Source: Thiospirochaeta perfilievii
GTDB lineage: Bacteria; Spirochaetota; Spirochaetia; DSM-2461
NCBI RefSeq assembly: GCF_008329945.1
Contig: NZ_CP035807.1
Coordinates: 1,922,001 to 1,986,000, forward strand
Direction of reading: 5' to 3'
Length of the DNA stretch: 64,000 nt
How positions within the stretch are numbered: position 1 is the first letter of the stretch; each line of letters starts with the position of its first letter. This document shows, in pieces, positions 1-64,000 of this stretch. Under the pieces are notes generated by a model, which saw nothing but the letters and a program-made list of their open reading frames with translations, was not told the DNA's origin and made no database searches. The position numbers were made by a program, and so were the translations under genes.

Positions 1-605
1 GACGTTATAGAGCTTCAAAATTAGCAGGTTTAGAAAAGGTTCCAGTAATTATTAAAAACTACACAGAGGAAGAGAAATTAGAAATATCCCTTGTAGAAAA
101 TATACAAAGAGAGGATCTTACTCCTATTGAAGAAGCAAAAGCATATAAAAAACTTATGGACTCTATGGGTTTAAATCAAGAAAATGTAGCTCAAAAAGTT
201 GGAAAAAAAAGATCAACTATAAGTAATTCTATTAGATTATTAAACCTACCAGAAGATATACAACAATCAGTTGATGACGGTATAATTTCTGCAGGTCACG
301 CCAGAGCTCTACTACCTTTAGAAAATATTAATAAACAGAGATCAATATTTAACAAAATAAAAGATAGTAATATATCTGTGCGAGCTACTGAAAAATTGGT
401 TAATGATTATAAAAAAAATAACGATGTTAAAGCTTCAAATAGTAAAAATAATATAGACCCAGATATACAAAATATAGAACAACAATTTATAGATGCTTTT
501 GGTACAAAAGTTAAATTAATTGGTGATATGGATAAAGGGAAAATAGAAATTACATATTTTTCCGGTGATGATTTAAATAGAATTATTGAGTTATTGGCTA
601 AGTAA
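1..605 (+). CDS. parB: ParB/Spo0J chromosome partitioning protein, 5' truncated by window edge
   Basis: The frame is open from the left edge, well before the first ATG at 156. It starts within the (GE)RRYRAS motif and continues through LVENIQRED and the segment ending EEAKAY, the CTP/CTPase-fold part of ParB. The HTH that binds parS follows (QENVAQKVGKKRSTISN), then a linker and a short C-terminal dimerisation domain. ParB loads at parS sites near the origin and helps segregation with ParA. The ParA partner would lie off the left edge. The gene converges on the transglutaminase gene and overlaps its 3' end by 15 bases. A run of 8 A in the HTH region keeps the frame. The family call is certain; only the N-terminal part is missing. 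Confidence 0.95.
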   Translation, partial: RYRASKLAGLEKVPVIIKNYTEEEKLEISLVENIQREDLTPIEEAKAYKKLMDSMGLNQENVAQKVGKKRSTISNSIRLLNLPEDIQQSVDDGIISAGHARALLPLENINKQRSIFNKIKDSNISVRATEKLVNDYKKNNDVKASNSKNNIDPDIQNIEQQFIDAFGTKVKLIGDMDKGKIEITYFSGDDLNRIIELLAK

Positions 606-2356
606 ATGTATAAGTCTATTTAATTCTCTTTTTTCAAAATTATCTATTTTTTTATTATTATAAACTATTTCCAGTATAAGCTTTCTATTCCGACTATCAA
701 TTTTTAATAAATTGCACCATTTTACCCATCCAATTATATTAGGATGGGTAATAGATTTTTTCATACCTTGCTTTATTAACCTATATAAATATCTTTTAAA
801 GTATAATTTTATGTATAAAACAAATGATATAACTAAAAGTAGTAAAGGAAATATAATATAGAAATAATTAAAAGCTCTTTCCTTCTCTTGTTTTATAGGT
901 TTTACATCAGTTTTATTATTCGTTATAGATGTTAAAGATTTTTTTCTTTGAATACGGATGGTGTAACTTCAAATGTAATCCATCTGTTTTCTAAATATAC
1001 TTCAGGCCATAAATGGGCATCCTCTCCAGTTACAATAGCTTTATTCCCTCCATAAACTTGATATGAAGTGTTATAATCATTTATTGGTATATCAACAACA
1101 TATCCTGAAACTTCTCTTGATATAATATTATTTAGAGAGGCTAGAAGTATAAAAGATCTAGTAAAATGTATACAAAACCCCTTCTTTGTCTCTAAAATAA
1201 ATTTTTCTATATAATTAATACTCTCTTCAGTTTCTAAGCTATAGCTATAATTTTCTAATAGATAATATCTAATATTATTTATAGTTTCTAAGTCATTTTT
1301 ACCTTTTAAACTATTTGAAAGTTCATTTATTTTATTACTACTATTAAACTCTTTTGCTTCATAAATCTCATTAACTACAGATGGGGTACCCCTTTTTATA
1401 TAGATAATTTCACCTTTTAAAAGTGGTTTATCAGGTTCTAATGTATTATTAAGGTTATTAACAATTTTACCATTAACAGTAGTAGTATCTAATGTAGTAG
1501 GGATAATAGGTAAAAAGTCAGATAAAACTTCTATTTTTATACTACCACTATTTGATTTTGAATGTTTTACATCCATTTTACTATTTTTATTAGAGTCAAT
1601 TTTAAATCTAAGATAGTATCTGTCCCCAGGATTTCCTACTACAGTAAATAGAGGTTGTTTTCCTAAAATTGGAGGTCTTCCACTATAAGAAGAGAAGTAA
1701 TTATCTAATCCTGGAATAGTTGTTAATAGGTTTATTGTTGGAAAGTATTTATTTAATACTTTTCTAACCTGATAGGAGGTCTTATTTAGAAATATGGAAC
1801 CTTCAGTTTTACTGCCTTTATAAGAAATAAAGCTTATAATTAAAATAAGTAAAGTAGATACTATTATAGTTACATATTTTTCTTTATATATAACTATATT
1901 TAAATTAAAAATAACTATTAGTAAAATAAATATTAAAAGTATAATCCAGCTATATTTAACTATTAAAGAAGTAAATAACAGTATTAATAGTAAGAGTTGT
2001 AATATAAAGTTAATTGTTATTTTTTTTGTAAATACACCTAAATAATAAACCCAGATATATGTTAATAAATACTTTAAAATATCTGTTATGGTACTATTTG
2101 GAATTACAAATGTATCACTATTAAACCAAGCAATATAAAAAGAAAATGGAATAATAATTAGTCTAATAATAAAAAATAGGTAAAATAATATGGTTAATAT
2201 AAATATAACTTTTCTACTTTGAATAAGATTATATAAAGTAAAAACTACAATGGAAAATAGTAATAAAAAACTATCATAATTTTGTTTTAAAATATAAAAA
2301 TTTAGAATTTGTGGAATAATTATAGATATAAGTAGAAGAATTATTTTTCTATACAT
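591..2356 (-). CDS. TgpA-type membrane transglutaminase-like protein, interrupted by one frameshift
   Basis: The N-terminal half holds about five to six membrane segments (residues 5-180), followed by an extracytoplasmic region and a transglutaminase-like core with Cys395 (GFCIHF), His448 (DAHLWPEV) and an acidic Glu463 (FEVTP). The intact frame stops at 932 after residue 474. In the -1 frame the coding continues without a stop to 591, adding about 115 residues with a clear membrane segment (FNYFYIIFPLLLLVISF) and a charged cytoplasmic tail, as expected for the C-terminal anchored domain of TgpA-like proteins. The break lies in the run of seven A (939-945 on the complement); one extra A restores a 588-residue protein. 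It overlaps the DUF58 gene by 16 bases. The moxR-DUF58-transglutaminase order is a widespread cluster whose substrate is generally unknown. Confidence 0.85.
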
Positions 2357-3465
2357 ATTATATTTGCTTTATCTCCAAAATTATTAATATATTTTGAAAG
2401 AAGTCTATATTTTTTTCTGTTAAATTTTGATGTTATAATATAAATTGTTATGTTTATATATTTTTCTAGAAATTCAAAATCAAAGAAAAAAGTAGACTCT
2501 AAAGTTGTTATTATAGTTATATTACTAATACAGTCATAATTTTGTTTTCTAAAATCGACTAATGTACTATTTTCTTGCTGATCAAAACTTATATATATTG
2601 ACTCCTTATATATACTTTTAAAAGATTCTTTTTTTATTTTTAAGTTAGGCCAATAGTTTGTTTTTACAACCTCATTATTTTCAATATTTAATTTTATTAA
2701 TGAGTAAAATATTTCAATTGATAAATCATCTGCTGGGCCTTTTCTATCTTCTGGTAGAATTGTTCTATCTAAGAAAATATATGAATAAGAACTCTCTTCA
2801 CTACTAAATTTCTTCACATATGGCTCATTATATGTTGCAAAATGCTTCCAAGAAATTAAATTCACTTTGCTGTTAATAGTATAATCTTCTACTGTTTCTA
2901 AGAACTCTGTGGAATTATTTTTTGATCTTAAGTTTTGACTAATATTTTCTCCAAAACCTCTCTTAATTCGTTTTATATCTCTGTTTATTTTTGGGTAAAC
3001 ATAAAATGTTCTAGGCCAAAAACTAATACTATAAGTAAATATATTAAAAAGATCAGTACAGAGAATCTTTTTTATTCCAACTCTGTAAATTCCCCTATAT
3101 GGTAGTGCAAAACTATTTTTAATTTTTAAACTACTTAGAGCCTTAAGATTTAGATTTACATCATCAAGATTAAGAGCAGAATTAAATTTTATTTGTACTA
3201 TACTAGGAATTAAAAAAAATCTATTTTCAACTGTTAGCGTATACTCTATATTTTGCCCCTTTATTGGGTGTTCAATTGAGAATTGTTGATAGTAGTATAA
3301 ATTGTTAATAGTTATAATAAAGTGTAAAAAATTAAAAATTAGTGATAATGTTAAGAAAATATATAAAAAACTATAAAGTCCTCCAATATAGTTCCCAAGT
3401 AAAAAAAGTATAAACCATAAAATAAAATAAAACATAATATTAAAAATATTTATTTTTAGTTTCAT
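2341..3465 (-). CDS. DUF58 domain membrane protein
   Basis: This 374-residue protein starts with two membrane segments (about residues 8-55), followed by an extracytoplasmic beta-rich stretch and the cytoplasmic DUF58 core. The diagnostic motif is visible near residue 190-220 as EDYTINSKVNLISWKHFA, followed by KFSSEESSYSYIFLDRT, the start of the vWA-like fold. Its start overlaps the stop of the moxR gene in ATGA, so translation is probably coupled. DUF58 proteins accompany MoxR ATPases and transglutaminase-like proteins in many bacteria and are thought to assemble envelope or metal-dependent complexes. No specific function can be given. Confidence 0.85.
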   Translation of the reverse strand: MKLKINIFNIMFYFILWFILFLLGNYIGGLYSFLYIFLTLSLIFNFLHFIITINNLYYYQQFSIEHPIKGQNIEYTLTVENRFFLIPSIVQIKFNSALNLDDVNLNLKALSSLKIKNSFALPYRGIYRVGIKKILCTDLFNIFTYSISFWPRTFYVYPKINRDIKRIKRGFGENISQNLRSKNNSTEFLETVEDYTINSKVNLISWKHFATYNEPYVKKFSSEESSYSYIFLDRTILPEDRKGPADDLSIEIFYSLIKLNIENNEVVKTNYWPNLKIKKESFKSIYKESIYISFDQQENSTLVDFRKQNYDCISNITIITTLESTFFFDFEFLEKYINITIYIITSKFNRKKYRLLSKYINNFGDKANIICIEK

Positions 3466-4400
3466 TTTAACCCTACAGGTATCTTAATATCTCTAACCAA
3501 CTGTTTTACAACTTTTTCAGCTTCTATATTATCAATTATTGATTCATTATTTAACCTAATCTTGTGTGGTATTACTTTCTTTGAGCTATAAATTACATCT
3601 TCAGGTATTAAATAGTCTCTATTATCGTAAAAAGCTACACATTGAGAAAATCTTAATAAGTGTTGCAGTCCTCTAGTACTTAGACCATATTTAATATTAT
3701 TACTATTTCTTGTTCTATCTGCAATTTCAACTAAGAATTCTAATACTGTTTTGTTTACATTTACCGAACTAACTGTATTTTTTAGATCAATTATAGATTT
3801 TTTATTTGTTACAGTTTTAACATTATCCAATGGATTTATTACTCTATAATTATATAGAATATCTTCCTCTACTAATTTACTTGGATAACCTGGTGTTAAT
3901 TTTACTCCAAATCTATCTAATTGAGATTCGGGCATTTCAAATGTTCCAATATAGTAAGATGGATTTTTAGTAGCTACAACAATAAATGGGTTAGGTAATA
4001 ATGTTGTTATACCATCTATTGTAACAGAATTCTCCTCCATAGCTTCCAAAAGAGCTGACTGAGTTCTAGGGGATGCTCTATTTATCTCATCACCAAGTAT
4101 AAATTCATTAAATATTGATCCTTTTTTTAATACAAATTCTCTTTTTATAGGATCCCAAATTGATAGACCTGTAATATCACCAGGTAGAAGATCAGGTGTA
4201 AATTGAATTCTTCCTAAACTCAAGCCAGATGCTTTAGCTAGACTTTTTACAAGTGTTGTTTTTCCAACACCAGAAATATCTTCAACTAATACATGTAATC
4301 CAGATACAAATGCAAAAACAAAATCTTTAACTAATGTTTCATTACCAAGAAAACCTTGGGAAGTCTCATTTATAAGCTTATCAAGTAACTCTATTTTCAT
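3462..4400 (-). CDS. MoxR family AAA+ ATPase
   Basis: A 312-residue single-domain AAA+ protein. The P-loop is at residues 41-49 (DISGVGKTT), Walker B at FILGDEINRASP, followed by the MoxR signature QSALLEAMEE, sensor 1 (VVATKNPS) and the C-terminal lid with STRGLQHLLR. The length is normal for the family. It is the first gene of the leftward trio moxR-DUF58-transglutaminase and overlaps the next gene by 4 bases. MoxR proteins act as chaperone-like ATPases that insert cofactors or activate partner vWA proteins, here presumably the DUF58 neighbour. The family call is firm; the process is not known. Confidence 0.92.
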   Translation of the reverse strand: MKIELLDKLINETSQGFLGNETLVKDFVFAFVSGLHVLVEDISGVGKTTLVKSLAKASGLSLGRIQFTPDLLPGDITGLSIWDPIKREFVLKKGSIFNEFILGDEINRASPRTQSALLEAMEENSVTIDGITTLLPNPFIVVATKNPSYYIGTFEMPESQLDRFGVKLTPGYPSKLVEEDILYNYRVINPLDNVKTVTNKKSIIDLKNTVSSVNVNKTVLEFLVEIADRTRNSNNIKYGLSTRGLQHLLRFSQCVAFYDNRDYLIPEDVIYSSKKVIPHKIRLNNESIIDNIEAEKVVKQLVRDIKIPVGLK

Positions 4401-4469
4401 AAAAAAATAGCCCCCATGTAATAATTTTATGGTTGATAATAAAATTTAGATACAATTTTTTTAGATATG

Positions 4470-4498
4470 TTGACAAAAATCTTCAATTCTTGTACATT
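4470..4498 (+). promoter_or_regulatory. sigma-70 type promoter of the tRNA-Ser / SRP RNA cluster
   Basis: A perfect -35 hexamer TTGACA (4470-4475) is followed after 17 bases by TACATT (4493-4498), a 4/6 match to the -10 consensus. Transcription would start near 4505, about ten bases before the first tRNA. This is the only full-consensus -35 seen in the window, fitting a highly expressed stable RNA unit. Confidence 0.6.
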
Positions 4499-4514
4499 AA
4501 CCGTGCAATTTAAT

Positions 4515-4599
4515 GGAGAGGTGTCCGAGTGGTCGATGGTGACGGTCTTGAAAACCGTTGTGTGTAATAGCACCGAGGGTTCGAATCCCTCCTTCTCCG
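4515..4599 (+). tRNA. tRNA-Ser (UGA)
   Basis: An 85-nt class II tRNA. The acceptor strands GGAGAGG and CTTCTCC pair with one G-U, the T-loop is GGTTCGAATCC, and the anticodon loop CTTGAAA carries TGA. A long variable arm typical of serine tRNA is present. The discriminator base is G73, the serine identity base, and CCA is not encoded. Confidence 0.95.
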
Positions 4600-4617
4600 A
4601 ATATTTAATTTTTTAAT

Positions 4618-4704
4618 GGAAAGGTGCGAGAGTGGCTGAACCGGGCTCCCTGCTAAGGAGTTGTATCCGTGAGGGTACCGGGGGTTCGAATCCCCCCCTT
4701 TCCG
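4618..4704 (+). tRNA. tRNA-Ser (GCU)
   Basis: An 87-nt class II tRNA 18 bases after the first. The acceptor GGAAAGG pairs perfectly with CCTTTCC and the anticodon loop CTGCTAA carries GCT, reading AGC/AGU. It has a long variable arm, discriminator G, and no encoded CCA. Confidence 0.95.
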
Positions 4705-4738
4705 TTTTTTTTTATAAACATTATTGTTTGTATTAAAG

Positions 4739-4823
<85 letters not shown>

Positions 4824-4828
4824 TATAA

Positions 4829-4950
<122 letters not shown>

Positions 4951-4973
4951 TTTTTTTTTAGTAGGATAATAAT

Positions 4974-6689
4974 ATGGCATATGAAGTAACAGCTAATAGA
5001 AGAAGACCTCAAGTATTTCAAGATCTTGCTGGACAAGAATTTGTAGTTTCAACGCTAACTAGCGCAATCAAATCTAAAAGAATAGCTCATGCATATCTAT
5101 TTTCAGGGCCTAGAGGTGTAGGTAAAACATCTTCAGCACGAATTTTAGCTAAATCTCTTAATTGTAAAGAGGGTCCTACAGACTTACCGTGTGGTAAATG
5201 TAATAACTGTCGAGAAATAACAACCGGTAGCTCTATGGACGTTATAGAGATAGATGGAGCCTCTAATACTAGTGTTAATGATATAAGAGAGATTAAAGAT
5301 GAAGTACTATTTGCTCCTAACGGTTCTAAATATAAAATATATATAATCGATGAAGTTCATATGTTATCTAATAGTGCATTTAATGCCCTATTAAAAACTA
5401 TTGAAGAGCCACCAGAGTATATTATATTCATCTTTGCAACAACTGAGATTCATAAGGTTCCTGCTACTATAAGAAGTAGATGTCAACAATTTAACTTTAG
5501 ATTAATACCTACAGAGACTTTAAAGGAACTGTTAGTAGAAGCATGTACAGATATGAATATCAAATATAATGATGATGCTCTATTCTGGATTGCAAAAGAG
5601 GGAAATGGTTCATCAAGGGATGCATATACTCTTTATGATCAAATTGTCTCTTTTAGTGAAAATGATATAACTCTAGAGAAAATTAGAGAAAAATTAGGCC
5701 TAGTTGGATTAGATAATATGAATGATCTCGTTGAATCTATGGCAAAAAAAGACCCTACAGAAGTACTAAACAAGTGTGACTATATACTAAAGTCAGGTGT
5801 TGCTGTTGAGCAGTTTATCGTTGATTTAGCAGAGTATTTTAGAAATTTACTATTTTTAAATTATGGAATAAATAAAGAGTCTCTATTAGGCTGTTCTAGT
5901 GATCGATTTTCAAAAATATCTGTTGATAGCTTCAGTGTAATTCAATTAGAACACGCAGTAGATTTAATTTTAAAACTTTATAAGGATATTCGTTACTCAG
6001 TCAATCCCAGGTTTGAATTAGAACTACTTCTAAGTAGATTATCAACTTTGACTGATTATATCTCTAATGATGAAATATTAGATAAAATAAAAATTTTAAA
6101 AGAGTCTATTTCTGGAGGATCATTTACAACTGAACAGAAAGTGAAACCAAAAATAGATAATTTAGAAAAAAAAAAAACTATAAATATTGATCCACAACAA
6201 ATAGAAACTTCAAATCCAGCAGAACAGTTCTTTAATAAGTTCAAAACTGGTCATAAAAAGAGTCAAAGTGGAAAACAAGATAGAGTAGAGAGTCCTAGAG
6301 TAGAGAGTCCTAGAGTAGAGAGCCCTAGAGTAGAGAGTGAAGATAGTTTTAATATTTCCAAGGGTGAAAAAGTATCAATAGAAACTATTAAAAAAAGTGT
6401 ATTCAGAAAGTTAAGAGGAAGTAGTATTACCCTTGCATCTACACTTGAAAAAGCTGAAAGATGGGAATTGGTAGATAGTAATATATATTTAACATATAAA
6501 AACCCTTTTGAAGCTGCACTAGTTGAAAAAGAAAAAAGTAAAGTTTTAAGTTATATAAAAGAGATAGATAACACAATTAAGAGTATAAGCATAAATAAAT
6601 CAGAAATAAAAGATATTAATATTAACATACACGAAAACGATGAACAAATTGATAAAATTCTTACTATGTTTCGTGGTTCAATAGTTTAG
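4974..6689 (+). CDS. dnaX: DNA polymerase III subunits tau/gamma (clamp-loader ATPase)
   Basis: A 571-residue protein starting MAYEVTANRRRPQVFQDLAGQ, the usual DnaX N-terminus. The P-loop GPRGVGKTSSARILAKSLNC is followed by a zinc-binding set with PCGKCNNC, Walker B in YIIDEVHMLS and the SRC motif RSRCQQFNFR. Clamp-loader domains I-III end near residue 370. A low-complexity linker follows, containing a run of 12 A at codons 398-402 and four RVES(P) repeats, then a C-terminal domain likely to bind polymerase. An AGGA ribosome site precedes the ATG. It is the first gene of the common dnaX-ybaB-recR operon. Confidence 0.97.
   Translation: MAYEVTANRRRPQVFQDLAGQEFVVSTLTSAIKSKRIAHAYLFSGPRGVGKTSSARILAKSLNCKEGPTDLPCGKCNNCREITTGSSMDVIEIDGASNTSVNDIREIKDEVLFAPNGSKYKIYIIDEVHMLSNSAFNALLKTIEEPPEYIIFIFATTEIHKVPATIRSRCQQFNFRLIPTETLKELLVEACTDMNIKYNDDALFWIAKEGNGSSRDAYTLYDQIVSFSENDITLEKIREKLGLVGLDNMNDLVESMAKKDPTEVLNKCDYILKSGVAVEQFIVDLAEYFRNLLFLNYGINKESLLGCSSDRFSKISVDSFSVIQLEHAVDLILKLYKDIRYSVNPRFELELLLSRLSTLTDYISNDEILDKIKILKESISGGSFTTEQKVKPKIDNLEKKKTINIDPQQIETSNPAEQFFNKFKTGHKKSQSGKQDRVESPRVESPRVESPRVESEDSFNISKGEKVSIETIKKSVFRKLRGSSITLASTLEKAERWELVDSNIYLTYKNPFEAALVEKEKSKVLSYIKEIDNTIKSISINKSEIKDININIHENDEQIDKILTMFRGSIV
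6166..6177 (+). other. Run of 12 A in dnaX: probable slippage site producing a gamma-like short subunit
   Basis: Twelve A encode the lysines in LEKKKT at codons 398-402, just past clamp-loader domains I-III. The annotated frame reads on to residue 571. Gaining one A gives four more codons and then TGA. Losing one A (or gaining two) gives TAA after one leucine codon. Both slipped frames therefore yield a roughly 403-406 residue protein ending after domain III, as the gamma subunit does. In Thermus, polymerase slippage on nine A in dnaX does this; use here is inferred. Confidence 0.6.
6282..6340 (+). repeat. Tandem 15-bp repeat in the dnaX linker (RVESP units)
   Basis: Three full 15-bp units (6282-6296, 6297-6311, 6312-6326) and a fourth nearly complete unit encode RVESP-RVESP-RVESP-RVES. 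The units differ by a single base (agtcct versus agccct), which suggests recent in-frame expansion in a flexible linker. Confidence 0.9.
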
Positions 6690-6698
6690 GAGGATATA

Positions 6699-7022
6699 AT
6701 GGATTTTAACCCAGCAGAATTAATGAAAAACATCAGTAATATGAAGTCTCAGATGAAAGATGTTCAAGAGAAATTAAAAAACATTAAAGCTACAGGTTCA
6801 TCTGGAGGCGGTTTAGTAAAAATTGAGATGAATGGGGAGATGGTAATTGAAAAAATAACATTGGACCCTATAGCTGTAGATCCTAGGGATATAGATATGC
6901 TACAGGACCTAATTATAGCAGCTATAAATAATGCCCAAGCGAATGCTAAGGATAAAATTCAACAGGAGATTGGTTCTGCAGCTAATTTAGATCTACCCTT
7001 CGATTTTGGTGGTTTAAAATAA
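6699..7022 (+). CDS. YbaB/EbfC family nucleoid-associated protein
   Basis: This 107-residue protein has the family layout. An N-terminal helix reads NPAELMKNISNMKSQMKDVQEKL, a Gly-rich turn follows (GSSGGGLVKIEMNGE), and then comes the IDPRD-like segment seen here as AVDPRDIDMLQDLI and a final helix. YbaB/EbfC forms dimers that bind DNA and coat the nucleoid; the Borrelia homologue was described as EbfC. It follows dnaX with a GGAGG ribosome site, and its TAA overlaps the ATG of recR by one base (TAATG), so the two are translationally coupled. Confidence 0.95.
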   Translation: MDFNPAELMKNISNMKSQMKDVQEKLKNIKATGSSGGGLVKIEMNGEMVIEKITLDPIAVDPRDIDMLQDLIIAAINNAQANAKDKIQQEIGSAANLDLPFDFGGLK

Positions 7023-7606
7023 TGGAATCCCTTGATAATCTAATTAGTTCATTCTCATCTCTACCTTCTATTGGTAAAAAAAGTGCAACTAGATTAGCTT
7101 ATTTTATATTAAAAAGTGATAAAAGAATTGCAGAGAAATTAGCCCATGATCTATTAAATATTAAAGTTATGGTCAAAAATTGTTCTCAATGTGGAACATA
7201 TACAGAGGGAGATATTTGTAACATATGTTCTAGCCTTAACAGGGATAAAATTATCTGTGTTGTAGAGCAGTCTCAGGATGTATATTTTATAGATTCTACA
7301 GGGGAATATAGCGGGTATTTTCATGTTTTAAATGGCGTTTTATCTCCACTAAATGGAGTGGGTCCAAAAGAGTTAAAATTAGATAAATTAGTAAATCGTA
7401 TTAAGGAAGAGGGTTTTAAAGAGGTTATAATAGCTACAAACCCAACTTTGGAAGGAGATACTACAGCACTTTATATTCTTAAGCTACTAGAGGGCATAGA
7501 TGTAAAAGTCTCAAGGATTGCTTCAGGAATGCCTGTAGGAGGAGATATGGAGTATATAGATAAACAGACCCTAAGTAGATCACTTAAAGGTCGTATAAGC
7601 TATTAA
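7022..7606 (+). CDS. recR: Recombination mediator RecR
   Basis: A 194-residue protein. It has an N-terminal HhH (FSSLPSIGKKSATRLAYF), a four-cysteine zinc finger (CSQCGTYTEGDICNIC), a Toprim domain beginning VVEQSQDVYFID, and the C-terminal ATNPTLEGDTTALYI and GMPVGGDMEYID segments. RecR loads RecA at gaps with RecO and RecF. Its position after dnaX and ybaB is conserved in many phyla. Its last four bases overlap the convergent nucleotidase gene. Confidence 0.97.
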   Translation: MESLDNLISSFSSLPSIGKKSATRLAYFILKSDKRIAEKLAHDLLNIKVMVKNCSQCGTYTEGDICNICSSLNRDKIICVVEQSQDVYFIDSTGEYSGYFHVLNGVLSPLNGVGPKELKLDKLVNRIKEEGFKEVIIATNPTLEGDTTALYILKLLEGIDVKVSRIASGMPVGGDMEYIDKQTLSRSLKGRISY

Positions 7607-8145
7607 TTAGAAATCTTATCTAGTATATAACTAACTTTATCTTCAATATCTATTTTACTATTCCAGAACTGGGGGAAAAGAATACCATTTCCACCAGCAT
7701 CATTAAACTTCTTAATATTGTTGGGACAGTCATCAACTAAATAACTATTTTTATTAGCTAATAACTCTTTATGTGGTGTAAAGATATAATCTTTGAAATT
7801 TTTATCAAATCTTTTTTGTAGCCACTTTATTTTACCAGAGTGAGATAGGGGAGAATTTGAGGGTTTGGTTAAGAATATAACTCTTCCTACCTTAGAAAGT
7901 TCATTATATAGTTCATAAAACCATGAATAAACTTCCATATCAGACCAAAATTCTTCACCTTGAGACTCAATATTTTTCCAAAATAGACTATTATCAATTC
8001 CAAAGACTTCAAAAGCTGAAAATACGCCTTTGAAGTCCTTTTCCCATCTATAAATGGTATCATAATAATCTAAATTATTTGCAACTATACAAGACTTTAT
8101 AAAGTTTGAACAAACTCCATCTAAATCTAAATAAACTATTTTCAT
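7603..8145 (-). CDS. HAD-superfamily 5'-nucleotidase-like phosphatase (NT5C type)
   Basis: A 180-residue HAD-fold protein. Motif I is YLDLDGVCSNF with the nucleophile Asp and the general-acid Asp two residues on. Motif II is IFLTKPSNSP, and the late acidic motif is YLVDDCPNNIKKF. The central helical cap with FWKNIESQGEEFW resembles the 5'(3')-deoxyribonucleotidase family. The substrate is likely a nucleotide or small phosphate ester, but is not certain. Its start overlaps the stop of the glycosidase gene by 4 bases, so the two are co-translated. It converges on recR. Confidence 0.75.
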   Translation of the reverse strand: MKIVYLDLDGVCSNFIKSCIVANNLDYYDTIYRWEKDFKGVFSAFEVFGIDNSLFWKNIESQGEEFWSDMEVYSWFYELYNELSKVGRVIFLTKPSNSPLSHSGKIKWLQKRFDKNFKDYIFTPHKELLANKNSYLVDDCPNNIKKFNDAGGNGILFPQFWNSKIDIEDKVSYILDKISN

Positions 8146-9557
8146 AACTTATCAATTAACATTGAACATTTACCAGATGGAATAGGAAGTGTTTTTTTCT
8201 TTTCTCCAATTAAATCAAATGTAAAGTAATAAAGTTTTTCTGATTCTAACCTAATTTCCCATCCTCTGTTGGTTTTATTGGTTAATATTGTAATCATATT
8301 TCTTTTTAAGGATAAATCACTAATTCCCATAAGTTCTAATGTTGGTACAATCCAATCTACAGTTTTTCTAGGTAGACTTATGCATAAACCTACAATATTC
8401 TCTATCATTAAAGCTATTGTAGAAATCCCTGTTGCAGGAATATAAAGAGGAAGATATGGTTTTTCATCCCAAGTAGCAGGCCCCTCCTTTAATGGTTTAT
8501 ATGCTTCCCATAAGGATCCTTTTTGACCATTTTCAGGGTGAAATGTATCTAATATAAAGTATAAATGTTTTATAGCACTTTCCCTTGCAAGTTCATACTT
8601 ATTATACTTTTCTAAACCCTTTATTACCATAAAAGTAAAATATGGATAGACTGAACCACAATACCCATTACCATTTTCGTTAAAGTCTTGAGAGCTAACA
8701 GCTAGAGTAGGAAATGGATTATCAGTTCCAAATTCATTTGGATCATTTAAGTGATTAATTAGAACTTCTAATTTCTCTTCGTTTGGAAGTTCTGCTAAAA
8801 GTGTCCAATAGGCTGCGATAGTTTTTACTTTTATCTGATTTTCATTTTTATCAAGATCATAATAAAAACCATCCTCTTCGTTCCACATTTTTGTAGATAT
8901 TCTTGTTTTCAGTGAGAAATATCTCTTTTTATATCTAAAACTAATCTCTTTATCATTTAAAACATCTCCAAGAGCAGACATATATAGACATGATAGAGCT
9001 ATTTGACTATTAAAATCTATTTGATAATAGGAGTCTTTCCTTGGGGAATTATCCATTGTTGTAGCACTTAATGGCACAGAATATAGTCCATTTTCCATTC
9101 TAAAGTTATCATCTAACCAGGAGTAGTACTTTTCAAGATAAGGCATTATCTCTTTTATTCTTTTTTTTGCCCCAACCTTATGGTAAAGATTATACTCTAT
9201 CCATGCAAAAATTGGTGGGTTTAACCCATCGGGATTTTCATCAGTGAAAACTGGCTTTCCATCTTCTAAGCTATAATCTGACCTAATAGCTCCACAACTT
9301 TCTTGTTTTTTATAGAAGTTGTCTAAATAGACAGCCATATCATAATTTTTATTTGAATATACCAAAAAAAATGATGACATACATGTTTCAAACATATTTA
9401 TTGTATTTTTGTCGGGGTGCGTGAAGTATTCACCTATACCATTAGTTGCATTTCCCTTATTTTCAAAATCATTTGACCAAGCCCAAGTTCTATCATAAAT
9501 ATCAACAAAATCTTGATCATAATAGTTTACGCTTGGAAATTCTTCCTTTAAAGCCAT
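8142..9557 (-). CDS. (alpha/alpha)6-barrel glycoside hydrolase, GH63/GH37-like
   Basis: This 471-residue cytoplasmic protein has no signal peptide. Alternating helix pairs with motifs such as LNPPIFAWIEYNLY, WNEEDGFYYDLD, GYCGSVYPYFTFMVIKGL and GSLWEAYKP fit the (alpha/alpha)6 barrel of the GH63, trehalase and mannosylglycerate-hydrolase group. The acidic residues in SPRKDSYYQIDFNSQ and LWEAYKP are candidates for the catalytic pair. The substrate cannot be read from sequence; trehalose-like or glucosyl/mannosyl-glycerate osmolytes are possibilities. A GAGG ribosome site lies before the ATG, and an extended -10 promoter lies about 50 bases upstream. The gene is followed by a co-translated HAD phosphatase. 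Confidence 0.7.
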   Translation of the reverse strand: MALKEEFPSVNYYDQDFVDIYDRTWAWSNDFENKGNATNGIGEYFTHPDKNTINMFETCMSSFFLVYSNKNYDMAVYLDNFYKKQESCGAIRSDYSLEDGKPVFTDENPDGLNPPIFAWIEYNLYHKVGAKKRIKEIMPYLEKYYSWLDDNFRMENGLYSVPLSATTMDNSPRKDSYYQIDFNSQIALSCLYMSALGDVLNDKEISFRYKKRYFSLKTRISTKMWNEEDGFYYDLDKNENQIKVKTIAAYWTLLAELPNEEKLEVLINHLNDPNEFGTDNPFPTLAVSSQDFNENGNGYCGSVYPYFTFMVIKGLEKYNKYELARESAIKHLYFILDTFHPENGQKGSLWEAYKPLKEGPATWDEKPYLPLYIPATGISTIALMIENIVGLCISLPRKTVDWIVPTLELMGISDLSLKRNMITILTNKTNRGWEIRLESEKLYYFTFDLIGEKKKTLPIPSGKCSMLIDKL

Positions 9558-9603
9558 AGATATCCTCAGTAATTATTCGTTATTTTATAAGCAATTGTTT
9601 TTC

Positions 9604-9634
9604 AGTATAGCACGAGACTATCACAAAAGTCTAA
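9604..9634 (-). promoter_or_regulatory. Extended -10 promoter for the glycosidase-nucleotidase pair
   Basis: On the complementary strand the sequence TGCTATACT (9612-9604) is an extended -10 element with a 5/6 hexamer. A weak -35 (TAGACT or TTAGAC, 9628-9634) lies 18-19 bases upstream. It would drive transcription leftward into the glycosidase starting at 9557. Confidence 0.5.
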
Positions 9635-9646
9635 CGATTCTAAGAT

Positions 9647-10720
9647 TTATTTTTGATAGATGGGAAAATTATAGCTTAGCTGTCCATTTTTTATCTCTAC
9701 ATAACCTAAAAAGGATGAATCTAGGTTTTCATTTAATAATCTATATTTAAAACTACTATTATTATTTAAAGTGAATAGACGCTTATATGGAATAATAGGT
9801 TGTATAAAATTACCCTTAGAAGTTTTTATCTTTGGAAGTTTTATTTTATCTAAATATATATTTTGATAGTTTTGAAAACCATAATTTAAAAGGGTAATAC
9901 TATCATAAAAACGTTTCTTTGCTGCTATGTCTTTTTTAGGATCCTTTACACCTGCAATAACACCAACTATTTTTCTATCGTTATTTTCAGCATAAAGAGA
10001 TATATTCATTCCAGATTTATTAATAAACCCTGTTTTTAAACCCTTTACACCAGGATAAATGGATACTAAAGGGTTATGATTTAACTGTTTTATACTTCCA
10101 ATAGTTGAATATCCGTTAACTTTTTTAGGATATGTAAAGTTATCAAGCATAAATAATTCATCTGTTATCTCAGGATATCTCTCCAATAGAATTAGACAAA
10201 ACTCTACAAATTGGGAAACAGTAATAGAGTTGAAGTCATCAAACCCTGATGAATCAACAAATTTCAATTTATCTAAACCTAGTTTCGAAAACTCACTATT
10301 TAAATGATATAAATATTTATCTACACTACCAAAAAGGTGCTCTGCTATAGCAATTGCAGCATCATTTCCTGAGGGTATTGCTAAACCCTTCATTAATTCT
10401 AAAAGTGTAACCCTCTGACCCTGCTCTATAAACATTAAAGAGGAGTCTCTAGGTAAATTCCTATAGTCAGCATTTGATGAGATAGTTACTAAATCATCTT
10501 TTAAAGCATTCCCCTTGGCTATCTCTTCATAAACAATAAATAGAGTAACAAGTTTTGTCATAGATGCCGGTGGTATCTCTAAGTCCTTATTTTTTTGGTA
10601 TAATATCTGTTTAGTATTATAATCAATTAAAATTGCAGTTTCAGCCCATAATTCTAAATTTTCCCCAAATAACAAGGTGGATAAATAAAGTGATAAAAAT
10701 AGAAATAAATATAATCGCAT
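9647..10720 (-). CDS. dacA: D-alanyl-D-alanine carboxypeptidase (S11, DacA type)
   Basis: From the ATG at 10720 the protein has 357 residues and opens with a signal peptide (MRLYLFLFLSLYLSTLLFG). The longer frame to 10795 adds a hydrophilic stretch before the signal and would overlap the divergent regulator, so I reject it. The penicillin-binding motifs are complete: SxxK at Ser53-Lys56 (SMTK), SGN at 117-119 and KTG at 229-231. A C-terminal PBP5_C-like beta domain follows. The enzyme trims the terminal D-Ala of peptidoglycan stem peptides in the periplasm. It diverges from the response regulator at 10787. Confidence 0.95.
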   Translation of the reverse strand: MRLYLFLFLSLYLSTLLFGENLELWAETAILIDYNTKQILYQKNKDLEIPPASMTKLVTLFIVYEEIAKGNALKDDLVTISSNADYRNLPRDSSLMFIEQGQRVTLLELMKGLAIPSGNDAAIAIAEHLFGSVDKYLYHLNSEFSKLGLDKLKFVDSSGFDDFNSITVSQFVEFCLILLERYPEITDELFMLDNFTYPKKVNGYSTIGSIKQLNHNPLVSIYPGVKGLKTGFINKSGMNISLYAENNDRKIVGVIAGVKDPKKDIAAKKRFYDSITLLNYGFQNYQNIYLDKIKLPKIKTSKGNFIQPIIPYKRLFTLNNNSSFKYRLLNENLDSSFLGYVEIKNGQLSYNFPIYQK

Positions 10721-10786
10721 AATATATAATATATATTTTGTCTGTTTTTGTATGCAAAATCTAATTATTTGATTATAGTTTTTTTT

Positions 10787-11494
10787 ATGGCACACGAAAT
10801 AATTTTAGTAATTGATGATGATGATGATTTAAGAGAGTTTACTGTTACTTCCTTAAAAACGGAAGGTTTTAAAACTATTGAAGCTCGAAACGGTAATGAG
10901 GCTATTTTCAAAGCAAAGAATCAAGAAATTGATTTAGTTTTATTGGATCTAAATCTTCCTGATATTGATGGTGAAGATGTTTTACAAGATTTAAAGTCGC
11001 TTAATAAGTTACTTCCTATAATTGTTTTATCAGGAAAACAATCTGTGTCCTCAAAAGTTTTAACTCTAGGTTTTGGGGCAGATGATTATGTTACGAAACC
11101 ATTTAGTGAAGATGAGTTAATTGCAAGAATCAAGGCTAATATTAAAAAATATTCAATGTTCAATGAAATTTCTGAAAGTAAAAAATCAGATTTTTTAAAC
11201 CTAGGGAATATATCCTTAGATCAGAGAAATTTTATAGTTAAAATTGAAGATAGGGAAGAGAAGTTATCACCAAGACTTTTTAGCCTTCTTAGATTTTTTA
11301 TGGAAAATCCAGATGTAGTTTTTAATAAAAGAGATATATATTCAAAAGTCTGGGATGATAACCTTTTTGATGATAATACTGTTACAGTTTTTATAAGAAA
11401 ATTACGTAGAATCATAGAGTTAGATCCTGGAAAGCCTAAACATCTTTTAACAATTTGGGGTGAAGGATATAAGTTTATTCCTTCGGAAAAGTAA
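10787..11494 (+). CDS. OmpR-family response regulator
   Basis: From the ATG at 10787 (MAHEIILVIDDDDD) the protein has 235 residues. The receiver carries the acidic cluster at residues 10-14, the phospho-acceptor Asp54 (VLLDLNLPDIDG) and a KPF lysine. A winged-helix DNA-binding domain follows, with FIRKLRRIIE and LLTIWGEGYKF. A TTG start at 10748 would add a 13-residue hydrophobic leader and is less likely. Its 3' end overlaps the convergent hybrid kinase by 20 bases. The kinase is an obvious candidate partner by proximity, but the convergent layout is unusual for a cognate pair. Confidence 0.9.
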   Translation: MAHEIILVIDDDDDLREFTVTSLKTEGFKTIEARNGNEAIFKAKNQEIDLVLLDLNLPDIDGEDVLQDLKSLNKLLPIIVLSGKQSVSSKVLTLGFGADDYVTKPFSEDELIARIKANIKKYSMFNEISESKKSDFLNLGNISLDQRNFIVKIEDREEKLSPRLFSLLRFFMENPDVVFNKRDIYSKVWDDNLFDDNTVTVFIRKLRRIIELDPGKPKHLLTIWGEGYKFIPSEK

Positions 11495-12727
11495 GGATAA
11501 ATTCACTACCATTTCCTATTTTTGATTTTAAATCAATCTTTCCATTATTTTTTTTAACCATATCATATATTATATATAAACCTAATCCAGTGGAATTTTC
11601 ACCCTGGGTTGGTTTATTTTTAAATGGAAAGAATTTAGTAAATAGATTTTCAATCTCTTTTTCAGTAAAACCATCACCACTATCTTTAATTGATATTTTT
11701 ACACTTACTCCATTATCTTCTAAGTTTATATTTATATGACTATTAGTTGGAGAGTATTTAATTGCATTCGTTAATAAGTTGTCCAACACAGTACATATAG
11801 ATACTTTATCAACATTTATAAAGATCTCTGGAGAGTAGTAGTAGAAATTAATTTTCTGCTTCTTGTTTTGTGCCATATCTGAATAGAATTTAATAGTACA
11901 ATTAATTAGATCTACAATATTTAATTTTTCATAGTTTAGAATTTGATTTTCATATTTTGAGTTATTTAAAAGTTTATTTATTATTGATAACATCTTATTA
12001 GATGAATTTACTATCTTATCAGCATTGGTTCTTTCTAAACTATCCTCTGGGGTATTTTTAACTATTCTATTAGCGTAACCTGAAATTAGTGTTAGTGGAG
12101 ACTTTAAATCGTGGGCTGCCATATCTACAATGTCTGATTTTAGCTTGTTAATTTTTTTAAAGAGCTATTATCTTCATAGATATGTTTTAAAGATAAGGAA
12201 GAGTTTATTCGTGCAATTAATTCGTAAATATTATAAGGCTTTGTTACAAAGTCATTTGCCCCTACACTAAAACCTTCAACTAAATCCTTGATATAGTTTT
12301 TTGATGTAACCATAATTACAGGCTTTTCAAAAATATTAAATTTTTCACGTATACTTTTACAGACATTAAAACCTGAAATATCAGGTAAGATTAAATCTAG
12401 TAATACTACATCGATCTTTTTTTCACTAAAGATTAATTTTAAGGCGCTCTCTCCATCCTTTGCTGTTAATACACTATACTTAGCTGATGTTAGTTGAGCC
12501 TTTAATATTTTTCTATTTGCCATATCATCTTCAACGATTAACACTGTAAAATGGTGATTATTTTGAGTTATTGAGTTAATAGAAAAAAGTTCTGTTTTAG
12601 TTAGATTTTTTTTTAATATTTTACTCTCTAGATAGTTATTGTATCGTTTACTTCTATTTATTAAAAAAAAGAACAAATGTATTAGAAGTGTTAGTATTAA
12701 TAGGATTATTATTAAATATATTTTCAT
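11475..12727 (-). CDS. Membrane-anchored hybrid protein: receiver domain followed by histidine kinase, one frameshift
   Basis: Two adjacent frames form one protein. The first (12727-12140) has an N-terminal membrane helix (MKIYLIIILLILTLLIHLFF) and a receiver domain with VLLDLILPDISG and VTKPYNIYELIARI. The second carries HisKA with the phospho-His in AAHDLKSPLTL, then HATPase_c with TNAIKYSP, DSGDGF and GLGLYI. Reading -1 in the run of seven A at 12152-12158 joins them through INKLKSDIVDM, the usual linker before HisKA. One added A gives a 417-residue protein. The receiver-before-kinase order with a membrane anchor and no visible sensor domain is uncommon. It converges on the OmpR-type regulator. 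Confidence 0.8.
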
Positions 12728-12753
12728 AAATTAAATAGTATATAAAATATCAT

Positions 12754-12782
12754 AAAAAAAGTAGGCCTAAGCCTACTTTTTT
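12754..12782 (-). terminator. Intrinsic terminator after the SPFH operon
   Basis: On the complement the stem GTAGGC-TTAG-GCCTAC is preceded by A and followed by a T-run, and it overlaps the stop codon of the SPFH gene ending at 12781. It separates the NfeD-SPFH operon from the hybrid kinase gene downstream. The A/T flanks make it usable in both directions. Confidence 0.85.
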
Positions 12783-13728
12783 AAGTTAATGATTTTTTAA
12801 TTTTATTTACAATAACTTCGGGGTTTGTCATATCAAGGGGTAATACAATATTTGTATTATTTTTACTTAATGAAGACAGAGATGTTATATAGTCTTCAGT
12901 TAATTGAAGAGTTAAAGCATCTTTTCCTCCTGGATTAGAAATTGCATCAGCAATTTTAGTTATACTTATAGCAGTAGCTTTAGAGAGGGATAAAATTTCA
13001 GCTGCTTTACCTTCAGCTTCGTTTATCATTTTCTCTTTTTGCCCTTCACTTATGTTAATAAGTTTCTGTAATTCCCCTTCCGATCGTCTAATTCTAGACA
13101 TCATATCACCTTCAGAATCTAAAATCCTAGCTCGTTTATCTCTATCTGCTTGTACTTGTTTTTCCATGGTTTTTAGTACAGTTTGAGGAAAATCAATATT
13201 TTGGATCTCATATCTGGTTACAGATATACCCCAAGGAGTTGTTGCCTGATCAACATTCTGAATTATTTCAGCATTTATTCGCTCTCTCTCTTCAAATGTT
13301 GTATCTAAGTCCATTTTACCAATTACAGACCTCATCATTGTTTGGGCTAGTTGAATAGTCGCATACTCATAATCCTGTAATTTAGGAGTGTAATGTCGTT
13401 TTGTAATACCATAACTAGCTTTTACAGGGTCCGTAACCTTAAAATATAAAACACCGTCTATGTCGATTTTAACATTATCTTCAGTAAAACAAGGTTGTGG
13501 AGGTACTGGAAGAGCTTTCTCTTTTAAGCTGTGTTTATACTGTATTTTATCAATAAATGGTATAAGAATATGGAAACCTGCTAGGTAAGTAGAGTTATAT
13601 TTTCCTAGTCTCTCAACTACATAGGCTGACTGGGCAGGAACAACTCTTATTGATTTAAAAAGTATAAGAATTGCTACTATAACTAAAATAATTGGTAAAT
13701 TATTTATAATTGTTTCTATAAAGAACAT
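12781..13728 (-). CDS. SPFH/band-7 (stomatin-prohibitin family) membrane protein, second paralogue
   Basis: A 315-residue protein with one N-terminal membrane helix (LPIILVIVAILILF), then the SPFH core (RVVPAQSAYVVERLGKYN and LMRSVIG-type helix MMRSVIGKMDLDTTFEERE). A long charged helix follows, rich in ERE/DKRARILDSEG, and a C-terminal helix. It resembles QmcA/stomatin scaffolds rather than HflC. Such proteins oligomerise into rings that organise membrane microdomains. Its start overlaps the stop of the preceding SPFH paralogue by one base. It is the last gene of an NfeD-SPFH-SPFH operon. Confidence 0.9.
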   Translation of the reverse strand: MFFIETIINNLPIILVIVAILILFKSIRVVPAQSAYVVERLGKYNSTYLAGFHILIPFIDKIQYKHSLKEKALPVPPQPCFTEDNVKIDIDGVLYFKVTDPVKASYGITKRHYTPKLQDYEYATIQLAQTMMRSVIGKMDLDTTFEERERINAEIIQNVDQATTPWGISVTRYEIQNIDFPQTVLKTMEKQVQADRDKRARILDSEGDMMSRIRRSEGELQKLINISEGQKEKMINEAEGKAAEILSLSKATAISITKIADAISNPGGKDALTLQLTEDYITSLSSLSKNNTNIVLPLDMTNPEVIVNKIKKSLT

Positions 13729-14636
13729 TAGTTTTTCCCTCCTTTAATTGCTGGAAGTATTGTTTGTAAAATTGAGTTTAATTCCGCTTCTGGTAAAGGA
13801 AGAACAGTAGTTTCTGAATTAGAAATAATTGTTTCTAGTTCACCAATGTACTGTTGTACTATTCGCATTTGCATTGCTGTTTTTCCATTGGTTTTATTTA
13901 TAGCTTCACCAACTATTTTTAAACCCTCGGATTGAGCCTGAGCTACTATCTCTATAGCCTTAGCCTTCCCTACAGCCCTATTTACCTTGCTTTGTTTCTC
14001 TCCAAGAGAGTAATTGATAGCCTCTTGCTTCTCTCCCATTGACTGGTTTATTTGTGCTTTTTTAATTCCATCACTCTCTAAAATATCAGCTCTTTTCTCT
14101 CTTTCAGCTGTCATTTGTTGCTCCATAGCATTTTGTATAGTTATAGGAGGATCAATATCTTTTATTTCATATCGAGTAACTTTAATACCCCATGGATCAG
14201 AAGCTATATCTACACTTTTAACTACAGCAGCATTAATATCTTCTCTTTCACTAAACGTTTTATCTAAGGAAATTTTTCCAATTTCACTTCTTAGTGTCGT
14301 CTGTGCTAGTTGTGCTGTTGCGAACCTATAATTATCTATTCCATAGGATGCTTTATTTGGGTCCATAACTTTTAAATATAAAATACCATCAATTTTTAGT
14401 TGAACATTATCCTTTGTTATACAAATTTGGGGAGGTACATCAATAACCTCCTCTTTTAATGTATGTTTATAAGCTACTTTTTGAATTACAGGTATAACAA
14501 TGTGTAATCCAGGACCTAAAGTTTTCTTATATTTACCTAGATTTTCAATTACCCAAGCATTTTCTTGGGGTACAATAACAAAAGTTTTTATTAAAATATA
14601 AATAACAACTATTGCCAATAAAAATGATAAGAACAT
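13728..14636 (-). CDS. SPFH/band-7 (stomatin-prohibitin family) membrane protein, first paralogue
   Basis: A 302-residue protein, clearly paralogous to its downstream neighbour. It has an N-terminal membrane segment, IVPQENAWVIENLGKYKKTLGPGLHIVIP, TTLRSEIGKISLDKTFSERE, and a long helix with repeats of NQSMGEKQEAINYSLGEKQ. That GEKQ repeat region distinguishes it from the second copy. Tandem paralogues suggest a hetero-oligomeric ring like the HflK/HflC pair, though both look stomatin-like here. It lies 17 bases downstream of the NfeD-like gene, the usual partner of bacterial stomatins. Confidence 0.9.
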   Translation of the reverse strand: MFLSFLLAIVVIYILIKTFVIVPQENAWVIENLGKYKKTLGPGLHIVIPVIQKVAYKHTLKEEVIDVPPQICITKDNVQLKIDGILYLKVMDPNKASYGIDNYRFATAQLAQTTLRSEIGKISLDKTFSEREDINAAVVKSVDIASDPWGIKVTRYEIKDIDPPITIQNAMEQQMTAEREKRADILESDGIKKAQINQSMGEKQEAINYSLGEKQSKVNRAVGKAKAIEIVAQAQSEGLKIVGEAINKTNGKTAMQMRIVQQYIGELETIISNSETTVLPLPEAELNSILQTILPAIKGGKN

Positions 14637-14653
14637 TTTTTCTCCTTTATTAA

Positions 14654-15094
14654 TTATTTTTGTATAATAAAAACCAATGGATTACCATCTTTTTTACCAA
14701 GAATAGTAGCCTTTTGATTTTTTTTAACCGTTTTGTCTAAACTAATAGCACTCCAAGTGGTTCCGTTAAACTTTATTCTACCCTGTTTCTCTTTTGTTAC
14801 ACTCTCAATTACAAGGCACTCTTTTCCAGTATAATCATCTTTTTCCTTAAAGAGTTCTCCTTTTAAGGTTTTTTTAAACTTACGTCTTAAAGTAATGAAT
14901 AGAGTTATAGATGTTCCTAAGAAAAATATAACCTGTACCCAGAGAAAATTGTCTAAGGGAGAGATAATAACAAGTAAAATAGATGTTAATATAGCACCTA
15001 AGCCAAAGAAGAATATTGTAAAACCTGGAATTAAAAACTCAGATAATAACAATAAAATTCCTAGAATAAACCAAAAAGTTATACTATTAATCAT
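14654..15094 (-). CDS. NfeD-like membrane protein
   Basis: A 146-residue protein with two to three membrane segments in its first 75 residues (ITFWFILGILLLLSEFLI, IFFFGLGAILTSILLVI, VQVIFFLGTSITLFITL). A C-terminal OB-fold follows, with YTGKECLVIESV, GRIKFNGTTWSA and ATILGKKDGNPLVF. This is the short NfeD form without the ClpP-like protease domain. Short NfeD proteins pair with stomatin-type SPFH proteins in conserved operons, as here. The first gene of the operon, it diverges from the IMPACT-family gene at 15150. Confidence 0.88.
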   Translation of the reverse strand: MINSITFWFILGILLLLSEFLIPGFTIFFFGLGAILTSILLVIISPLDNFLWVQVIFFLGTSITLFITLRRKFKKTLKGELFKEKDDYTGKECLVIESVTKEKQGRIKFNGTTWSAISLDKTVKKNQKATILGKKDGNPLVFIIQK

Positions 15095-15149
15095 ATATTC
15101 AATCTATATTATTATAAACTTATAAGCAAACAAATAATTAGGAATATTT

Positions 15150-15746
15150 ATGGTTCAAATACCGACAGAAGAGTATATAACTCAAATTGAAATTAAGAAA
15201 TCTAAATTTATCGGAATAGGGGTACCAATTGAGAGTGTTGATGATGCCCGAAGTAAACTCTCTAATTTAAAAAAAGAGTATATGGATGCTAGACATATCT
15301 GTTATGGTTTTGTCTGGGGTGAGAAATCAACCCATATGGGGATGAGTGATGATGGAGAACCCCATGGTACAGCTGGAATGCCAATATTAGAAGTTGTTAA
15401 GGGTTCTGGGTATGAGAATTTCCTTGTAGCAGTTGTTAGGTACTTTGGTGGGACTAAATTAGGTACAGGTGGTTTAGTTAAAGCGTATACCGAGATTACT
15501 CAAGAAGTAGTTAAAGGAATACCTGTTGAGGTATATATAGAAAAAATCTCACTTTCTATGACAATTCCATACACCTTATACAATCAAGTTAAAATACTTT
15601 TTGATGAGTATAAATGCCAAATAATAAATGAGAACTTTGATACAGACATTACAGTAAATTTCTCTATACCCCTTGAAAATATGAGAGTATTTGAAGATAA
15701 AATAAAAAATTTATCTAAGGGTTGTGTCACTCTAACTAAGGGATAA
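15150..15746 (+). CDS. IMPACT/YigZ family protein
   Basis: A 198-residue protein with the UPF0029 domain signatures KSKFIGIGVPIES, DARHICYGFVWG, MGMSDDGEPHGTAGMPIL and VVRYFGGTKLGTGGLVKAY, followed by a DUF1949-like C-terminal domain. E. coli YigZ and eukaryotic IMPACT bind translation-related partners, but the bacterial role is unclear. A divergent promoter region of 55 bases separates it from the NfeD-like gene. Its 3' end overlaps the convergent TPR gene by 15 bases. Confidence 0.92.
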   Translation: MVQIPTEEYITQIEIKKSKFIGIGVPIESVDDARSKLSNLKKEYMDARHICYGFVWGEKSTHMGMSDDGEPHGTAGMPILEVVKGSGYENFLVAVVRYFGGTKLGTGGLVKAYTEITQEVVKGIPVEVYIEKISLSMTIPYTLYNQVKILFDEYKCQIINENFDTDITVNFSIPLENMRVFEDKIKNLSKGCVTLTKG

Positions 15747-17930
15747 CTCTTCTGTAATATGTGATATTTTATTTAGTAAAACATTAGATGTCATATTTTT
15801 AGGCATAAAGCTTGTAAGATTTTTTATATAACTCATTGTTTCTGTCAAGTCATCTACACTTATATCTTTATCAGGTATAGATGAGTCAATATTTTTTAAA
15901 CCTAATCTACCATCTAACTTAGAAATTATTGTCCCAAGCTTTAAATTTACATTTTCTTTTATCATATAGTCTGTCTGTTTAACTGGTAGATATTCTGACA
16001 AGTTATTAATATATTCCAACATATTTTTAACTTGGTCTAATTCTAAAAGGTTATCATCTTCCTCTTGGGAAGGATGCATATCTCTAAGTTCGCTATTCTC
16101 TTGGTTTTCCTCTTGGAAATTTTCATCAACAAGGTCTTCATCTTCCCAATCCTCATCTTCTATCTGATTAAGATTCTCATCTTCTTCTTCGATCTCAACA
16201 TCAAAATCTTCCTCTTCACTAAGTAGTAAAGAGTCATCTAAGTCATCTAAGTCATCTCCGACTTCTATAATGTCTGTTAAATCTTCATTGACCTTAACTC
16301 CTGAGTTTATATTTCCGAAGTTTAATATATTTGTAAAATCCTCTTCTTCTCTCTGGTCATATTTTGCCTTATTCGAGTTTAAACGATCATTTATTAAAAC
16401 TAAATTTTTAACATTCTCAGCAATTTTATCATTTATTTTGAGACTTTTCATTCTCTTTTCATAGGTTTGTAATGTTTGCAATAAGGTATCTAGGCTCTGT
16501 GGGTCATTGCTGTTAGATTGAATTTCCATTATGTCATTTGTTATTATTATAGAGTCCTCTTCTCTACCTGTTCCCATATATATGTCTGAAAGTAGTTCTA
16601 AATCTTCTGTACTCTTTGGAGAATCTTTTAAGATATCCTTTACTATTTCTTCTGCTTCCTCAAGCTTATCTAATTTTATTAAACTCTTGGATAGATTTCT
16701 CTTTGCGGATATGCTCCCTGGTTCAATATTTACTAATTTGGAATAGAGTTTTTCAGCTTGAATATAGTTTTCTTTTAATAAGTTAATTTTTGCAACTTTT
16801 TTTAGTGTAGAGCTATCGTTAGGATTCATTTCTAATGTTTTATCAAGATACTTTCTTGATTCAGAGAAGTTTTCTTGTTGAGCATAAACAATTGCTAAAT
16901 TTTTAGGAATAGACGGGTTATCTATCTCTTCAATATTTTTTAAAACCTTCTCTGCACTGGAGTAGTCCTCATTTTTTATATAAGCCTCCCCTAACTCAAC
17001 TACAGATTCATAGTCAGAAGGGAAAAGAGTAGTATGTCTTTTTAACTCTTCAGCTAAAATAATTGACTCTTCATTTTTGTCATATATATTGCATAGGTTT
17101 TTTGACGACTTATAATGGCTTGGATCTAAGGAGAGAGTTTTTTTTAAAAACTTTTTAGCTTCGTCTTTCTCTCCAATTTTTGCATATACAAAACCTATAT
17201 TATTTGTAGCTTGAATATTTTGTGGGTCGAGACTTAGAATCTTCTCAAACATTTGTAGTGCTTCATTGTTTAACCCTTTTTGTTCTTTAATAATTGCAAG
17301 ATTATTTAAACAGGGAACCCAATTAGGCTGGTATTTTAAGACTTCAGAAAACTCTTTTTCCGCTTCATCTAAAGATCCGTTTTTTTCTAAATATAGACCA
17401 TAATTAAATCTAAGCTTGTAGTTATTTGGATCTAATTTTAGCCCTTCTGAAAAAATTTCCTCTAGCTCGTTATACCTATGGGCTAACTCTAATGTTGTTG
17501 ATAGGTTTGTATAGCTTTGGTGAAAGTGAGGATCAATTTCAATAGCTTTTTTATACTCATCTATAGCCTCATCATACTCCTTTTCATGTTTAAGTAAGTT
17601 TCCTACATTGAAATGAATATCAGCCCTTTGAGGAGCTAATGATAAGGCTTTATTAAAAGCTCTAGAGGCCTTTCCAAAGTTATTTGCCTTTCTATGAATT
17701 ATACCAAGGTTATTATATATTTCAGGGGAGTTGGGGTTTAGTTCTATTGCCTTTTCAAAGCACTCTATGGAACTTTCAACCTTATTTAGCTGGAATCTAA
17801 TGTTTCCAAGTAAAATATATAATTGATCATTTCCACTCTCTTCTAATAAAAACTCATCTATTATTTTTTCAGCTTTGGTAAATTGATTGAGTCTATAATA
17901 ATCAAATGCTAAGTTGTATACGTCTATCAC
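15732..17930 (-). CDS. Large TPR-repeat protein with an acidic linker
   Basis: A 732-residue protein without a signal peptide. Residues 1-470 carry about 13 tetratricopeptide repeats, for example KVESSIECFEKAIELNPNSP and YDEAIDEYKKAIEIDPHF. Residues about 545-625 form a strongly acidic, low-complexity linker (DDLDDLDDSLLLSEEEDFD), followed by a short helical C-terminal domain. TPR arrays are protein-binding scaffolds; nothing indicates a specific partner. It lies 8 bases downstream of the LamG/FN3 gene's opposite end and is probably transcribed after it would be read leftward from upstream; the two are separated by a short gap in the order TPR then LamG/FN3. Confidence 0.85.
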   Translation of the reverse strand: MIDVYNLAFDYYRLNQFTKAEKIIDEFLLEESGNDQLYILLGNIRFQLNKVESSIECFEKAIELNPNSPEIYNNLGIIHRKANNFGKASRAFNKALSLAPQRADIHFNVGNLLKHEKEYDEAIDEYKKAIEIDPHFHQSYTNLSTTLELAHRYNELEEIFSEGLKLDPNNYKLRFNYGLYLEKNGSLDEAEKEFSEVLKYQPNWVPCLNNLAIIKEQKGLNNEALQMFEKILSLDPQNIQATNNIGFVYAKIGEKDEAKKFLKKTLSLDPSHYKSSKNLCNIYDKNEESIILAEELKRHTTLFPSDYESVVELGEAYIKNEDYSSAEKVLKNIEEIDNPSIPKNLAIVYAQQENFSESRKYLDKTLEMNPNDSSTLKKVAKINLLKENYIQAEKLYSKLVNIEPGSISAKRNLSKSLIKLDKLEEAEEIVKDILKDSPKSTEDLELLSDIYMGTGREEDSIIITNDIMEIQSNSNDPQSLDTLLQTLQTYEKRMKSLKINDKIAENVKNLVLINDRLNSNKAKYDQREEEDFTNILNFGNINSGVKVNEDLTDIIEVGDDLDDLDDSLLLSEEEDFDVEIEEEDENLNQIEDEDWEDEDLVDENFQEENQENSELRDMHPSQEEDDNLLELDQVKNMLEYINNLSEYLPVKQTDYMIKENVNLKLGTIISKLDGRLGLKNIDSSIPDKDISVDDLTETMSYIKNLTSFMPKNMTSNVLLNKISHITEELSLS

Positions 17931-17938
17931 TTTAATAC

Positions 17939-19363
17939 CTATTTGGGTCTGTTAAATTTTTCAATAGAATAATCACTTTTTGTATTTTTGTAGTATGATC
18001 TTAATGAAAAGTAATATATCTTTTTTGAAATTAAGTTTTCTATAGTGTAAGATGTATTTTTCCCTACATCAATAATTTCTGTATAATTATTTTTTTCATT
18101 TCCAATATAAATAAAATAACCATCAATATTATAGTGTTTTACAGGGTTCCAAGTTATTGTTAAACTTTTTTCTCCAACTTTAGAAGTAATTAAACTAGGG
18201 GCTGGGGGTTTTGGAATATCATCCCAATATAGCTCTATGCTTTCAAAAGATGGTGTTAGTTTATTATCTCCATTACTATACATCTCACCCTTAATTTGTA
18301 AATACTTTCCCTCTAGATCTCCATCAAAAGTCTTAATGTCCTGCCACTTTAAAAGTTTATTATCACTTGTAAAGGGATCATTTGATACTCTAAAACTATA
18401 TACTAACTCGGTTTCTGGACTTTTATTATCATTTATTAATATGTTCTTTAAGATAACTGACTCCTGACTTAATTTGTATATAGGAGAGTAAAATTTTCCA
18501 CTATTTTTGTACTTTGAGAGTATAGGTTTTTTTATATATGATTCTGATATACGTAACTCATCAATAAAGCCTCTATATCTCTCTCCAATACTTAAATTTG
18601 TTTTAGAGAAACTACCTATATATGGAGAGTAGATGACCTTTTCTTCTTTAAAAGTTTTTGTAGAGTATTGTATATCTTCTGGAATTCCATTTATTAGAAA
18701 CTCAATTAATCCACTTTCATAATTATACCTTATTAAATAGTGATTCCATTGATTAGGTAATATTTTAGATATGCTTTTTAACTTTAACTTATATTTATGA
18801 AAGTCTACTGGAACAAATAGATTCTCAAAAATCCAAACAGCTTTTCTATCCTCAAAGTAGAATTTTATTTTTTGCTGAATAAACTCTTCATCTACCTTAT
18901 TAACACCTTTCCATGAGAAAACTGTTGTATCTTCACTTATTATTGTTGGATATAACCAAAACTCTATTGAAAAATCACTAAGTAATCTTCCTGGGCTAAA
19001 TAGTGACTCATCCTTAGAGGTAAAAGTTATACCTCTATTTTTTAGAAAAAACGCACTAGCAGAACCTAGTTTTTTTTCAATATTACTAATGTTGTTGTAA
19101 TGCTCTGTAACAATATAGTTTCCTGCCTGGTCGGTAAAGTCCCTATTATTAAAATGAATTAGTAAGTCTGTATCCAAAGTTGGAGAATACTCATTCTCAC
19201 TTAGTTTAATGTAGTCCCTGTTCTCTTCACCTAATACAATGGATGTATCTTCAAGTGTAAAATTTTCAAATGAATCATCAGCTCCAATAATTAAATTATT
19301 TTGAGAGAATAAATTTTGTATTAAAAAATAGCATAAAAGTAATAAAGTAAGTTTTTTTTTCAT
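17939..19363 (-). CDS. Exported LamG-like and fibronectin type III protein
   Basis: A 474-residue protein with a cleavable signal peptide (MKKKLTLLLLCYFLIQNLFSQ). A concanavalin-like LamG domain spans residues about 65-290, with SDFSIEFWLYPTI, NQWNHYLIRYNYESG and FIDELRIS as its hallmarks. A beta-rich stretch follows, and a C-terminal fibronectin type III domain near 385-470 (KSLTITWNPV, YFIYIG, YYFSLRSY). It is probably periplasmic or surface-exposed and carbohydrate- or protein-binding. No enzymatic motif is visible. It diverges from uvrC, 26 bases away. Confidence 0.8.
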   Translation of the reverse strand: MKKKLTLLLLCYFLIQNLFSQNNLIIGADDSFENFTLEDTSIVLGEENRDYIKLSENEYSPTLDTDLLIHFNNRDFTDQAGNYIVTEHYNNISNIEKKLGSASAFFLKNRGITFTSKDESLFSPGRLLSDFSIEFWLYPTIISEDTTVFSWKGVNKVDEEFIQQKIKFYFEDRKAVWIFENLFVPVDFHKYKLKLKSISKILPNQWNHYLIRYNYESGLIEFLINGIPEDIQYSTKTFKEEKVIYSPYIGSFSKTNLSIGERYRGFIDELRISESYIKKPILSKYKNSGKFYSPIYKLSQESVILKNILINDNKSPETELVYSFRVSNDPFTSDNKLLKWQDIKTFDGDLEGKYLQIKGEMYSNGDNKLTPSFESIELYWDDIPKPPAPSLITSKVGEKSLTITWNPVKHYNIDGYFIYIGNEKNNYTEIIDVGKNTSYTIENLISKKIYYFSLRSYYKNTKSDYSIEKFNRPK

Positions 19364-19389
19364 AATTTCTAAGTTATTATCGGAGGTAG

Positions 19390-21186
19390 ATGAAAAATAA
19401 TCAAGAAATCATTAACAAACTAAAGAATTTAGTTAAAGAATTCCCACTAAATCCTGGTATTTACATAATGAGGGACAATGAAAACCAAGTAATTTATGTT
19501 GGAAAGGCTAAAAAACTACAAAATAGAGTTTTATCATATTTTAACAGTGGGAAGGATATAAAAACCACTATGTTGATGAAACATGTTTTTTCGTTAGAAT
19601 ACACCGTTACAGATACAGAGTATGAAGCTCTTTTATTGGAAAATAACCTAATTAAAAAATGGAACCCTAAATATAATATTAGTTTAAAAGATGGAAAGTC
19701 ATATGGCGTTATTGCTATTACTAAAGACGAGTACCCCTTAGTTTATAAAACTAGAAATACATCAAATAAAAATTGTAACTATTATGGACCCTTTCCTGAT
19801 ACTAGAGATATATATAACTACTTAGAGATAATTAATAGGCTTTATCCCCTAAGGACTTGCAAGGGAAAGCTAAAAGCCCGTAAGAAGCCGTGTTTAATGT
19901 ATCATATTAAAAAATGTGATGGACCATGTATAAATATGGAGAGTAAAGATGAATACAATGAAAAAATTAAGTCAATAAAAAAGATTCTATCTGGAAATAT
20001 TAACGAAGTTGTTACAAACCTAAATAGAGAGATGGCTGAACTAAGTAGCAATTTAGAGTTTGAAAAGGCCGCAGAACTAAGAGACCTAATAACATCTCTT
20101 GTAAAGCTTAAGGATAAGCAGAAAATAGTTGATTTTAATAGTGAATTTAAAGACTTTATAGGTCTCTATAATAGTGGAGATAAGTATACTTTTGTTGTTT
20201 TAAAGATGCGAGAAGGTTTTATGGTTGATAAAGCCCATTATTATACAAGTTATATAGGAACAACTGGAGAGGGGCTATTACAGTTTTTAATACAATATTA
20301 CTCAAAAAATAGCATTTACCCTGGAACTATTTATCTTCCTATGGAGTGTGATATTGATTTCCTAGAGAAGTTTTTTATTGAAAACTCAAATAAAAGGGTT
20401 TATATAAAAGTTCCAGAAAAAGGAAAGAATTTAAACTCAGTATTATTGGCTAATGAAAATGCTAAAATGAATTTTGAAAAGAGAATTCGAAGGGATGGTG
20501 ATTTTGATGGATTATATGCCCTTAAAGAGGCTTTAAATCTTCCTGAATTACCCCAAAGAATTGAGGGTTTTGATATTGCTCAACTCGATGGACACTTTAC
20601 TGTTTCATCTCTAGTATCATTTTATAATGGTGTTCCAGATAAAAAAAATTATAAAAGGTTCAAAATGAAAAGTCTAAATGGAAAGATTGATGACTTTAAA
20701 TCAATTAGTGAAGCTGTAGCAAGAAGGTATACCAGGGTCATTAATGAAAATTTAGAAAAACCTGATCTAATTTTAATTGATGGAGGAAAGGGGCAAGTCT
20801 CATCTGCAAAAGATATTCTTGATACACTAGGTCTTGAAATTCCATTAGCTGGTCTTGCAAAGAAATATGAGCATGTTTTTCTACCTGGTAGATCTGAACC
20901 AATAATATTGAAGGAGGGGAGTCCTGGTCTAAGGATTCTACAAGCTGTTAGGGATGAAACCCATAGATTTGCAACAGATTATAATAAGCTTCTTAGAAAG
21001 AAAAAACTAAAACTATCCTCATTGGAGAGTGTTCCAGGAATAGGTCCAAAAAGAGCTAAAAAAATTCTACTCACATTTGGTGATCTAGATAAAATAAAAG
21101 AGTCTAATCCCAAGGATATTTCAACTAGGGCAGAAATTAACTTAGAATTAGCCGAAACTATTTATGAGTATTTAAATAAGAAGTAA
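19390..21186 (+). CDS. uvrC: Excinuclease ABC subunit C
   Basis: A 598-residue protein with normal UvrC architecture. The GIY-YIG nuclease is PGIYIMRDNENQVIYVGKAK, a Cys-containing region follows (CKGKLKARKKPCLMYHIKKC), and the UVR motif is NLEFEKAAELRDLI. The RNase H-like nuclease begins IEGFDIAQLDGHF and includes LILIDGGKGQVSSA, and a HhH pair closes the protein (VPGIGPKRAKKIL). It makes both incisions in nucleotide excision repair with UvrAB. A GGAGG ribosome site precedes the ATG. Its stop abuts the convergent holA gene with no space for a terminator. The SOS repressor lexA lies just beyond holA. Confidence 0.97.
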   Translation: MKNNQEIINKLKNLVKEFPLNPGIYIMRDNENQVIYVGKAKKLQNRVLSYFNSGKDIKTTMLMKHVFSLEYTVTDTEYEALLLENNLIKKWNPKYNISLKDGKSYGVIAITKDEYPLVYKTRNTSNKNCNYYGPFPDTRDIYNYLEIINRLYPLRTCKGKLKARKKPCLMYHIKKCDGPCINMESKDEYNEKIKSIKKILSGNINEVVTNLNREMAELSSNLEFEKAAELRDLITSLVKLKDKQKIVDFNSEFKDFIGLYNSGDKYTFVVLKMREGFMVDKAHYYTSYIGTTGEGLLQFLIQYYSKNSIYPGTIYLPMECDIDFLEKFFIENSNKRVYIKVPEKGKNLNSVLLANENAKMNFEKRIRRDGDFDGLYALKEALNLPELPQRIEGFDIAQLDGHFTVSSLVSFYNGVPDKKNYKRFKMKSLNGKIDDFKSISEAVARRYTRVINENLEKPDLILIDGGKGQVSSAKDILDTLGLEIPLAGLAKKYEHVFLPGRSEPIILKEGSPGLRILQAVRDETHRFATDYNKLLRKKKLKLSSLESVPGIGPKRAKKILLTFGDLDKIKESNPKDISTRAEINLELAETIYEYLNKK

Positions 21187-22155
21187 TTAGGAAACTTTAA
21201 CTAAACACTTATAGATTAGAATCTCAATAATTACCTTTTGCATCTCTGTTTTAGCATTTCTGAGCAGAAAATCATGGTCACTTAATATTAAAATTATTTT
21301 TTGAAGCTCATGAAGAGAGTAGTTTCCTAAAGCGGCCTGGTAACTTTGTTGGTTTTTTTTACCTCTTATTCCTTGCTTTAACATCGCCTCTTGCATTGGA
21401 ACACGTCTACTAATACTTATTTTTAGATTTAGTAGTCTTTTAAACTGCCACAATAGACCACTAACAATAGCTATAGGTGTGTTATCTGAGGATAGGGCGA
21501 GTTTATTATTTATTTCAAGGGAAGAGAGCAGGTCTTTAAAACACATTTTTTCAAAAAGTGTAAATACATTCTCTTCTCTACTATGATATAAAAAGGTATC
21601 AATATCATCTTCAGTTATTATTTTTCCTTTATCAAAAAAAAATGAAATTTTCTCACATGCTATTTTTAACTCTTGAGTATTATTTTCTACCATCTCTAAG
21701 AGGTGATCTACCGCGTTTGGATTAATTTTTTGCTCATAAGAGTTAAAATAACTTGAAATCCAACTTTTCTTTTGATTTTCAAACATCTCCCAGAAAATAA
21801 TTTTATTAGCCTTTGGTATTACCTTCTCTATCTTCTTATCTATGCTAGAATTAGAAGACTTTAAAATAAGAGTATTTCCTTTTATAGGTTTTTTACAAAT
21901 TTCAATAATTAGATCAACATCAGATTTTTTCTTAATCTCTTCCGCATTGTTTATGATAATGAATTTATGGGATGAAAAAAGCGATCCGTTTTTCATTAAA
22001 GATATTATTTCAGATACCTTTTTCTCAAAAGGGTAAAATTGGTGTTTTTCAGGTTCAGATCCTAACTGTTTTGATACATATTTCTCGATCTTACTGATCT
22101 CTGCCTTCTTTTTTCCCTCTTCAGGACCTAGAAATAGGTATACTAAATCAATCAT
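21187..22155 (-). CDS. holA: DNA polymerase III delta subunit
   Basis: A 322-residue protein with the delta-subunit pattern. The N-terminal AAA+-like fold lacks a working P-loop (VYLFLGPEEGKKKAEI) and includes SLFSSHKFIIINNAEEIKKK. Middle helices with NNTQELKIACEKISFF follow, and a C-terminal collar domain has PIAIVSGLLWQFKRLLNL. Delta opens the sliding clamp within the clamp loader, together with the dnaX product encoded at 4974. It overlaps lexA by 8 bases and ends the long leftward array. Confidence 0.9.
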   Translation of the reverse strand: MIDLVYLFLGPEEGKKKAEISKIEKYVSKQLGSEPEKHQFYPFEKKVSEIISLMKNGSLFSSHKFIIINNAEEIKKKSDVDLIIEICKKPIKGNTLILKSSNSSIDKKIEKVIPKANKIIFWEMFENQKKSWISSYFNSYEQKINPNAVDHLLEMVENNTQELKIACEKISFFFDKGKIITEDDIDTFLYHSREENVFTLFEKMCFKDLLSSLEINNKLALSSDNTPIAIVSGLLWQFKRLLNLKISISRRVPMQEAMLKQGIRGKKNQQSYQAALGNYSLHELQKIILILSDHDFLLRNAKTEMQKVIIEILIYKCLVKVS

Positions 22156-22744
22156 AAGTTCTAACTATTGTTACTAGTTTTCCTAGTATTGATACATTTT
22201 GTGTATATATAGGGGAGTAACTTTCGTTTTCTGCTTTTAATTTCACCCTATTACTCTCTTTATAAAATCTTTTTAAAGTAACTGAATCTTCTAACATGGC
22301 GGCAACTATTGTTCCGTTATTAGCTGTAGATTGTTGTTTGAAAACAGCTATATCTCCAGGTAGTATACCTGCATTTATCATGCTGTCTCCAACAACATTT
22401 AGTGCAAAATGATCCCCTGTTTTTAATAAATCCTTTGATATGGTTACAAAACCTTCAAAATTCTCTTCAATAAGTATAGGTCCTCCAGCTGCAATTTTAC
22501 CTAGTATTGGTACCTGTGATGAGCTATCTTCATTATTGTTAACAATCCCAATTGATCTTGATGTATTATTATTACAAGTTATAGCATTTTTTTTCTCCAG
22601 AGCCTTTATGTGGTCATAAGCCCCTTTAACTGAAATTTTAAAATGAGAAGCTACATCTCTAATTGCAGGTGGGTATTTATTATCACTAATAAAGATTTTT
22701 AAATACTCTAAAATTTCTTCTTGCCGTTTGGTTAAACCCTTCAT
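22148..22744 (-). CDS. lexA: SOS repressor LexA
   Basis: A 198-residue protein close to E. coli LexA in spacing. The N-terminal winged helix begins LTKRQEEILEYLKIFI and includes KYPPAIRDVASHFKIS. The self-cleavage bond is Ala86-Gly87 (IAAGG), the catalytic Ser is 121 (GDSMINAGILPGD) and the general-base Lys is 158 (SVTLKRF). RecA-stimulated self-cleavage would derepress DNA-repair genes. It is translationally coupled to ntrC upstream (ATGA overlap) and to holA downstream, an unusual setting that leaves no room for its own operator in front of the gene. Confidence 0.95.
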   Translation of the reverse strand: MKGLTKRQEEILEYLKIFISDNKYPPAIRDVASHFKISVKGAYDHIKALEKKNAITCNNNTSRSIGIVNNNEDSSSQVPILGKIAAGGPILIEENFEGFVTISKDLLKTGDHFALNVVGDSMINAGILPGDIAVFKQQSTANNGTIVAAMLEDSVTLKRFYKESNRVKLKAENESYSPIYTQNVSILGKLVTIVRTYD

Positions 22745-24099
22745 TTCTCTATAATAATCCCATGTTTCTTTATTTTATTGTGTAGATTGCTTGGATAAAT
22801 ACCTAATGCATCTGCAGTTTTGGTAATATTTCCATTCATCTCAATTAACTTACTATATATTATCTTTTTTTCAAACTCATCTTTAGCTTCGATAAGGGAT
22901 AAATTCATAAAACTTTCAATATAGATACTTTCATCATCATTATCTAACTCAAAATCGATAAAATCGTGTAAATCAATAGAGTCATCATTACAGATTATAC
23001 ATATCTTCTCAATAAAATTTTTTAGTTCTCTAACATTTCCAGGCCAACTATGTTTCTCTAGTAAATTCATAGAAGATGATATAATTGATTTATTACAACT
23101 ATTGTCCTTATTATATCTCTGTAAAAAATAATTGGCCAGTAGTCCTATATCAGCACCTCTATCCTTTAAGGGAGGTACGTTTATTGGTATTACATTTAAC
23201 CTGAAAAAGAGATCTTCCCGAAAACTCCCTTTTTTTATCTCTGTGTGTATATTTTTGTTTGTTGCAGATATAATTCTTATATCTACATCAATTAGTTTGT
23301 CACTACCTACTCTATGGAATTTTTGCTCCTGGATAGCTCTTAATACCTTTGCTTGAGCTGACGAACTCATATCTGCTATTTCATCTAAAAATAGAGTTCC
23401 TCCGTGGGCTGCTTCAAACTTTCCTATTCGGGTATCTATTGCTCCTGTAAAAGCTCCTTTTTCATGACCAAAAAGTTCTGATTCAATTAAATTTTCAGGT
23501 ATAGCAGCACAGTTTACTTCAACAAAAGGTTTATCTTTTCTATTACTGTTTAAGTAAATCTCCCTTGCTACTACCTCTTTACCTGTTCCGTTTTCACCAA
23601 GTATCATCACCCTGGAGTCTGAGGTTGAAATTTGATCTATTAATTTTTTAATTTCCAATATTTTGTCACACTCTCCAATTAACTGACTTTTATTCACTGA
23701 AGTTGGTACACCAATATTGTTTTTATGTAGAGTGTTAAATTGGGTGATTGCGCTACTGGTTAAACTTAATATTCTATTTAGATCTAAGGGTTTTTCTATG
23801 CAGTCAAAAGCTCCAATTTTAATAGCTTGGACAGCAATATCTACATTTGCATGACCAGAAATAACTATAATTTCAGGGGTATTTATCTCCTTTTGCAGAA
23901 GTTTTAAAAGTTCTAAACCGTCCATACCAGGAAGCCATAAGTCTAAAAATACTAAAGCTATATGGTTTCGTTCCAAAACACTTATACCATCCTCTGCAGA
24001 TGCTGCTGTATAAGTTGTATATCCCTCGTCCTCTAATATAGATGATAAAATGTTTCTTATTGGTTCTTCATCATCTATTATTAGTATATTTTTGTTCAT
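22741..24099 (-). CDS. NtrC-family sigma-54-dependent response regulator
   Basis: A 452-residue enhancer-binding protein. The receiver has Asp53 ([12 protein letters not shown]) and a conserved EKP lysine. The AAA+ domain has Walker A at residues 168-175 (GENGTGKE), the sigma-54 contact loop GAFTGA at 215-220, and the arginine-finger region with [15 protein letters not shown] Fis-type HTH closes it ([21 protein letters not shown]). It overlaps the kinase gene in ATGA and would be phosphorylated by it. RpoN is encoded 3.4 kb upstream in the same array. A consensus sigma-54 promoter at 63305 is a candidate target. Confidence 0.95.
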
Positions 24100-25834
24100 A
24101 TAGCGTCCTTTGGAAATTCAAAATAAAAAGTTGTTCCAACATTTAGTGCACTTTCTATCCAAATTTTCCCTTTATGGTCCAATATAATTTTATTAACAAT
24201 AGCAAGCCCAATACCCGAACCATTATATTTTGTCGTAAAATAGGGTTTAAAAATATTAGGTAGGTTTTCACTTGAGATACCTTTTCCATTATCCTTTATT
24301 GTAACACGACAATAGTCTACACTCTTCATCTGTACTACTTCAGAAATGTATTTTACAACGCCTTCTTTCTCCATAGCGTGAATTCCGTTGATTGTTAAAT
24401 TTGATATGACCTGTATTAGTTGGTTTTTATCAATATCTACTTGGAAATCTTCAACTGCAGATGTATCAAATAGTATATTTGGATATATTGTATTATAGGG
24501 TGCTAATGACTCCTCAATAGTCTCTTTTATTGATACCCTTTCAATATTTAATTTAGGAAAACGGGCAAAATCCCTAAACTCATTTAGTAACTTCTCCATT
24601 CTAGTTACTTCGGTAATTATTGTTTCCATATGTTTAGTTGTTATTACATTGTTATCACTTTTTAATAAAACTCTTTGCGCTGAAAGTTTTATAGGTGTAA
24701 GGGGGTTTCTTATTTCATGGGCTAGTCTTGTTGCTATATCCTGCCATGTTGAGATTTGCTCTGTATGTTTTAACTTATTTCTAGATTTCTCAATCTCTTT
24801 AATCATATTATTAAAGGCCCTTATTAAACTATTAAACTCATTTTTTTTCTTAGAGAGAATTCTATATGAATAATTACCATGGGCAACTTTTTTAATAGCC
24901 TCTTCGATATCTGCTAAGGGTTTTACTATTTCATCAGAAAAAATAAAGCTTCCAAGTATAGCTAATAGAACCATCGGTATAGAGAAGAGTAGGTAGTATA
25001 TAAAAATACCAAAGGATATATCCTCTCCAATAGGTGTTGTAAACTCTAAGGACTTTTTAACAGAGGTTAATAAAACACCATTACTACTGAAGTTATCTGG
25101 TAATAGATATCCTAACACAATAAAAATTTCTGAATTATTGTAGATAGAAGAGAACTGATAATATATTAACTCCTTATCTATGATTTTAAATTTAGGATAG
25201 AAAAAATTCTTTGAGCTAGTATCAGCTTTGTTTATATAGAATCTACTATCTCCTAATTGTTTTAATATATTCCCACTGTTATCAAAGTACTCGACTGTAA
25301 ATATTAGTGAATTTAGATTGCTTATCTCATTTATTGATACAGAATTCGTTAAATAAGCCTCTTTAATAATATCATTAAAAAACCTACTTTTACTTATTGA
25401 TACAATTTCTGTTCTACTGTTATTTTCCCTATCCAATGCCATATTAAAACCGATATCTACAGCTTGTTTTACTCTTTTATTAAGCCAATTATCTGTGGAA
25501 ACATTTATAAAATTAATGGAAATAAAAGCTTGGGGAATTACTACTAAAAATAGTGTAACAATGAAGTAGATTACAATTTTTTTTTTGAAACTGTTACCTG
25601 GAGTAAATTTATTTCTAAATAAATTTAAAGATTGAATAATTATTAGTATTAAAAGAGTTCCTGGAATTGCTATTGCAAAACTAGAAATTACAATTGTTGA
25701 TAAATTTGTAGAGTCTTGAAAGTCTTTAAGAATTAGGCCAGAAAAAAAAGAAAAAGTGACATTAAAATTAAATCCAGAATAATAATACTTATAATTGTCG
25801 TTCTAGAATTTTTATATCCTTTTTTGCTTTTCAT
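24096..25834 (-). CDS. NtrY-type membrane sensor histidine kinase, one frameshift near the N-terminus
   Basis: The obvious frame starts at 25442, but coding continues upstream without a stop in the same frame to about 25742. It joins, through one base missing in a T8 run (25742-25749), an ATG at 25834 that begins MKSKKGYKNSRTTIISIIIL. The restored protein has 579 residues. It has three N-terminal membrane segments, a periplasmic sensor loop, a fourth membrane segment (IYYLLFSIPMVLLAILGSFIF), HAMP, HisKA with His in RLAHEIRNPLTPI, and HATPase_c. The start lies immediately after the hpr stop, which confirms the operon layout. This is the NtrY architecture, partner of the NtrC-like gene next to it. 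Confidence 0.85.
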
Positions 25835-25835
25835 T

Positions 25836-26099
25836 TTACTCTTCGAACTTATTGTCTATTAAATTAATAAGTGCTTCAACAGCTTCTAATTCATCATCTC
25901 CCTCTGCAATAACCTTTATTTCTGAGTTGTAGGTACCACCTAAAGTAAGAATATTTAAAATAGATTTTGCATTAATCTTTTCCGAATTCTTTTCAATATA
26001 TACATTGGACTTGAATTTTGAGGCTTCTTTTACAATTAATGTTGCAGGTCTTGCATGTATTCCAGCTCTATTTTTTATTGTAGTTGATTTTTCAGTCAT
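25836..26099 (-). CDS. HPr-like phosphocarrier protein
   Basis: An 87-residue protein with His15 in AGIHARPA, the site phosphorylated by enzyme I. Ser46 in KSILNIL is the site phosphorylated by HPr kinase, encoded just upstream. Both regulatory residues are intact, so it could serve signalling as in Gram-positive bacteria. No enzyme I or EII component is present in the window. It sits three bases after hprK and two bases before the ntrY start, coupling carbon/phosphoenolpyruvate signalling to the Ntr-like pair by operon structure. Confidence 0.95.
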   Translation of the reverse strand: MTEKSTTIKNRAGIHARPATLIVKEASKFKSNVYIEKNSEKINAKSILNILTLGGTYNSEIKVIAEGDDELEAVEALINLIDNKFEE

Positions 26100-26102
26100 C
26101 TC

Positions 26103-27080
26103 TTAATTAAACCTATTTTCCATATATTTTGTACGAGCATTTTCATGCTCCAACCACTTAATGATGTTTTTATTAAACTCACCAGAACTATTGTGTCCAC
26201 TTCTTTTTAATCTTTCATTTAAAGCTGCAGTTTCAATAATTGTAGGTATATTTCTTCCTGGTTTCACTGGTATCTCAAGTATTGGTACGTGAACTCCAAG
26301 AATTTCATATTTTTCATCCTTTCCAATTCTATCATAGTTTTTAGAAGAATTCCACTCTTCTAATTTTACGACAAGTTGAACTCTTTTACTCTTCATTATA
26401 GCACGAATTCCAAAAATTTCCTTAATATTAATTATTCCTAGTCCACGAATCTCCATATGGTGATTTAAAATCTCTGTAGAGCTCTTTCCCATTAAGATAT
26501 TTCCATTACTACATGTTATTTCTACAGAGTCATCCACTATAAGCTTATGACCTTTTTCTATTAAAGCTAAAGCTGTTTCACTCTTTCCTACTCCACTGTC
26601 ACCTAGAAGTAGGACTCCAAGACCAGAAACCTCTACTAAAACACCATGAATTATAACTTGGGGAGAGAACATTTCAAGCATAGCTCTAACTAATCTAGGC
26701 ATAAAGTCTGCAGAACTTAATGTTGTCTGAAGGATAGGGCAATTACACTCTTTGGCAATTTTTAAAAAAGGTTCAGGGGGTACAATCCCATGGGTAATAA
26801 CGCAACATGGTATGTTGTATTCAAAAAATTTTCTTATATTTTCTAATTTATTCTCTTTACAGAGTTTTTTTAAATAAGCATTTTCACTTTTACCTAAAAG
26901 TTGAACTCTCTTACCCTCAAACATCTCTGTAAATCCTGTTAAAGCTAATCCAGGTCTACTTATATCTGATGTTACAATTTTTCTACCAAGACCACTCCTT
27001 CCTGATAAGCATTTCAGATAGAGTCTATTTTGATCTTTAAGGTCTAAATCTAGTAGGTCTAATATTGTAAACTGTTTCAT
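26103..27080 (-). CDS. hprK: HPr kinase/phosphorylase
   Basis: A 325-residue protein of standard length. The N-terminal domain is followed by the kinase P-loop at residues 160-167 (GDSGVGKS) and the HprK signature EIRGLGIINIKEIFG. The C-terminal segment IPVKPGRNIPTIIETAALN completes the family pattern. It phosphorylates Ser46 of HPr and also reverses the reaction. An AAGG ribosome site precedes the ATG, and a clear terminator separates it from hpf upstream. It would therefore need read-through or a promoter within the terminator region. Confidence 0.97.
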   Translation of the reverse strand: MKQFTILDLLDLDLKDQNRLYLKCLSGRSGLGRKIVTSDISRPGLALTGFTEMFEGKRVQLLGKSENAYLKKLCKENKLENIRKFFEYNIPCCVITHGIVPPEPFLKIAKECNCPILQTTLSSADFMPRLVRAMLEMFSPQVIIHGVLVEVSGLGVLLLGDSGVGKSETALALIEKGHKLIVDDSVEITCSNGNILMGKSSTEILNHHMEIRGLGIINIKEIFGIRAIMKSKRVQLVVKLEEWNSSKNYDRIGKDEKYEILGVHVPILEIPVKPGRNIPTIIETAALNERLKRSGHNSSGEFNKNIIKWLEHENARTKYMENRFN

Positions 27081-27092
27081 TTCTCAACCTTT

Positions 27093-27120
27093 AAAAAAAA
27101 AGGAGAGCATTAGCTCTCCT
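27093..27120 (-). terminator. Intrinsic terminator between hpf and hprK
   Basis: On the complement the stem AGGAGAGC-TAAT-GCTCTCCT is perfect over 8 bp and is followed by nine T. It lies 17 bases after the hpf stop and only 12 bases before the hprK ATG. It would reduce or condition transcription from the pyrG-lpt-rpoN-hpf part into hprK-hpr-ntrY-ntrC-lexA-holA. Confidence 0.9.
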
Positions 27121-27137
27121 AATACTAATCAATTATA

Positions 27138-27428
27138 TTAGTGAGACTGGATTTTATCCTTCTCTTTAGTCGCTTTTACTTCTAATTTATCGAAAAGATC
27201 ATCAATTCCTTGATATAAATTATCATCATGTACTTCTACGTGTGAAGTTTTTCCCCAGTTAAAATGAACATCAGCTTCAATTTTATAATCTTTGGAATCC
27301 TTCACTATTGTAAAATAAAAATGTACAATATGATCCTTTACATAATCAAGACGAGATAATTTCTTCTCAATGTTTTCTCTTAAAGTGCTACTTATGCTGT
27401 AATGAACTCCTTTAATCTGTACTTCCAT
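27138..27428 (-). CDS. hpf: Ribosome hibernation promoting factor, short form
   Basis: A 96-residue protein with the HPF/RaiA fold: VQIKGVHYSISSTLRENIEKKLSRLDYVKDHI pattern, then VHFNWGKTSHVEVHDDNLYQGIDDLFDKLE. It has the short form, without the C-terminal dimerisation tail of long HPF. It binds the 30S decoding channel in stationary phase. A strong GGAGGTG ribosome site precedes the ATG. Its place directly after rpoN is conserved across many phyla. Confidence 0.93.
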   Translation of the reverse strand: MEVQIKGVHYSISSTLRENIEKKLSRLDYVKDHIVHFYFTIVKDSKDYKIEADVHFNWGKTSHVEVHDDNLYQGIDDLFDKLEVKATKEKDKIQSH

Positions 27429-27472
27429 ACAACACCTCCATGCGTTTGAATTTTTTGTTACTTAATTACAGT

Positions 27473-28825
27473 TTACTGTCTTTCGTAAGAAGATAAAAGG
27501 TTTAATTCTTTTCTATACTTAGAAACAGTTCTTCTTGCGAGGTTTATACCCCTCTCCTTAAGTATATTAGATATTTGCTGATCTGACAGTTTTTTTTCAG
27601 ATTTATTTTCAATAATTATATTTTTTACTATTTCCTTAACACTTTCCTTAGAGTGATCCCTTCCAGATTGGGAACTTACTATAGCATTAGAGAAAAAGTA
27701 TTTAAGATTATAAATACCCCAATCTGTTTGAATATACTTATCACTTGATATTCTAGATATTGTACTCTCGGATAATTCAGTTTCAAGTGCAATCTCTTTT
27801 CTTGTTAATGGTTTAATATTTCCAGGTCCAAAAAGAAAAAACTCTTTTTGATTTTTTACGATAGAATTTATTGTTTTTAAAAGAGTTGAGTTTCTCATAT
27901 TTATAGCTTGTATAAAACTATTAGCACTATTAATGCTTTTTTTTGCAAATCTGTTTACATCTTTATTATCTGTTTCTTTATACTCTTCAAACTCTTTGTT
28001 TATTGTTAAAGATGGTATATTTTCCTCTTTTAAATATACATTAATGCTTTTCCCTTCCTTTGTTACATGGGCTTCAGGGATTATATAGTTAGAGTAGCCA
28101 GTTGTAAATTCAGCTGTAGGATGGGGGTTTAAAGTTTTTAAGTAATCATAAATGTCCTCGATATCCTCTATAGAGAGGTCATATTTTTCCATGATTAACT
28201 TTTTTTTACCTTTGGTTATAAGGTCCATACTCTCACTTAATATTTCAATTGTACCATATGGGTACCGACCTAAAATCTTAGCCTGTACAATTAGGGATTC
28301 GTATATATCATTTACACAAACACCTATTGGGTCTAATTGGTGAATTATGTCGATTACTTTATTTACAATTTTCATTTGTGAGTCTAAAAATAGATCATCA
28401 ATTTTTGTTATATGAAAGCCGTTAGAGTCTAGGTTGTTTATTAACAACTCTCCTATTAGAGTCTCTTCCTCTGTTAACTTACATAGGCGCAACTGATTTA
28501 TTAGGTGGTCAATTAAGCTCTCTTTATTTGTTTGGGTTCCTTCAATAAACTCACTAACAGACTTGTCTGAGTTGGAATGGGTATAACCTGGATCAGAATC
28601 TTCTTCTAAATAGTTTATATCTGCACCATCAAGGTCTTTAGTCTGTAAATTGTCAGGAGTATCATCCCTTTCTACTAACTCTAGGGCAGGATTTGCTTCA
28701 ATCTCAGCACTTATAGCTGCTTGTAAATCTAGTAGTGGTAAAGCCATAAGTTTTACAGTTTGTAACATTTGTGGACTGAGCTTTTGAGATTGTGTCTGTA
28801 TTAGTGATGGTCCCTGATGTAGCAA
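27473..28825 (-). CDS. rpoN: RNA polymerase sigma-54 factor
   Basis: A 450-residue protein with all three RpoN regions. The Gln-rich activator-interaction segment is QTQSQKLSPQMLQTVKLMALPLLDLQ, followed by an acidic region, the core-binding domain (LDPIGVCVNDIYESLIVQA), and an HTH (KEIALETELSESTISRISSDKY). The RpoN box ARRTVSKYR is near the C-terminus. The start appears to be TTG at 28825, six to seven bases after a GAGGT ribosome site. It recognises -24/-12 promoters and needs an AAA+ activator, for which the NtrC-like gene at 22741 is the local candidate. Confidence 0.97.
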   Translation of the reverse strand: MLHQGPSLIQTQSQKLSPQMLQTVKLMALPLLDLQAAISAEIEANPALELVERDDTPDNLQTKDLDGADINYLEEDSDPGYTHSNSDKSVSEFIEGTQTNKESLIDHLINQLRLCKLTEEETLIGELLINNLDSNGFHITKIDDLFLDSQMKIVNKVIDIIHQLDPIGVCVNDIYESLIVQAKILGRYPYGTIEILSESMDLITKGKKKLIMEKYDLSIEDIEDIYDYLKTLNPHPTAEFTTGYSNYIIPEAHVTKEGKSINVYLKEENIPSLTINKEFEEYKETDNKDVNRFAKKSINSANSFIQAINMRNSTLLKTINSIVKNQKEFFLFGPGNIKPLTRKEIALETELSESTISRISSDKYIQTDWGIYNLKYFFSNAIVSSQSGRDHSKESVKEIVKNIIIENKSEKKLSDQQISNILKERGINLARRTVSKYRKELNLLSSYERQ

Positions 28826-28856
28826 TTTTATACCTCTAAATATCCTATGAATATTA

Positions 28857-29648
28857 TTACATAGAAAATGAATTTCCTAAATAGATATTTCGAGCTAATT
28901 CACTATTAAGAAGTTCATCCTTTGAGCCACTTATTAAAACTTCTCCAAGGTTCATTATGTATGATCTATCTGTTATCTCTAGAGTATCTCTAACGTTGTG
29001 GTCGGTAATTAGTATTCCAATACCTCTTTTTGAAAGATCTTTAATAATCTGTTTAATCTCTTGTACTGCTATAGGATCTATACCAGCAAATGGTTCATCT
29101 AATAATAGAAACTTAGGATCAATAGCCAGGGAGCGGGCTATCTCTGTTCTTCTACGTTCTCCTCCAGATAGTGTATAAGCTTGCTGTTTTCTTACCTTAT
29201 TAAGTCCCAAGTCATCAATTAAGTTATTAAGGATTTCCATTTTCTTTGACTTTGATATATCATTTCTTGTTTCTAAAATTCCTAAAATATTATGCTCAAC
29301 ACTTAACTTTCTAAAAACTGATGCCTCCTGAGGAAGGTATGAAACACCTATCTGTGCTCTCTTATACATAGGTAATTTTGTTATGTTGTGATCATTTATG
29401 TAGACTCTCCCATTTGTAGGGTGAATAAAGCCAGCTATCATGTAGAAACTTGTTGTTTTTCCAGCTCCATTTGGGCCTAGCAATCCAACTATTTCCCCTG
29501 ATTTCATAGAAAAACTAATATCCCTTACAGCATGTGTCTTCCCGTATCTCTTTTCTAAACCTTCTACACTTAGTCTAGCCTCTCCAGATAGATGGGAAAC
29601 ACTATCCTTTTCTCTATTCTTTTTAAAAAAATCGAAATTAATCTTCAT
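28857..29648 (-). CDS. lptB: Lipopolysaccharide/lipid export ABC transporter ATP-binding protein LptB
   Basis: A 263-residue ABC ATPase. The Walker A is LLGPNGAGKTTSFYMIAGF, the Q-loop lies in YLPQEASVFRKLSVEHN, the signature is LSGGERRRTEIARSLA and Walker B is FLLLDEPFAGIDP. These sequences match LptB closely. About 28 extra residues precede the usual start. It overlaps lptA by 11 bases. It would power LptFG, not in this window, to extract a lipid from the inner membrane. Whether the cargo is LPS or another glycolipid cannot be told. Confidence 0.93.
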   Translation of the reverse strand: MKINFDFFKKNREKDSVSHLSGEARLSVEGLEKRYGKTHAVRDISFSMKSGEIVGLLGPNGAGKTTSFYMIAGFIHPTNGRVYINDHNITKLPMYKRAQIGVSYLPQEASVFRKLSVEHNILGILETRNDISKSKKMEILNNLIDDLGLNKVRKQQAYTLSGGERRRTEIARSLAIDPKFLLLDEPFAGIDPIAVQEIKQIIKDLSKRGIGILITDHNVRDTLEITDRSYIMNLGEVLISGSKDELLNSELARNIYLGNSFSM

Positions 29649-30267
29649 CTTTTTCCTCTGAAATATTTCCCTTAACCTTACCTTCCATAATTATATCGTT
29701 TGTATCTAGGTTTATAGTTATTTTACTAGCTCTAAAAACATCATCACCTTTGAATACCACAGGATCTCCTGTTAATACTAATCTGTTTATTTCACTGTTA
29801 TACTCTGCAAACTCGCTACGACAAACAAGATCTTCGTTAATAATTCTAACTTTTATTTGTATAAGGGTTATAGATGTTTTTTCAAAGGATTTTATATATT
29901 CTCCCTTAATTATCATCTCATTATCTATATCTTTCATAATAGCATTACCTGTTACGGTTGCTTCTTTTTTTTCATTATCGTAAAGCAGTTTCTCACTATT
30001 TATGTAGAAGTTCTCTTTGATATTATGAATTAGAACACTGCCAGTACAACTAGCGAATCTATAATCCTCTCCATATAACTCTATTCTATCTGAATTTATA
30101 TTAAGGGTATCAGTTTTAATATATGCATTACCAATAAGAGTACTTCTTTTATTATGTTCAGCAAATGAGGATTCAGACTGATCACAGCCAAATATAAGAG
30201 CTTCTGAGGAGTTTATGTTACTAATGCAGTATATTAGCATAAATAGGTAAAATAGACCTCTTTTCAT
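29638..30267 (-). CDS. LptA/OstA-like periplasmic lipid transport protein
   Basis: A 209-residue protein with a signal peptide (MKRGLFYLFMLIYCISNINSSEA) and repeated beta-jellyroll strands of the OstA type, such as LNINSDRIELYGEDYRFASCTGSVLI and NFYINSEKLLYDNEKKEATVTGNAIM. It would form the periplasmic bridge for lipid movement to the outer membrane. Its start overlaps the lptC stop by 4 bases and its end overlaps lptB. Sequence is divergent from proteobacterial LptA, so position supports the call as much as sequence. Confidence 0.82.
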   Translation of the reverse strand: MKRGLFYLFMLIYCISNINSSEALIFGCDQSESSFAEHNKRSTLIGNAYIKTDTLNINSDRIELYGEDYRFASCTGSVLIHNIKENFYINSEKLLYDNEKKEATVTGNAIMKDIDNEMIIKGEYIKSFEKTSITLIQIKVRIINEDLVCRSEFAEYNSEINRLVLTGDPVVFKGDDVFRASKITINLDTNDIIMEGKVKGNISEEKDED

Positions 30268-30818
30268 GGAGTTACTCCTCTTACACTCTTCTTAAATGAA
30301 AATGTACTATTTTTAAGGTTTGCAGTGAAGCCTTCACCTTCTATTTTAGATCCATCATCCTTATTAATATATATTTTAGAGTCAATATCACTGCTTATTA
30401 TTTTAGATTCACTATTCCAGAATAGAGACTCTCCTGTAATTTCAATCTCATCTTTTTGTGAGTAAAATTTTAAATTACCCTTTAAAACAGCATCTTCTGA
30501 ATCATTATAATACTCAACTTTATCTGCACTCCCCTTGGTTGAAATACTGTTTTTTGTAGAATTGAATTCGGTAAACTTTACATCAAACATTACCGTTTTA
30601 TTCTCTCTATTATATATCTCTGCTAGGGAGGATGTTACCTGGGTATATGGTTTATTATTTTTAATTTGAACTAGGTTAAAATTCCTCATTTGAGAGTCTG
30701 GAATTGCTGTAGATTTTTCAATATTACTATTTTGATCATTATAATCAATTGTACAACCTGCAAGTAGCATGCAGGTTGTAAAGATTAAAAAAGATATTTT
30801 ACTTGATTTTTTTACCAT
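30264..30818 (-). CDS. LptC-like lipoprotein
   Basis: A 184-residue protein with a lipoprotein signal (LIFTTCMLLAGC, Cys22). The rest is beta-rich with OstA/LptC-like strands: SLAEIYNRENKTVMFDVKFTEF, ADKVEYYNDSEDAVLKGNLKFYS, ESLFWNSESKIISSD. Unlike E. coli LptC, which keeps a membrane helix, this copy is predicted to be lipid-anchored. It overlaps the 3' end of pyrG by 20 bases and lptA by 4. Confidence 0.78.
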   Translation of the reverse strand: MVKKSSKISFLIFTTCMLLAGCTIDYNDQNSNIEKSTAIPDSQMRNFNLVQIKNNKPYTQVTSSLAEIYNRENKTVMFDVKFTEFNSTKNSISTKGSADKVEYYNDSEDAVLKGNLKFYSQKDEIEITGESLFWNSESKIISSDIDSKIYINKDDGSKIEGEGFTANLKNSTFSFKKSVRGVTP

Positions 30819-32411
30819 GCCGTAAACTTTCTTCTATAAATTTTTTGAATAGAGAACCAGCTTTTATTGGCTGTGAAGTGAATTCTGGGTGTGCTTGAAC
30901 ACCTACACCCCATGGATGATTAGGCCATTCAACAGACTCTACAAGATTACCATCAGAAGTTACTCCGCTTAATATTAAACCGGACTTTTCTAAACTCTCT
31001 TTATACTCATTAGAAACTTCAAGTCTATGTCTATGTCTCTCCCATATACTTAATTTCCCATAAGCTTCTGCAATCTTTGTATTTGGTTTTAGAACCGACT
31101 CACTTAAACCTAATCGCATTGTACCGCCGTAATCAGTTACATCAACTTGATCTTCAAGTAAAGCAATTACGTTAGTATTTCCTTCAGGTCTAAACTCTGC
31201 ACTATCAGCATCTTGTAGTTTTAGAATATTACGAGCCCACTCTATTACTTGCACTTGCATTCCTAAACAAATTCCAAGAAATGGTATATTGTTCTCCCTT
31301 GCAAACTGAGTCGCAAGGATCATACCTAAAACACCTCGTTCTCCAAAACCTCCAGGAACAATAATACCGTCTACACTACCTAGAACCTTAGAGATATCCT
31401 TCTCTTTTTCTAGATTTTCTGAATCTATTTTTATAATGTTGACCTTGGCATGATTAAATATACCACCATGAACAAGAGCTTCATCAACTGACTTATATGC
31501 ATCTGACAATTCAATATATTTACCAACAAATGCAATATTTGCTGTAACTTTAGCTCCCTCGTAAGAAGTTCTAACTTTTTTCCACTCTTTAAGGTTTGGA
31601 CTCTTTGTTTCAAGTTGTAATTTTTTACATACAACCTCATCTAAACCCTGTTGACTATAAATCTCAGGGATAGCATAAAGAGTTGAGTCAATATTGTGAG
31701 CAGAAATAACTGCATCATAATCAATATTAGTAAACTGTGAAATTTTCTTTTTCATATCAGCAGGTACAGGTTCATCAGCTCTACAAAGAAGAACATCTGG
31801 TTGAATACCTATCTCTCTCATTGACTTAACTGAGTGCTGAGTAGGTTTTGTTTTAGCCTCTCCACCTGAAACAGTTGGAATTAAAGTTAAGTGAACAGAT
31901 AGAGCGTTATTGTGACCAAGGTCATGAATAAGCTGTCTAACTGCTTCTAGATATGGTATAGACTCAATATCCCCAACTGTTCCACCAATTTCAACTATAG
32001 TTACATCAACTTCTGGATTATTTCCAATAGCTCTAATTCTTCTTTTTATTTCATCTGTAATATGTGGTACAACTTGAACACATTTACCTAGATATCGACC
32101 TTCACGTTCTTTTTTATAACAGCTTCATATATTTGACCTGTTGTAATTGAGTGCTCTTTACTAAGGGGAGATGAAGTAAATCTTGCATAATTTCCTAAAT
32201 CAAGATCTGTTTCTGCACCATCGTCTGTAACATAAACCTCTCCGTGTTGGTATGGACTCATTGTACCTGCGTCAACATTAATATAAGGGTCTACTTTTAT
32301 CATACGAACTTTTAGACTTCTGCTTTCTAAAATACTACCTAATGAGGACGCGGCTATTCCTTTTCCTAAACTGGAGCAAACACCACCTGTAACAAAAATA
32401 TATTTCTTCAT
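30799..32411 (-). CDS. pyrG: CTP synthase, one frameshift at an A-AAA-AAG heptamer
   Basis: The N-terminal part (32411-32088) has the synthase P-loop [21 protein letters not shown] and [19 protein letters not shown]. It stops after 107 residues at a run of six A (32110-32115). In the -1 frame coding continues without a stop ([31 protein letters not shown]) into the long downstream frame, with the glutaminase motif GICLGMQ (nucleophile Cys) and the C-terminal HPEF. One added A gives a 537-residue enzyme of normal length. The gene is normally essential, so the break must be an assembly error or be bypassed by slippage. It is the first gene of the lpt-rpoN array. Confidence 0.93.
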
Positions 32412-32561
32412 GTAGTGGAATTATTATTTTATTGGATAAAATTGTCAATTGTTTAACACTTTAAAAGTAAATCTCTATGAAAAAAGATTCATAATTTTTA
32501 AAAAAAACTAGCATTTTTTAAGTAACTATATAATAGTATAATAAGGTGGAAATTATATAAT

Positions 32562-33374
32562 ATGTCAGTTTTAACAGATATCGAGTTTGGAAAATTCAAA
32601 GATCTCATATATAAGGCTAGTGGTATTCATTTTACAGAATCCAATAGAACTATACTTGAAAGTCGTATTAGAGAGAAATTAAGAAAATCTTCCTTTGAAA
32701 ATGTTAATGAGTTTTATGACTTAATTAATAGGGATGAAGGAGAGCTAAAACTATTTCTTGACTCTATTACAACAAATTTAACTCGTTTTTTTAGAAATAA
32801 TGCTCATTATAGTGCATTTGAACACCATGTGATTCCTGACTTAATAGAATATAAGAGAAAAACAGGAAATAAGGTTATTAGGTGTTGGAGTGCTGGTTGT
32901 TCAACAGGTGAAGAACCTTATACCAACGCTATGGTACTAAAGGAGTTTTTACCTCCTGATTTTAAAATTGAAGTAGTTGCATCAGATCTGAGCTTAAAAT
33001 CATTAATGACAGCTCAAGAGGGTTTTTACTCAGATTTAAAAGTAAAAGGAATTCCCCCTGAGTACTTAGCTAAATATTTTATTAAGGCTACCGGTGGTTA
33101 CAAAGTAAAGGATGAGATAAAAAAGTTAATAGCATTTGATTATCATAATCTTAAGTTTGATAGTGGTAAAAGAAATCTTGATATTGTATTTTGTCGAAAT
33201 GTTTTAATATATTTTGATGAAGCAGCACAAAAAAATGTAATAGATCGTTTTTGGGATGCTATGAGCAACCACTCCTATCTCTTTATTGGTCATTCCGAAT
33301 CTCTTTTTGGGATGAAGACCTCTTTTGAGTTTATACGGACTGAGTGGGCATGTTTATATGGCAAAAACTTGTAA
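32562..33374 (+). CDS. cheR: Chemotaxis protein methyltransferase CheR
   Basis: A 270-residue protein. The N-terminal helical domain reads LTDIEFGKFKDLIYKASGIHF with LRKSSFENVNEFYDLI. The SAM-binding domain has RCWSAGCSTGEEPYT, VVASDLS and DIVFCRNVLIYFD. The length and motifs are typical. It methylates glutamates on chemoreceptors. An AAGGTGGA ribosome site precedes the ATG. It is followed after 10 bases by cheB, forming an adaptation pair. No other chemotaxis genes are in the window. Confidence 0.96.
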   Translation: MSVLTDIEFGKFKDLIYKASGIHFTESNRTILESRIREKLRKSSFENVNEFYDLINRDEGELKLFLDSITTNLTRFFRNNAHYSAFEHHVIPDLIEYKRKTGNKVIRCWSAGCSTGEEPYTNAMVLKEFLPPDFKIEVVASDLSLKSLMTAQEGFYSDLKVKGIPPEYLAKYFIKATGGYKVKDEIKKLIAFDYHNLKFDSGKRNLDIVFCRNVLIYFDEAAQKNVIDRFWDAMSNHSYLFIGHSESLFGMKTSFEFIRTEWACLYGKNL

Positions 33375-33384
33375 GGATAAGTAG

Positions 33385-34506
33385 ATGAATAAGATTTCTG
33401 TAATGGTTGTTGATGACTCAGTTTTAATGAGAAAGCTCATTGGGAAAATATTGGAGGATGATCTTGATATAGAAGTTGTAGCAAAGGCGATGAATGGAAA
33501 ATTTGCTCTATCCAAAATGAAAACCCATGAGCCAGACATAATAATATTAGATTTAGAAATGCCAGAAATGGATGGAATAACATTTTTAAAAGAGAAACAT
33601 AAGTTAAATAATAATATTCCTGTTATCATTTTGTCCTCAATAGCGACTAAGGGTGCGGCTATAACAATGGAAGCGTTAAGTTTAGGAGCTTCTGATTTTG
33701 TTACTAAGCCTTCTGGATCAGTCTCTTTAGATATATCGGATATTGGGGAAAAGCTAAAATCTTTAGTAAAGGCATATGGTCGTGACTACGTTAGAAGGCA
33801 TAAAACGACTAGGGCAACAGCTGTAGAGAATATTAGACCTTCATTTAGTTCGAGTAGTGAGCCAAAGGCAAGTATTTCTACTAGTAGTGATGATTGGGAA
33901 AAAATTACTCCAATCTCAAAGCCCGGTAAGTTTGAGTTGTTGGCGATAGGAATTTCAACTGGGGGACCAAATGCTTTACGTAAAGTTTTTGCAATGATAC
34001 CAGAAGACTTTCCTCTTCCTATAGTTGTTGTTCAGCATATGCCTGCAGGTTTTACAAAAGAGTTTGCAAAGGGTTTAGATCGAATATCTTCTTTAGAGGT
34101 TAAAGAGGCTGAAGATGGAGATTTAATTAAAAAAGGTAGAATTCTAATAGCACCTGGTGACAGACATATTAAAGTTGAAAAGAAGTCTCTTGGTGGAGTA
34201 ATTCGCTTAGATGACTCAGCTCTTGTTAGTGGTCATAAACCCTCAGCGGATGTTCTTTTTGAATCAGTTGCAGCAAATTATGGCAAAAATGCTATTGCTG
34301 TAATTATGACTGGAATGGGTAAGGATGGAGCAAAAAAAATTGGTGAGGTTTATAGAGCTGGAGGCTACACTTTAGGGCAAAATCAAGAGTCTTGTGTTGT
34401 ATATGGTATGCCCAAAGTTGCCTTTGAGCATGGTTATATTCATGAGCAATTTTCTCTTATAGACCTGCCTAGTAAACTAGAAGCTTTAGTTACAAGCGGT
34501 GCATGA
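33385..34506 (+). CDS. cheB: Chemotaxis protein-glutamate methylesterase CheB
   Basis: A 373-residue protein. The receiver carries Asp56 (IIILDLEMPEMDG) and a TKPSG lysine. A Ser-rich linker follows (FSSSSEPKASISTSSDD), then the methylesterase domain with the triad Ser191 (GISTGGPNALR), His218 (QHMPAGF) and Asp314 (TGMGKDG). It removes methyl groups, opposing the neighbouring CheR. Its 3' end overlaps the convergent RseC-like gene by 21 bases. Confidence 0.96.
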   Translation: MNKISVMVVDDSVLMRKLIGKILEDDLDIEVVAKAMNGKFALSKMKTHEPDIIILDLEMPEMDGITFLKEKHKLNNNIPVIILSSIATKGAAITMEALSLGASDFVTKPSGSVSLDISDIGEKLKSLVKAYGRDYVRRHKTTRATAVENIRPSFSSSSEPKASISTSSDDWEKITPISKPGKFELLAIGISTGGPNALRKVFAMIPEDFPLPIVVVQHMPAGFTKEFAKGLDRISSLEVKEAEDGDLIKKGRILIAPGDRHIKVEKKSLGGVIRLDDSALVSGHKPSADVLFESVAANYGKNAIAVIMTGMGKDGAKKIGEVYRAGGYTLGQNQESCVVYGMPKVAFEHGYIHEQFSLIDLPSKLEALVTSGA

Positions 34507-34953
34507 TCCACAATCTTTGCATTCGCTTTGAATAACTTTTAAGTTATCTTTAGTTATTTTCTTTGTAATTACAGGTAAGGTCTCTTTTATGCCTATCTTT
34601 TTTAATAGTTTATTAAAAGAAAAACTAGCGAGCATTAATGATATAGAAATAAGAGAGATTAATTTCTCAGACTCTAGACCTATAAGTTTTAAAATACCAA
34701 AGGAGAGAAGAAATGTTATTAGCGGCAATATTAATATTGTAAAACTAGCAACAATAGTCTTTCCTTCTGGTATATAATACTCTACAGCTTCCCCTTCTAA
34801 TAGATTTAAATTTTCTGGGTTTAAACTTTGAAACTCTTGGTTCTTAATCTTCCAAAAATCCCTTTCAGTCTTCTCTTTTTTATCATAATCTTTTATATGA
34901 ACTAAAAAAAAATTGTTACCTTCTACTCTATTAACTATTGCTATATTATGCAT
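34486..34953 (-). CDS. RseC/SoxR-reducing-like membrane protein with C-terminal cysteine cluster
   Basis: A 155-residue protein with an N-terminal beta domain (IAIVNRVEGNNFFLVHI), two membrane segments (ASFTILILPLITFLLSFGIL and EKLISLISISLMLASFSF), and a C-terminal tail ending CKDCGSCTACN. RseC-type proteins have the same beta domain plus two membrane helices, but usually carry their cysteines near the N-terminus. Here four cysteines sit at the end, suiting an iron-sulfur or zinc site. RseC partners with Rnf-type or SoxR-reducing electron transfer. That link here is an inference. Confidence 0.6.
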   Translation of the reverse strand: MHNIAIVNRVEGNNFFLVHIKDYDKKEKTERDFWKIKNQEFQSLNPENLNLLEGEAVEYYIPEGKTIVASFTILILPLITFLLSFGILKLIGLESEKLISLISISLMLASFSFNKLLKKIGIKETLPVITKKITKDNLKVIQSECKDCGSCTACN

Positions 34954-35749
34954 TTTCTTCCCTTTTTATTGGTAGTCTAACCAACTCATTTGATATAGGT
35001 TCATTCTTATCATTAAAGGTAATGATCACACCCTGTAACTCAAGGTCTTTATTAATATCCTTTGATCTTTTAGGTATTCCTGTTATTAGTTTTTCTATCT
35101 CTATATCCCCAGAAAGTCCACCAGGAGCTGTAGAACTACCCGTCCTTCCTGTGTCAGTTATATAAGCTGTCTTTTTGTCTGATACCTTAACATCAGAGGT
35201 AATTGATTTAGACCCAGAACCTATTAAGGCTTGGCACTTACCATCTACAATGTGATACATTAGCTGCTTTTCTGCAGTAGTTTTTGAGTGAAAATTAATA
35301 ATAACTATGTCACTCATTGATTTAACTTTTTCTATTAAACTCTCAACATAGGTAAATGGATTACTAGGATGGTTCCTGTTTATGCCTGATGGTCCTAGCA
35401 GGTTTATCACTCCAATTTTTTTATCATTGAATTTATATATACCCCAACCTTTTCCTGGAGTTTTAGGAGTATAGTTAGCAGGTCGTAATACAAAAGATGT
35501 CTTTGGAAGGAAATCTACAAGGTCTTTTTTGAAAAAGGTATAATCTCCTCCTGTTAATACGTCTACACCTGCATTCTTAAGGGCAATAGCATGGTTTTTA
35601 CCCATTCCAAAGCCACCTGTGGCCCCATTTGCATTTGCAATAACAAACTCAATACCGTGTTTCTCTTTAAGTTGTTTTATGCCTTTTCTAACAGCATAAA
35701 CACCAAATTTACCTACGATTTCACCGATAAATAATATTTTATAGCTCAT
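34946..35749 (-). CDS. YmdB/TIGR00282-like metallophosphoesterase homologue with a degenerate metal site
   Basis: A 267-residue protein aligned by eye with B. subtilis YmdB over its whole length: LFIGEIVG, VLTGGDYTF, LRPANYTPKTPGKGWGIY, VIINFHSKTTAEKQ, AYITDTGRTGS. Most metal ligands of YmdB are changed. Asp8 becomes Glu10, the NGEN segment becomes NANG (39-42), Asn67-His68 becomes Asp69-Tyr70, and His175/His177 become Gly179/Lys181. Only His154 (of H150) remains. It is therefore unlikely to cleave cyclic nucleotides like YmdB and may be structural or regulatory. It overlaps the RseC-like gene by 8 bases and extends about 50 residues past the usual end. Confidence 0.8.
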   Translation of the reverse strand: MSYKILFIGEIVGKFGVYAVRKGIKQLKEKHGIEFVIANANGATGGFGMGKNHAIALKNAGVDVLTGGDYTFFKKDLVDFLPKTSFVLRPANYTPKTPGKGWGIYKFNDKKIGVINLLGPSGINRNHPSNPFTYVESLIEKVKSMSDIVIINFHSKTTAEKQLMYHIVDGKCQALIGSGSKSITSDVKVSDKKTAYITDTGRTGSSTAPGGLSGDIEIEKLITGIPKRSKDINKDLELQGVIITFNDKNEPISNELVRLPIKREENA

Positions 35750-35832
35750 TAAATATAGAATATGTTATTATATCCTTTTTGAATAGAGGAAATTATGTTA
35801 ATGATATAATATAGTTATAATGAGGAATTAAT

Positions 35833-36288
35833 ATGAAGGAAAAGAAAAATTTTGATTTTAATAAACTAGTTGATGGTGTTATTGATACAGCAAAAAGTAT
35901 TACTGAGACGGTAATTGAAAAGAGTGGAAATTTTGCAAAAGATTCAGGAATAAAAGATCTTAAGGATTATTATCCCTTTTATTCATGGCCTCCATTAAAT
36001 CTATATACCTGCGATGATAACTCCTTAATATACGAATTTGGTCTTCCTGGGTTTGTAAAAGATGATATTTCAATACTCTTTGAAGATGACTATATGATTT
36101 TTTCTGCAACGTTATCACACATCTATAGTACAGGGGATGAGACCCGGTCTTTTAAATCTAAGTTAAAACTAGGTGATATTAAGCCTCAAAAGTACTACCT
36201 ACCTGATGATGTGTATGATAGAAAAAACTTTTCTATGAGTATGAAAAATGGCCTTTTAAGATTGGTTTTTAAAGCAATAGAGAGATGA
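35833..36288 (+). CDS. Hsp20/alpha-crystallin-like small heat-shock protein
   Basis: A 151-residue protein with an N-terminal amphipathic segment (LVDGVIDTAKSITETVIEKS) and an alpha-crystallin domain. That domain reads LNLYTCDDNSLIYEFGLPGF, KDDISILFEDDYMIFSA, and the late signature SMKNGLLRLVF. The C-terminal IxI motif seen in many small heat-shock proteins is absent. It probably binds unfolding proteins in the cytoplasm. A GAGGAATT ribosome site precedes the ATG, with two overlapping TATAAT-like boxes upstream but no convincing -35. The 3' end overlaps ispF by 20 bases. Confidence 0.8.
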   Translation: MKEKKNFDFNKLVDGVIDTAKSITETVIEKSGNFAKDSGIKDLKDYYPFYSWPPLNLYTCDDNSLIYEFGLPGFVKDDISILFEDDYMIFSATLSHIYSTGDETRSFKSKLKLGDIKPQKYYLPDDVYDRKNFSMSMKNGLLRLVFKAIER

Positions 36289-36739
36289 CATGGGCCTCGA
36301 TAGCTCTATTTTCTCCAGTTGCATCTACACCTTCTTTTGTTTTACCCTTAATAGATAGTTTGGAAAGTGGAATGTTCAAGGCTTTAGAAATATTTTCTCT
36401 AATTTCTAAAACATAGGGTTTTATTTTAGGTCTCTCAAGTATTATTGTACAATCAATATTTCCTATTTTGTAACCTGTAGCTACTACTTTTTTATAACAC
36501 TCTTCAAGGAGTATCATACTGGAGATATTTTTCCATTTATTGTCTGATGGGGGGAAGTGTGTTCCTATATCTCCAAGTGCCAATGCTCCAAACAGTGAGT
36601 CAATAATAGCATGAATTAAAACATCGCCGTCGGAGTGAGCCTCTTCACCTAAATGATAGGGAAGAGTCACTCCTCCAATAACTAGGTCTCTTTCGGGTAC
36701 AAGTTTATGTAAGTCATAACCTAGTCCTACCCTCATCAC
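36269..36739 (-). CDS. ispF: 2-C-methyl-D-erythritol 2,4-cyclodiphosphate synthase
   Basis: A 156-residue protein of standard length. The metal ligands are in GLGYDLHKL (Asp8, His10) and HSDGDVLIHAI, and the substrate-binding GDIGTHFPPSD and KTKEGVDATGENRAIEA segments are intact. It works in the MEP pathway for isoprenoid precursors. It is the second gene after carD, with an ATGA overlap, so the two are coupled. IspD, which is often adjacent or fused, is not here. Confidence 0.96.
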   Translation of the reverse strand: MMRVGLGYDLHKLVPERDLVIGGVTLPYHLGEEAHSDGDVLIHAIIDSLFGALALGDIGTHFPPSDNKWKNISSMILLEECYKKVVATGYKIGNIDCTIILERPKIKPYVLEIRENISKALNIPLSKLSIKGKTKEGVDATGENRAIEAHVISLLL

Positions 36740-37236
36740 TTTTCCATTGTACTAAAAATAATTTGGTCTGTATCGTCTTTAGAGAGTTCTAGAGATATTG
36801 AAAGTTCGTTACGTAGTAATGAAAGTGCATTATCATATAGTTTTCTTTCTAGTATAGGAAGTTCTTTTAATTTACTTCTTCTATAAAGCATTCTAACCAC
36901 TTTAGCAATGTTTAATGTATCACCAGTTTTTAATAGGTCTATATTGGTTTGATATCTTAGTTTCCAATCTGTAATCACAGCATCATCATCTTCTGATAAT
37001 GTTTTTAATGCTTTATTTGCATTGTTTTTTGATATTACAGGTCTTATTCCAAGTTCCTCAGCCTTGTCTACTGGTACCATTATTGTCATTTCTGATTCTT
37101 CAAGATATATTACATAATAGAGTGTATTCTCACCCTTAAATAATCTTTCTTGTAGTGCTTCTATTTTACCAACACCTTGTAGGGGATAAACAATGTATTG
37201 ATTTTCTGTAAATGCATTTTTAGTCTTTTTAGCCAT
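36736..37236 (-). CDS. CarD family transcription regulator
   Basis: From the ATG at 37236 the protein has 166 residues. The CarD N-terminal RNA-polymerase-interacting domain is FTENQYIVYPLQGVGKIEA, followed by SEMTIMVPVDKAEELGIRPVI, and a helical C-terminal domain has WKLRYQTNIDLLKTGDTLNIAKVVRMLY. CarD stabilises open promoter complexes, notably at rRNA promoters. A longer frame to a TTG at 37272 exists and has a GGAG five bases before it. However, the TTGACT of that start coincides with a -35, and the ATG sits where the transcript should begin. ispF follows with a 4-base overlap. Confidence 0.93.
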   Translation of the reverse strand: MAKKTKNAFTENQYIVYPLQGVGKIEALQERLFKGENTLYYVIYLEESEMTIMVPVDKAEELGIRPVISKNNANKALKTLSEDDDAVITDWKLRYQTNIDLLKTGDTLNIAKVVRMLYRRSKLKELPILERKLYDNALSLLRNELSISLELSKDDTDQIIFSTMEK

Positions 37237-37243
37237 AATGCAT

Positions 37244-37272
37244 ATATTAACTAAAAAAGAACTAGTAGTCAA
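37244..37272 (-). promoter_or_regulatory. Promoter of carD-ispF giving a leaderless or nearly leaderless mRNA
   Basis: On the complement, TTGACT (37272-37267) is separated by exactly 17 bases from TAATAT (37249-37244). Seven bases then lead to the carD ATG at 37236. The expected start site therefore lies within a base or two of the ATG, and no ribosome site precedes that ATG. Confidence 0.5.
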
Positions 37273-37292
37273 ATAAACTCCAAGGTAATATA

Positions 37293-37744
37293 ATGTTCTT
37301 TATGAAGAAATACTCTTTTTATGTAACTTTAATTTTTTATTACTAACTTGCTCATCTAAGGAGAAGATTCCTCTGTATGACTATTATAAAAACATTCCAA
37401 TAATTAGGGGATGGACAAGTGATATAGAGCAGAAGAACTTTATTATTGAAGTAGTTCTTGTATATAGAGAAAATAATAGTGATCTACAAAATAGGATTAA
37501 TCAGCTAAAACCCTCTTTAATAGATGCTTTACGAGGCTATTTCTCCTCTCTTAAGGAAGAGGATTATGTTATTGATAATCAGTCTACAATAAAAAAAGAG
37601 GCGGTAAATATACTTAATGAGATTATTTTAGAGTCAATGGTTCCTAAAAAGGCCGATAAGCTTCGGAAGATAAAGAATCTTGAAGAGTTAGACCTATTAC
37701 TAGATATAAATATTTTGCAGTTACAAATTTTTAATTTAAATTAA
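37293..37744 (+). CDS. FliL-like lipoprotein, one frameshift in the signal peptide
   Basis: This gene is hidden by a break in a run of six T near 37330. From the ATG at 37293 the frame stops after 17 codons. With one more T it reads MFFMKKYSFYVTLIFLLLTC, a lipoprotein signal with Cys20, and runs to 37744 for 150 residues. The body, including FIIEVVLVYRENNSDLQNRI, LKPSLIDALRGYFSS, IKKEAVNILNEIIL and a final LLLDINILQLQIFN, has the shape of FliL, which supports the flagellar stator. An AAGG ribosome site precedes the start. It diverges from carD and overlaps the convergent binding-protein gene by 9 bases. FliL normally has a membrane helix, so a lipid anchor is unusual. Confidence 0.6.
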
Positions 37745-39289
37745 ACCATATATTATATGTTTATCTACAACTCTTAAGTATTTAAAAGGGTGTATATCTA
37801 ATGTATTTGTATACCAGCCATTAATGTATCTTGTATCTATTACATTTATTCCAGGAGAGTGATTTATAGGAAGTACAATACTGTTCTCTAGTAGAAGTTT
37901 TTCTCCTTGGGATAGTTGTTCATAACGCTCATCTTGGGTTAGGTTTGATGAATTTTCAATAAGTTCATCAAACTCTATACTTCTAAAGTTTGAGTCATTT
38001 AGGTTGCTATTACTTGTCCACATTTCAAGAAATGTTAGAGGGTCTGCAAAATCTCCAATCCAAGAGAGTGTACTTATTGTAAACTCTTCGCTTCTATTTA
38101 TAGTAAAAAAATCAGGATAGGATGTCTCTTTTATTATCACTTTGATACTACTGTATTTCTCTATGTTTTCTTTTATAACACTGCTTATATATGAGTCGGA
38201 ATAGGTGTTTTTAGGTATAGAAAGAATAATATCCGATAGACCTTTTCCATTTTTATATCCCTCATCTGCAAGAATTTTTAGTGCTTCTTCTATGTTTTGC
38301 TCACTATTTATAATGTTTTTTGGAAAATTTGATAGGGATGGGATTAAAGAATTTGCGGGTATATACTGTTTTTCTCTAATTTTGTTCCAAGGTATTAGTA
38401 ATGAGATCGCCTTTCGTATTTTTGCAGACTTATACTCCTTGTAGCTAGAGTTGAAGTAGTAAAATGTTGTGGCAAAAAGTGGGTTTACTTTTAGTGTCTC
38501 TAGGTCTGATACGCTATTTAGATCAATAGCGTTATCGGTTAACCAGTCAATATCCCCTCTGTTATAGTCTGCGGTGGCATCCGTGCTACTGGTGTAACTC
38601 TTTATGTTAATCTTATCAAAGTATACATTCTCTTTATCCCAATATTTAGGGTTCTTTAGCAGCGTTATTTGAGATTCATTTTTCTTTATTAGGTATGGTC
38701 CTGATGAGACAACTTGATCTATTGACCACACCTTTTGATTGAGAAGAGAGGTTGGTATTGGGGTGAAAGTATGGTGACATAGAATTTTTGTGAAGTATGG
38801 AGCTCTTTTTTCAAGTGTAAATATTAGTGTATCCTCTCCATCGGTGGATATACCTACACTCTCTACATCTCTGTTTTTTCCAGTTCTGTAATCCTTTGCA
38901 TTTTTAATAATATCTAAAAGGGAGGCAAATTCAGCCTGGGTATCTGGGTTAATGGCTTTTAAAAAACTGTCTCTAAATGTTTCTGAGGTTATACTCTCTC
39001 CATTACTAAATTTTAAATCCTTTCTAATTTTGAAAAAATATTTTTTTTTATCCTCTGAGACTCTCCAGGATTCTGCTAGAGCAGGTTCTGGGGTAAGGTC
39101 TTGGGGGTTGTATGAAACTAAACCTTCATAAATACCTGATAAAAATTGTGCCTCGTTAGCTGTATATGTGTAGAAAGGGTTTAGTGTTAAATCTAATGAT
39201 GATACAGCTATGTTAAATTCATTGTTCTGTGCATTAATAATAAACACCATTTGAAGAAGTATTAGAAAGATTGTTATTTTTTTTATCAT
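37736..39289 (-). CDS. Extracytoplasmic peptide/solute-binding protein (SBP_bac_5, OppA type)
   Basis: From the ATG at 39289 the protein has 517 residues and a signal peptide (MIKKITIFLILLQMVFIINAQ). The family-5 pattern is clear: FNIAVSSLDLTLNPFYTYT, IYEGLVSYNPQDLTPEPALAESWRVSEDKKKYFFKI, SSGPYLIKKNESQITLLKNPKYWD, and later ADPLTFLEMWTS. Such proteins feed oligopeptide ABC transporters. No permease or ATPase genes lie nearby, so it is an orphan copy. There is no lipobox, so it is probably periplasmic. Five additional N-terminal residues are possible with the upstream ATG at 39304. Confidence 0.9.
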   Translation of the reverse strand: MIKKITIFLILLQMVFIINAQNNEFNIAVSSLDLTLNPFYTYTANEAQFLSGIYEGLVSYNPQDLTPEPALAESWRVSEDKKKYFFKIRKDLKFSNGESITSETFRDSFLKAINPDTQAEFASLLDIIKNAKDYRTGKNRDVESVGISTDGEDTLIFTLEKRAPYFTKILCHHTFTPIPTSLLNQKVWSIDQVVSSGPYLIKKNESQITLLKNPKYWDKENVYFDKINIKSYTSSTDATADYNRGDIDWLTDNAIDLNSVSDLETLKVNPLFATTFYYFNSSYKEYKSAKIRKAISLLIPWNKIREKQYIPANSLIPSLSNFPKNIINSEQNIEEALKILADEGYKNGKGLSDIILSIPKNTYSDSYISSVIKENIEKYSSIKVIIKETSYPDFFTINRSEEFTISTLSWIGDFADPLTFLEMWTSNSNLNDSNFRSIEFDELIENSSNLTQDERYEQLSQGEKLLLENSIVLPINHSPGINVIDTRYINGWYTNTLDIHPFKYLRVVDKHIIYGLI

Positions 39290-39320
39290 AATAAAATAAT
39301 ACAATTAACAAGTTGCTTTA

Positions 39321-40247
39321 TCAATAAGAGTGGTCAAAGATATTTTTGGCTTTTATTATCCCCTTACATGCCTCTTTAGACATTGTATTTAGTTTCTCCT
39401 TTGTCTCTTGTTTTAATTCTCTTCCTCTAACTCTCTTTAACTCCTCTACTTGGGCTCTATTTCTACATCCTACAATAATCGAGTCTATAAAATCCTTTGA
39501 TAGTGTCCATTTTAAAATAAGTTGAGTTGTTGTTAGACCTTCGGCAATGGCAACTCTCTCTATTTTTTTTATATAGTTGCCAGTGGTAATAAAATTTTCC
39601 TTTTTAAAAAGTACCATCTTATTCCTTGAGTCATCTATTTCAATATCTCCTCTATTATATTTTCCTGTTAAAATTCCCTGGGCTAATGGGGAGTATATTT
39701 GGGTTTTTATTCCCATTTTTTTACACTCTTCCAAAAATGTTTCATCCTGATTCCAGAAAAAGTTGTACGAATTTTGAACAATATCTACATCCCCTGAATT
39801 TTGGACATCCTTTAGTTGTTCTAAATTAAAGTTACTAACACCAATGTTCTTTATTTTGTCATCTGCTCTTAGCTTTTCTAATAACTCGATCATAGGTTTA
39901 GCATCTAACTTAGAAGATGGCCAATGTATAAAAAAGTAGTCAATATAATCTCTATTGAGTCTTTTAAGAGAGTTTTCTATTCCTTTAATTAAGCTTTTTT
40001 TCGGCTTAATAAAACTTTTTGTAGATATGATATATTTACTGTTTGGTTTAGGTAATTGCTGTCCTAGAAGCTGTTCGCTTCTTCCCTTACCGTAGTCTGG
40101 AGAAGTATCAAAAAAAGTAAAATCTTCTCTAACTGCAGCATGAATCATTTTTCTTGAGTCGCTATGACTCTGGCTTCCCCAGTAATCTCCTCCTAAGGGC
40201 CAAGTTCCAATGCAGATTTTTGGAAGATCTGTTTTTATTTTGTTCAT
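39321..40247 (-). CDS. Aldo/keto reductase
   Basis: A 308-residue TIM-barrel protein. The catalytic residues are visible as Asp and Tyr in FFDTSPDYGKGRSEQLLG, Lys in ISTKSF and His in YFFIHWP. NADPH binding is indicated by the later YSPLAQGILTGKY and SIIVGCRNRAQVEE segments. The substrate is unknown. No cofactor or pathway gene is adjacent, so it is probably a general carbonyl reductase. It diverges from the lytic transglycosylase gene. Confidence 0.93.
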   Translation of the reverse strand: MNKIKTDLPKICIGTWPLGGDYWGSQSHSDSRKMIHAAVREDFTFFDTSPDYGKGRSEQLLGQQLPKPNSKYIISTKSFIKPKKSLIKGIENSLKRLNRDYIDYFFIHWPSSKLDAKPMIELLEKLRADDKIKNIGVSNFNLEQLKDVQNSGDVDIVQNSYNFFWNQDETFLEECKKMGIKTQIYSPLAQGILTGKYNRGDIEIDDSRNKMVLFKKENFITTGNYIKKIERVAIAEGLTTTQLILKWTLSKDFIDSIIVGCRNRAQVEELKRVRGRELKQETKEKLNTMSKEACKGIIKAKNIFDHSY

Positions 40248-40359
40248 AGTCCTAGATAAGTCCTAAAAAATGATTTTGTCAATTAAAAAAATACTCTTTT
40301 TCATGTTTTTGAGGTCTGACGCTCTTGAATTAAATGTCAAAAATAAAAAGAATAATCCT

Positions 40360-41085
40360 ATGATTAAATTTAGTAGTTTAAAACACACCCTGATTTTAAC
40401 GTTATTATTTATTTTGGTAGGGTGTAAGACAGATCATATAAAGAAAAAAGATGTAGAATATCTTTTTTGGAATGCATCTCTGAAAACAGAAAACAGTTTT
40501 ATTAAAGAGGCTGTTAAAGAGTTAAACGATGAAAAGGGTGAGACCCTTATTGTAAATAGATATAACTCTCCCCAGACACAAGAAGAGGTTATTGATTTTT
40601 TTACTGGTTATACAGGGAATAGGGATATTGCTCAAGCTATTCTAAAGTACTCTATAAAGTACGATGTTCCTCCATCATTGGCATTTGCCCTTTCTAAGGC
40701 TGAAAGCAGTTTTAATCCAAAAGCTATTAATAGAAACTCAACTTCAATTGATAGAGGACTTTTTCAGTTAAACTCAACAACTTTTTCTGATTTAACATTA
40801 GAAGAGTTTTTTGATATTGATACGAATTCCGCAAAGGGAATTAAATTTATACGTTGGTGTCTTGATACTGGGAAGAACGAAGTTTCTGCTTTAGCTATGT
40901 ATAATGCAGGTTCCGGAAGGGTTTCAGGAAGAGGTACACCTAAAATGACCTTAGACTACATTTCTAAGGTCTTAGACTACAGGGGAGTACTTCTTGATGA
41001 ATTTAATTTGGAAATGAGTTCTTTTGCCAGAATAAACCCTAAAAGTGTTAAGCTTGTAAAAGATGTTACTTTACCTCTAGATTGA
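40360..41085 (+). CDS. Lytic transglycosylase-like lipoprotein (SLT domain)
   Basis: I choose the ATG at 40360 because it gives a proper lipoprotein signal (MIKFSSLKHTLILTLLFILVGC, Cys22). The frame is open to 40270, but the extension is hydrophilic and would bury the signal. The 241-residue protein has an SLT domain with the catalytic Glu in ALSKAESSFNP, GLFQLNSTTF and ALAMYNAGSGRVSG. It should cleave peptidoglycan glycan strands from its membrane anchor in the periplasm. The fusion gene aroF-pheA starts 28 bases on. Confidence 0.88.
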   Translation: MIKFSSLKHTLILTLLFILVGCKTDHIKKKDVEYLFWNASLKTENSFIKEAVKELNDEKGETLIVNRYNSPQTQEEVIDFFTGYTGNRDIAQAILKYSIKYDVPPSLAFALSKAESSFNPKAINRNSTSIDRGLFQLNSTTFSDLTLEEFFDIDTNSAKGIKFIRWCLDTGKNEVSALAMYNAGSGRVSGRGTPKMTLDYISKVLDYRGVLLDEFNLEMSSFARINPKSVKLVKDVTLPLD

Positions 41086-41112
41086 CCTTAAAATATTTAA
41101 TACTATGATTTT

Positions 41113-42999
41113 ATGATTATAGTATTAAAGAGAAATATAACTGAAAAAGATAAAAATAATATTATAGACTTTCTACAAAGTCGTAGCTTTAGGGTTAAGG
41201 AGATTGTAGGAGAAGAAGAGTCTATTCTAGGAGCCGTTGGTCATAATGGTCTAGACCCAAGACAACTTGAGTTAATGGGTGGAGTTGCAAAGGTTATTCC
41301 AATTTCTAAACCATATAAGTTAGCTTCCCGTGAGTTTAAAAAAAGTGATACAATTTTCAATGTAGGACCTGTTACTGTTGGAGGTAATAGAGTTACTGTT
41401 ATTGCCGGCCCCTGTGCCGTAGAATCAAAAGAACAGATAATAGAGTCTGCTTATGCTGTAAAAAAAGCCGGAGCAGTTATGCTCCGTGGTGGAGCTTTTA
41501 AACCAAGAACCTCCCCTTACTCATTTCAAGGACTTCAGGAGAAGGGTTGTCAATATTTAAAAGAGGCTAGTGAGTTAACCGGTCTTCCTGTTGTTACTGA
41601 AATAGTAGCTCCTGGAGATGCGGATATGATGAAGGATTATGTAGACGTATTCCAAATCGGTGCTAGAAATATGCAGAACTTTGAGTTATTAAAAACTGTA
41701 GGACGTATTGGAAAACCTGTAGTTCTTAAAAGAGGAATGTCTGCAACTATTGAAGAGTGGTTAATGGCTGCTGAATACCTTATGTCAGAGGGTAATGACA
41801 ATATTATTTTGTGTGAAAGAGGTATTAGAACCTATGAGAATTTTACTAGAAATACTTTAGATATATCAGCGGTACCAATAATTCAACAACTATCCCATCT
41901 ACCTGTTATTGTTGACCCATCCCATGCCACAGGGCTTAGAGACAAGGTCTCTCCAATGGCTCTAGCAGCTATAGCAGCAGGTGCAAATGGCTTGGTTGTA
42001 GAAGTACACCCAGACCCGGATAAAGCCCTCTCTGATGGACCTCAGTCCCTTTATCCTGAGCAATTTGAGAAATTAATGTGCGATATAAAAGAGTTAGCCC
42101 CTGTTATGGATAAGGAGTTAACAACACTACCTAAGGAGAAGTCTGTTATAGAACTATCAGAAAGAACAGAGAGTCATATAGGTGCAGCATTTCAAGGTGT
42201 AAGAGGTGCTTATAGTGAGATGGCAGTATATAATTATTATGGAAAGGATGTAGGTTTTCCATTACCTCAAAAAAGTTTTAAAGATGTATTTAACTCTGTT
42301 TTAGATGGTTCTGCTGATAGTGGTTTGATTCCTCTAGAAAATTCATTAGCAGGTTCAATAAATGAAAATTATGACTTATTAAAAAACTATTCTGATCTTT
42401 GTATTACTGGAGAGGTAAAAGTTAGAGTTAGTCATGCATTAATTGGAACTATAGACTCTGAAATTTCGGATATTAAGGAGGTTTACTCCCACCCTCAAGC
42501 CCTTGCTCAATCCAGTGTCTTTATTGAAAAAAATAAGATGACACCTATATCCTACTATGATACTGCAGGTGCGGTAAAAGATATTTCCGAGAAAAGCGAT
42601 AAGACAAAGGGTGCCATTGCAAGTAGTGTTTCAGCTGAAATATATGGAATGAAAATATTAAAAGAAGGTATTGAAACCCACCCTGGAAACTATACAAGGT
42701 TTGCAGTTATTCAGCGTAGGGATAGAGCGGTAGATGTTGATTGGAATAAGGCTTCGATGGTTTTTAATATTAAAGATGAACAAGGAGCTCTATCAAAATA
42801 TCTATCAATATTTAACAAATACAACTTGAATATGACAAAAATAGAGTCTAGACCTGTCCATGGTAAACCTTGGAGTTACACTTTTTACATTGATGTAACT
42901 TTTGATGGAGATAAAGAGATTTTCAATCAAATAGAGAGAGAGTTATCAAATCAGGCTGATGACTTTAGGTTGTTAGGTTTATATCAGGCTTGTAAGTAG
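41113..42999 (+). CDS. Fused DAHP synthase (type I-beta) and prephenate dehydratase with ACT domain
   Basis: A 628-residue protein with two enzymes. Residues 1-70 are the FeS-dehydratase-like regulatory extension of type I-beta DAHP synthases, and the barrel spans 75-335 with metal and substrate residues in AGPCAVES (Cys101), MLRGGAFKPRTSPYSFQG, DPSHATG (His271) and VVEVHPDP. After a short linker, residues 356-535 are prephenate dehydratase (GVRGAYSEMAVYNYYG, PLENSLAGSINENYDLL), and 550-625 an ACT domain with ESRP, the phenylalanine-binding motif. It covers the entry to the shikimate pathway and the dehydration to phenylpyruvate. No chorismate mutase domain is present. Its 3' end overlaps the next convergent gene by 35 bases. 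Confidence 0.93.
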   Translation: MIIVLKRNITEKDKNNIIDFLQSRSFRVKEIVGEEESILGAVGHNGLDPRQLELMGGVAKVIPISKPYKLASREFKKSDTIFNVGPVTVGGNRVTVIAGPCAVESKEQIIESAYAVKKAGAVMLRGGAFKPRTSPYSFQGLQEKGCQYLKEASELTGLPVVTEIVAPGDADMMKDYVDVFQIGARNMQNFELLKTVGRIGKPVVLKRGMSATIEEWLMAAEYLMSEGNDNIILCERGIRTYENFTRNTLDISAVPIIQQLSHLPVIVDPSHATGLRDKVSPMALAAIAAGANGLVVEVHPDPDKALSDGPQSLYPEQFEKLMCDIKELAPVMDKELTTLPKEKSVIELSERTESHIGAAFQGVRGAYSEMAVYNYYGKDVGFPLPQKSFKDVFNSVLDGSADSGLIPLENSLAGSINENYDLLKNYSDLCITGEVKVRVSHALIGTIDSEISDIKEVYSHPQALAQSSVFIEKNKMTPISYYDTAGAVKDISEKSDKTKGAIASSVSAEIYGMKILKEGIETHPGNYTRFAVIQRRDRAVDVDWNKASMVFNIKDEQGALSKYLSIFNKYNLNMTKIESRPVHGKPWSYTFYIDVTFDGDKEIFNQIERELSNQADDFRLLGLYQACK

Positions 43000-44380
43000 T
43001 CTTTTCTAGGTCATCTATTATTTTTTTATATTCAAAATAGCTGGCCTGGGATTTATCTATAGATGATAAAAAGACCTTTAATTCTATCTGTATTCCTTTG
43101 GAATCTTTTAAATTATTTTTAAAAAAGTTATCTAACATTAATAAGTTTTTATACGTGAATCGGCTTTTTGATAAGAGTTTATGAAGTTTCTTAGATACCT
43201 CATCTTCTCCCTCTGCAATAAGGGAGGAATAACAGTCATCAATATTTTCCTTTAGGTCAGAGAGTTGTTTATTTAAAATTTTAGTTTTAGAAATAAATTT
43301 CTCAAATTCTAAGCTCTTCTCTTTCTGCTCTCCTTCCACAGTTTTTACTAAATATGTTGTATTTCTTGGGCTACCTAAAAGAGTATATTTTAGGTAATCA
43401 ATTATCTTTTCGATAAATGAGTAGGTCTCTTCTCTTAGACCTATACTATTTACCCACATTTTTTCAATTATAGAGTTTGTTTGTGTTGATATGTTCATAA
43501 GTTCATGTAATGACTTTTCTAATATATCAATGGGTTTTTCATTTGTAATACTCTTCTTTTTCTTAGTGTTATCCTTAGATTCTACATCTATCTCTTCTAA
43601 TTTAGTTAAGATCTCTTTACGTACATTAAGTCCATTTTCTGTGAAGTCCTCTTGTAAAACCTCTCCTATAAGCTCTATATATATTGGTTGTCCTAGCTCA
43701 TGGATTTTCATTCTTATCATATCATGAGCCTTTTTTATATCTTTACCTTGTAGCTCAGGTGGTAACTTTAGGTTGGTAAGAACATTTTCTCTAATCCATA
43801 ACTTATACTTTTCCCTTATATATAGACTTATTGGTTCAAGCATTTTAATTAAATCTTTACCATATCTTTCAATATCAGTTAATGAAGATTTTATTGAAGA
43901 GAGTATATACTGCTGACCACGGTCTTTTTTATAGTAAAATAGTACTTTGTTTAGTGCCTCAGTATTAGTTTCAATAGGTTGAGGATCAAATAGTCTATTC
44001 CAGTCTAAGAAATGAACCAAATTAATAATTTTGTTAATAACAGTTGGGTTGAGATTTTCTAACGAAATAATATTCTTTACTTTTATATAAGTTAAAATGG
44101 AGTTGTAGTGTGTAAGCCTTATGGAAATAGTATATCCCTCTTCATTGTATGGAACTTCAGATGAGTCTGGCGGATTTAAACTTTTAAGATTATATTCATC
44201 ACCATAGGGATCTTGGGTAATTATTTTTTCTGAACATAGAGTGGAGAAGAAGGTATGAAAACTACTATAAAACTTATTAAAGGAACCTAAAGCCTTTATA
44301 ATTCTCTTATCTTTTATTATATCTAACTGATCTTCAAGAAGTTTATTTAACTTTTTTAGCTCTTCTTCACTGTATTTCAT
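42965..44380 (-). CDS. Uncharacterised helical protein
   Basis: A 471-residue soluble protein without signal peptide or membrane helix. It is predicted all-helical by composition, with a lysine-rich linker at KDNTKKKKSITNEKP separating an N-terminal region (1-270) from a C-terminal region. I recognise no catalytic motif. Its first residues (YSEEELKKLNKLLEDQLDIIKDKRI) suggest coiled coil. It has a 35-base convergent overlap with the aroF-pheA fusion, and diverges from the lipoprotein gene at 44426. It may be a lineage-specific conserved protein; function is unknown. Confidence 0.65.
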   Translation of the reverse strand: MKYSEEELKKLNKLLEDQLDIIKDKRIIKALGSFNKFYSSFHTFFSTLCSEKIITQDPYGDEYNLKSLNPPDSSEVPYNEEGYTISIRLTHYNSILTYIKVKNIISLENLNPTVINKIINLVHFLDWNRLFDPQPIETNTEALNKVLFYYKKDRGQQYILSSIKSSLTDIERYGKDLIKMLEPISLYIREKYKLWIRENVLTNLKLPPELQGKDIKKAHDMIRMKIHELGQPIYIELIGEVLQEDFTENGLNVRKEILTKLEEIDVESKDNTKKKKSITNEKPIDILEKSLHELMNISTQTNSIIEKMWVNSIGLREETYSFIEKIIDYLKYTLLGSPRNTTYLVKTVEGEQKEKSLEFEKFISKTKILNKQLSDLKENIDDCYSSLIAEGEDEVSKKLHKLLSKSRFTYKNLLMLDNFFKNNLKDSKGIQIELKVFLSSIDKSQASYFEYKKIIDDLEKTTYKPDINLTT

Positions 44381-44425
44381 AACTTAATTTTGATTGATAA
44401 AAAATAATATGTCTATAGTTCTATT

Positions 44426-45055
44426 GTGAAAAATATTTATTACGTAATTTGGGGGATCTTCTTTTTATGTTCCTGTGAGCTATACGATAGTTCTTTTAGT
44501 GTTGAGGTTAGTGGTTTGAAGCCGGGTACCTTAGTAATCTCCAGTTTTAACTATTATAGTGAATACACCATTTCTTCTAATGAGAATGTAATTGTAAAAC
44601 TTAAAAAGGGATATCTCTATTATATAACTCTATATGAGAATTTTTATGGATCTATAAGCCGATATCCTATTGGAAATATTGTTAACTCTGGAGATGAGTA
44701 TATTACTCTATCCCCCCACCTAGGGATTCTAACTCGGAGTTGTAACGCACTGTATAAAAAAAATATAGATCTAGAGAGGATTATAAAGCTTAGGGATGAG
44801 CTCTGCCTGGATATAGACCCTTGGAGATATGATTTTATAGATATTAGTAGTTATCTTTTAGGGGATATCTCCTTTAGTTCCATTGGTAAGTGTAAATTTA
44901 TCGTGCTACCAGAATTAAGTTACCTTAATAGTTATGTTATGGAAAACCGATTGCATTGTAGATGGTATAAATCTATTCAGATGTTTTACGCCATAAAAGA
45001 GGGTAAAAAAATATATTTAGAAGTGTATGAAGATGGGACATATTCTATTTTTTAA
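44426..45055 (+). CDS. Uncharacterised lipoprotein
   Basis: A 209-residue protein with a GTG start and a lipobox signal (YYVIWGIFFLCSC, Cys17). The rest is beta-rich and contains four more cysteines, including LTRSCN and LRDELCLD. I see no family match. It is the first of three consecutive rightward genes (lipoprotein, CNB-bPH membrane protein, repeat protein), 39 bases before the second. A perfect 12-bp palindrome lies in that gap but may be chance. Confidence 0.6.
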   Translation: MKNIYYVIWGIFFLCSCELYDSSFSVEVSGLKPGTLVISSFNYYSEYTISSNENVIVKLKKGYLYYITLYENFYGSISRYPIGNIVNSGDEYITLSPHLGILTRSCNALYKKNIDLERIIKLRDELCLDIDPWRYDFIDISSYLLGDISFSSIGKCKFIVLPELSYLNSYVMENRLHCRWYKSIQMFYAIKEGKKIYLEVYEDGTYSIF

Positions 45056-45094
45056 GGGGTTAACTACTCTCTAATTAGAGTCGATAGTATATAT

Positions 45095-46591
45095 ATGTTA
45101 AATTTGAAGGCTGACTTAAATCCTTATTTCAGAGAGCTATCAGAAACTCAATTAGAAAGAATTCTAGAAATAACAAAGGAATATAACTGTAAAAATGGTG
45201 ATTTAGTCTATCTTCAAGGAGAGTTTTGCCAAAATCTTATTATTGTTAATAGTGGTAGTTTCTTATACAGAAAAAAAGATCAAGATGTTGTTATTGAGGA
45301 AGGAGTACTCCTTGAGGGACAGTTCTATGACTTTGAATCTATATTAGTCAATTCAGTAACATCCTGCTCATTGGAAGCTATTTCTGAAGCTTCGCTATTA
45401 GTTATAGATATATTAGGGTTAAAAAGATTAAGCCGTAAGAAGCCTATTATCCCGTCGCTAATAAAACTTCAGTTACCTGAAAAAGAAGCAGAAATCTGGA
45501 CAGATACAGTATTAAAAAGAGAAAAAGTTAAAAAAGAGTTGCATTATAAAATTAGTAGAAGCTTTTTATGGGTTTTGAAAAAAGTCTTACCCTATGCTGT
45601 TGCTATTGGGTTATTGATTTTATTAAGCTCATTTTTTATAAAAGATCCCAGTTTTAAGAAAGTATATACAATCTATTTTATATGTTGTCTGTTGGGAACA
45701 GCACTCTACTATTTAAATTCTAAACTTATTTTTATTGAACTAGATAGAACTATAGTCTCTAAAAAGAGTTTCAATATCTTTAATGTGACAAAGGAGCATA
45801 TCTCAATACCTATAGAAAAAATTGAAGCTGTAAGATCTATTTATACAAGTAGATTAAGTCGAATATTAAATATTGGGGATATCTCAATTGATTCACCTGT
45901 TGAGAAGCTCTACCTAAAGGGCGTATACAATCCAAATAAAATTGTTGATGATCTAAATAAATATAGAAATCACAGGGTAAATATTGATAAGGCCATAGAT
46001 TTGTCGTCATTTAAATATCTTCTCTGTAAACAAAACAGTAAGTTTATAATTGAAAACCAGATAGAGAGGGATGAACACCAGATATTTGCATTTAGAAAAA
46101 GCATTATTTTCTTTTTAATTAGGTCAATCCCTTCCCTGTTTGTTTTTATATCCTCTACTATGTTTTTATATCTATTATTTGAAAAAGCTGTTATTTTATA
46201 CTTAAATTTACCAGTTTTATTTGTAGTTTTATGGAATTTTATAGATTGGAGTAATGATAAATATGCCTTTGAAGGTGATAAGATTATTGATATCGAAAAA
46301 AAACCCTTTTTAGGAAAAGAAAAGAGAATCGAGGCGGATATTAAATCTATTCAGAGTATAAAAAAAGAGCAGAAAAATATTTTTCAAGTTCTATTTAATT
46401 ATGGAGATATAGAGATCTCTACAATAAGTGGTAAGATAACCTACCCTTCAATAACAAATCCAGATAGGGTAATAGACAATCTATACCTTATAAAACAGTA
46501 CTACTACTCTAAAGAAGAGAGTAAAAATAAACTTTTAAGACAGGAAGAGTTTTTAAACTACACAAAATATTATCAGGAGTTAAATAAATAA
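45095..46591 (+). CDS. Membrane protein with N-terminal cyclic-nucleotide-binding-like domain and bPH2 (DUF304) domains
   Basis: A 498-residue protein. Residues 1-125 form a cupin-like CNB fold: LERILEITKEYNCKNGDLVYLQGEF, NLIIVNSGSF, and ILVNSVTSCSLEAISEASLL. The usual phosphate-binding RT/SA cassette is not evident, so ligand binding is doubtful. Two membrane helices follow (about 160-215). Next is a PH-like domain typical of YdbS/YdbT proteins (RTIVSKKSFNIFNVTKEHISIPIEKIEAV), a second membrane pair (340-390), and a second PH-like domain (ADIKSIQSIKKEQ). It overlaps the following gene by one base (TAATG-type). The combination is unusual. Confidence 0.65.
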   Translation: MLNLKADLNPYFRELSETQLERILEITKEYNCKNGDLVYLQGEFCQNLIIVNSGSFLYRKKDQDVVIEEGVLLEGQFYDFESILVNSVTSCSLEAISEASLLVIDILGLKRLSRKKPIIPSLIKLQLPEKEAEIWTDTVLKREKVKKELHYKISRSFLWVLKKVLPYAVAIGLLILLSSFFIKDPSFKKVYTIYFICCLLGTALYYLNSKLIFIELDRTIVSKKSFNIFNVTKEHISIPIEKIEAVRSIYTSRLSRILNIGDISIDSPVEKLYLKGVYNPNKIVDDLNKYRNHRVNIDKAIDLSSFKYLLCKQNSKFIIENQIERDEHQIFAFRKSIIFFLIRSIPSLFVFISSTMFLYLLFEKAVILYLNLPVLFVVLWNFIDWSNDKYAFEGDKIIDIEKKPFLGKEKRIEADIKSIQSIKKEQKNIFQVLFNYGDIEISTISGKITYPSITNPDRVIDNLYLIKQYYYSKEESKNKLLRQEEFLNYTKYYQELNK

Positions 46592-48156
46592 TGAGAAGAT
46601 CTATTAGCTTAATAATTTTATATCTACTAACCAGTTCACTTTTTGGAGAAGACCTTTTTTATAGAAAAATAGCAATTGATGAGAAGTATAATCTAATTGG
46701 AAGATATGAAGTGTCAGAAGAGAAGTCAAAGGTAATTAACTGTTACAAATTTGAAAAAAGCGGAGATAGGGTTGTTTCTATTGAGTTTTTAAGGAGTGGT
46801 AACTCAATAAGTGATCCATTTTTTGGCGTTACTAAAATCAATATTTTTTATGAAGATTTTTATACAAAATGGGAATTCACAGATGGAAAGGGTGGTAGAG
46901 TTAGTAATGATGACTCAGTATTTAGCTATAGAATAAAGTACAATGAAGGTGGAAAGCCTATTTCAGTCTTTTTTTATGATCACTTAAATCAACTTATTAG
47001 AGGTGTTAATAGAATTGCTGGAATACATTTTAATTATATTGGTCGAATTAGACAGGAGTATGCATTTAATCAAAAAGGGAAACAGGTTCCTTTTTATGAT
47101 GGAGTGTATGGAAAAGAGACAGAGTTTGATAACTTAGGCAGAGTATCATCTGTTAAATATATTAATGAATTTGGTAATGAAGTAAATTGTTATAAAGATA
47201 AGTACTCTTTAGTTAAATATCTGTACGATGAAAATAACAACATAGTAGAAGAACAGTATTATGACCTTAAAGGGTTGTTAACAAGTAATAATATGGGGGT
47301 CTCAATTGTTAAGAAGTATTGGGATGAAAATGGAAATTTAATAGAAATTCAAAGGCTTACTCCTAAAAGGACCCTAATCCTTGGAGGAGAACAGAGTGCA
47401 GTCATTATGTGGGACTACGATAGTAAGGGAAATAAAATAAGAGAGGCCCACTTTGACTCGAATCTTGAACCTGTAATGGACCTAATGAATGTTTCAATAT
47501 ATGAGTGGACTCATTATGAACAAGGGAATGAATTAGAGCAGAGGAATTATGATATAAATGGAGAATTAACTCTAGATGAGGATGGATTTGCTTCCTATAG
47601 ATGGATCTATGATGATAGGGGAAATATTCTACAGGCAATGTATTATGATGAAGAGGATAATCTTAAGGCTAATCCTTGGGGAATTGCAAAGTATAACTGG
47701 ACGTACGATGATATTGGACGTAAAATTGAGGTAGTTCACTATGGTAGTTATGAAAATATAAAACCTAATGAGAATGGGGTATCTATTGTAAAATATTATT
47801 ATGATGATAACGGTAATTTATCAATGAAAAGAAATCTTGATAATAAAATGAACTTAGTGAATGACAAAAATGGAATCTCTCAGTATATTTATAATTATAA
47901 TAGTGATAATGTGTTAATTGAAATTCGACAGCTAGGTAGATTTGATCAATTAAAAGCAGACCTGGACTATGTTGCTATATATCAGCGTAAATATGACTCT
48001 ATGGGAAACCTTATAGAAGAGAGATATTTGGGAATTGATGAAAAGCTTGTTGAAAACAGAGAGGGCACAGCTCTTTTAAGGCAGAGGTTTTTAAGAGATG
48101 GATCTCAAGTCGAATTTAAAAAATATAATAGAAATAGACTTATAATTGTAGAATAA
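46591..48156 (+). CDS. Exported YD-like repeat protein
   Basis: A 521-residue protein with a signal peptide (MRRSISLIILYLLTSSLFG). From residue about 105 it is built of roughly nine to ten degenerate units of 37-48 residues, each with an aromatic-Asp-Gly pattern such as YDDRGNILQAMYYD, YDDIGRKIEVVHYG, YDDNGNLSMKRN and YDSMGNLIEERYLG. This resembles YD/RHS-type beta-repeat proteins, here without the RHS core or a toxin tip. It is probably periplasmic or surface-located. Its start overlaps the preceding CNB-bPH gene by one base, so the two are coupled. Confidence 0.7.
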   Translation: MRRSISLIILYLLTSSLFGEDLFYRKIAIDEKYNLIGRYEVSEEKSKVINCYKFEKSGDRVVSIEFLRSGNSISDPFFGVTKINIFYEDFYTKWEFTDGKGGRVSNDDSVFSYRIKYNEGGKPISVFFYDHLNQLIRGVNRIAGIHFNYIGRIRQEYAFNQKGKQVPFYDGVYGKETEFDNLGRVSSVKYINEFGNEVNCYKDKYSLVKYLYDENNNIVEEQYYDLKGLLTSNNMGVSIVKKYWDENGNLIEIQRLTPKRTLILGGEQSAVIMWDYDSKGNKIREAHFDSNLEPVMDLMNVSIYEWTHYEQGNELEQRNYDINGELTLDEDGFASYRWIYDDRGNILQAMYYDEEDNLKANPWGIAKYNWTYDDIGRKIEVVHYGSYENIKPNENGVSIVKYYYDDNGNLSMKRNLDNKMNLVNDKNGISQYIYNYNSDNVLIEIRQLGRFDQLKADLDYVAIYQRKYDSMGNLIEERYLGIDEKLVENREGTALLRQRFLRDGSQVEFKKYNRNRLIIVE

Positions 48157-48186
48157 TTATAAGTAGCTAGATAGTGAGGGTGTTAT

Positions 48187-48387
48187 ATGGATCAATGTGA
48201 ATTTTTAGATATTTGTAGTTTTGCCAAAGATGGAAATGATACGGAGCTTAAGGCTTCCTATTGTGATAGTAATCCTTTAAGATGTGCAAGGTTTATGGTT
48301 TATCAAAGTTTAGGAGCCGAAAAAGTTCCAGAAGACCTAATGCCTGACCAAAAAACAGATGCATATGGAATAATTGCAGAAAATTAA
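48187..48387 (+). CDS. Small four-cysteine protein
   Basis: A 66-residue protein with Cys4, Cys9, Cys26 and Cys33 (C-x4-C and C-x6-C) and a tail EKVPEDLMPDQ. A GAGGGTG ribosome site precedes the ATG, which supports translation. The even spacing of four cysteines suggests an iron-sulfur or zinc site. It sits directly before the acyl-CoA synthetase (9-base gap), so it may be co-expressed with it. No function is known to me. Confidence 0.65.
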   Translation: MDQCEFLDICSFAKDGNDTELKASYCDSNPLRCARFMVYQSLGAEKVPEDLMPDQKTDAYGIIAEN

Positions 48388-48396
48388 GGATAAGAA

Positions 48397-50325
48397 GTGT
48401 ATAAAAATTTAGTTCAAATACCTCTAGAAATAGAGAAAAAATATCCTAATAGAGTTTCTCATAGATATAGAGCTGGGAAAACATTTGTTGATAAAACATA
48501 TAGCGAGTATATTCATGATATTGAACTATTAACACTAGGATTTTTATCAATAGGCATCAAAGAGATGGATCATGTATCTTTTTTTGTTAATAATAGATAT
48601 GAGTGGTCGGTAACTGATTTTGCTCTACAGAGTTTAAGGGCTATTTCTGTCCCTAGGGGATCTGATACATCTCCTAAAGAGGCTTCGTTTATATATGACC
48701 ATTCAGACTCTAAGTATGTAATTTTTGAAACTATTGAGCAACTTCTAGACTCTAAGGATTTAGTCTCTAAATCGGACAAAACTTTTGTTGTAGAGAGTGG
48801 GGAACTTCCTGTAGAGTTTAAAGAGAAAGTTGTATTTTATAAAGAGTTATTTGATTTAGGAGCTAGTCGGTTAAAGGAGGACGGAACTCTTTTTAAGGAA
48901 CTTTTAAGTAAGATTGAACTTAATGATGTTGTCTCTATTATTTACACCTCTGGAACTACTGGTAACCCTAAGGGTGTTATTTTAACTCAAAATCAGTTTA
49001 TAGAAAATGTATATATGACTGCCCCAAGAATGGAGATTGATGAGAGGGTTGGAGAGGTAACTGTTACTGTTTTACCTGCATGGCATGCATTTGAAAGAAC
49101 CTTTGAGTACTCTGGGATGAGTTGTGGTTTATCCTTTGTATACTCCTCCTTAAAGTATTTTTCATCGGATATTGTTAGGGAAAAACCTCATATTTTAGCC
49201 TCCGTACCAAGAATTTGGGACTCTATCTATACAAAAATGAATGTTTTTATGAAGTCTCAGCCTAAGTTTAGGAGAAAAATATTTTATACCCTTGTCAATT
49301 TAAACTATAACTACAAAAAGAGTTTTTCATATTTTAGAAAGAGTTACCTTCGATTCGAGAAAGAGAACTTTTTTAAAAGAACATTTATCTGTTGCTTAAG
49401 TCTTTTTAGAATAGTCTTCCTGTTTCCTATACATCTGATAGCCGAAAAGTTATTTACTAGTGTTAGGGAGAAAATAGGAGGTCGTTTACGATGTGCAATC
49501 TCCGGAGGAGGCTCTCTTCCAGTGGCAATTGATCGCTTTCTTGCCTCTGTCGGGATTAATGTTTTAAATGCTTATGGGATGACAGAGTGTTCGCCTGGTA
49601 TAGCGAGTAGAACAATTAAGAGAAATACTCTCGGTTCTGTTGGTTCTCCATTTATTAATACTCAAATTAAAATTTTAGATGATAATATGGAACATGTTAA
49701 GAAGGGTGAAAAAGGAACTCTATATATAAAGGGTCCCCAGGTAATGTCTGGGTACTATAAAAACGAAGAGGCAACCAAAGAGATTCTCTCTAAGGACGGT
49801 TGGCTTTGTACTGGAGACCTTGCCCGGGAGACACTTTATGGGGACATTGTATTAGTTGGAAGAAGTAAGGATACTATTGTTCTTTTAGGTGGAGAAAATA
49901 TTGATCCATTAACTATAGAAGATAAAATACAAGAGAGTGAGATGGTTGATCATGTAATGTTACTTGGTCAGGATAAAAAAGGTCTAACAGCTTTTATAGC
50001 CCTTAATGATGATGCACTAGCTAACTTTGCAAATGATGTAAAAGTTAAAATCTCAGATATATTCTCCTTTCTTCATAATGATAAGGAACCTACAGAAGAG
50101 TATAAAATCTTGGAGAAAAAAATTAAGGATGAGTTAGATAAAAAGATTACTAAGGAATCTGGCTTTAAACCATTTGAAAAGATAACTAATGTTATACTTG
50201 TAAAGAATACTTTTAAAATAGGGCAAGAACTCACACAGACATTAAAAATAAAGAGAAAACAGATAGAGAAAACCTATCACTCTATAATTTCAAAATTTAT
50301 GGATGATCATAACGACAAAAAATAG
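48397..50325 (+). CDS. Long-chain fatty acid-CoA ligase (AMP-forming)
   Basis: A 642-residue ANL-superfamily enzyme with a GTG start. The phosphate-binding loop is at residues 183-193 (YTSGTTGNPKG), the A5-type motif is NAYGMTECSPGIASR, and the A7/A8 region is WLCTGDLARE with LVGRSKDTIVLLGGENIDP. The C-terminal domain is long. It activates fatty acids with ATP and CoA, probably to incorporate exogenous acids into membrane lipids. A hydrophobic stretch near 325-345 (FICCLSLFRIVFLFPIHLI) may contact membrane. The next ORF starts at the following base. Confidence 0.93.
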   Translation: MYKNLVQIPLEIEKKYPNRVSHRYRAGKTFVDKTYSEYIHDIELLTLGFLSIGIKEMDHVSFFVNNRYEWSVTDFALQSLRAISVPRGSDTSPKEASFIYDHSDSKYVIFETIEQLLDSKDLVSKSDKTFVVESGELPVEFKEKVVFYKELFDLGASRLKEDGTLFKELLSKIELNDVVSIIYTSGTTGNPKGVILTQNQFIENVYMTAPRMEIDERVGEVTVTVLPAWHAFERTFEYSGMSCGLSFVYSSLKYFSSDIVREKPHILASVPRIWDSIYTKMNVFMKSQPKFRRKIFYTLVNLNYNYKKSFSYFRKSYLRFEKENFFKRTFICCLSLFRIVFLFPIHLIAEKLFTSVREKIGGRLRCAISGGGSLPVAIDRFLASVGINVLNAYGMTECSPGIASRTIKRNTLGSVGSPFINTQIKILDDNMEHVKKGEKGTLYIKGPQVMSGYYKNEEATKEILSKDGWLCTGDLARETLYGDIVLVGRSKDTIVLLGGENIDPLTIEDKIQESEMVDHVMLLGQDKKGLTAFIALNDDALANFANDVKVKISDIFSFLHNDKEPTEEYKILEKKIKDELDKKITKESGFKPFEKITNVILVKNTFKIGQELTQTLKIKRKQIEKTYHSIISKFMDDHNDKK

Positions 50326-50559
50326 ATGTTTAAAGATTGGATAGATAAACAACAACAGGATATACAACTAATATTTTTTAATAAGCTATCTCATTTTTTA
50401 TCCAATAATGAGATAGTTTCAGTTATGAACCAAGTTGCAGATGGAGTAGATATAGCTGATGCCCATATAAAAATGGGGTTAATAGAAAAATATAGAGTTG
50501 AAATATTTAAATTACGTCAGTGGATAACAGATAAGTATCCAAATAGGGTTATAGATTAG
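50326..50559 (+). CDS. Small uncharacterised protein
   Basis: A 77-residue frame that starts immediately after the acyl-CoA ligase stop, so it is probably translated by coupling. It is rich in charged and aromatic residues, predicted helical, and has no cysteines, signal or recognisable motif. The end (QWITDKYPNRVID) overlaps the convergent nnr gene by 11 bases. The tight junction and normal codon use support it as real. Confidence 0.55.
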   Translation: MFKDWIDKQQQDIQLIFFNKLSHFLSNNEIVSVMNQVADGVDIADAHIKMGLIEKYRVEIFKLRQWITDKYPNRVID

Positions 50560-52021
50560 TATCTAAATGGCTATTTATTACTTCTGGTATAAAACTTAAT
50601 AAACTATTTGCTGTAACTCCAAAATCACCAATTTGTTCTTTTGCATATTGCCCTACTTTCCCATGGATATATACAGCACTTTTAACTGCAGATAGAGGGT
50701 CTGTATATCCACATAGTCCTGCTATAATTCCACACAGTATATCTCCACTTCCAGCAGTTGCAAGTGAATTAGAAGACTCTGTATTAATATATACATCTTT
50801 TTGAGGTGTAGTTATTACCGAGTAGACACCCTTTAATACAACTATGGCGTTAGATATAGTTGATAGTTCTAATGCAGACTCAATTCTACTATTTTCAACT
50901 TCATCTAATGTTTTTCCTAATAGCCTAGACATCTCTTTGGGATGGGGGGTTAAGATTAAGCTACTTTGGATATTTTTTATCCTTTTCATACTGTCTGCTA
51001 ATATAGTAAGGCCGTCCCCATCTATTATTAAGTTTTTAGTCTCAATTTTAATGATTTTTTTAAGAAGACTTTTTGATCTATAATTAACTCCTAAACCGGG
51101 TCCAAAAACAGTACACGAGGAGGATTTAACAGAATCAATAATATCTGACTCATTAATATAAACTAACTCTGGAGCTATGGAAGAAATTGCTTCCTTTATA
51201 CTAGGGGGACTAGATAACATAGAGTAGCCACATCCAGATAGTAGTGCAGCTTTACTTACAAAGTATGGAGCCCCAAAGTAGTTCTCAGATCCAGAAATAT
51301 TTATAACTTTACCATAGGAACTCTTATGGATATCTGTTTTTCTTGGTTTAATTTTTATAGGTTTATTTACCCTAGGTGCAGATAACTTATTAAATAGGGC
51401 TGGAGGTAATGAAAGTGACTCAATTATAATCTCTCCGCAAAAATTTGCTCCTGGAAATAGATAGAGGCCAATTTTTGGTGCTATAAAAGTAACTGTTATA
51501 TCTGAATTTATACACTGCTCACCCATTATCTTTCCGTTGAAACCATTTATTCCAGAAGGGATATCAAGGCTTATTACCGGGTTTTGTAAGCTGTTTATAG
51601 ATGATATTATGCCTTGAATATCATCAGCTATAACTCTATTTAGTCCAACACCAAAAATTGCATCGACTATAAGTGTTTTATCCCCTTTGATATCTATCTT
51701 ATTTTCTAAAAGACCTAGTTTTTCTGCTGCTTGGAAATTCCTCTTTGATGCGCCGTTATACTTACTACTATCTATAATATCTATGTATACTTTGTATCCA
51801 TTATTGGAGAGTATTCTTCCTAAAGCTAGTCCATCCCCTCCATTGTTTCCAGGGCCACAATAAATAATAACACTAAACCCCTTAAACCTTTCAACTATTA
51901 TATTATAAACACTTAAAGCCGCACTCTCCATTAATATCTCTTCTGTTAGAAAATAGCTATCTACCGCCTCTTTTTCAACTGTTTTAATTTGGTTAGGACT
52001 TAATATTCTTATAGTTTCCAT
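50549..52021 (-). CDS. nnr: Bifunctional NAD(P)H-hydrate epimerase / ADP-dependent dehydratase
   Basis: A 490-residue protein with two domains. The N-terminal YjeF-type epimerase (1-215) has VIIYCGPGNNGGDGLALGR, VDAIFGVGLNR and LDIPSGINGFNG. The C-terminal YjeF-type dehydratase (225-490) has GSENYFGAPYFVSKAALLSGCGYSMLSSP by pattern, VFGPGLG, LTPHPKEMSRLLG, and the nucleotide-binding ATAGSGDILCGIIAGL. It repairs damaged NAD(P)H hydrates. Its start overlaps the preceding NlpC/P60 gene by 13 bases, and it ends a leftward run from ctpA. Confidence 0.95.
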   Translation of the reverse strand: METIRILSPNQIKTVEKEAVDSYFLTEEILMESAALSVYNIIVERFKGFSVIIYCGPGNNGGDGLALGRILSNNGYKVYIDIIDSSKYNGASKRNFQAAEKLGLLENKIDIKGDKTLIVDAIFGVGLNRVIADDIQGIISSINSLQNPVISLDIPSGINGFNGKIMGEQCINSDITVTFIAPKIGLYLFPGANFCGEIIIESLSLPPALFNKLSAPRVNKPIKIKPRKTDIHKSSYGKVINISGSENYFGAPYFVSKAALLSGCGYSMLSSPPSIKEAISSIAPELVYINESDIIDSVKSSSCTVFGPGLGVNYRSKSLLKKIIKIETKNLIIDGDGLTILADSMKRIKNIQSSLILTPHPKEMSRLLGKTLDEVENSRIESALELSTISNAIVVLKGVYSVITTPQKDVYINTESSNSLATAGSGDILCGIIAGLCGYTDPLSAVKSAVYIHGKVGQYAKEQIGDFGVTANSLLSFIPEVINSHLDTNL

Positions 52022-52643
52022 GCTATTCCAAAGGAGTCAAATAACTCTGCCGCAGTTTTTTTATACTTATTATCATAACGCATATAGTTATTTGTAGGTC
52101 TTTTTTCATGGGGTTTATATAGATTCATAGTCTCTCTTCTTATATCCCCAAGGTAGGTATTATTATGTACATAATCAATACTTCCGCTCTTCTTATCTAC
52201 AGATACAACTATGCCAATATGGGAGAGGGGGTTGTTCCCCATGATCCATAAGTATTACTCCAAAAAATTAAATCTCCCTCATTTGGAAGTTTGTTTTTAT
52301 GTAATAGTCCCTTTTTTTTAAGTAGGGAGTGAATTCTTTTTACTCCATTACCTGTTTCAGAGGATGTCTCTTTTAATAAATCTACACCAGCAGCCCAAAA
52401 TATCCCGTTAATTAATCCAGAGCAGTCGTTATTAAACTCCTTACTCTTAAAGGTTAGGGTATCGTTGTATGAGAGATCGCAGGCATCTAGAGCAGCAGAA
52501 ACAAGGAGTTTTTGTCTTTTAGATAGATTGTTGACAGTACCTCTTTCTACCTCTTCTACTGACTGTATAGTTATACAGGAAGATATAAAAAATATTGAGA
52601 CAAAAGTTATTAGTTTAGTTGTTATAGATTTCCTTATACTCAT
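52009..52643 (-). CDS. NlpC/P60-like cell-wall hydrolase lipoprotein, one frameshift
   Basis: Two frames form one gene. The first reads from the ATG at 52643 (MSIRKSITTKLITFVSIFFISSC, a lipoprotein signal) through KEFNNDCSGLINGIFWAAG, whose Cys would be the nucleophile, to EGDLIFWSNTYGSWGTTPSP and a stop. The second frame supplies LSHIGIVVSVDKKSGSIDYVHNN, whose His belongs to the catalytic dyad. One added base in the C5 run (G5 at 52227-52231) restores SWGTTPLSHIGIVVSV and a 211-residue protein. It likely cleaves peptidoglycan peptides from the membrane. It overlaps fxsA at its 5' end and nnr at its 3' end. Confidence 0.78.
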
Positions 52644-53067
52644 ACACCCCATGCCAATCTAATTTTAAACCTTTAGAGATTTTTCGTCCAATAAAAAGGC
52701 GTAAATGTGGTATACAAATTATAAAAAAACCGAGAGTACTACTAATAATTCCTGGAAAAATAATAAAAATAGCAGCAAAAAATAGAGTAGTTATATGATA
52801 AAATTCACCTTCTGGAAAAGTACCAACTGCGTGTTTTTTCTCCATAAAAATAATCTGCTTGCCAATTAACTTAATAGTAATTATAACTCCAAAAAGGGAT
52901 AACAAACAGATAAATGCTAAATAAAGGATATTCCCAAACATCCCTCCAAAGAAAAAGAGAGCTATAAAGTCAAATACTGTAGTTAATGATAGAAAGAGTA
53001 TTGTATATATATATTTTGAAATTTTTTCTCTATTTAAGAGTTTTAATAAAAATTCTGTACTAAACAT
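52615..53067 (-). CDS. FxsA-like cytoplasmic membrane protein
   Basis: A 150-residue protein with about four membrane segments in FxsA layout: YTILFLSLTTVFDFIALFFFGGMFGNILYLAFI, GVIITIKLIG, then FPEGEFYHITTLFFAAIFIIFPGIISSTLGFFIICIP in pieces. The PG-S-D-type turn (FPGIISSTLGF) is typical. FxsA was named for suppressing F exclusion of phage T7; its general role is unknown. Its 3' end overlaps the NlpC/P60 gene by 29 bases, with its own start following a 42-base gap after rsmE's opposite end. Confidence 0.75.
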   Translation of the reverse strand: MFSTEFLLKLLNREKISKYIYTILFLSLTTVFDFIALFFFGGMFGNILYLAFICLLSLFGVIITIKLIGKQIIFMEKKHAVGTFPEGEFYHITTLFFAAIFIIFPGIISSTLGFFIICIPHLRLFIGRKISKGLKLDWHGVYEYKEIYNN

Positions 53068-53109
53068 TTTATTAAATTATCAGATTTTCCTATTATCAGC
53101 AATAACTAA

Positions 53110-53862
53110 TTATTTTAATGTCCACTCATCTTGCTCATTTAGTATCATTTGAACAGCTCCTAGGGAGAATGTTGTTGCTGTTTCTGCTCTTAATATATTT
53201 TTTCCTAATAATACAGGTGAAAAATTATAGGAGTCTAATAGATCCACTTCTCTTTTGGACAAACCTCCCTCGGGACCAATAACAAGAACTATTGTTTTTT
53301 CACTACTGTGTAATAACTGATGAAGTGCTCTGTTTTTTAAAGGAACTTGATGAAAGTATAATCCTGTGTGTGGCATACTTAGTCCATCTAAAGCCTCTTT
53401 TAGGGTTTTTAAGTCATCAAGAATTGTAATATTGTTAGTTCCACTCTGTTGTGAAGCCTCTTTTACGATTTTATTCCATCGTTCCTTCTTCTTTTTTCTA
53501 TCTCCAGCCTCTTTAAAAGTTGGAATACTATGATCTGCCATAATTGGAACAACTATAGATACCCCAGTCTCCACTGCTTGTCTAATCATTAAGTCTATTT
53601 TCTTACCTTTAGGTATAGATTGAAATAAAATAATTTTCCTATTATCACCTGTGTCATTTAATATTTTTGAAAGCTTTAAAATACAGCGATTATCCTCTAT
53701 TTTGACTAGTTTTCCCTGGTATCTATTATTATCTATATCTAGAAGATTTAGAGAGTAACCTATCTCCTTCCTTTGAACATGTAGAAGGTAGTGGCTGTCC
53801 TCTTTTGGTAGGGTGTAAATTTCCTCACCAGAATAATCTTTAGGAAGTATTAACTGTTTCAT
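53110..53862 (-). CDS. rsmE: 16S rRNA m3U1498 methyltransferase
   Basis: A 250-residue SPOUT-type methyltransferase. The N-terminal PUA-like domain has YLLHVQRKEIGYSLNLLD. The C-terminal knot has the family motifs IMADHSIP, WNKIVKEASQQSGTNNI, VIGPEGGLSKREVDLL, and LGKNILRAETATTFSLGAVQ. It methylates U1498 (E. coli numbering) on assembled 30S subunits. Its start overlaps the ctpA stop by 4 bases. Confidence 0.95.
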   Translation of the reverse strand: MKQLILPKDYSGEEIYTLPKEDSHYLLHVQRKEIGYSLNLLDIDNNRYQGKLVKIEDNRCILKLSKILNDTGDNRKIILFQSIPKGKKIDLMIRQAVETGVSIVVPIMADHSIPTFKEAGDRKKKKERWNKIVKEASQQSGTNNITILDDLKTLKEALDGLSMPHTGLYFHQVPLKNRALHQLLHSSEKTIVLVIGPEGGLSKREVDLLDSYNFSPVLLGKNILRAETATTFSLGAVQMILNEQDEWTLK

Positions 53863-55301
53863 ATTTTATTTAATTCCTCTACAGCCTTAATTAAAACCTC
53901 ATCGTTTTGGATATCATACACCGGTGGATTATCCATTAACCTTTGAGCTCTACTTCTTATCTCATTAACTAGGAAATCCTTTGGTAGTTTATATCCCTTA
54001 CTTACTATATCTTCAACTAATTTAACTATCATCTCCTCACTAATCTCACTATTTTCAAATAAGTAGTTCCCAATGATTCTTTCATTTAATAGTTCAATGT
54101 AGGATATGGTTTCGTCATCTGTTAAGTCAGAAATACTCTTCTCATCAACTTGTATATCTGGTTCAATTCCCAGTTTATCTATCGTTACACCATTAGGAGA
54201 GTAGAATCTTGCTACAGTTAACTTAAACCCTCCATCGGCAAAATATCTCATCTGCTGAACAGAACCTTTACCAAACGATTTATTACCAATAACTATACCT
54301 CTATCTCTATCTTTTATGACTCCTGTTAGAATCTCGGAAGCTGAAGCTGAACCGTTATTGATTAAAATTGCTATTGGAAGGTTTTTATCAATTATGGTAC
54401 CTTTTGAAGCTAAAAACTGACTGTTTTCCTCTGTAATTCTTGATTTTGTAGAGACAATTAAACCATCATCAAAAATATAGTCTGCTATATCAACAACAGA
54501 GTTAAGAAGACCTCCAGGATTATTCCTTACATCAATAATTAAGCCTGATATATTTTTTTTATTAAAATCCATAAAAACATCTTTTATCTGCGTTGCAGTA
54601 TGGTGGGAGAATTGAGAGATTTTTACATATCCTAAATCCTCTATTAAACCACTTTTTACCGTTGGAATTTCAATAATCGCTCTTTTTATAGTTACATCAA
54701 AATTTACAACTCGGTTTCTTAGTATAGATATTGTCACCTCTGTTCCAGGTTTTCCCCTTAATCTATCTAAAACATCATCAGATGTTAGATCTATTGTGGA
54801 TTCTCCTTCGATGGCTGTTATATAATCCCCAGACTTAATTCCCATCTTATATGCTGGAGTACCCTGAATAGGAGAGATAATTTTAACATAGGGTAACTCC
54901 TTACTCTTTGTATCACTCTCAAGTCCTACAACTTGTTTCTGTATGTGAATTCCTAAACCACCAAACTCACCCTCTGTAGTATCTGTTAAGTCTAATAGTT
55001 GGGACTTTGTTAAGTAGGTCGAATGGGGGTCACCTAGACTGTTAAACAGCCCTGTCATTGCTCCATCAAAAAGTTTGTCTGGAGAGACCTCATCCACATA
55101 ATTCCCTAATACATATTGGAAAACACTTTGAAACATCGCCGCATATTCACTTGAGGTAAGTTGGGAATCTGTTAAAACTTCATCTGCTTGATTCTCATTC
55201 TCTTTATTTGATATTGAAAACAGAGGTGTAATATATATAAACACCATAATAAATGAAAACAATATTGTTAAAATAATTATATTCTTTTTTTTATTGAACA
55301 T
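53859..55301 (-). CDS. ctpA: Carboxy-terminal processing protease (S41, CtpA type)
   Basis: A 480-residue protein with an N-terminal membrane/signal segment (residues 7-30), an N-terminal helical region, a PDZ domain near 110-205 (GGLGIHI, GTPAYKMGIKSGDYITAIEG) and the S41 core. The catalytic dyad is Ser320 in NGSASASEI and Lys345 in SFGKGSVQQ. It should cleave periplasmic proteins at their C-termini. It is the first gene of the leftward run ctpA-rsmE-fxsA-NlpC-nnr. It diverges from the MinD-like gene across 126 bases. Confidence 0.95.
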   Translation of the reverse strand: MFNKKKNIIILTILFSFIMVFIYITPLFSISNKENENQADEVLTDSQLTSSEYAAMFQSVFQYVLGNYVDEVSPDKLFDGAMTGLFNSLGDPHSTYLTKSQLLDLTDTTEGEFGGLGIHIQKQVVGLESDTKSKELPYVKIISPIQGTPAYKMGIKSGDYITAIEGESTIDLTSDDVLDRLRGKPGTEVTISILRNRVVNFDVTIKRAIIEIPTVKSGLIEDLGYVKISQFSHHTATQIKDVFMDFNKKNISGLIIDVRNNPGGLLNSVVDIADYIFDDGLIVSTKSRITEENSQFLASKGTIIDKNLPIAILINNGSASASEILTGVIKDRDRGIVIGNKSFGKGSVQQMRYFADGGFKLTVARFYSPNGVTIDKLGIEPDIQVDEKSISDLTDDETISYIELLNERIIGNYLFENSEISEEMIVKLVEDIVSKGYKLPKDFLVNEIRSRAQRLMDNPPVYDIQNDEVLIKAVEELNKI

Positions 55302-55427
55302 GTTTTGTATCCTTTAATATAATAATTGAAATTGAGAGGGATCTTGTCAATTACTATTATTAAATATGTATTCTTTTCTTATTTTATATAATGAATTATA
55401 CTATATACAAAAATGCAGGAGGTTTAA

Positions 55428-56570
55428 ATGCATATAATTCCCATTGCAAGTGGTAAAGGTGGTGTTGGTAAATCATTAGTTGCTGCAAATCTTTCTATAG
55501 CATTGGCTCAAACAGGCAGAAAAGTTGTATTAGTTGATTTAGACCTAGGAGGATCTAACTTACATGTTATATTAGGTCAGATGGGGTCCTTAAAGGGTAT
55601 TGGAACTTATATGACCAATTCCGAGATGACTTTTCAAGATATTATTTTAGAAACTTCCTATGAAAACCTATTGTTTATTCCGGGGGAAGCTGAAGTTCCA
55701 GGAATGGCAAACTTAAAATCAACTCAAAAGAAAAAAATTATCAATAATTTATTAAAAGTTGAGGCGGACTACTTAATATTAGATCTAGGAGCAGGTACTT
55801 CTTTAGATATAATGGACTTCTTTTTAATGTCTGGCCGAGGTTTAATAGTTACAAGTCCTACATTAACAGCAAACTTAAACGCATATCTTTTTTTAAAGAA
55901 TATCTCATTTAGGATACTTAGTAACTGTTTTCCTAGTAAAAGTCCTGGGGGGAAGTATCTCTCACAGTTAAAAAAGGATGGACACTCTTTACAGCGTATT
56001 TATATACCTAAACTAATAGAACAACTTGAAAAAATTGATTCTGAAAATTGTGCAAAATATCAACATGTTATTGATAATTTAAGGCCTAGATTAATATTAA
56101 ATATGATGGAAGAACCCAAGGATGCAGCTAAAGCTTCAAAACTTAGGCACTCTTCTAGGGAGTACCTAGGTTTGGATTTAGAACATCTTGGAGTTATTTA
56201 TAGGGATGATGTTCAAATAAAAGCTTTAAATTCTAGACTTCCTGTTATAAAATATAAACCAGGATCTGTTCTTAGTCAGGCTATCTTTAGAATTGCAGAT
56301 AAGTTGATTGAAGAGGAAGACTTAGATGATGATCTACTTTTTTCGTCAGATTTAGATAGTTCTTTTAAAGAGGCAGAATTAGAGGCTGAGACTGACTTTG
56401 ATTCTAGGATGGAGTATTTAAATGACCTGTTGTACACGGAAAACATTTCGGTTAGTGATTTAATAGAAACCGTTAAGTCTCAGCAGTATGAGATTAGTCA
56501 GTTGAAAAAAGAGAATAACCTTATTAAGTCAAAGTTAGTAAATGCGATAAAGGATGGGTTTGTCATTTAG
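55428..56570 (+). CDS. MinD/FlhG-like ParA-type ATPase with C-terminal coiled coil
   Basis: A 380-residue protein. The deviant Walker A SGKGGVGKSLVAANLSIAL and VVLVDLDLGGSNLHVILG put it in the MinD/ParA group. The switch region is YLILDLGAGTSLDIMDFFL and PTLTANLNAYLFLK. The last 60 residues are coiled coil. MinD-like membrane-targeting helices are not obvious. A strong AGGAGG ribosome site precedes the ATG. It is followed after 7 bases by the FapA protein, which suggests it positions or regulates an envelope or flagellar structure. Confidence 0.85.
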   Translation: MHIIPIASGKGGVGKSLVAANLSIALAQTGRKVVLVDLDLGGSNLHVILGQMGSLKGIGTYMTNSEMTFQDIILETSYENLLFIPGEAEVPGMANLKSTQKKKIINNLLKVEADYLILDLGAGTSLDIMDFFLMSGRGLIVTSPTLTANLNAYLFLKNISFRILSNCFPSKSPGGKYLSQLKKDGHSLQRIYIPKLIEQLEKIDSENCAKYQHVIDNLRPRLILNMMEEPKDAAKASKLRHSSREYLGLDLEHLGVIYRDDVQIKALNSRLPVIKYKPGSVLSQAIFRIADKLIEEEDLDDDLLFSSDLDSSFKEAELEAETDFDSRMEYLNDLLYTENISVSDLIETVKSQQYEISQLKKENNLIKSKLVNAIKDGFVI

Positions 56571-56577
56571 ATAGATT

Positions 56578-59373
56578 ATGAAAACGAATATTAAGGGTAG
56601 TATAACAATAAGAATCTCTGAAGATGAAATGTCCGCATTTATAGATTTTAAACCTTCCCAGGTTTTATTTGAATGGAGTGATGATGTAATTTTAGATCTT
56701 CTAAAGGAAGCTGGGGTTGTTAAAGGCTACAAAAAATATCAATTTTCTAGATTTTACGACAAGTTAGAGAACTGTGAGAAAGAAGAGAGCTTTAAAGTTG
56801 CTACAGGTGAAGAGCCTATATCAGTTTCGCTCTCTAAATATAAAGTAATATCAAAAGGAATGCCTTCTAGTCTTGAAGATGTATTTAATAAACTCTCTGC
56901 AAGCCAGGGAAAACCGGAAGTCTTCCCTATTGATGATGAGTTGTTTATAGGTGAAGACCCTGAAGAGAAACAGGGTGTTGTTCTTAATCATTTTTATCTA
57001 AATAAAGATGAACCTATAGTTAAGATTAATAGTGATAATAAGCCCAAAAAAGGATTTACAGTTACAGGTAAAGTTTTAGACTCTCCTAAGGAGGGGAAGA
57101 GTAATTACTGTATTAGTCATCATTTTAAAATTGATAGGGATTCTGGTATTGTTACCCCATCAAAGAGTGGATTTGTTAGAATTGGTAAGGGGTGGATTGA
57201 TTTAATCCCTTTTGAGGGTCATACCCTAAACTTAACTTCAAGTGATGACTTTTCAGAATATTTTTTAACATTTAAACCTGGAAGTGATACTGCTCCTATG
57301 CCAACTTATGATGATATCCTAGAAATGTTCGCAGAAATAGATTATCCATTAAGTTGGATTAAAGAAGAAAAAATTGTATCAGCCTATTTACAAAAATCTA
57401 TAATAGAAGAAAAAGAGATAAAATTTTCATTAACAAAAAAAAGAGAGTCAGTAGCTAAGATTGATATTAATCCGTCTAAAACAAGAGCGACCCTTGTATT
57501 GAAAAAAGGGGCAGGACCTGGACAAAAATTAACTCTAAAAAGAATTGGTCAGTTGATTCGAGATAGTAAGATTAAGGGAATGAATCTAGACTCAATTAAA
57601 AAGACTATTTTAGATTTTTATAAGAGTAAGAAACTAAGTTTAGAGTTTGTTATTGTTGAAGGGAAAACTGCAACTAGGGGAGAAGCCCGAAGGTTAAAAT
57701 ATCAAAAAGAGTTTATATCTGTAGATAAAATAGAAGGTATAATTGATAGAATTGATAATGAAATTGAGACTTTTTACCCCTCATTTAAACTTTTTACTAA
57801 GGATGATATCTCTTCGGGATTATTGGTTAAAAAGGGGTTAGAGTTTGCTATTTTGACAGATCCTGTAGATGGTGATGATGGGATTGATATTTATGGAAAT
57901 ACTATTAAAGGTCTTGTTGGAAATGATCCAATAATAAAAACTTATGAAAATATTTCAGTTAAGCAGAATAAATATATTGCTGAGATTGATGGTATCCTAG
58001 ATGTAGGAGAGATCGATGGTGAGACACATTTAAGAGTCCGTGAACATAAGGACATGTTTGTTGATATCTCTGTTTCTAATGATGCTATGAGTGCTAGTTT
58101 CACATTCTATAAATCTGAAGGTTCTGGTGAAAACGCTTCAATTGAGTTTATACAACAACAGATAGAGGATGCTGGTGTTGTAAAGGGAATAAAATCAGAA
58201 GTTATAGAAGAGTCATACAATAAATTTATTAATGGAGATCTCATCTCTGAGGTAGTTTTTGCCACAGGGCAGGTTCCTACAGATAAGAAAAGCAGCCGAA
58301 TAAAGTTTTATGATAATAGTGGAAGATCTAAATTCTCTTATGAAGTTGAAAAGGGAACAGTCGTTGCAAAAATATTTCCATCTAAAGATCAATCAGAGAA
58401 TGGTTATGATGTTTTAGGGACAGAGATGAAGTCCTCAGGGGTTATATCCCTTGACTTAAAGATTGGTGATAACATTGTAGAAGAACCCCAAGAAGATAAA
58501 ACTATTAACCTTGTATCTGATATAAATGGAGAACTAAAAGTTGACGATAACTCTATAACAATAATCGATAAAAAGGTCTTATCGACAGATGTTTCAGTTA
58601 AAACAGGCAGTATAAAAACCCTATGCTCAATAGTAGTAAAGGGCAGTGTTATGTCTTCGTTATATGTTGTTTCTGGTGGAAATATTAAGATCATGGGTAC
58701 AGTACAAGGAGCTCTAATTAGCGCAGATAAAAATATTATTATAGCCCAAGGCGTTAAGGGTGAGGATAAGGCCGTATTAAGAGCTAAAGAGAAGATTGAC
58801 GTAAAGTTTATAGAAAAGGCTAGTATGATGGCTATAGATGATATTCATATAAGAAAAGCGGCTCTGCATACAAAAATAATTAGTAATGGAAAGGTTTTAT
58901 TTGATAAAAATGGATCAAAGGTCGTCGCTGGTGAGACCTATTGTAAAAAAGGTCTATCGGTTGATGAAATAGGTTCTCCATCGGGTAGTAAAACTAAAAT
59001 ATCCTTTGGGCAAGACTACCTAATTGCTGATAAAATTAAGGTTTTTGAAGGTGATGTTGAAAAAATTCAAGAAGACTTAATGAAGATTGATCAAATATTT
59101 AATAAACCTAATGGTCATCTTGGTCAGGATAAAATAGCACATTTAAGAAAACAAAAAGTATTTTTAATGAAGAAGTTAGAGAAAAAAAATATGAAATTAT
59201 TTCTATTAAGAGAGAAGTTTGAAGAGCACTCAAAATCTGAAATTATTATTAGAAGTAAATTATACCCTGGGGTTGTTTTTGAGTCCCACGGAAGGACTTT
59301 GGAAATCTTAGATGAAAGTCCAGCTTGTAGGGTTTCTTTTAACTCTCTTACAGGTCAAATTGAAAAAAAATAA
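56578..59373 (+). CDS. FapA (DUF342) family protein with three N-terminal domain copies
   Basis: A 931-residue protein. The DUF342 N-terminal unit recurs three times: about 1-270 (ISEDEMSAFIDFKPSQ, LLKEAGVVKGYKK), 290-480 (INPSKTRATLVLKKGAG, DILDVGEIDGETH) and 490-690 (VSNDAMSASFTFYKS, IEDAGVVKGIKSE). A single beta-helix core follows, with SIVVKGSVMSSLYVVSGGNIKIMGTVQG split as SIVVKGSV and GGNIKIMGTVQG, and a closing coiled coil near 830-900. Usual FapA proteins have one N-unit and are about half this length. FapA is linked to flagella and to c-di-GMP-related control in several bacteria. It follows the MinD-like gene after 7 bases. Confidence 0.85.
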   Translation: MKTNIKGSITIRISEDEMSAFIDFKPSQVLFEWSDDVILDLLKEAGVVKGYKKYQFSRFYDKLENCEKEESFKVATGEEPISVSLSKYKVISKGMPSSLEDVFNKLSASQGKPEVFPIDDELFIGEDPEEKQGVVLNHFYLNKDEPIVKINSDNKPKKGFTVTGKVLDSPKEGKSNYCISHHFKIDRDSGIVTPSKSGFVRIGKGWIDLIPFEGHTLNLTSSDDFSEYFLTFKPGSDTAPMPTYDDILEMFAEIDYPLSWIKEEKIVSAYLQKSIIEEKEIKFSLTKKRESVAKIDINPSKTRATLVLKKGAGPGQKLTLKRIGQLIRDSKIKGMNLDSIKKTILDFYKSKKLSLEFVIVEGKTATRGEARRLKYQKEFISVDKIEGIIDRIDNEIETFYPSFKLFTKDDISSGLLVKKGLEFAILTDPVDGDDGIDIYGNTIKGLVGNDPIIKTYENISVKQNKYIAEIDGILDVGEIDGETHLRVREHKDMFVDISVSNDAMSASFTFYKSEGSGENASIEFIQQQIEDAGVVKGIKSEVIEESYNKFINGDLISEVVFATGQVPTDKKSSRIKFYDNSGRSKFSYEVEKGTVVAKIFPSKDQSENGYDVLGTEMKSSGVISLDLKIGDNIVEEPQEDKTINLVSDINGELKVDDNSITIIDKKVLSTDVSVKTGSIKTLCSIVVKGSVMSSLYVVSGGNIKIMGTVQGALISADKNIIIAQGVKGEDKAVLRAKEKIDVKFIEKASMMAIDDIHIRKAALHTKIISNGKVLFDKNGSKVVAGETYCKKGLSVDEIGSPSGSKTKISFGQDYLIADKIKVFEGDVEKIQEDLMKIDQIFNKPNGHLGQDKIAHLRKQKVFLMKKLEKKNMKLFLLREKFEEHSKSEIIIRSKLYPGVVFESHGRTLEILDESPACRVSFNSLTGQIEKK

Positions 59374-59392
59374 CTATTCTTAAGGAGAATTA

Positions 59393-60358
59393 ATGTCAGT
59401 TTTTTTATATATAAATTATCCTAGTTGGATAACCCCAGAGATAATTCCTGGTTTTTTTATGAGATGGTATGCTGTAATGTATTTGGTAGCATTAGGTATA
59501 ACATACGTTCTATTTATGAAGCAGTTAAAAGATGATAAGTATGAGATAAAAAAAGAGGTAGCCTCGGATTATATCTTCTATATAATGATTGGGCTTATTA
59601 TAGGGGCTAGAATATTCTCTACCTTGGTTTATGAGACAGATGATTATTATAGAAACTCTCCATGGCTTATATTTTGGCCTTTTAGAGATGGCTCTTTTGT
59701 TGGATTCCAAGGGATGTCATATCATGGAGGAGTTATTGGTGGTGTAGTAGCAGCTCTAATATTTAGTAAAATAAAGAAGGTGAGCTTTTTAGATTTAGCA
59801 GACTACTTATGTACTGCTCTACCTTTGGGATTTACTTTTGGAAGACTAGGAAACTTTATAAACGGAGAGTTATACGGACGAATTACTAAGTCCCCTTTGG
59901 GAATGGTTTTTAATACTACTCCTATATCCCATAGGTTCCATATTTCAAATAAGTGGGTTGTAGACTTTGCAAATGATATAGGAATGGACATTTCAACTAT
60001 GACTCTAGTAAATTTACCAAGACATCCATCTCAGCTCTATGAAGCTTTTTTTGAAGGTATTTTTCTATGGTTCATTCTATGGTTTGTTGTAAGAAGATTT
60101 AAAAGCTTTAAAGGTTTTATGCTATCAATGTATCTAACACTATTTGGACTTTTTAGGTTCTGTGTTGAATATTTTAGGCAACCTGATGATGGTCTAGATT
60201 TTCCAATACAATTAGGGCCTCACTCTTTTAATTATGAGTTTAAATCCCTTTTGAATATAACTACAGGACAAATATTCTCATTTATGATGTTTATAGCTGG
60301 TATTTTACTGTTTATAGCTTTTAAACTTTACAGTAAAAAGGTTACTAATAGTAAGTAA
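59393..60358 (+). CDS. lgt: Prolipoprotein diacylglyceryl transferase
   Basis: A 321-residue membrane protein with about seven helices. The Lgt signature GRLGNFINGELYGR is exact. The conserved Arg/His residues appear in RWYAVMYLVALGI and GMSYHGGVIGG, and PRHPSQLYEAFFEG is the C-terminal signature. It transfers diacylglycerol to the lipobox Cys of the many lipoproteins seen in this window. An AAGGAG ribosome site precedes the ATG. It sits between fapA and the transglutaminase-like gene with gaps of 19 and 3 bases. Confidence 0.97.
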   Translation: MSVFLYINYPSWITPEIIPGFFMRWYAVMYLVALGITYVLFMKQLKDDKYEIKKEVASDYIFYIMIGLIIGARIFSTLVYETDDYYRNSPWLIFWPFRDGSFVGFQGMSYHGGVIGGVVAALIFSKIKKVSFLDLADYLCTALPLGFTFGRLGNFINGELYGRITKSPLGMVFNTTPISHRFHISNKWVVDFANDIGMDISTMTLVNLPRHPSQLYEAFFEGIFLWFILWFVVRRFKSFKGFMLSMYLTLFGLFRFCVEYFRQPDDGLDFPIQLGPHSFNYEFKSLLNITTGQIFSFMMFIAGILLFIAFKLYSKKVTNSK

Positions 60359-60361
60359 GCA

Positions 60362-61513
60362 ATGGGAAAAAAGATAACGCTTCTACTATATGTATTTATT
60401 CCCTGGTTTCTTTATAGTGAATTAGTTAGTGTTCCCGAGTTTAATTATTCTATAAACCCCTTAGAGGGTTGGAATATTCAGCCGTATAGTGATGGATCAG
60501 AGCTTAGTTGGTTATCTTCGGATAATAATATCGCATTATATGCCAGTGCATGGAGGGGGGATAAATTCTCAACTCTTAGGGATATGTTTCAATCTCTAAC
60601 TAAGGATTATGATGCCTATGGAAGTATTGTGCCCTTTGACTACCTTGGAAATGAGAGTGGTATTGGTGAGATAGAGTTAAATATTAACTCTATTCCCCAC
60701 AAGGGATGGGCTCTTTTTATTAATGGGGATGATTTTGATTATTATCTTATCTCCTTTACCCTATCCCAAAATTATGAAGAGTTCACTAGTGAAATACAGT
60801 CGGTTGTAGACAGTTTCTCCTTTGGTGAGTTAGGAGCACTATCCCCTGGTCCAATATCTTCCTTTGTGGACAACTCCCCAAGTAGGGAATTTAAAAAATA
60901 TAATATCGATTTTTTTGGACACTCTCTTACCGTCTCAGCTTCTGAATATGACTTTGGAACGACCCAAGCCTTAATAGAGAGGGAGGCTATAATTATGGAA
61001 AACTACTCCCATGATCCTAAAAATTTCTATAATGCTTGGGTTAGGTACTATCAGATTATATTTAGGGATAATTATTCTAGACTTGACCCATTATTTAACT
61101 CTTTATATCCATATTTTGCCGATAATAAATATAGTGATTATGAAATTGTTGAGATTTTAATGTTTTGGATTCAGGGTTATAAATACGATAGAACATTAGA
61201 AAGTCGCTCTGATTTAATAAATCCCTTAGAGGCTTCCCTTACTAAAATGGGGGATTGTGACTCTAGGTCCCTAGTTCTTGGGATACTGTTACATAAGTTT
61301 GGTATTGAAAATATTCTGTTTACATCGGAAAAGGTTAAACATGCCCTTATAGGAGTTTCTTGTGAAGGTGAGGGGTACTCTTTTGACATTGAAGGTAAAA
61401 AATATTTAGCTGTAGAGTTAACAAAAAAGTCTTTAATAGGTGAAATTGATGAATCATTTAAGGATTTGAAATTATGGACACCTGTTAAAATGGAGTATAC
61501 AAATGGATTCTAA
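60362..61513 (+). CDS. Exported transglutaminase-like protein
   Basis: A 383-residue protein with a signal peptide (MGKKITLLLYVFIPWFLYSE). The C-terminal domain has the transglutaminase-like Cys299 in MGDCDSRSLVLGILLHKFG and His327 in KVKHALIGV. A third acidic residue, Glu352, is in YLAVELT. The N-terminal half is beta-rich and unrecognised. The Asp-Cys-Asp-Ser pattern matches bacterial transglutaminase-like cysteine peptidases rather than TgpA. It probably acts in the periplasm. It starts 3 bases after lgt and its end overlaps the channel gene by 11 bases. Confidence 0.75.
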   Translation: MGKKITLLLYVFIPWFLYSELVSVPEFNYSINPLEGWNIQPYSDGSELSWLSSDNNIALYASAWRGDKFSTLRDMFQSLTKDYDAYGSIVPFDYLGNESGIGEIELNINSIPHKGWALFINGDDFDYYLISFTLSQNYEEFTSEIQSVVDSFSFGELGALSPGPISSFVDNSPSREFKKYNIDFFGHSLTVSASEYDFGTTQALIEREAIIMENYSHDPKNFYNAWVRYYQIIFRDNYSRLDPLFNSLYPYFADNKYSDYEIVEILMFWIQGYKYDRTLESRSDLINPLEASLTKMGDCDSRSLVLGILLHKFGIENILFTSEKVKHALIGVSCEGEGYSFDIEGKKYLAVELTKKSLIGEIDESFKDLKLWTPVKMEYTNGF

Positions 61514-62675
61514 AAATATAATTAAGAAGATTCATTCAATATTTAAAAGATCATCATTTTTATTTCCTCTATTAATGGTTACTGTTATTATTTGGATTTT
61601 TGGTTTTGTTCTGTTTTTTCTTGAAAATAGCTATGGAAACCCAGCATTCACATCACTTTTTGATGGTATATGGGCGGCTATTATAACTCTAAGTTCAACT
61701 GGGTACGGGCTTAAGGTTGCTGAATCATTTCCTGGAAGGATTTTTACATTTGTTATAATATTTTTTGGAATAGGTTTAGTTAGTTATTTATCAGGGGTTT
61801 TTGCATCCCTTTTTGTAGATAGAAATTCGAAGGCAAGGAGAGGTTTAATGGATTTCCCAAAATTAAAAAATCATCTAGTTATTTGTGGTTGGTCTAAAAG
61901 GATGAAGGAGATTCTTTCCTATGTAATTGAAGAGTCTACAGATATCAGTTCCAACGACATTATTCTTTTAAACAATGCTGATCCAGAACAGATAGAGCTT
62001 TTAAGGGAGACTAAACTTTTAGAAGATATAAAATTTGTCCGTGGGGACTTTTTTGCACCAACTCATCTACTAAGAGCTAATATTAAGGATGCAAGAAAGG
62101 TAATTGTATTAGCTGATACTCTAATGAATACATCATTTTCTGAGATCGATTCAAAAACTATTATGACAGTTATGACTATAAAATCCATATCTCGTGATAC
62201 TTATGTCTGTGCAGAGTTGTTAGATAAAAAGTATGAGGGTAATCTAAAACAAGCTTCATGTGATGAAATTTTACTTAGTAGAGAGATGGCTAAAAATATA
62301 ATTGCCAATGCAACAATGTCCCAGGGTATGTCCCATATATTAAATGAGTTATTAAGTGGTACGGAGTCTATATTAAAAACAATGGAGATCCCTGGAAAGT
62401 TTATTGGTAGGGAGTATGTAGAATTTTTAAAAGATGTTGGGAAGACCGGTTTAGTTGTTCTAGGTATTCTTGAAAATGCAGTACCTGTGAATATAATGAA
62501 AATGGAGGCATTAAGAGAGGCTCAGAAAACTACAGACATTTCAAGGTTAGTTCAAAACCTTCAGGATGTTAAAGGAATGAGTGTAAACAATCCTTACTTT
62601 GCACCCTCTAAGGATTACATTATCAAAAATTACTCTATGGCAATAGTTTTAGAGAGGTTAAATGGAAATGAATAA
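61503..62675 (+). CDS. Ion channel with TrkA-N/RCK-like domain (CASTOR/Pollux-like)
   Basis: A 390-residue protein. Two membrane helices (residues 19-40 and 75-100) flank a pore loop with the filter STGYG at residues 65-69 in IITLSSTGYGLK. Canonical K+ filters read TVGYG, and the Asp after GYG is also missing. The cytoplasmic part has a nucleotide-binding RCK-like fold (NHLVICGWSKRMKEILSYV) and a second domain with VNNPYF near the end. It overlaps the neighbouring CNB gene by 14 bases, so that protein could gate it. The call is by fold; ion selectivity is not established. Confidence 0.75.
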   Translation: MDSKNIIKKIHSIFKRSSFLFPLLMVTVIIWIFGFVLFFLENSYGNPAFTSLFDGIWAAIITLSSTGYGLKVAESFPGRIFTFVIIFFGIGLVSYLSGVFASLFVDRNSKARRGLMDFPKLKNHLVICGWSKRMKEILSYVIEESTDISSNDIILLNNADPEQIELLRETKLLEDIKFVRGDFFAPTHLLRANIKDARKVIVLADTLMNTSFSEIDSKTIMTVMTIKSISRDTYVCAELLDKKYEGNLKQASCDEILLSREMAKNIIANATMSQGMSHILNELLSGTESILKTMEIPGKFIGREYVEFLKDVGKTGLVVLGILENAVPVNIMKMEALREAQKTTDISRLVQNLQDVKGMSVNNPYFAPSKDYIIKNYSMAIVLERLNGNE

Positions 62676-63180
62676 TAGTGAAGAGAAAAACCAAGAAAGA
62701 TTAAAAAAACTATCTCAAATACCTCTTTTTAGCTCCTTTGCTGATAATAGAGAGTCTTTAATGAAACTAAATGAAATCTGTTCTCTTAAGGAGTTTGATA
62801 AGGATGTTATTGTTATTTCCGAAGGTGATACCGGGGATGATATGTTCATTATGTTTGATGGTATTGTTGAGATTAGGAAAAATACTAGAAGTGGTGATGA
62901 GTATACTGTTGTTGAGTTAAAAGCTGAATTTAATGTTTTTTTTGGAGAGCTTGCTATTGTTAGTGAAGGTGAAAGGTCTGCGACTGTTATTACAAAAAGC
63001 AAGTGTAAATTCCTTGTTATTACTAAAAAGGATTTTGAGGACTTTTGTGAAGAGCATCCAACAATTGGTCTGCATATTACTAGGGAGATTTTAAAAACAG
63101 TTGCAGAGAGATTAAGAAAGACTAATGATGATATGCTTACAATCTTTGACGCTTTAATGAATGAAATAAAGAACTCGTAG
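62662..63180 (+). CDS. Cyclic-nucleotide-binding-domain protein
   Basis: A 172-residue protein, essentially one CNB domain. It reads LKEFDKDVIVISEGDTGDDMFIMFDGIVEIRK, then VELKAEFNVFFGELAIVSEGERSATVITK. The phosphate-binding cassette FGELAIVSEGERSATV has the Gly-Glu-(Leu)-Ala start and the Arg-Ser-Ala run that bind cyclic nucleotide, so ligand binding is plausible. A short C-terminal helix follows and there is no DNA-binding domain. The gene is translationally coupled to the ion channel (14-base overlap), suggesting a separately encoded channel regulator. Confidence 0.85.
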   Translation: MEMNNSEEKNQERLKKLSQIPLFSSFADNRESLMKLNEICSLKEFDKDVIVISEGDTGDDMFIMFDGIVEIRKNTRSGDEYTVVELKAEFNVFFGELAIVSEGERSATVITKSKCKFLVITKKDFEDFCEEHPTIGLHITREILKTVAERLRKTNDDMLTIFDALMNEIKNS

Positions 63181-63229
63181 CATATTCGTAAATAAATAAA
63201 TATTAGTATTATCATAGTAAAATATGAAT

Positions 63230-63257
63230 TTAACTGTATGAAAAAGTATACAGTTAA
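63230..63257 (+). promoter_or_regulatory. Perfect inverted repeat, candidate enhancer site for an NtrC-type activator
   Basis: TTAACTGTAT (63230-63239) and its exact reverse complement ATACAGTTAA (63248-63257) are separated by 8 bases. The centre lies about 88 bp upstream of the start site predicted from the sigma-54 element at 63305. Ten-bp arms with this spacing suit a dimeric Fis-type HTH. The same segment could form a hairpin if transcribed. Confidence 0.55.
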
Positions 63258-63304
63258 GGACAAAACCTCCTTATCTTTACTTAATAGACCCTCTGTTTTA
63301 ACGT

Positions 63305-63320
63305 TGGCACGTATATTGCT
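63305..63320 (+). promoter_or_regulatory. Consensus sigma-54 (-24/-12) promoter
   Basis: The sequence TGGCACG-TATA-TTGCT matches the RpoN consensus TGGCACG-N4-TTGCW at every position. The -12 C is at 63319, predicting transcription from about 63331. It lies in the only large gap in this part of the window, directly before the polyprenol-kinase-like gene. RpoN and an NtrC-type activator are encoded in the window. Confidence 0.8.
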
Positions 63321-63331
63321 TTATCAGAAGT

Positions 63332-63931
63332 ATGAATGAAAGTAGAAATTTAATAAGACAAAATTATAATCCTATGGAAAAAGAGGTAATTAGAAAGGGT
63401 ATACATATGACTATAGCCTTTATTCCATCCTTAGCCTTATTTAGCAGAAGTTTAACTATTACTCTGTTACTACTTGGAACAGTCTTCTATTTAATTAGCG
63501 AAATATTTAGAGTTAATAATAAAGAATTTATAGGTTTTGTAACCTCAATATCAGAAATTGCCTCTAGAGAAAGGGATAAAGGTATAACTTTAGGTCCCGT
63601 AACCCTTGCTGTTGGGTCATTATTAGTACTTTCACTATTTACTCCTGTTGCAGCAGCCTGTGGGATTTACGCTCTAGCATTTGGAGATGGGCTATCTAGT
63701 GTAACAGGTAAGTTGTGGGGATATAAAAAAATTCCATTTACCCAAGGGAAATCCTATGTTGGGTTTTTTACATGTTTTACAATGATATTATCAACAACTT
63801 ACGGTGTAACAGGATTATTAAATAAATCACTTCTTGCTGCAGTTGCAGGGGCTATTACAGAGCTTATACCTATAAAAGATATAGATAATTTGCTTATACC
63901 TATTGTTGTAGCATTAGCAGTAGTACTTTAA
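63332..63931 (+). CDS. CTP-dependent polyprenol/diacylglycerol kinase-like membrane protein (SEC59/DGK1/VTE5 type)
   Basis: A 199-residue membrane protein with about six helices. The family pattern shows EVIRKGIHMTIAFIPSLAL, ACGIYALAFGDGLSSVTGKLWG and a following QGKSYVGF. These are hallmarks of the SEC59/DGK1/VTE5 group that phosphorylates long-chain alcohols or diacylglycerol with CTP. The ATG at 63332 lies at the predicted sigma-54 start site, so if that promoter is used the ATG at 63374 (MEKEVIRKG, 185 residues) is the likelier start. Neither has a strong ribosome site. Its end overlaps a possible convergent frame by 4 bases. Confidence 0.75.
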   Translation: MNESRNLIRQNYNPMEKEVIRKGIHMTIAFIPSLALFSRSLTITLLLLGTVFYLISEIFRVNNKEFIGFVTSISEIASRERDKGITLGPVTLAVGSLLVLSLFTPVAAACGIYALAFGDGLSSVTGKLWGYKKIPFTQGKSYVGFFTCFTMILSTTYGVTGLLNKSLLAAVAGAITELIPIKDIDNLLIPIVVALAVVL

Positions 63932-64000
63932 CCCCAAAGAGTTATTGTATGCATACTTGTCATAAACATAATTGCTCCACATATTAGTAATAATACTATT
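63928..64000 (-). CDS. Possible C-terminus of a membrane protein, truncated by window edge
   Basis: On the complement the frame is open from the right edge and ends at 63928 with hydrophobic residues IVLLLICGAIMFM followed by TSMHTITLWG. The 3' overlap with the rightward gene matches the habit of other convergent pairs here. With only 24 codons visible the call is tentative. Confidence 0.3.
   Translation of the reverse strand, partial: IVLLLICGAIMFMTSMHTITLWG

Follow-up and report, generated by a model that had tools for sequence, protein, structure and literature searches.

The dnaX gene of the spirochaete Thiospirochaeta perfilievii carries a run of 12 A residues that probably acts as a programmed site of transcriptional slippage, as in Thermus dnaX, so that one gene would supply both full-length tau and a shorter gamma-like protein. 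We found the tract in a 64,000-nucleotide stretch of this genome (the window) and compared it with dnaX genes sampled across Spirochaetia. More than a quarter of these genes carry a similar run in the same linker, and in 13 of them the layout is reversed, so that gamma is templated and the tau tail is encoded in another frame. Judged from these genomes, it is the comparative evidence from relatives, not the single gene, that decides for function.

A twelve-adenine tract in the dnaX linker

The window gene lies in a dnaX–ybaB–recR cluster of a 3.70-Mb genome, and its nearest dnaX relatives are Spirochaetales and Treponema records. The features of the locus are as follows.

4974–6689, + strand: dnaX, tau reading frame of 571 aa (open reading frame; NCBIfam PRK06647 equivalog, 684 bits, over cut-off)
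Residues 232–371 of the dnaX product: DNA_pol3_gamma3, domain III (Pfam)
6166–6177, + strand: A12, proposed slippage tract, codons 398–402 (sequence; sole A12 of the genome)
6181–6183, + strand: TAA ending the frame entered with one A fewer or two more (402-aa gamma-like product predicted)
6188–6190, + strand: TGA ending the frame entered with one A more (405-aa gamma-like product predicted)
6178–6686, + strand: tau-specific part, linker and C-terminal domain with final motif MFRGSIV (translation; tail family aligned across Spirochaetia)
6281–6338, + strand: 15-bp tandem repeat of about 4 copies that encodes RVESP in the tau linker (Tandem Repeats Finder)
6699–7022, + strand: ybaB/ebfC, next gene in the cluster (NCBIfam TIGR00103)
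7022–7606, + strand: recR (NCBIfam TIGR00615)

Within the 571-aa frame the tract is read as GAA AAA AAA AAA ACT (E398-K-K-K-T), and it is placed in the linker because residue 371, the last of Pfam domain III, lies 27 codons earlier. One A fewer changes the reading to ...EKKKL*, whereas one A more gives ...EKKKNYKY*. A sequence-only reading of this DNA had described a run of 12 A at codons 398–402, after clamp-loader domains I–III, with TAA one codon on in one slipped frame and TGA a few codons on in the other; all of this held, and its estimate of 403–406 residues for the slipped products lies within one residue of the 402 and 405 aa found here. The gene thus combines at least nine A downstream of the clamp-loader domains with a templated tau and early stops in both other frames, as in Thermus. 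The two-ORF layout, in which gamma is templated, is absent from the window gene, the 571-aa frame being open, and is found in the 13 relatives described below.

According to the proposed mechanism, RNA polymerase would realign on the A-tract and generate mRNAs with 12 ± n A residues. Messages with 12, 15 or 9 A would encode full tau, and all other lengths would stop 1–4 codons past the tract to give a clamp-loader subunit of 402–405 aa that retains domains I–III and lacks the tau tail. We infer that the frame change occurs in transcription, as well as its efficiency and the entry of gamma into the clamp loader.

Two further features border this region. The RVESP-coding repeat sits just 3′ of the A12 site, and three tRNA genes and a small SRP RNA (4515–4939) lie immediately upstream of dnaX, overlapped by a minus-strand open reading frame (4510–4899) that is probably spurious.

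Depletion of long A-runs and conservation across Spirochaetia

Long A-runs are scarce in this genome. The run-length decay seen in the window, extrapolated to the genome, predicts about 473 tracts of at least 10 and about 80 of at least 12, against 13 and 1 observed by pattern counts, an approximately 36-fold depletion of runs of at least 10. The dnaX tract is the longest of the 13 (both strands counted), the only A12 in the whole 3.7 Mb with none on the other strand, and also the sole A/T run of 12. Most of the other 12 tracts are intergenic or at a gene end; just two (L200 and L205) fall inside open reading frames of more than 200 aa; each lies close to the 5′ end of its frame and may be a start-site artefact. 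Baranov et al. (PMC1088944) described how AT-rich genomes select against runs prone to slippage, and the genome-wide scarcity seen here is a signature of such selection, bearing out the earlier expectation that long runs are selected against. The chance that any of the 13 tracts would fall sense-strand in the dnaX linker is 4e-4.

The window gene alone is no proof of function, because an A12 arises with P = 0.32 given the peptide EKKKT and the codon use of the gene, and 19% of the positions in this dnaX have stops as close as these in both other frames (p about 0.19). Stop proximity in this gene was accordingly rejected as proof, being not significant. The view of the sequence-only reading that retention of the run suggests function is not proved by the window taken singly and gains its support from the dnaX genes of relatives. 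The same reading had proposed Thermus-like slippage yielding tau and gamma, an interpretation that the relatives support.

Our comparison covered 109 dnaX genes of Spirochaetia, drawn from 35 families, with the window genome as G000. A run of A9–A12 is present in the linker after domain III in 31 of the 109, spanning 15 genera, 9 families and GC contents of 31–61%, and the 31 runs differ in codon phase and flanks. The sister species G001 keeps A12 though its flanks have diverged from those of the window; of the four other genera in the window's family that yielded a dnaX, three have A10–A12; and eight further families have A9–A11. The run is not universal: dnaX of genus g3 and of part of g2, both in the window's family, lacks it. 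Conservation of the run and its stops in relatives, proposed as a check, is borne out in these families, though not universally.

Eighteen of the 31 genes are tau-templated, and in all but G049 both slipped frames stop within 14 codons. This count includes G016 despite its out-of-frame sequence; a gamma-templated assignment of G016 was rejected, as an ambiguous stretch near codon 260 shifts the frame. The layout of the window gene, with tau open and both slipped frames closed, recurs in G001, G006, G011, G020 and four g2 genomes. Relatives with 50–61% GC also carry the run, and in 9 of 18 GC-richer genes it is improbable by synonymous re-sampling (P 0.0018–0.036). Relative to tau, early closure of both off-frames is commoner after the tract than at other places in the genes (Fisher over 15 genera, 3e-6).

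Several other dnaX genes show related or divergent arrangements. In family f6, L006, L009 and L123 (G030, G055 and G090) have an A10 further downstream, at codons 415–419, where the C-terminal domain begins (RKKLTL), and both slipped frames stop; this tract perhaps has an independent origin. Linkers with A9–A10 and stops within 16 codons in both slipped frames also occur in L039, L051, L055, L085 and L096, which come from a 68% GC Spirochaetaceae MAG and from Ignavibacteria, Bacteroidetes, Verrucomicrobiota and Gemmata records. The dnaX frames of L143 (G336) and L148 (G374) end at 443 and 419 aa with no A-run, for which other recoding, mutation or sequencing error may be candidate causes.

Gamma-templated relatives and changes of layout between close species

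In the remaining 13 of the 31 genes, from seven genera, the zero frame stops no more than 7 codons from the tract start, giving products of 386–412 aa, and the tail is encoded in another frame. A tau-tail profile searched against the other frames of these 13 genomes matched strongly in G100, G014, G022, G005, G043 and G010 (E 1e-30 to 1e-34), weakly in G116, G106, G126, G046 and G080 (1e-5 to 1e-7), and gave no match in G094 or G037. In the nine pairs compared outside g1, it is the third codon positions of the tau frame that take most of the substitutions; the excess is weak for G000 versus G001 (69/52/82). On the tail profile and these third-position substitutions, tau needs a frame change at the tract in the gamma-templated species, and its frame is under protein-level selection. 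Annotation of these genes of about 400 aa as "truncated dnaX" is probably wrong. The change needed is +1 nt in 12 of the 13 genes; in the exception, G005, the homopolymer may have been misread in sequencing. Internal re-initiation was rejected as a source of the tau tail, as no gamma-templated gene has an ATG in the first 14 codons past the tract, and G126 and G037 have no ATG at all after it.

Family f13 shares one frame offset in 6 of 6 genomes from three genera: five genomes of two genera have A10, and the third genus has A9 at the same offset. In L135–L139 (G126, G080, G106, G094 and G116) of this family, the out-of-frame tau tail has shrunk to 54–99 aa, comprising a low-complexity linker and a conserved end, F[RQ].[IV]FKG[ED][IV]. 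From these sequences the core of the tau domain seems to have been lost while the A10 and the frame relation were kept, and the end motif may represent the polymerase-binding end.

Both layouts also occur within a single genus, with tracts that differ by 1–2 A between homologous flanks. In genus g4, whose N-terminal DNA is 73–82% identical, G020 has A10 and is tau-templated, and the other four genomes are gamma-templated: G022 with A12 (tau at 13), G005 with A10 (tau at 9 or 12), and G014 and G010 with A11 (tau at 12). Likewise in g51, G086 has A9 and templates tau whereas G100 has A10 and templates gamma. On a quick dnaX tree that retains open forks, the genes switch between the tau and gamma states at least 7 times, and the run is gained or lost at least 12 times. 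We regard this interconversion inside one genus as the most interesting part of the analysis. A tentative reading, to which we give somewhat less than even weight, is that dnaX decoding is nearly frame-agnostic in these spirochaetes: were slippage very frequent, tau and gamma would be made at any templated length, so the tract could drift modulo 3 and the nominal product flip between sister species with cell output unchanged. The close-species pairs that differ by 1–2 A between homologous flanks are a ready natural experiment; if both members of a pair make tau and gamma, their ratio is set by slippage and not by the templated frame.

Alternative explanations and relation to known systems

Ribosomal frameshifting or sliding on AAA codons could in principle supply the product that is not templated, gamma where the genome spells tau and tau where it spells gamma. 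The direction required in 12 of the 13 gamma-templated genomes is that of a −1 ribosomal shift (+1 nt), the run is preceded by G-rich stretches in g4 and g5, and tRNA-Lys(UUU) is the sole lysine tRNA found among 59 tRNA genes, a condition under which shifting on A_AAA_AAG is favoured in E. coli (PMC5009743). However, the frame out of reach for a −1 shift is also closed early (p = 0.011 in tau-templated genomes alone), and the tracts exceed what a heptamer needs and occur in all three codon phases. Hairpins flanking the tract, tested across genera, were found no more often than by chance (upstream p = 0.57, downstream p = 0.996): tidy 5′ hairpins exist in G011, G005, G020 and G001, yet there is no excess across genera, and the folding energy downstream of the G000 tract is 0. 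A Shine–Dalgarno-like element was not found before the run in G000 (3/6 match), and C follows the tract. G005 moreover would need the opposite direction, and direction differences among orthologues are a published sign of transcriptional realignment (PMC3711429). RNA polymerase slippage is favoured over the E. coli mechanism because both off-frames close early, including the one unreachable by a −1 shift, and there is neither a hairpin excess nor a Shine–Dalgarno-like element in G000. We nevertheless hold ribosome sliding to be unlikely rather than negligible, because of the 12 of 13 direction, the possible error in G005 and the single lysine tRNA.

The remaining explanations fare worse. That the run is incidental poly-lysine of an AT-rich genome, with only tau made and slippage as noise, would fit the unexceptional probabilities in the window gene (P = 0.32 and 19%) and the part of the window's family that lacks the run, but is improbable given that long runs are purged genome-wide, that the tract recurs in relatives of 50–61% GC and that 13 genomes cannot make tau without a frame change. 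A contingency tract, in which replication slippage would switch dnaX between tau and gamma among cells, matches the differing lengths between close species with homologous flanks; because tau is expected to be essential, cells in an off state would die unless slippage in expression compensated, and the constant f13 offset, shared by five A10 genomes from two genera and by the A9 of a third genus, also makes phase variation very improbable. Equally hard to credit is the creation of gamma-templated genes by homopolymer assembly or sequencing errors. Many relatives are draft assemblies, and G016 is out of frame through its ambiguous stretch, but the offset common to all six f13 genomes and the spread of gamma-templated dnaX over 13 genomes and seven genera argue against error, which would in any case leave the tau-templated window gene untouched.

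Polymerase slippage at dnaX, the reading we prefer, has precedents: Thermus-type slippage on an A-run, the finding of Larsen et al. 2000 as recounted in PMC1088944 and PMC5009743, is already published, as are two-ORF dnaX genes that carry 10 A (PMC3711429). Like the Thermus thermophilus gene, the window gene has an A-run with tau templated, near stops in both other frames and a gamma-like product, here predicted; unlike it, the tract is A12 rather than A9, the host is a spirochaete and slippage is a prediction. Thermus has two lysine tRNAs, in contrast to tRNA-Lys(UUU) as the only one found here. Production of tau and gamma from one gene also recalls the −1 ribosomal frameshift of E. coli dnaX (PMC3711429), but the present site lacks the combination of A_AAA_AAG, Shine–Dalgarno-like element and hairpin and has both off-frames closed.

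The GeneTack study (PMC3711429) gives 17 two-ORF dnaX genes in 12 genera, nine of them with 10 A. These resemble our gamma-templated relatives (f13, g4, G043 and G100), which have A9–A12 and mostly the same direction, and differ from the window gene, which is tau-templated, and from the occurrence here of both layouts in one genus, 1–2 A apart. In the literature searched we found no spirochaete case of dnaX slippage, though the GeneTack genera may include spirochaetes; the only statement on dnaX recoding in spirochaetes that this literature yielded is that Borrelia dnaX has no frameshift element and that tau may be its sole product (PMC9879097). Our reading would add spirochaetes to the bacteria in which polymerase slippage supplies gamma. 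Long A-runs are likewise known to make RNA polymerase slip in IS elements and endosymbionts (PMC1088944, PMC3017870), but those cases concern transposases or decaying genes, unlike the conserved two-product housekeeping gene proposed here.
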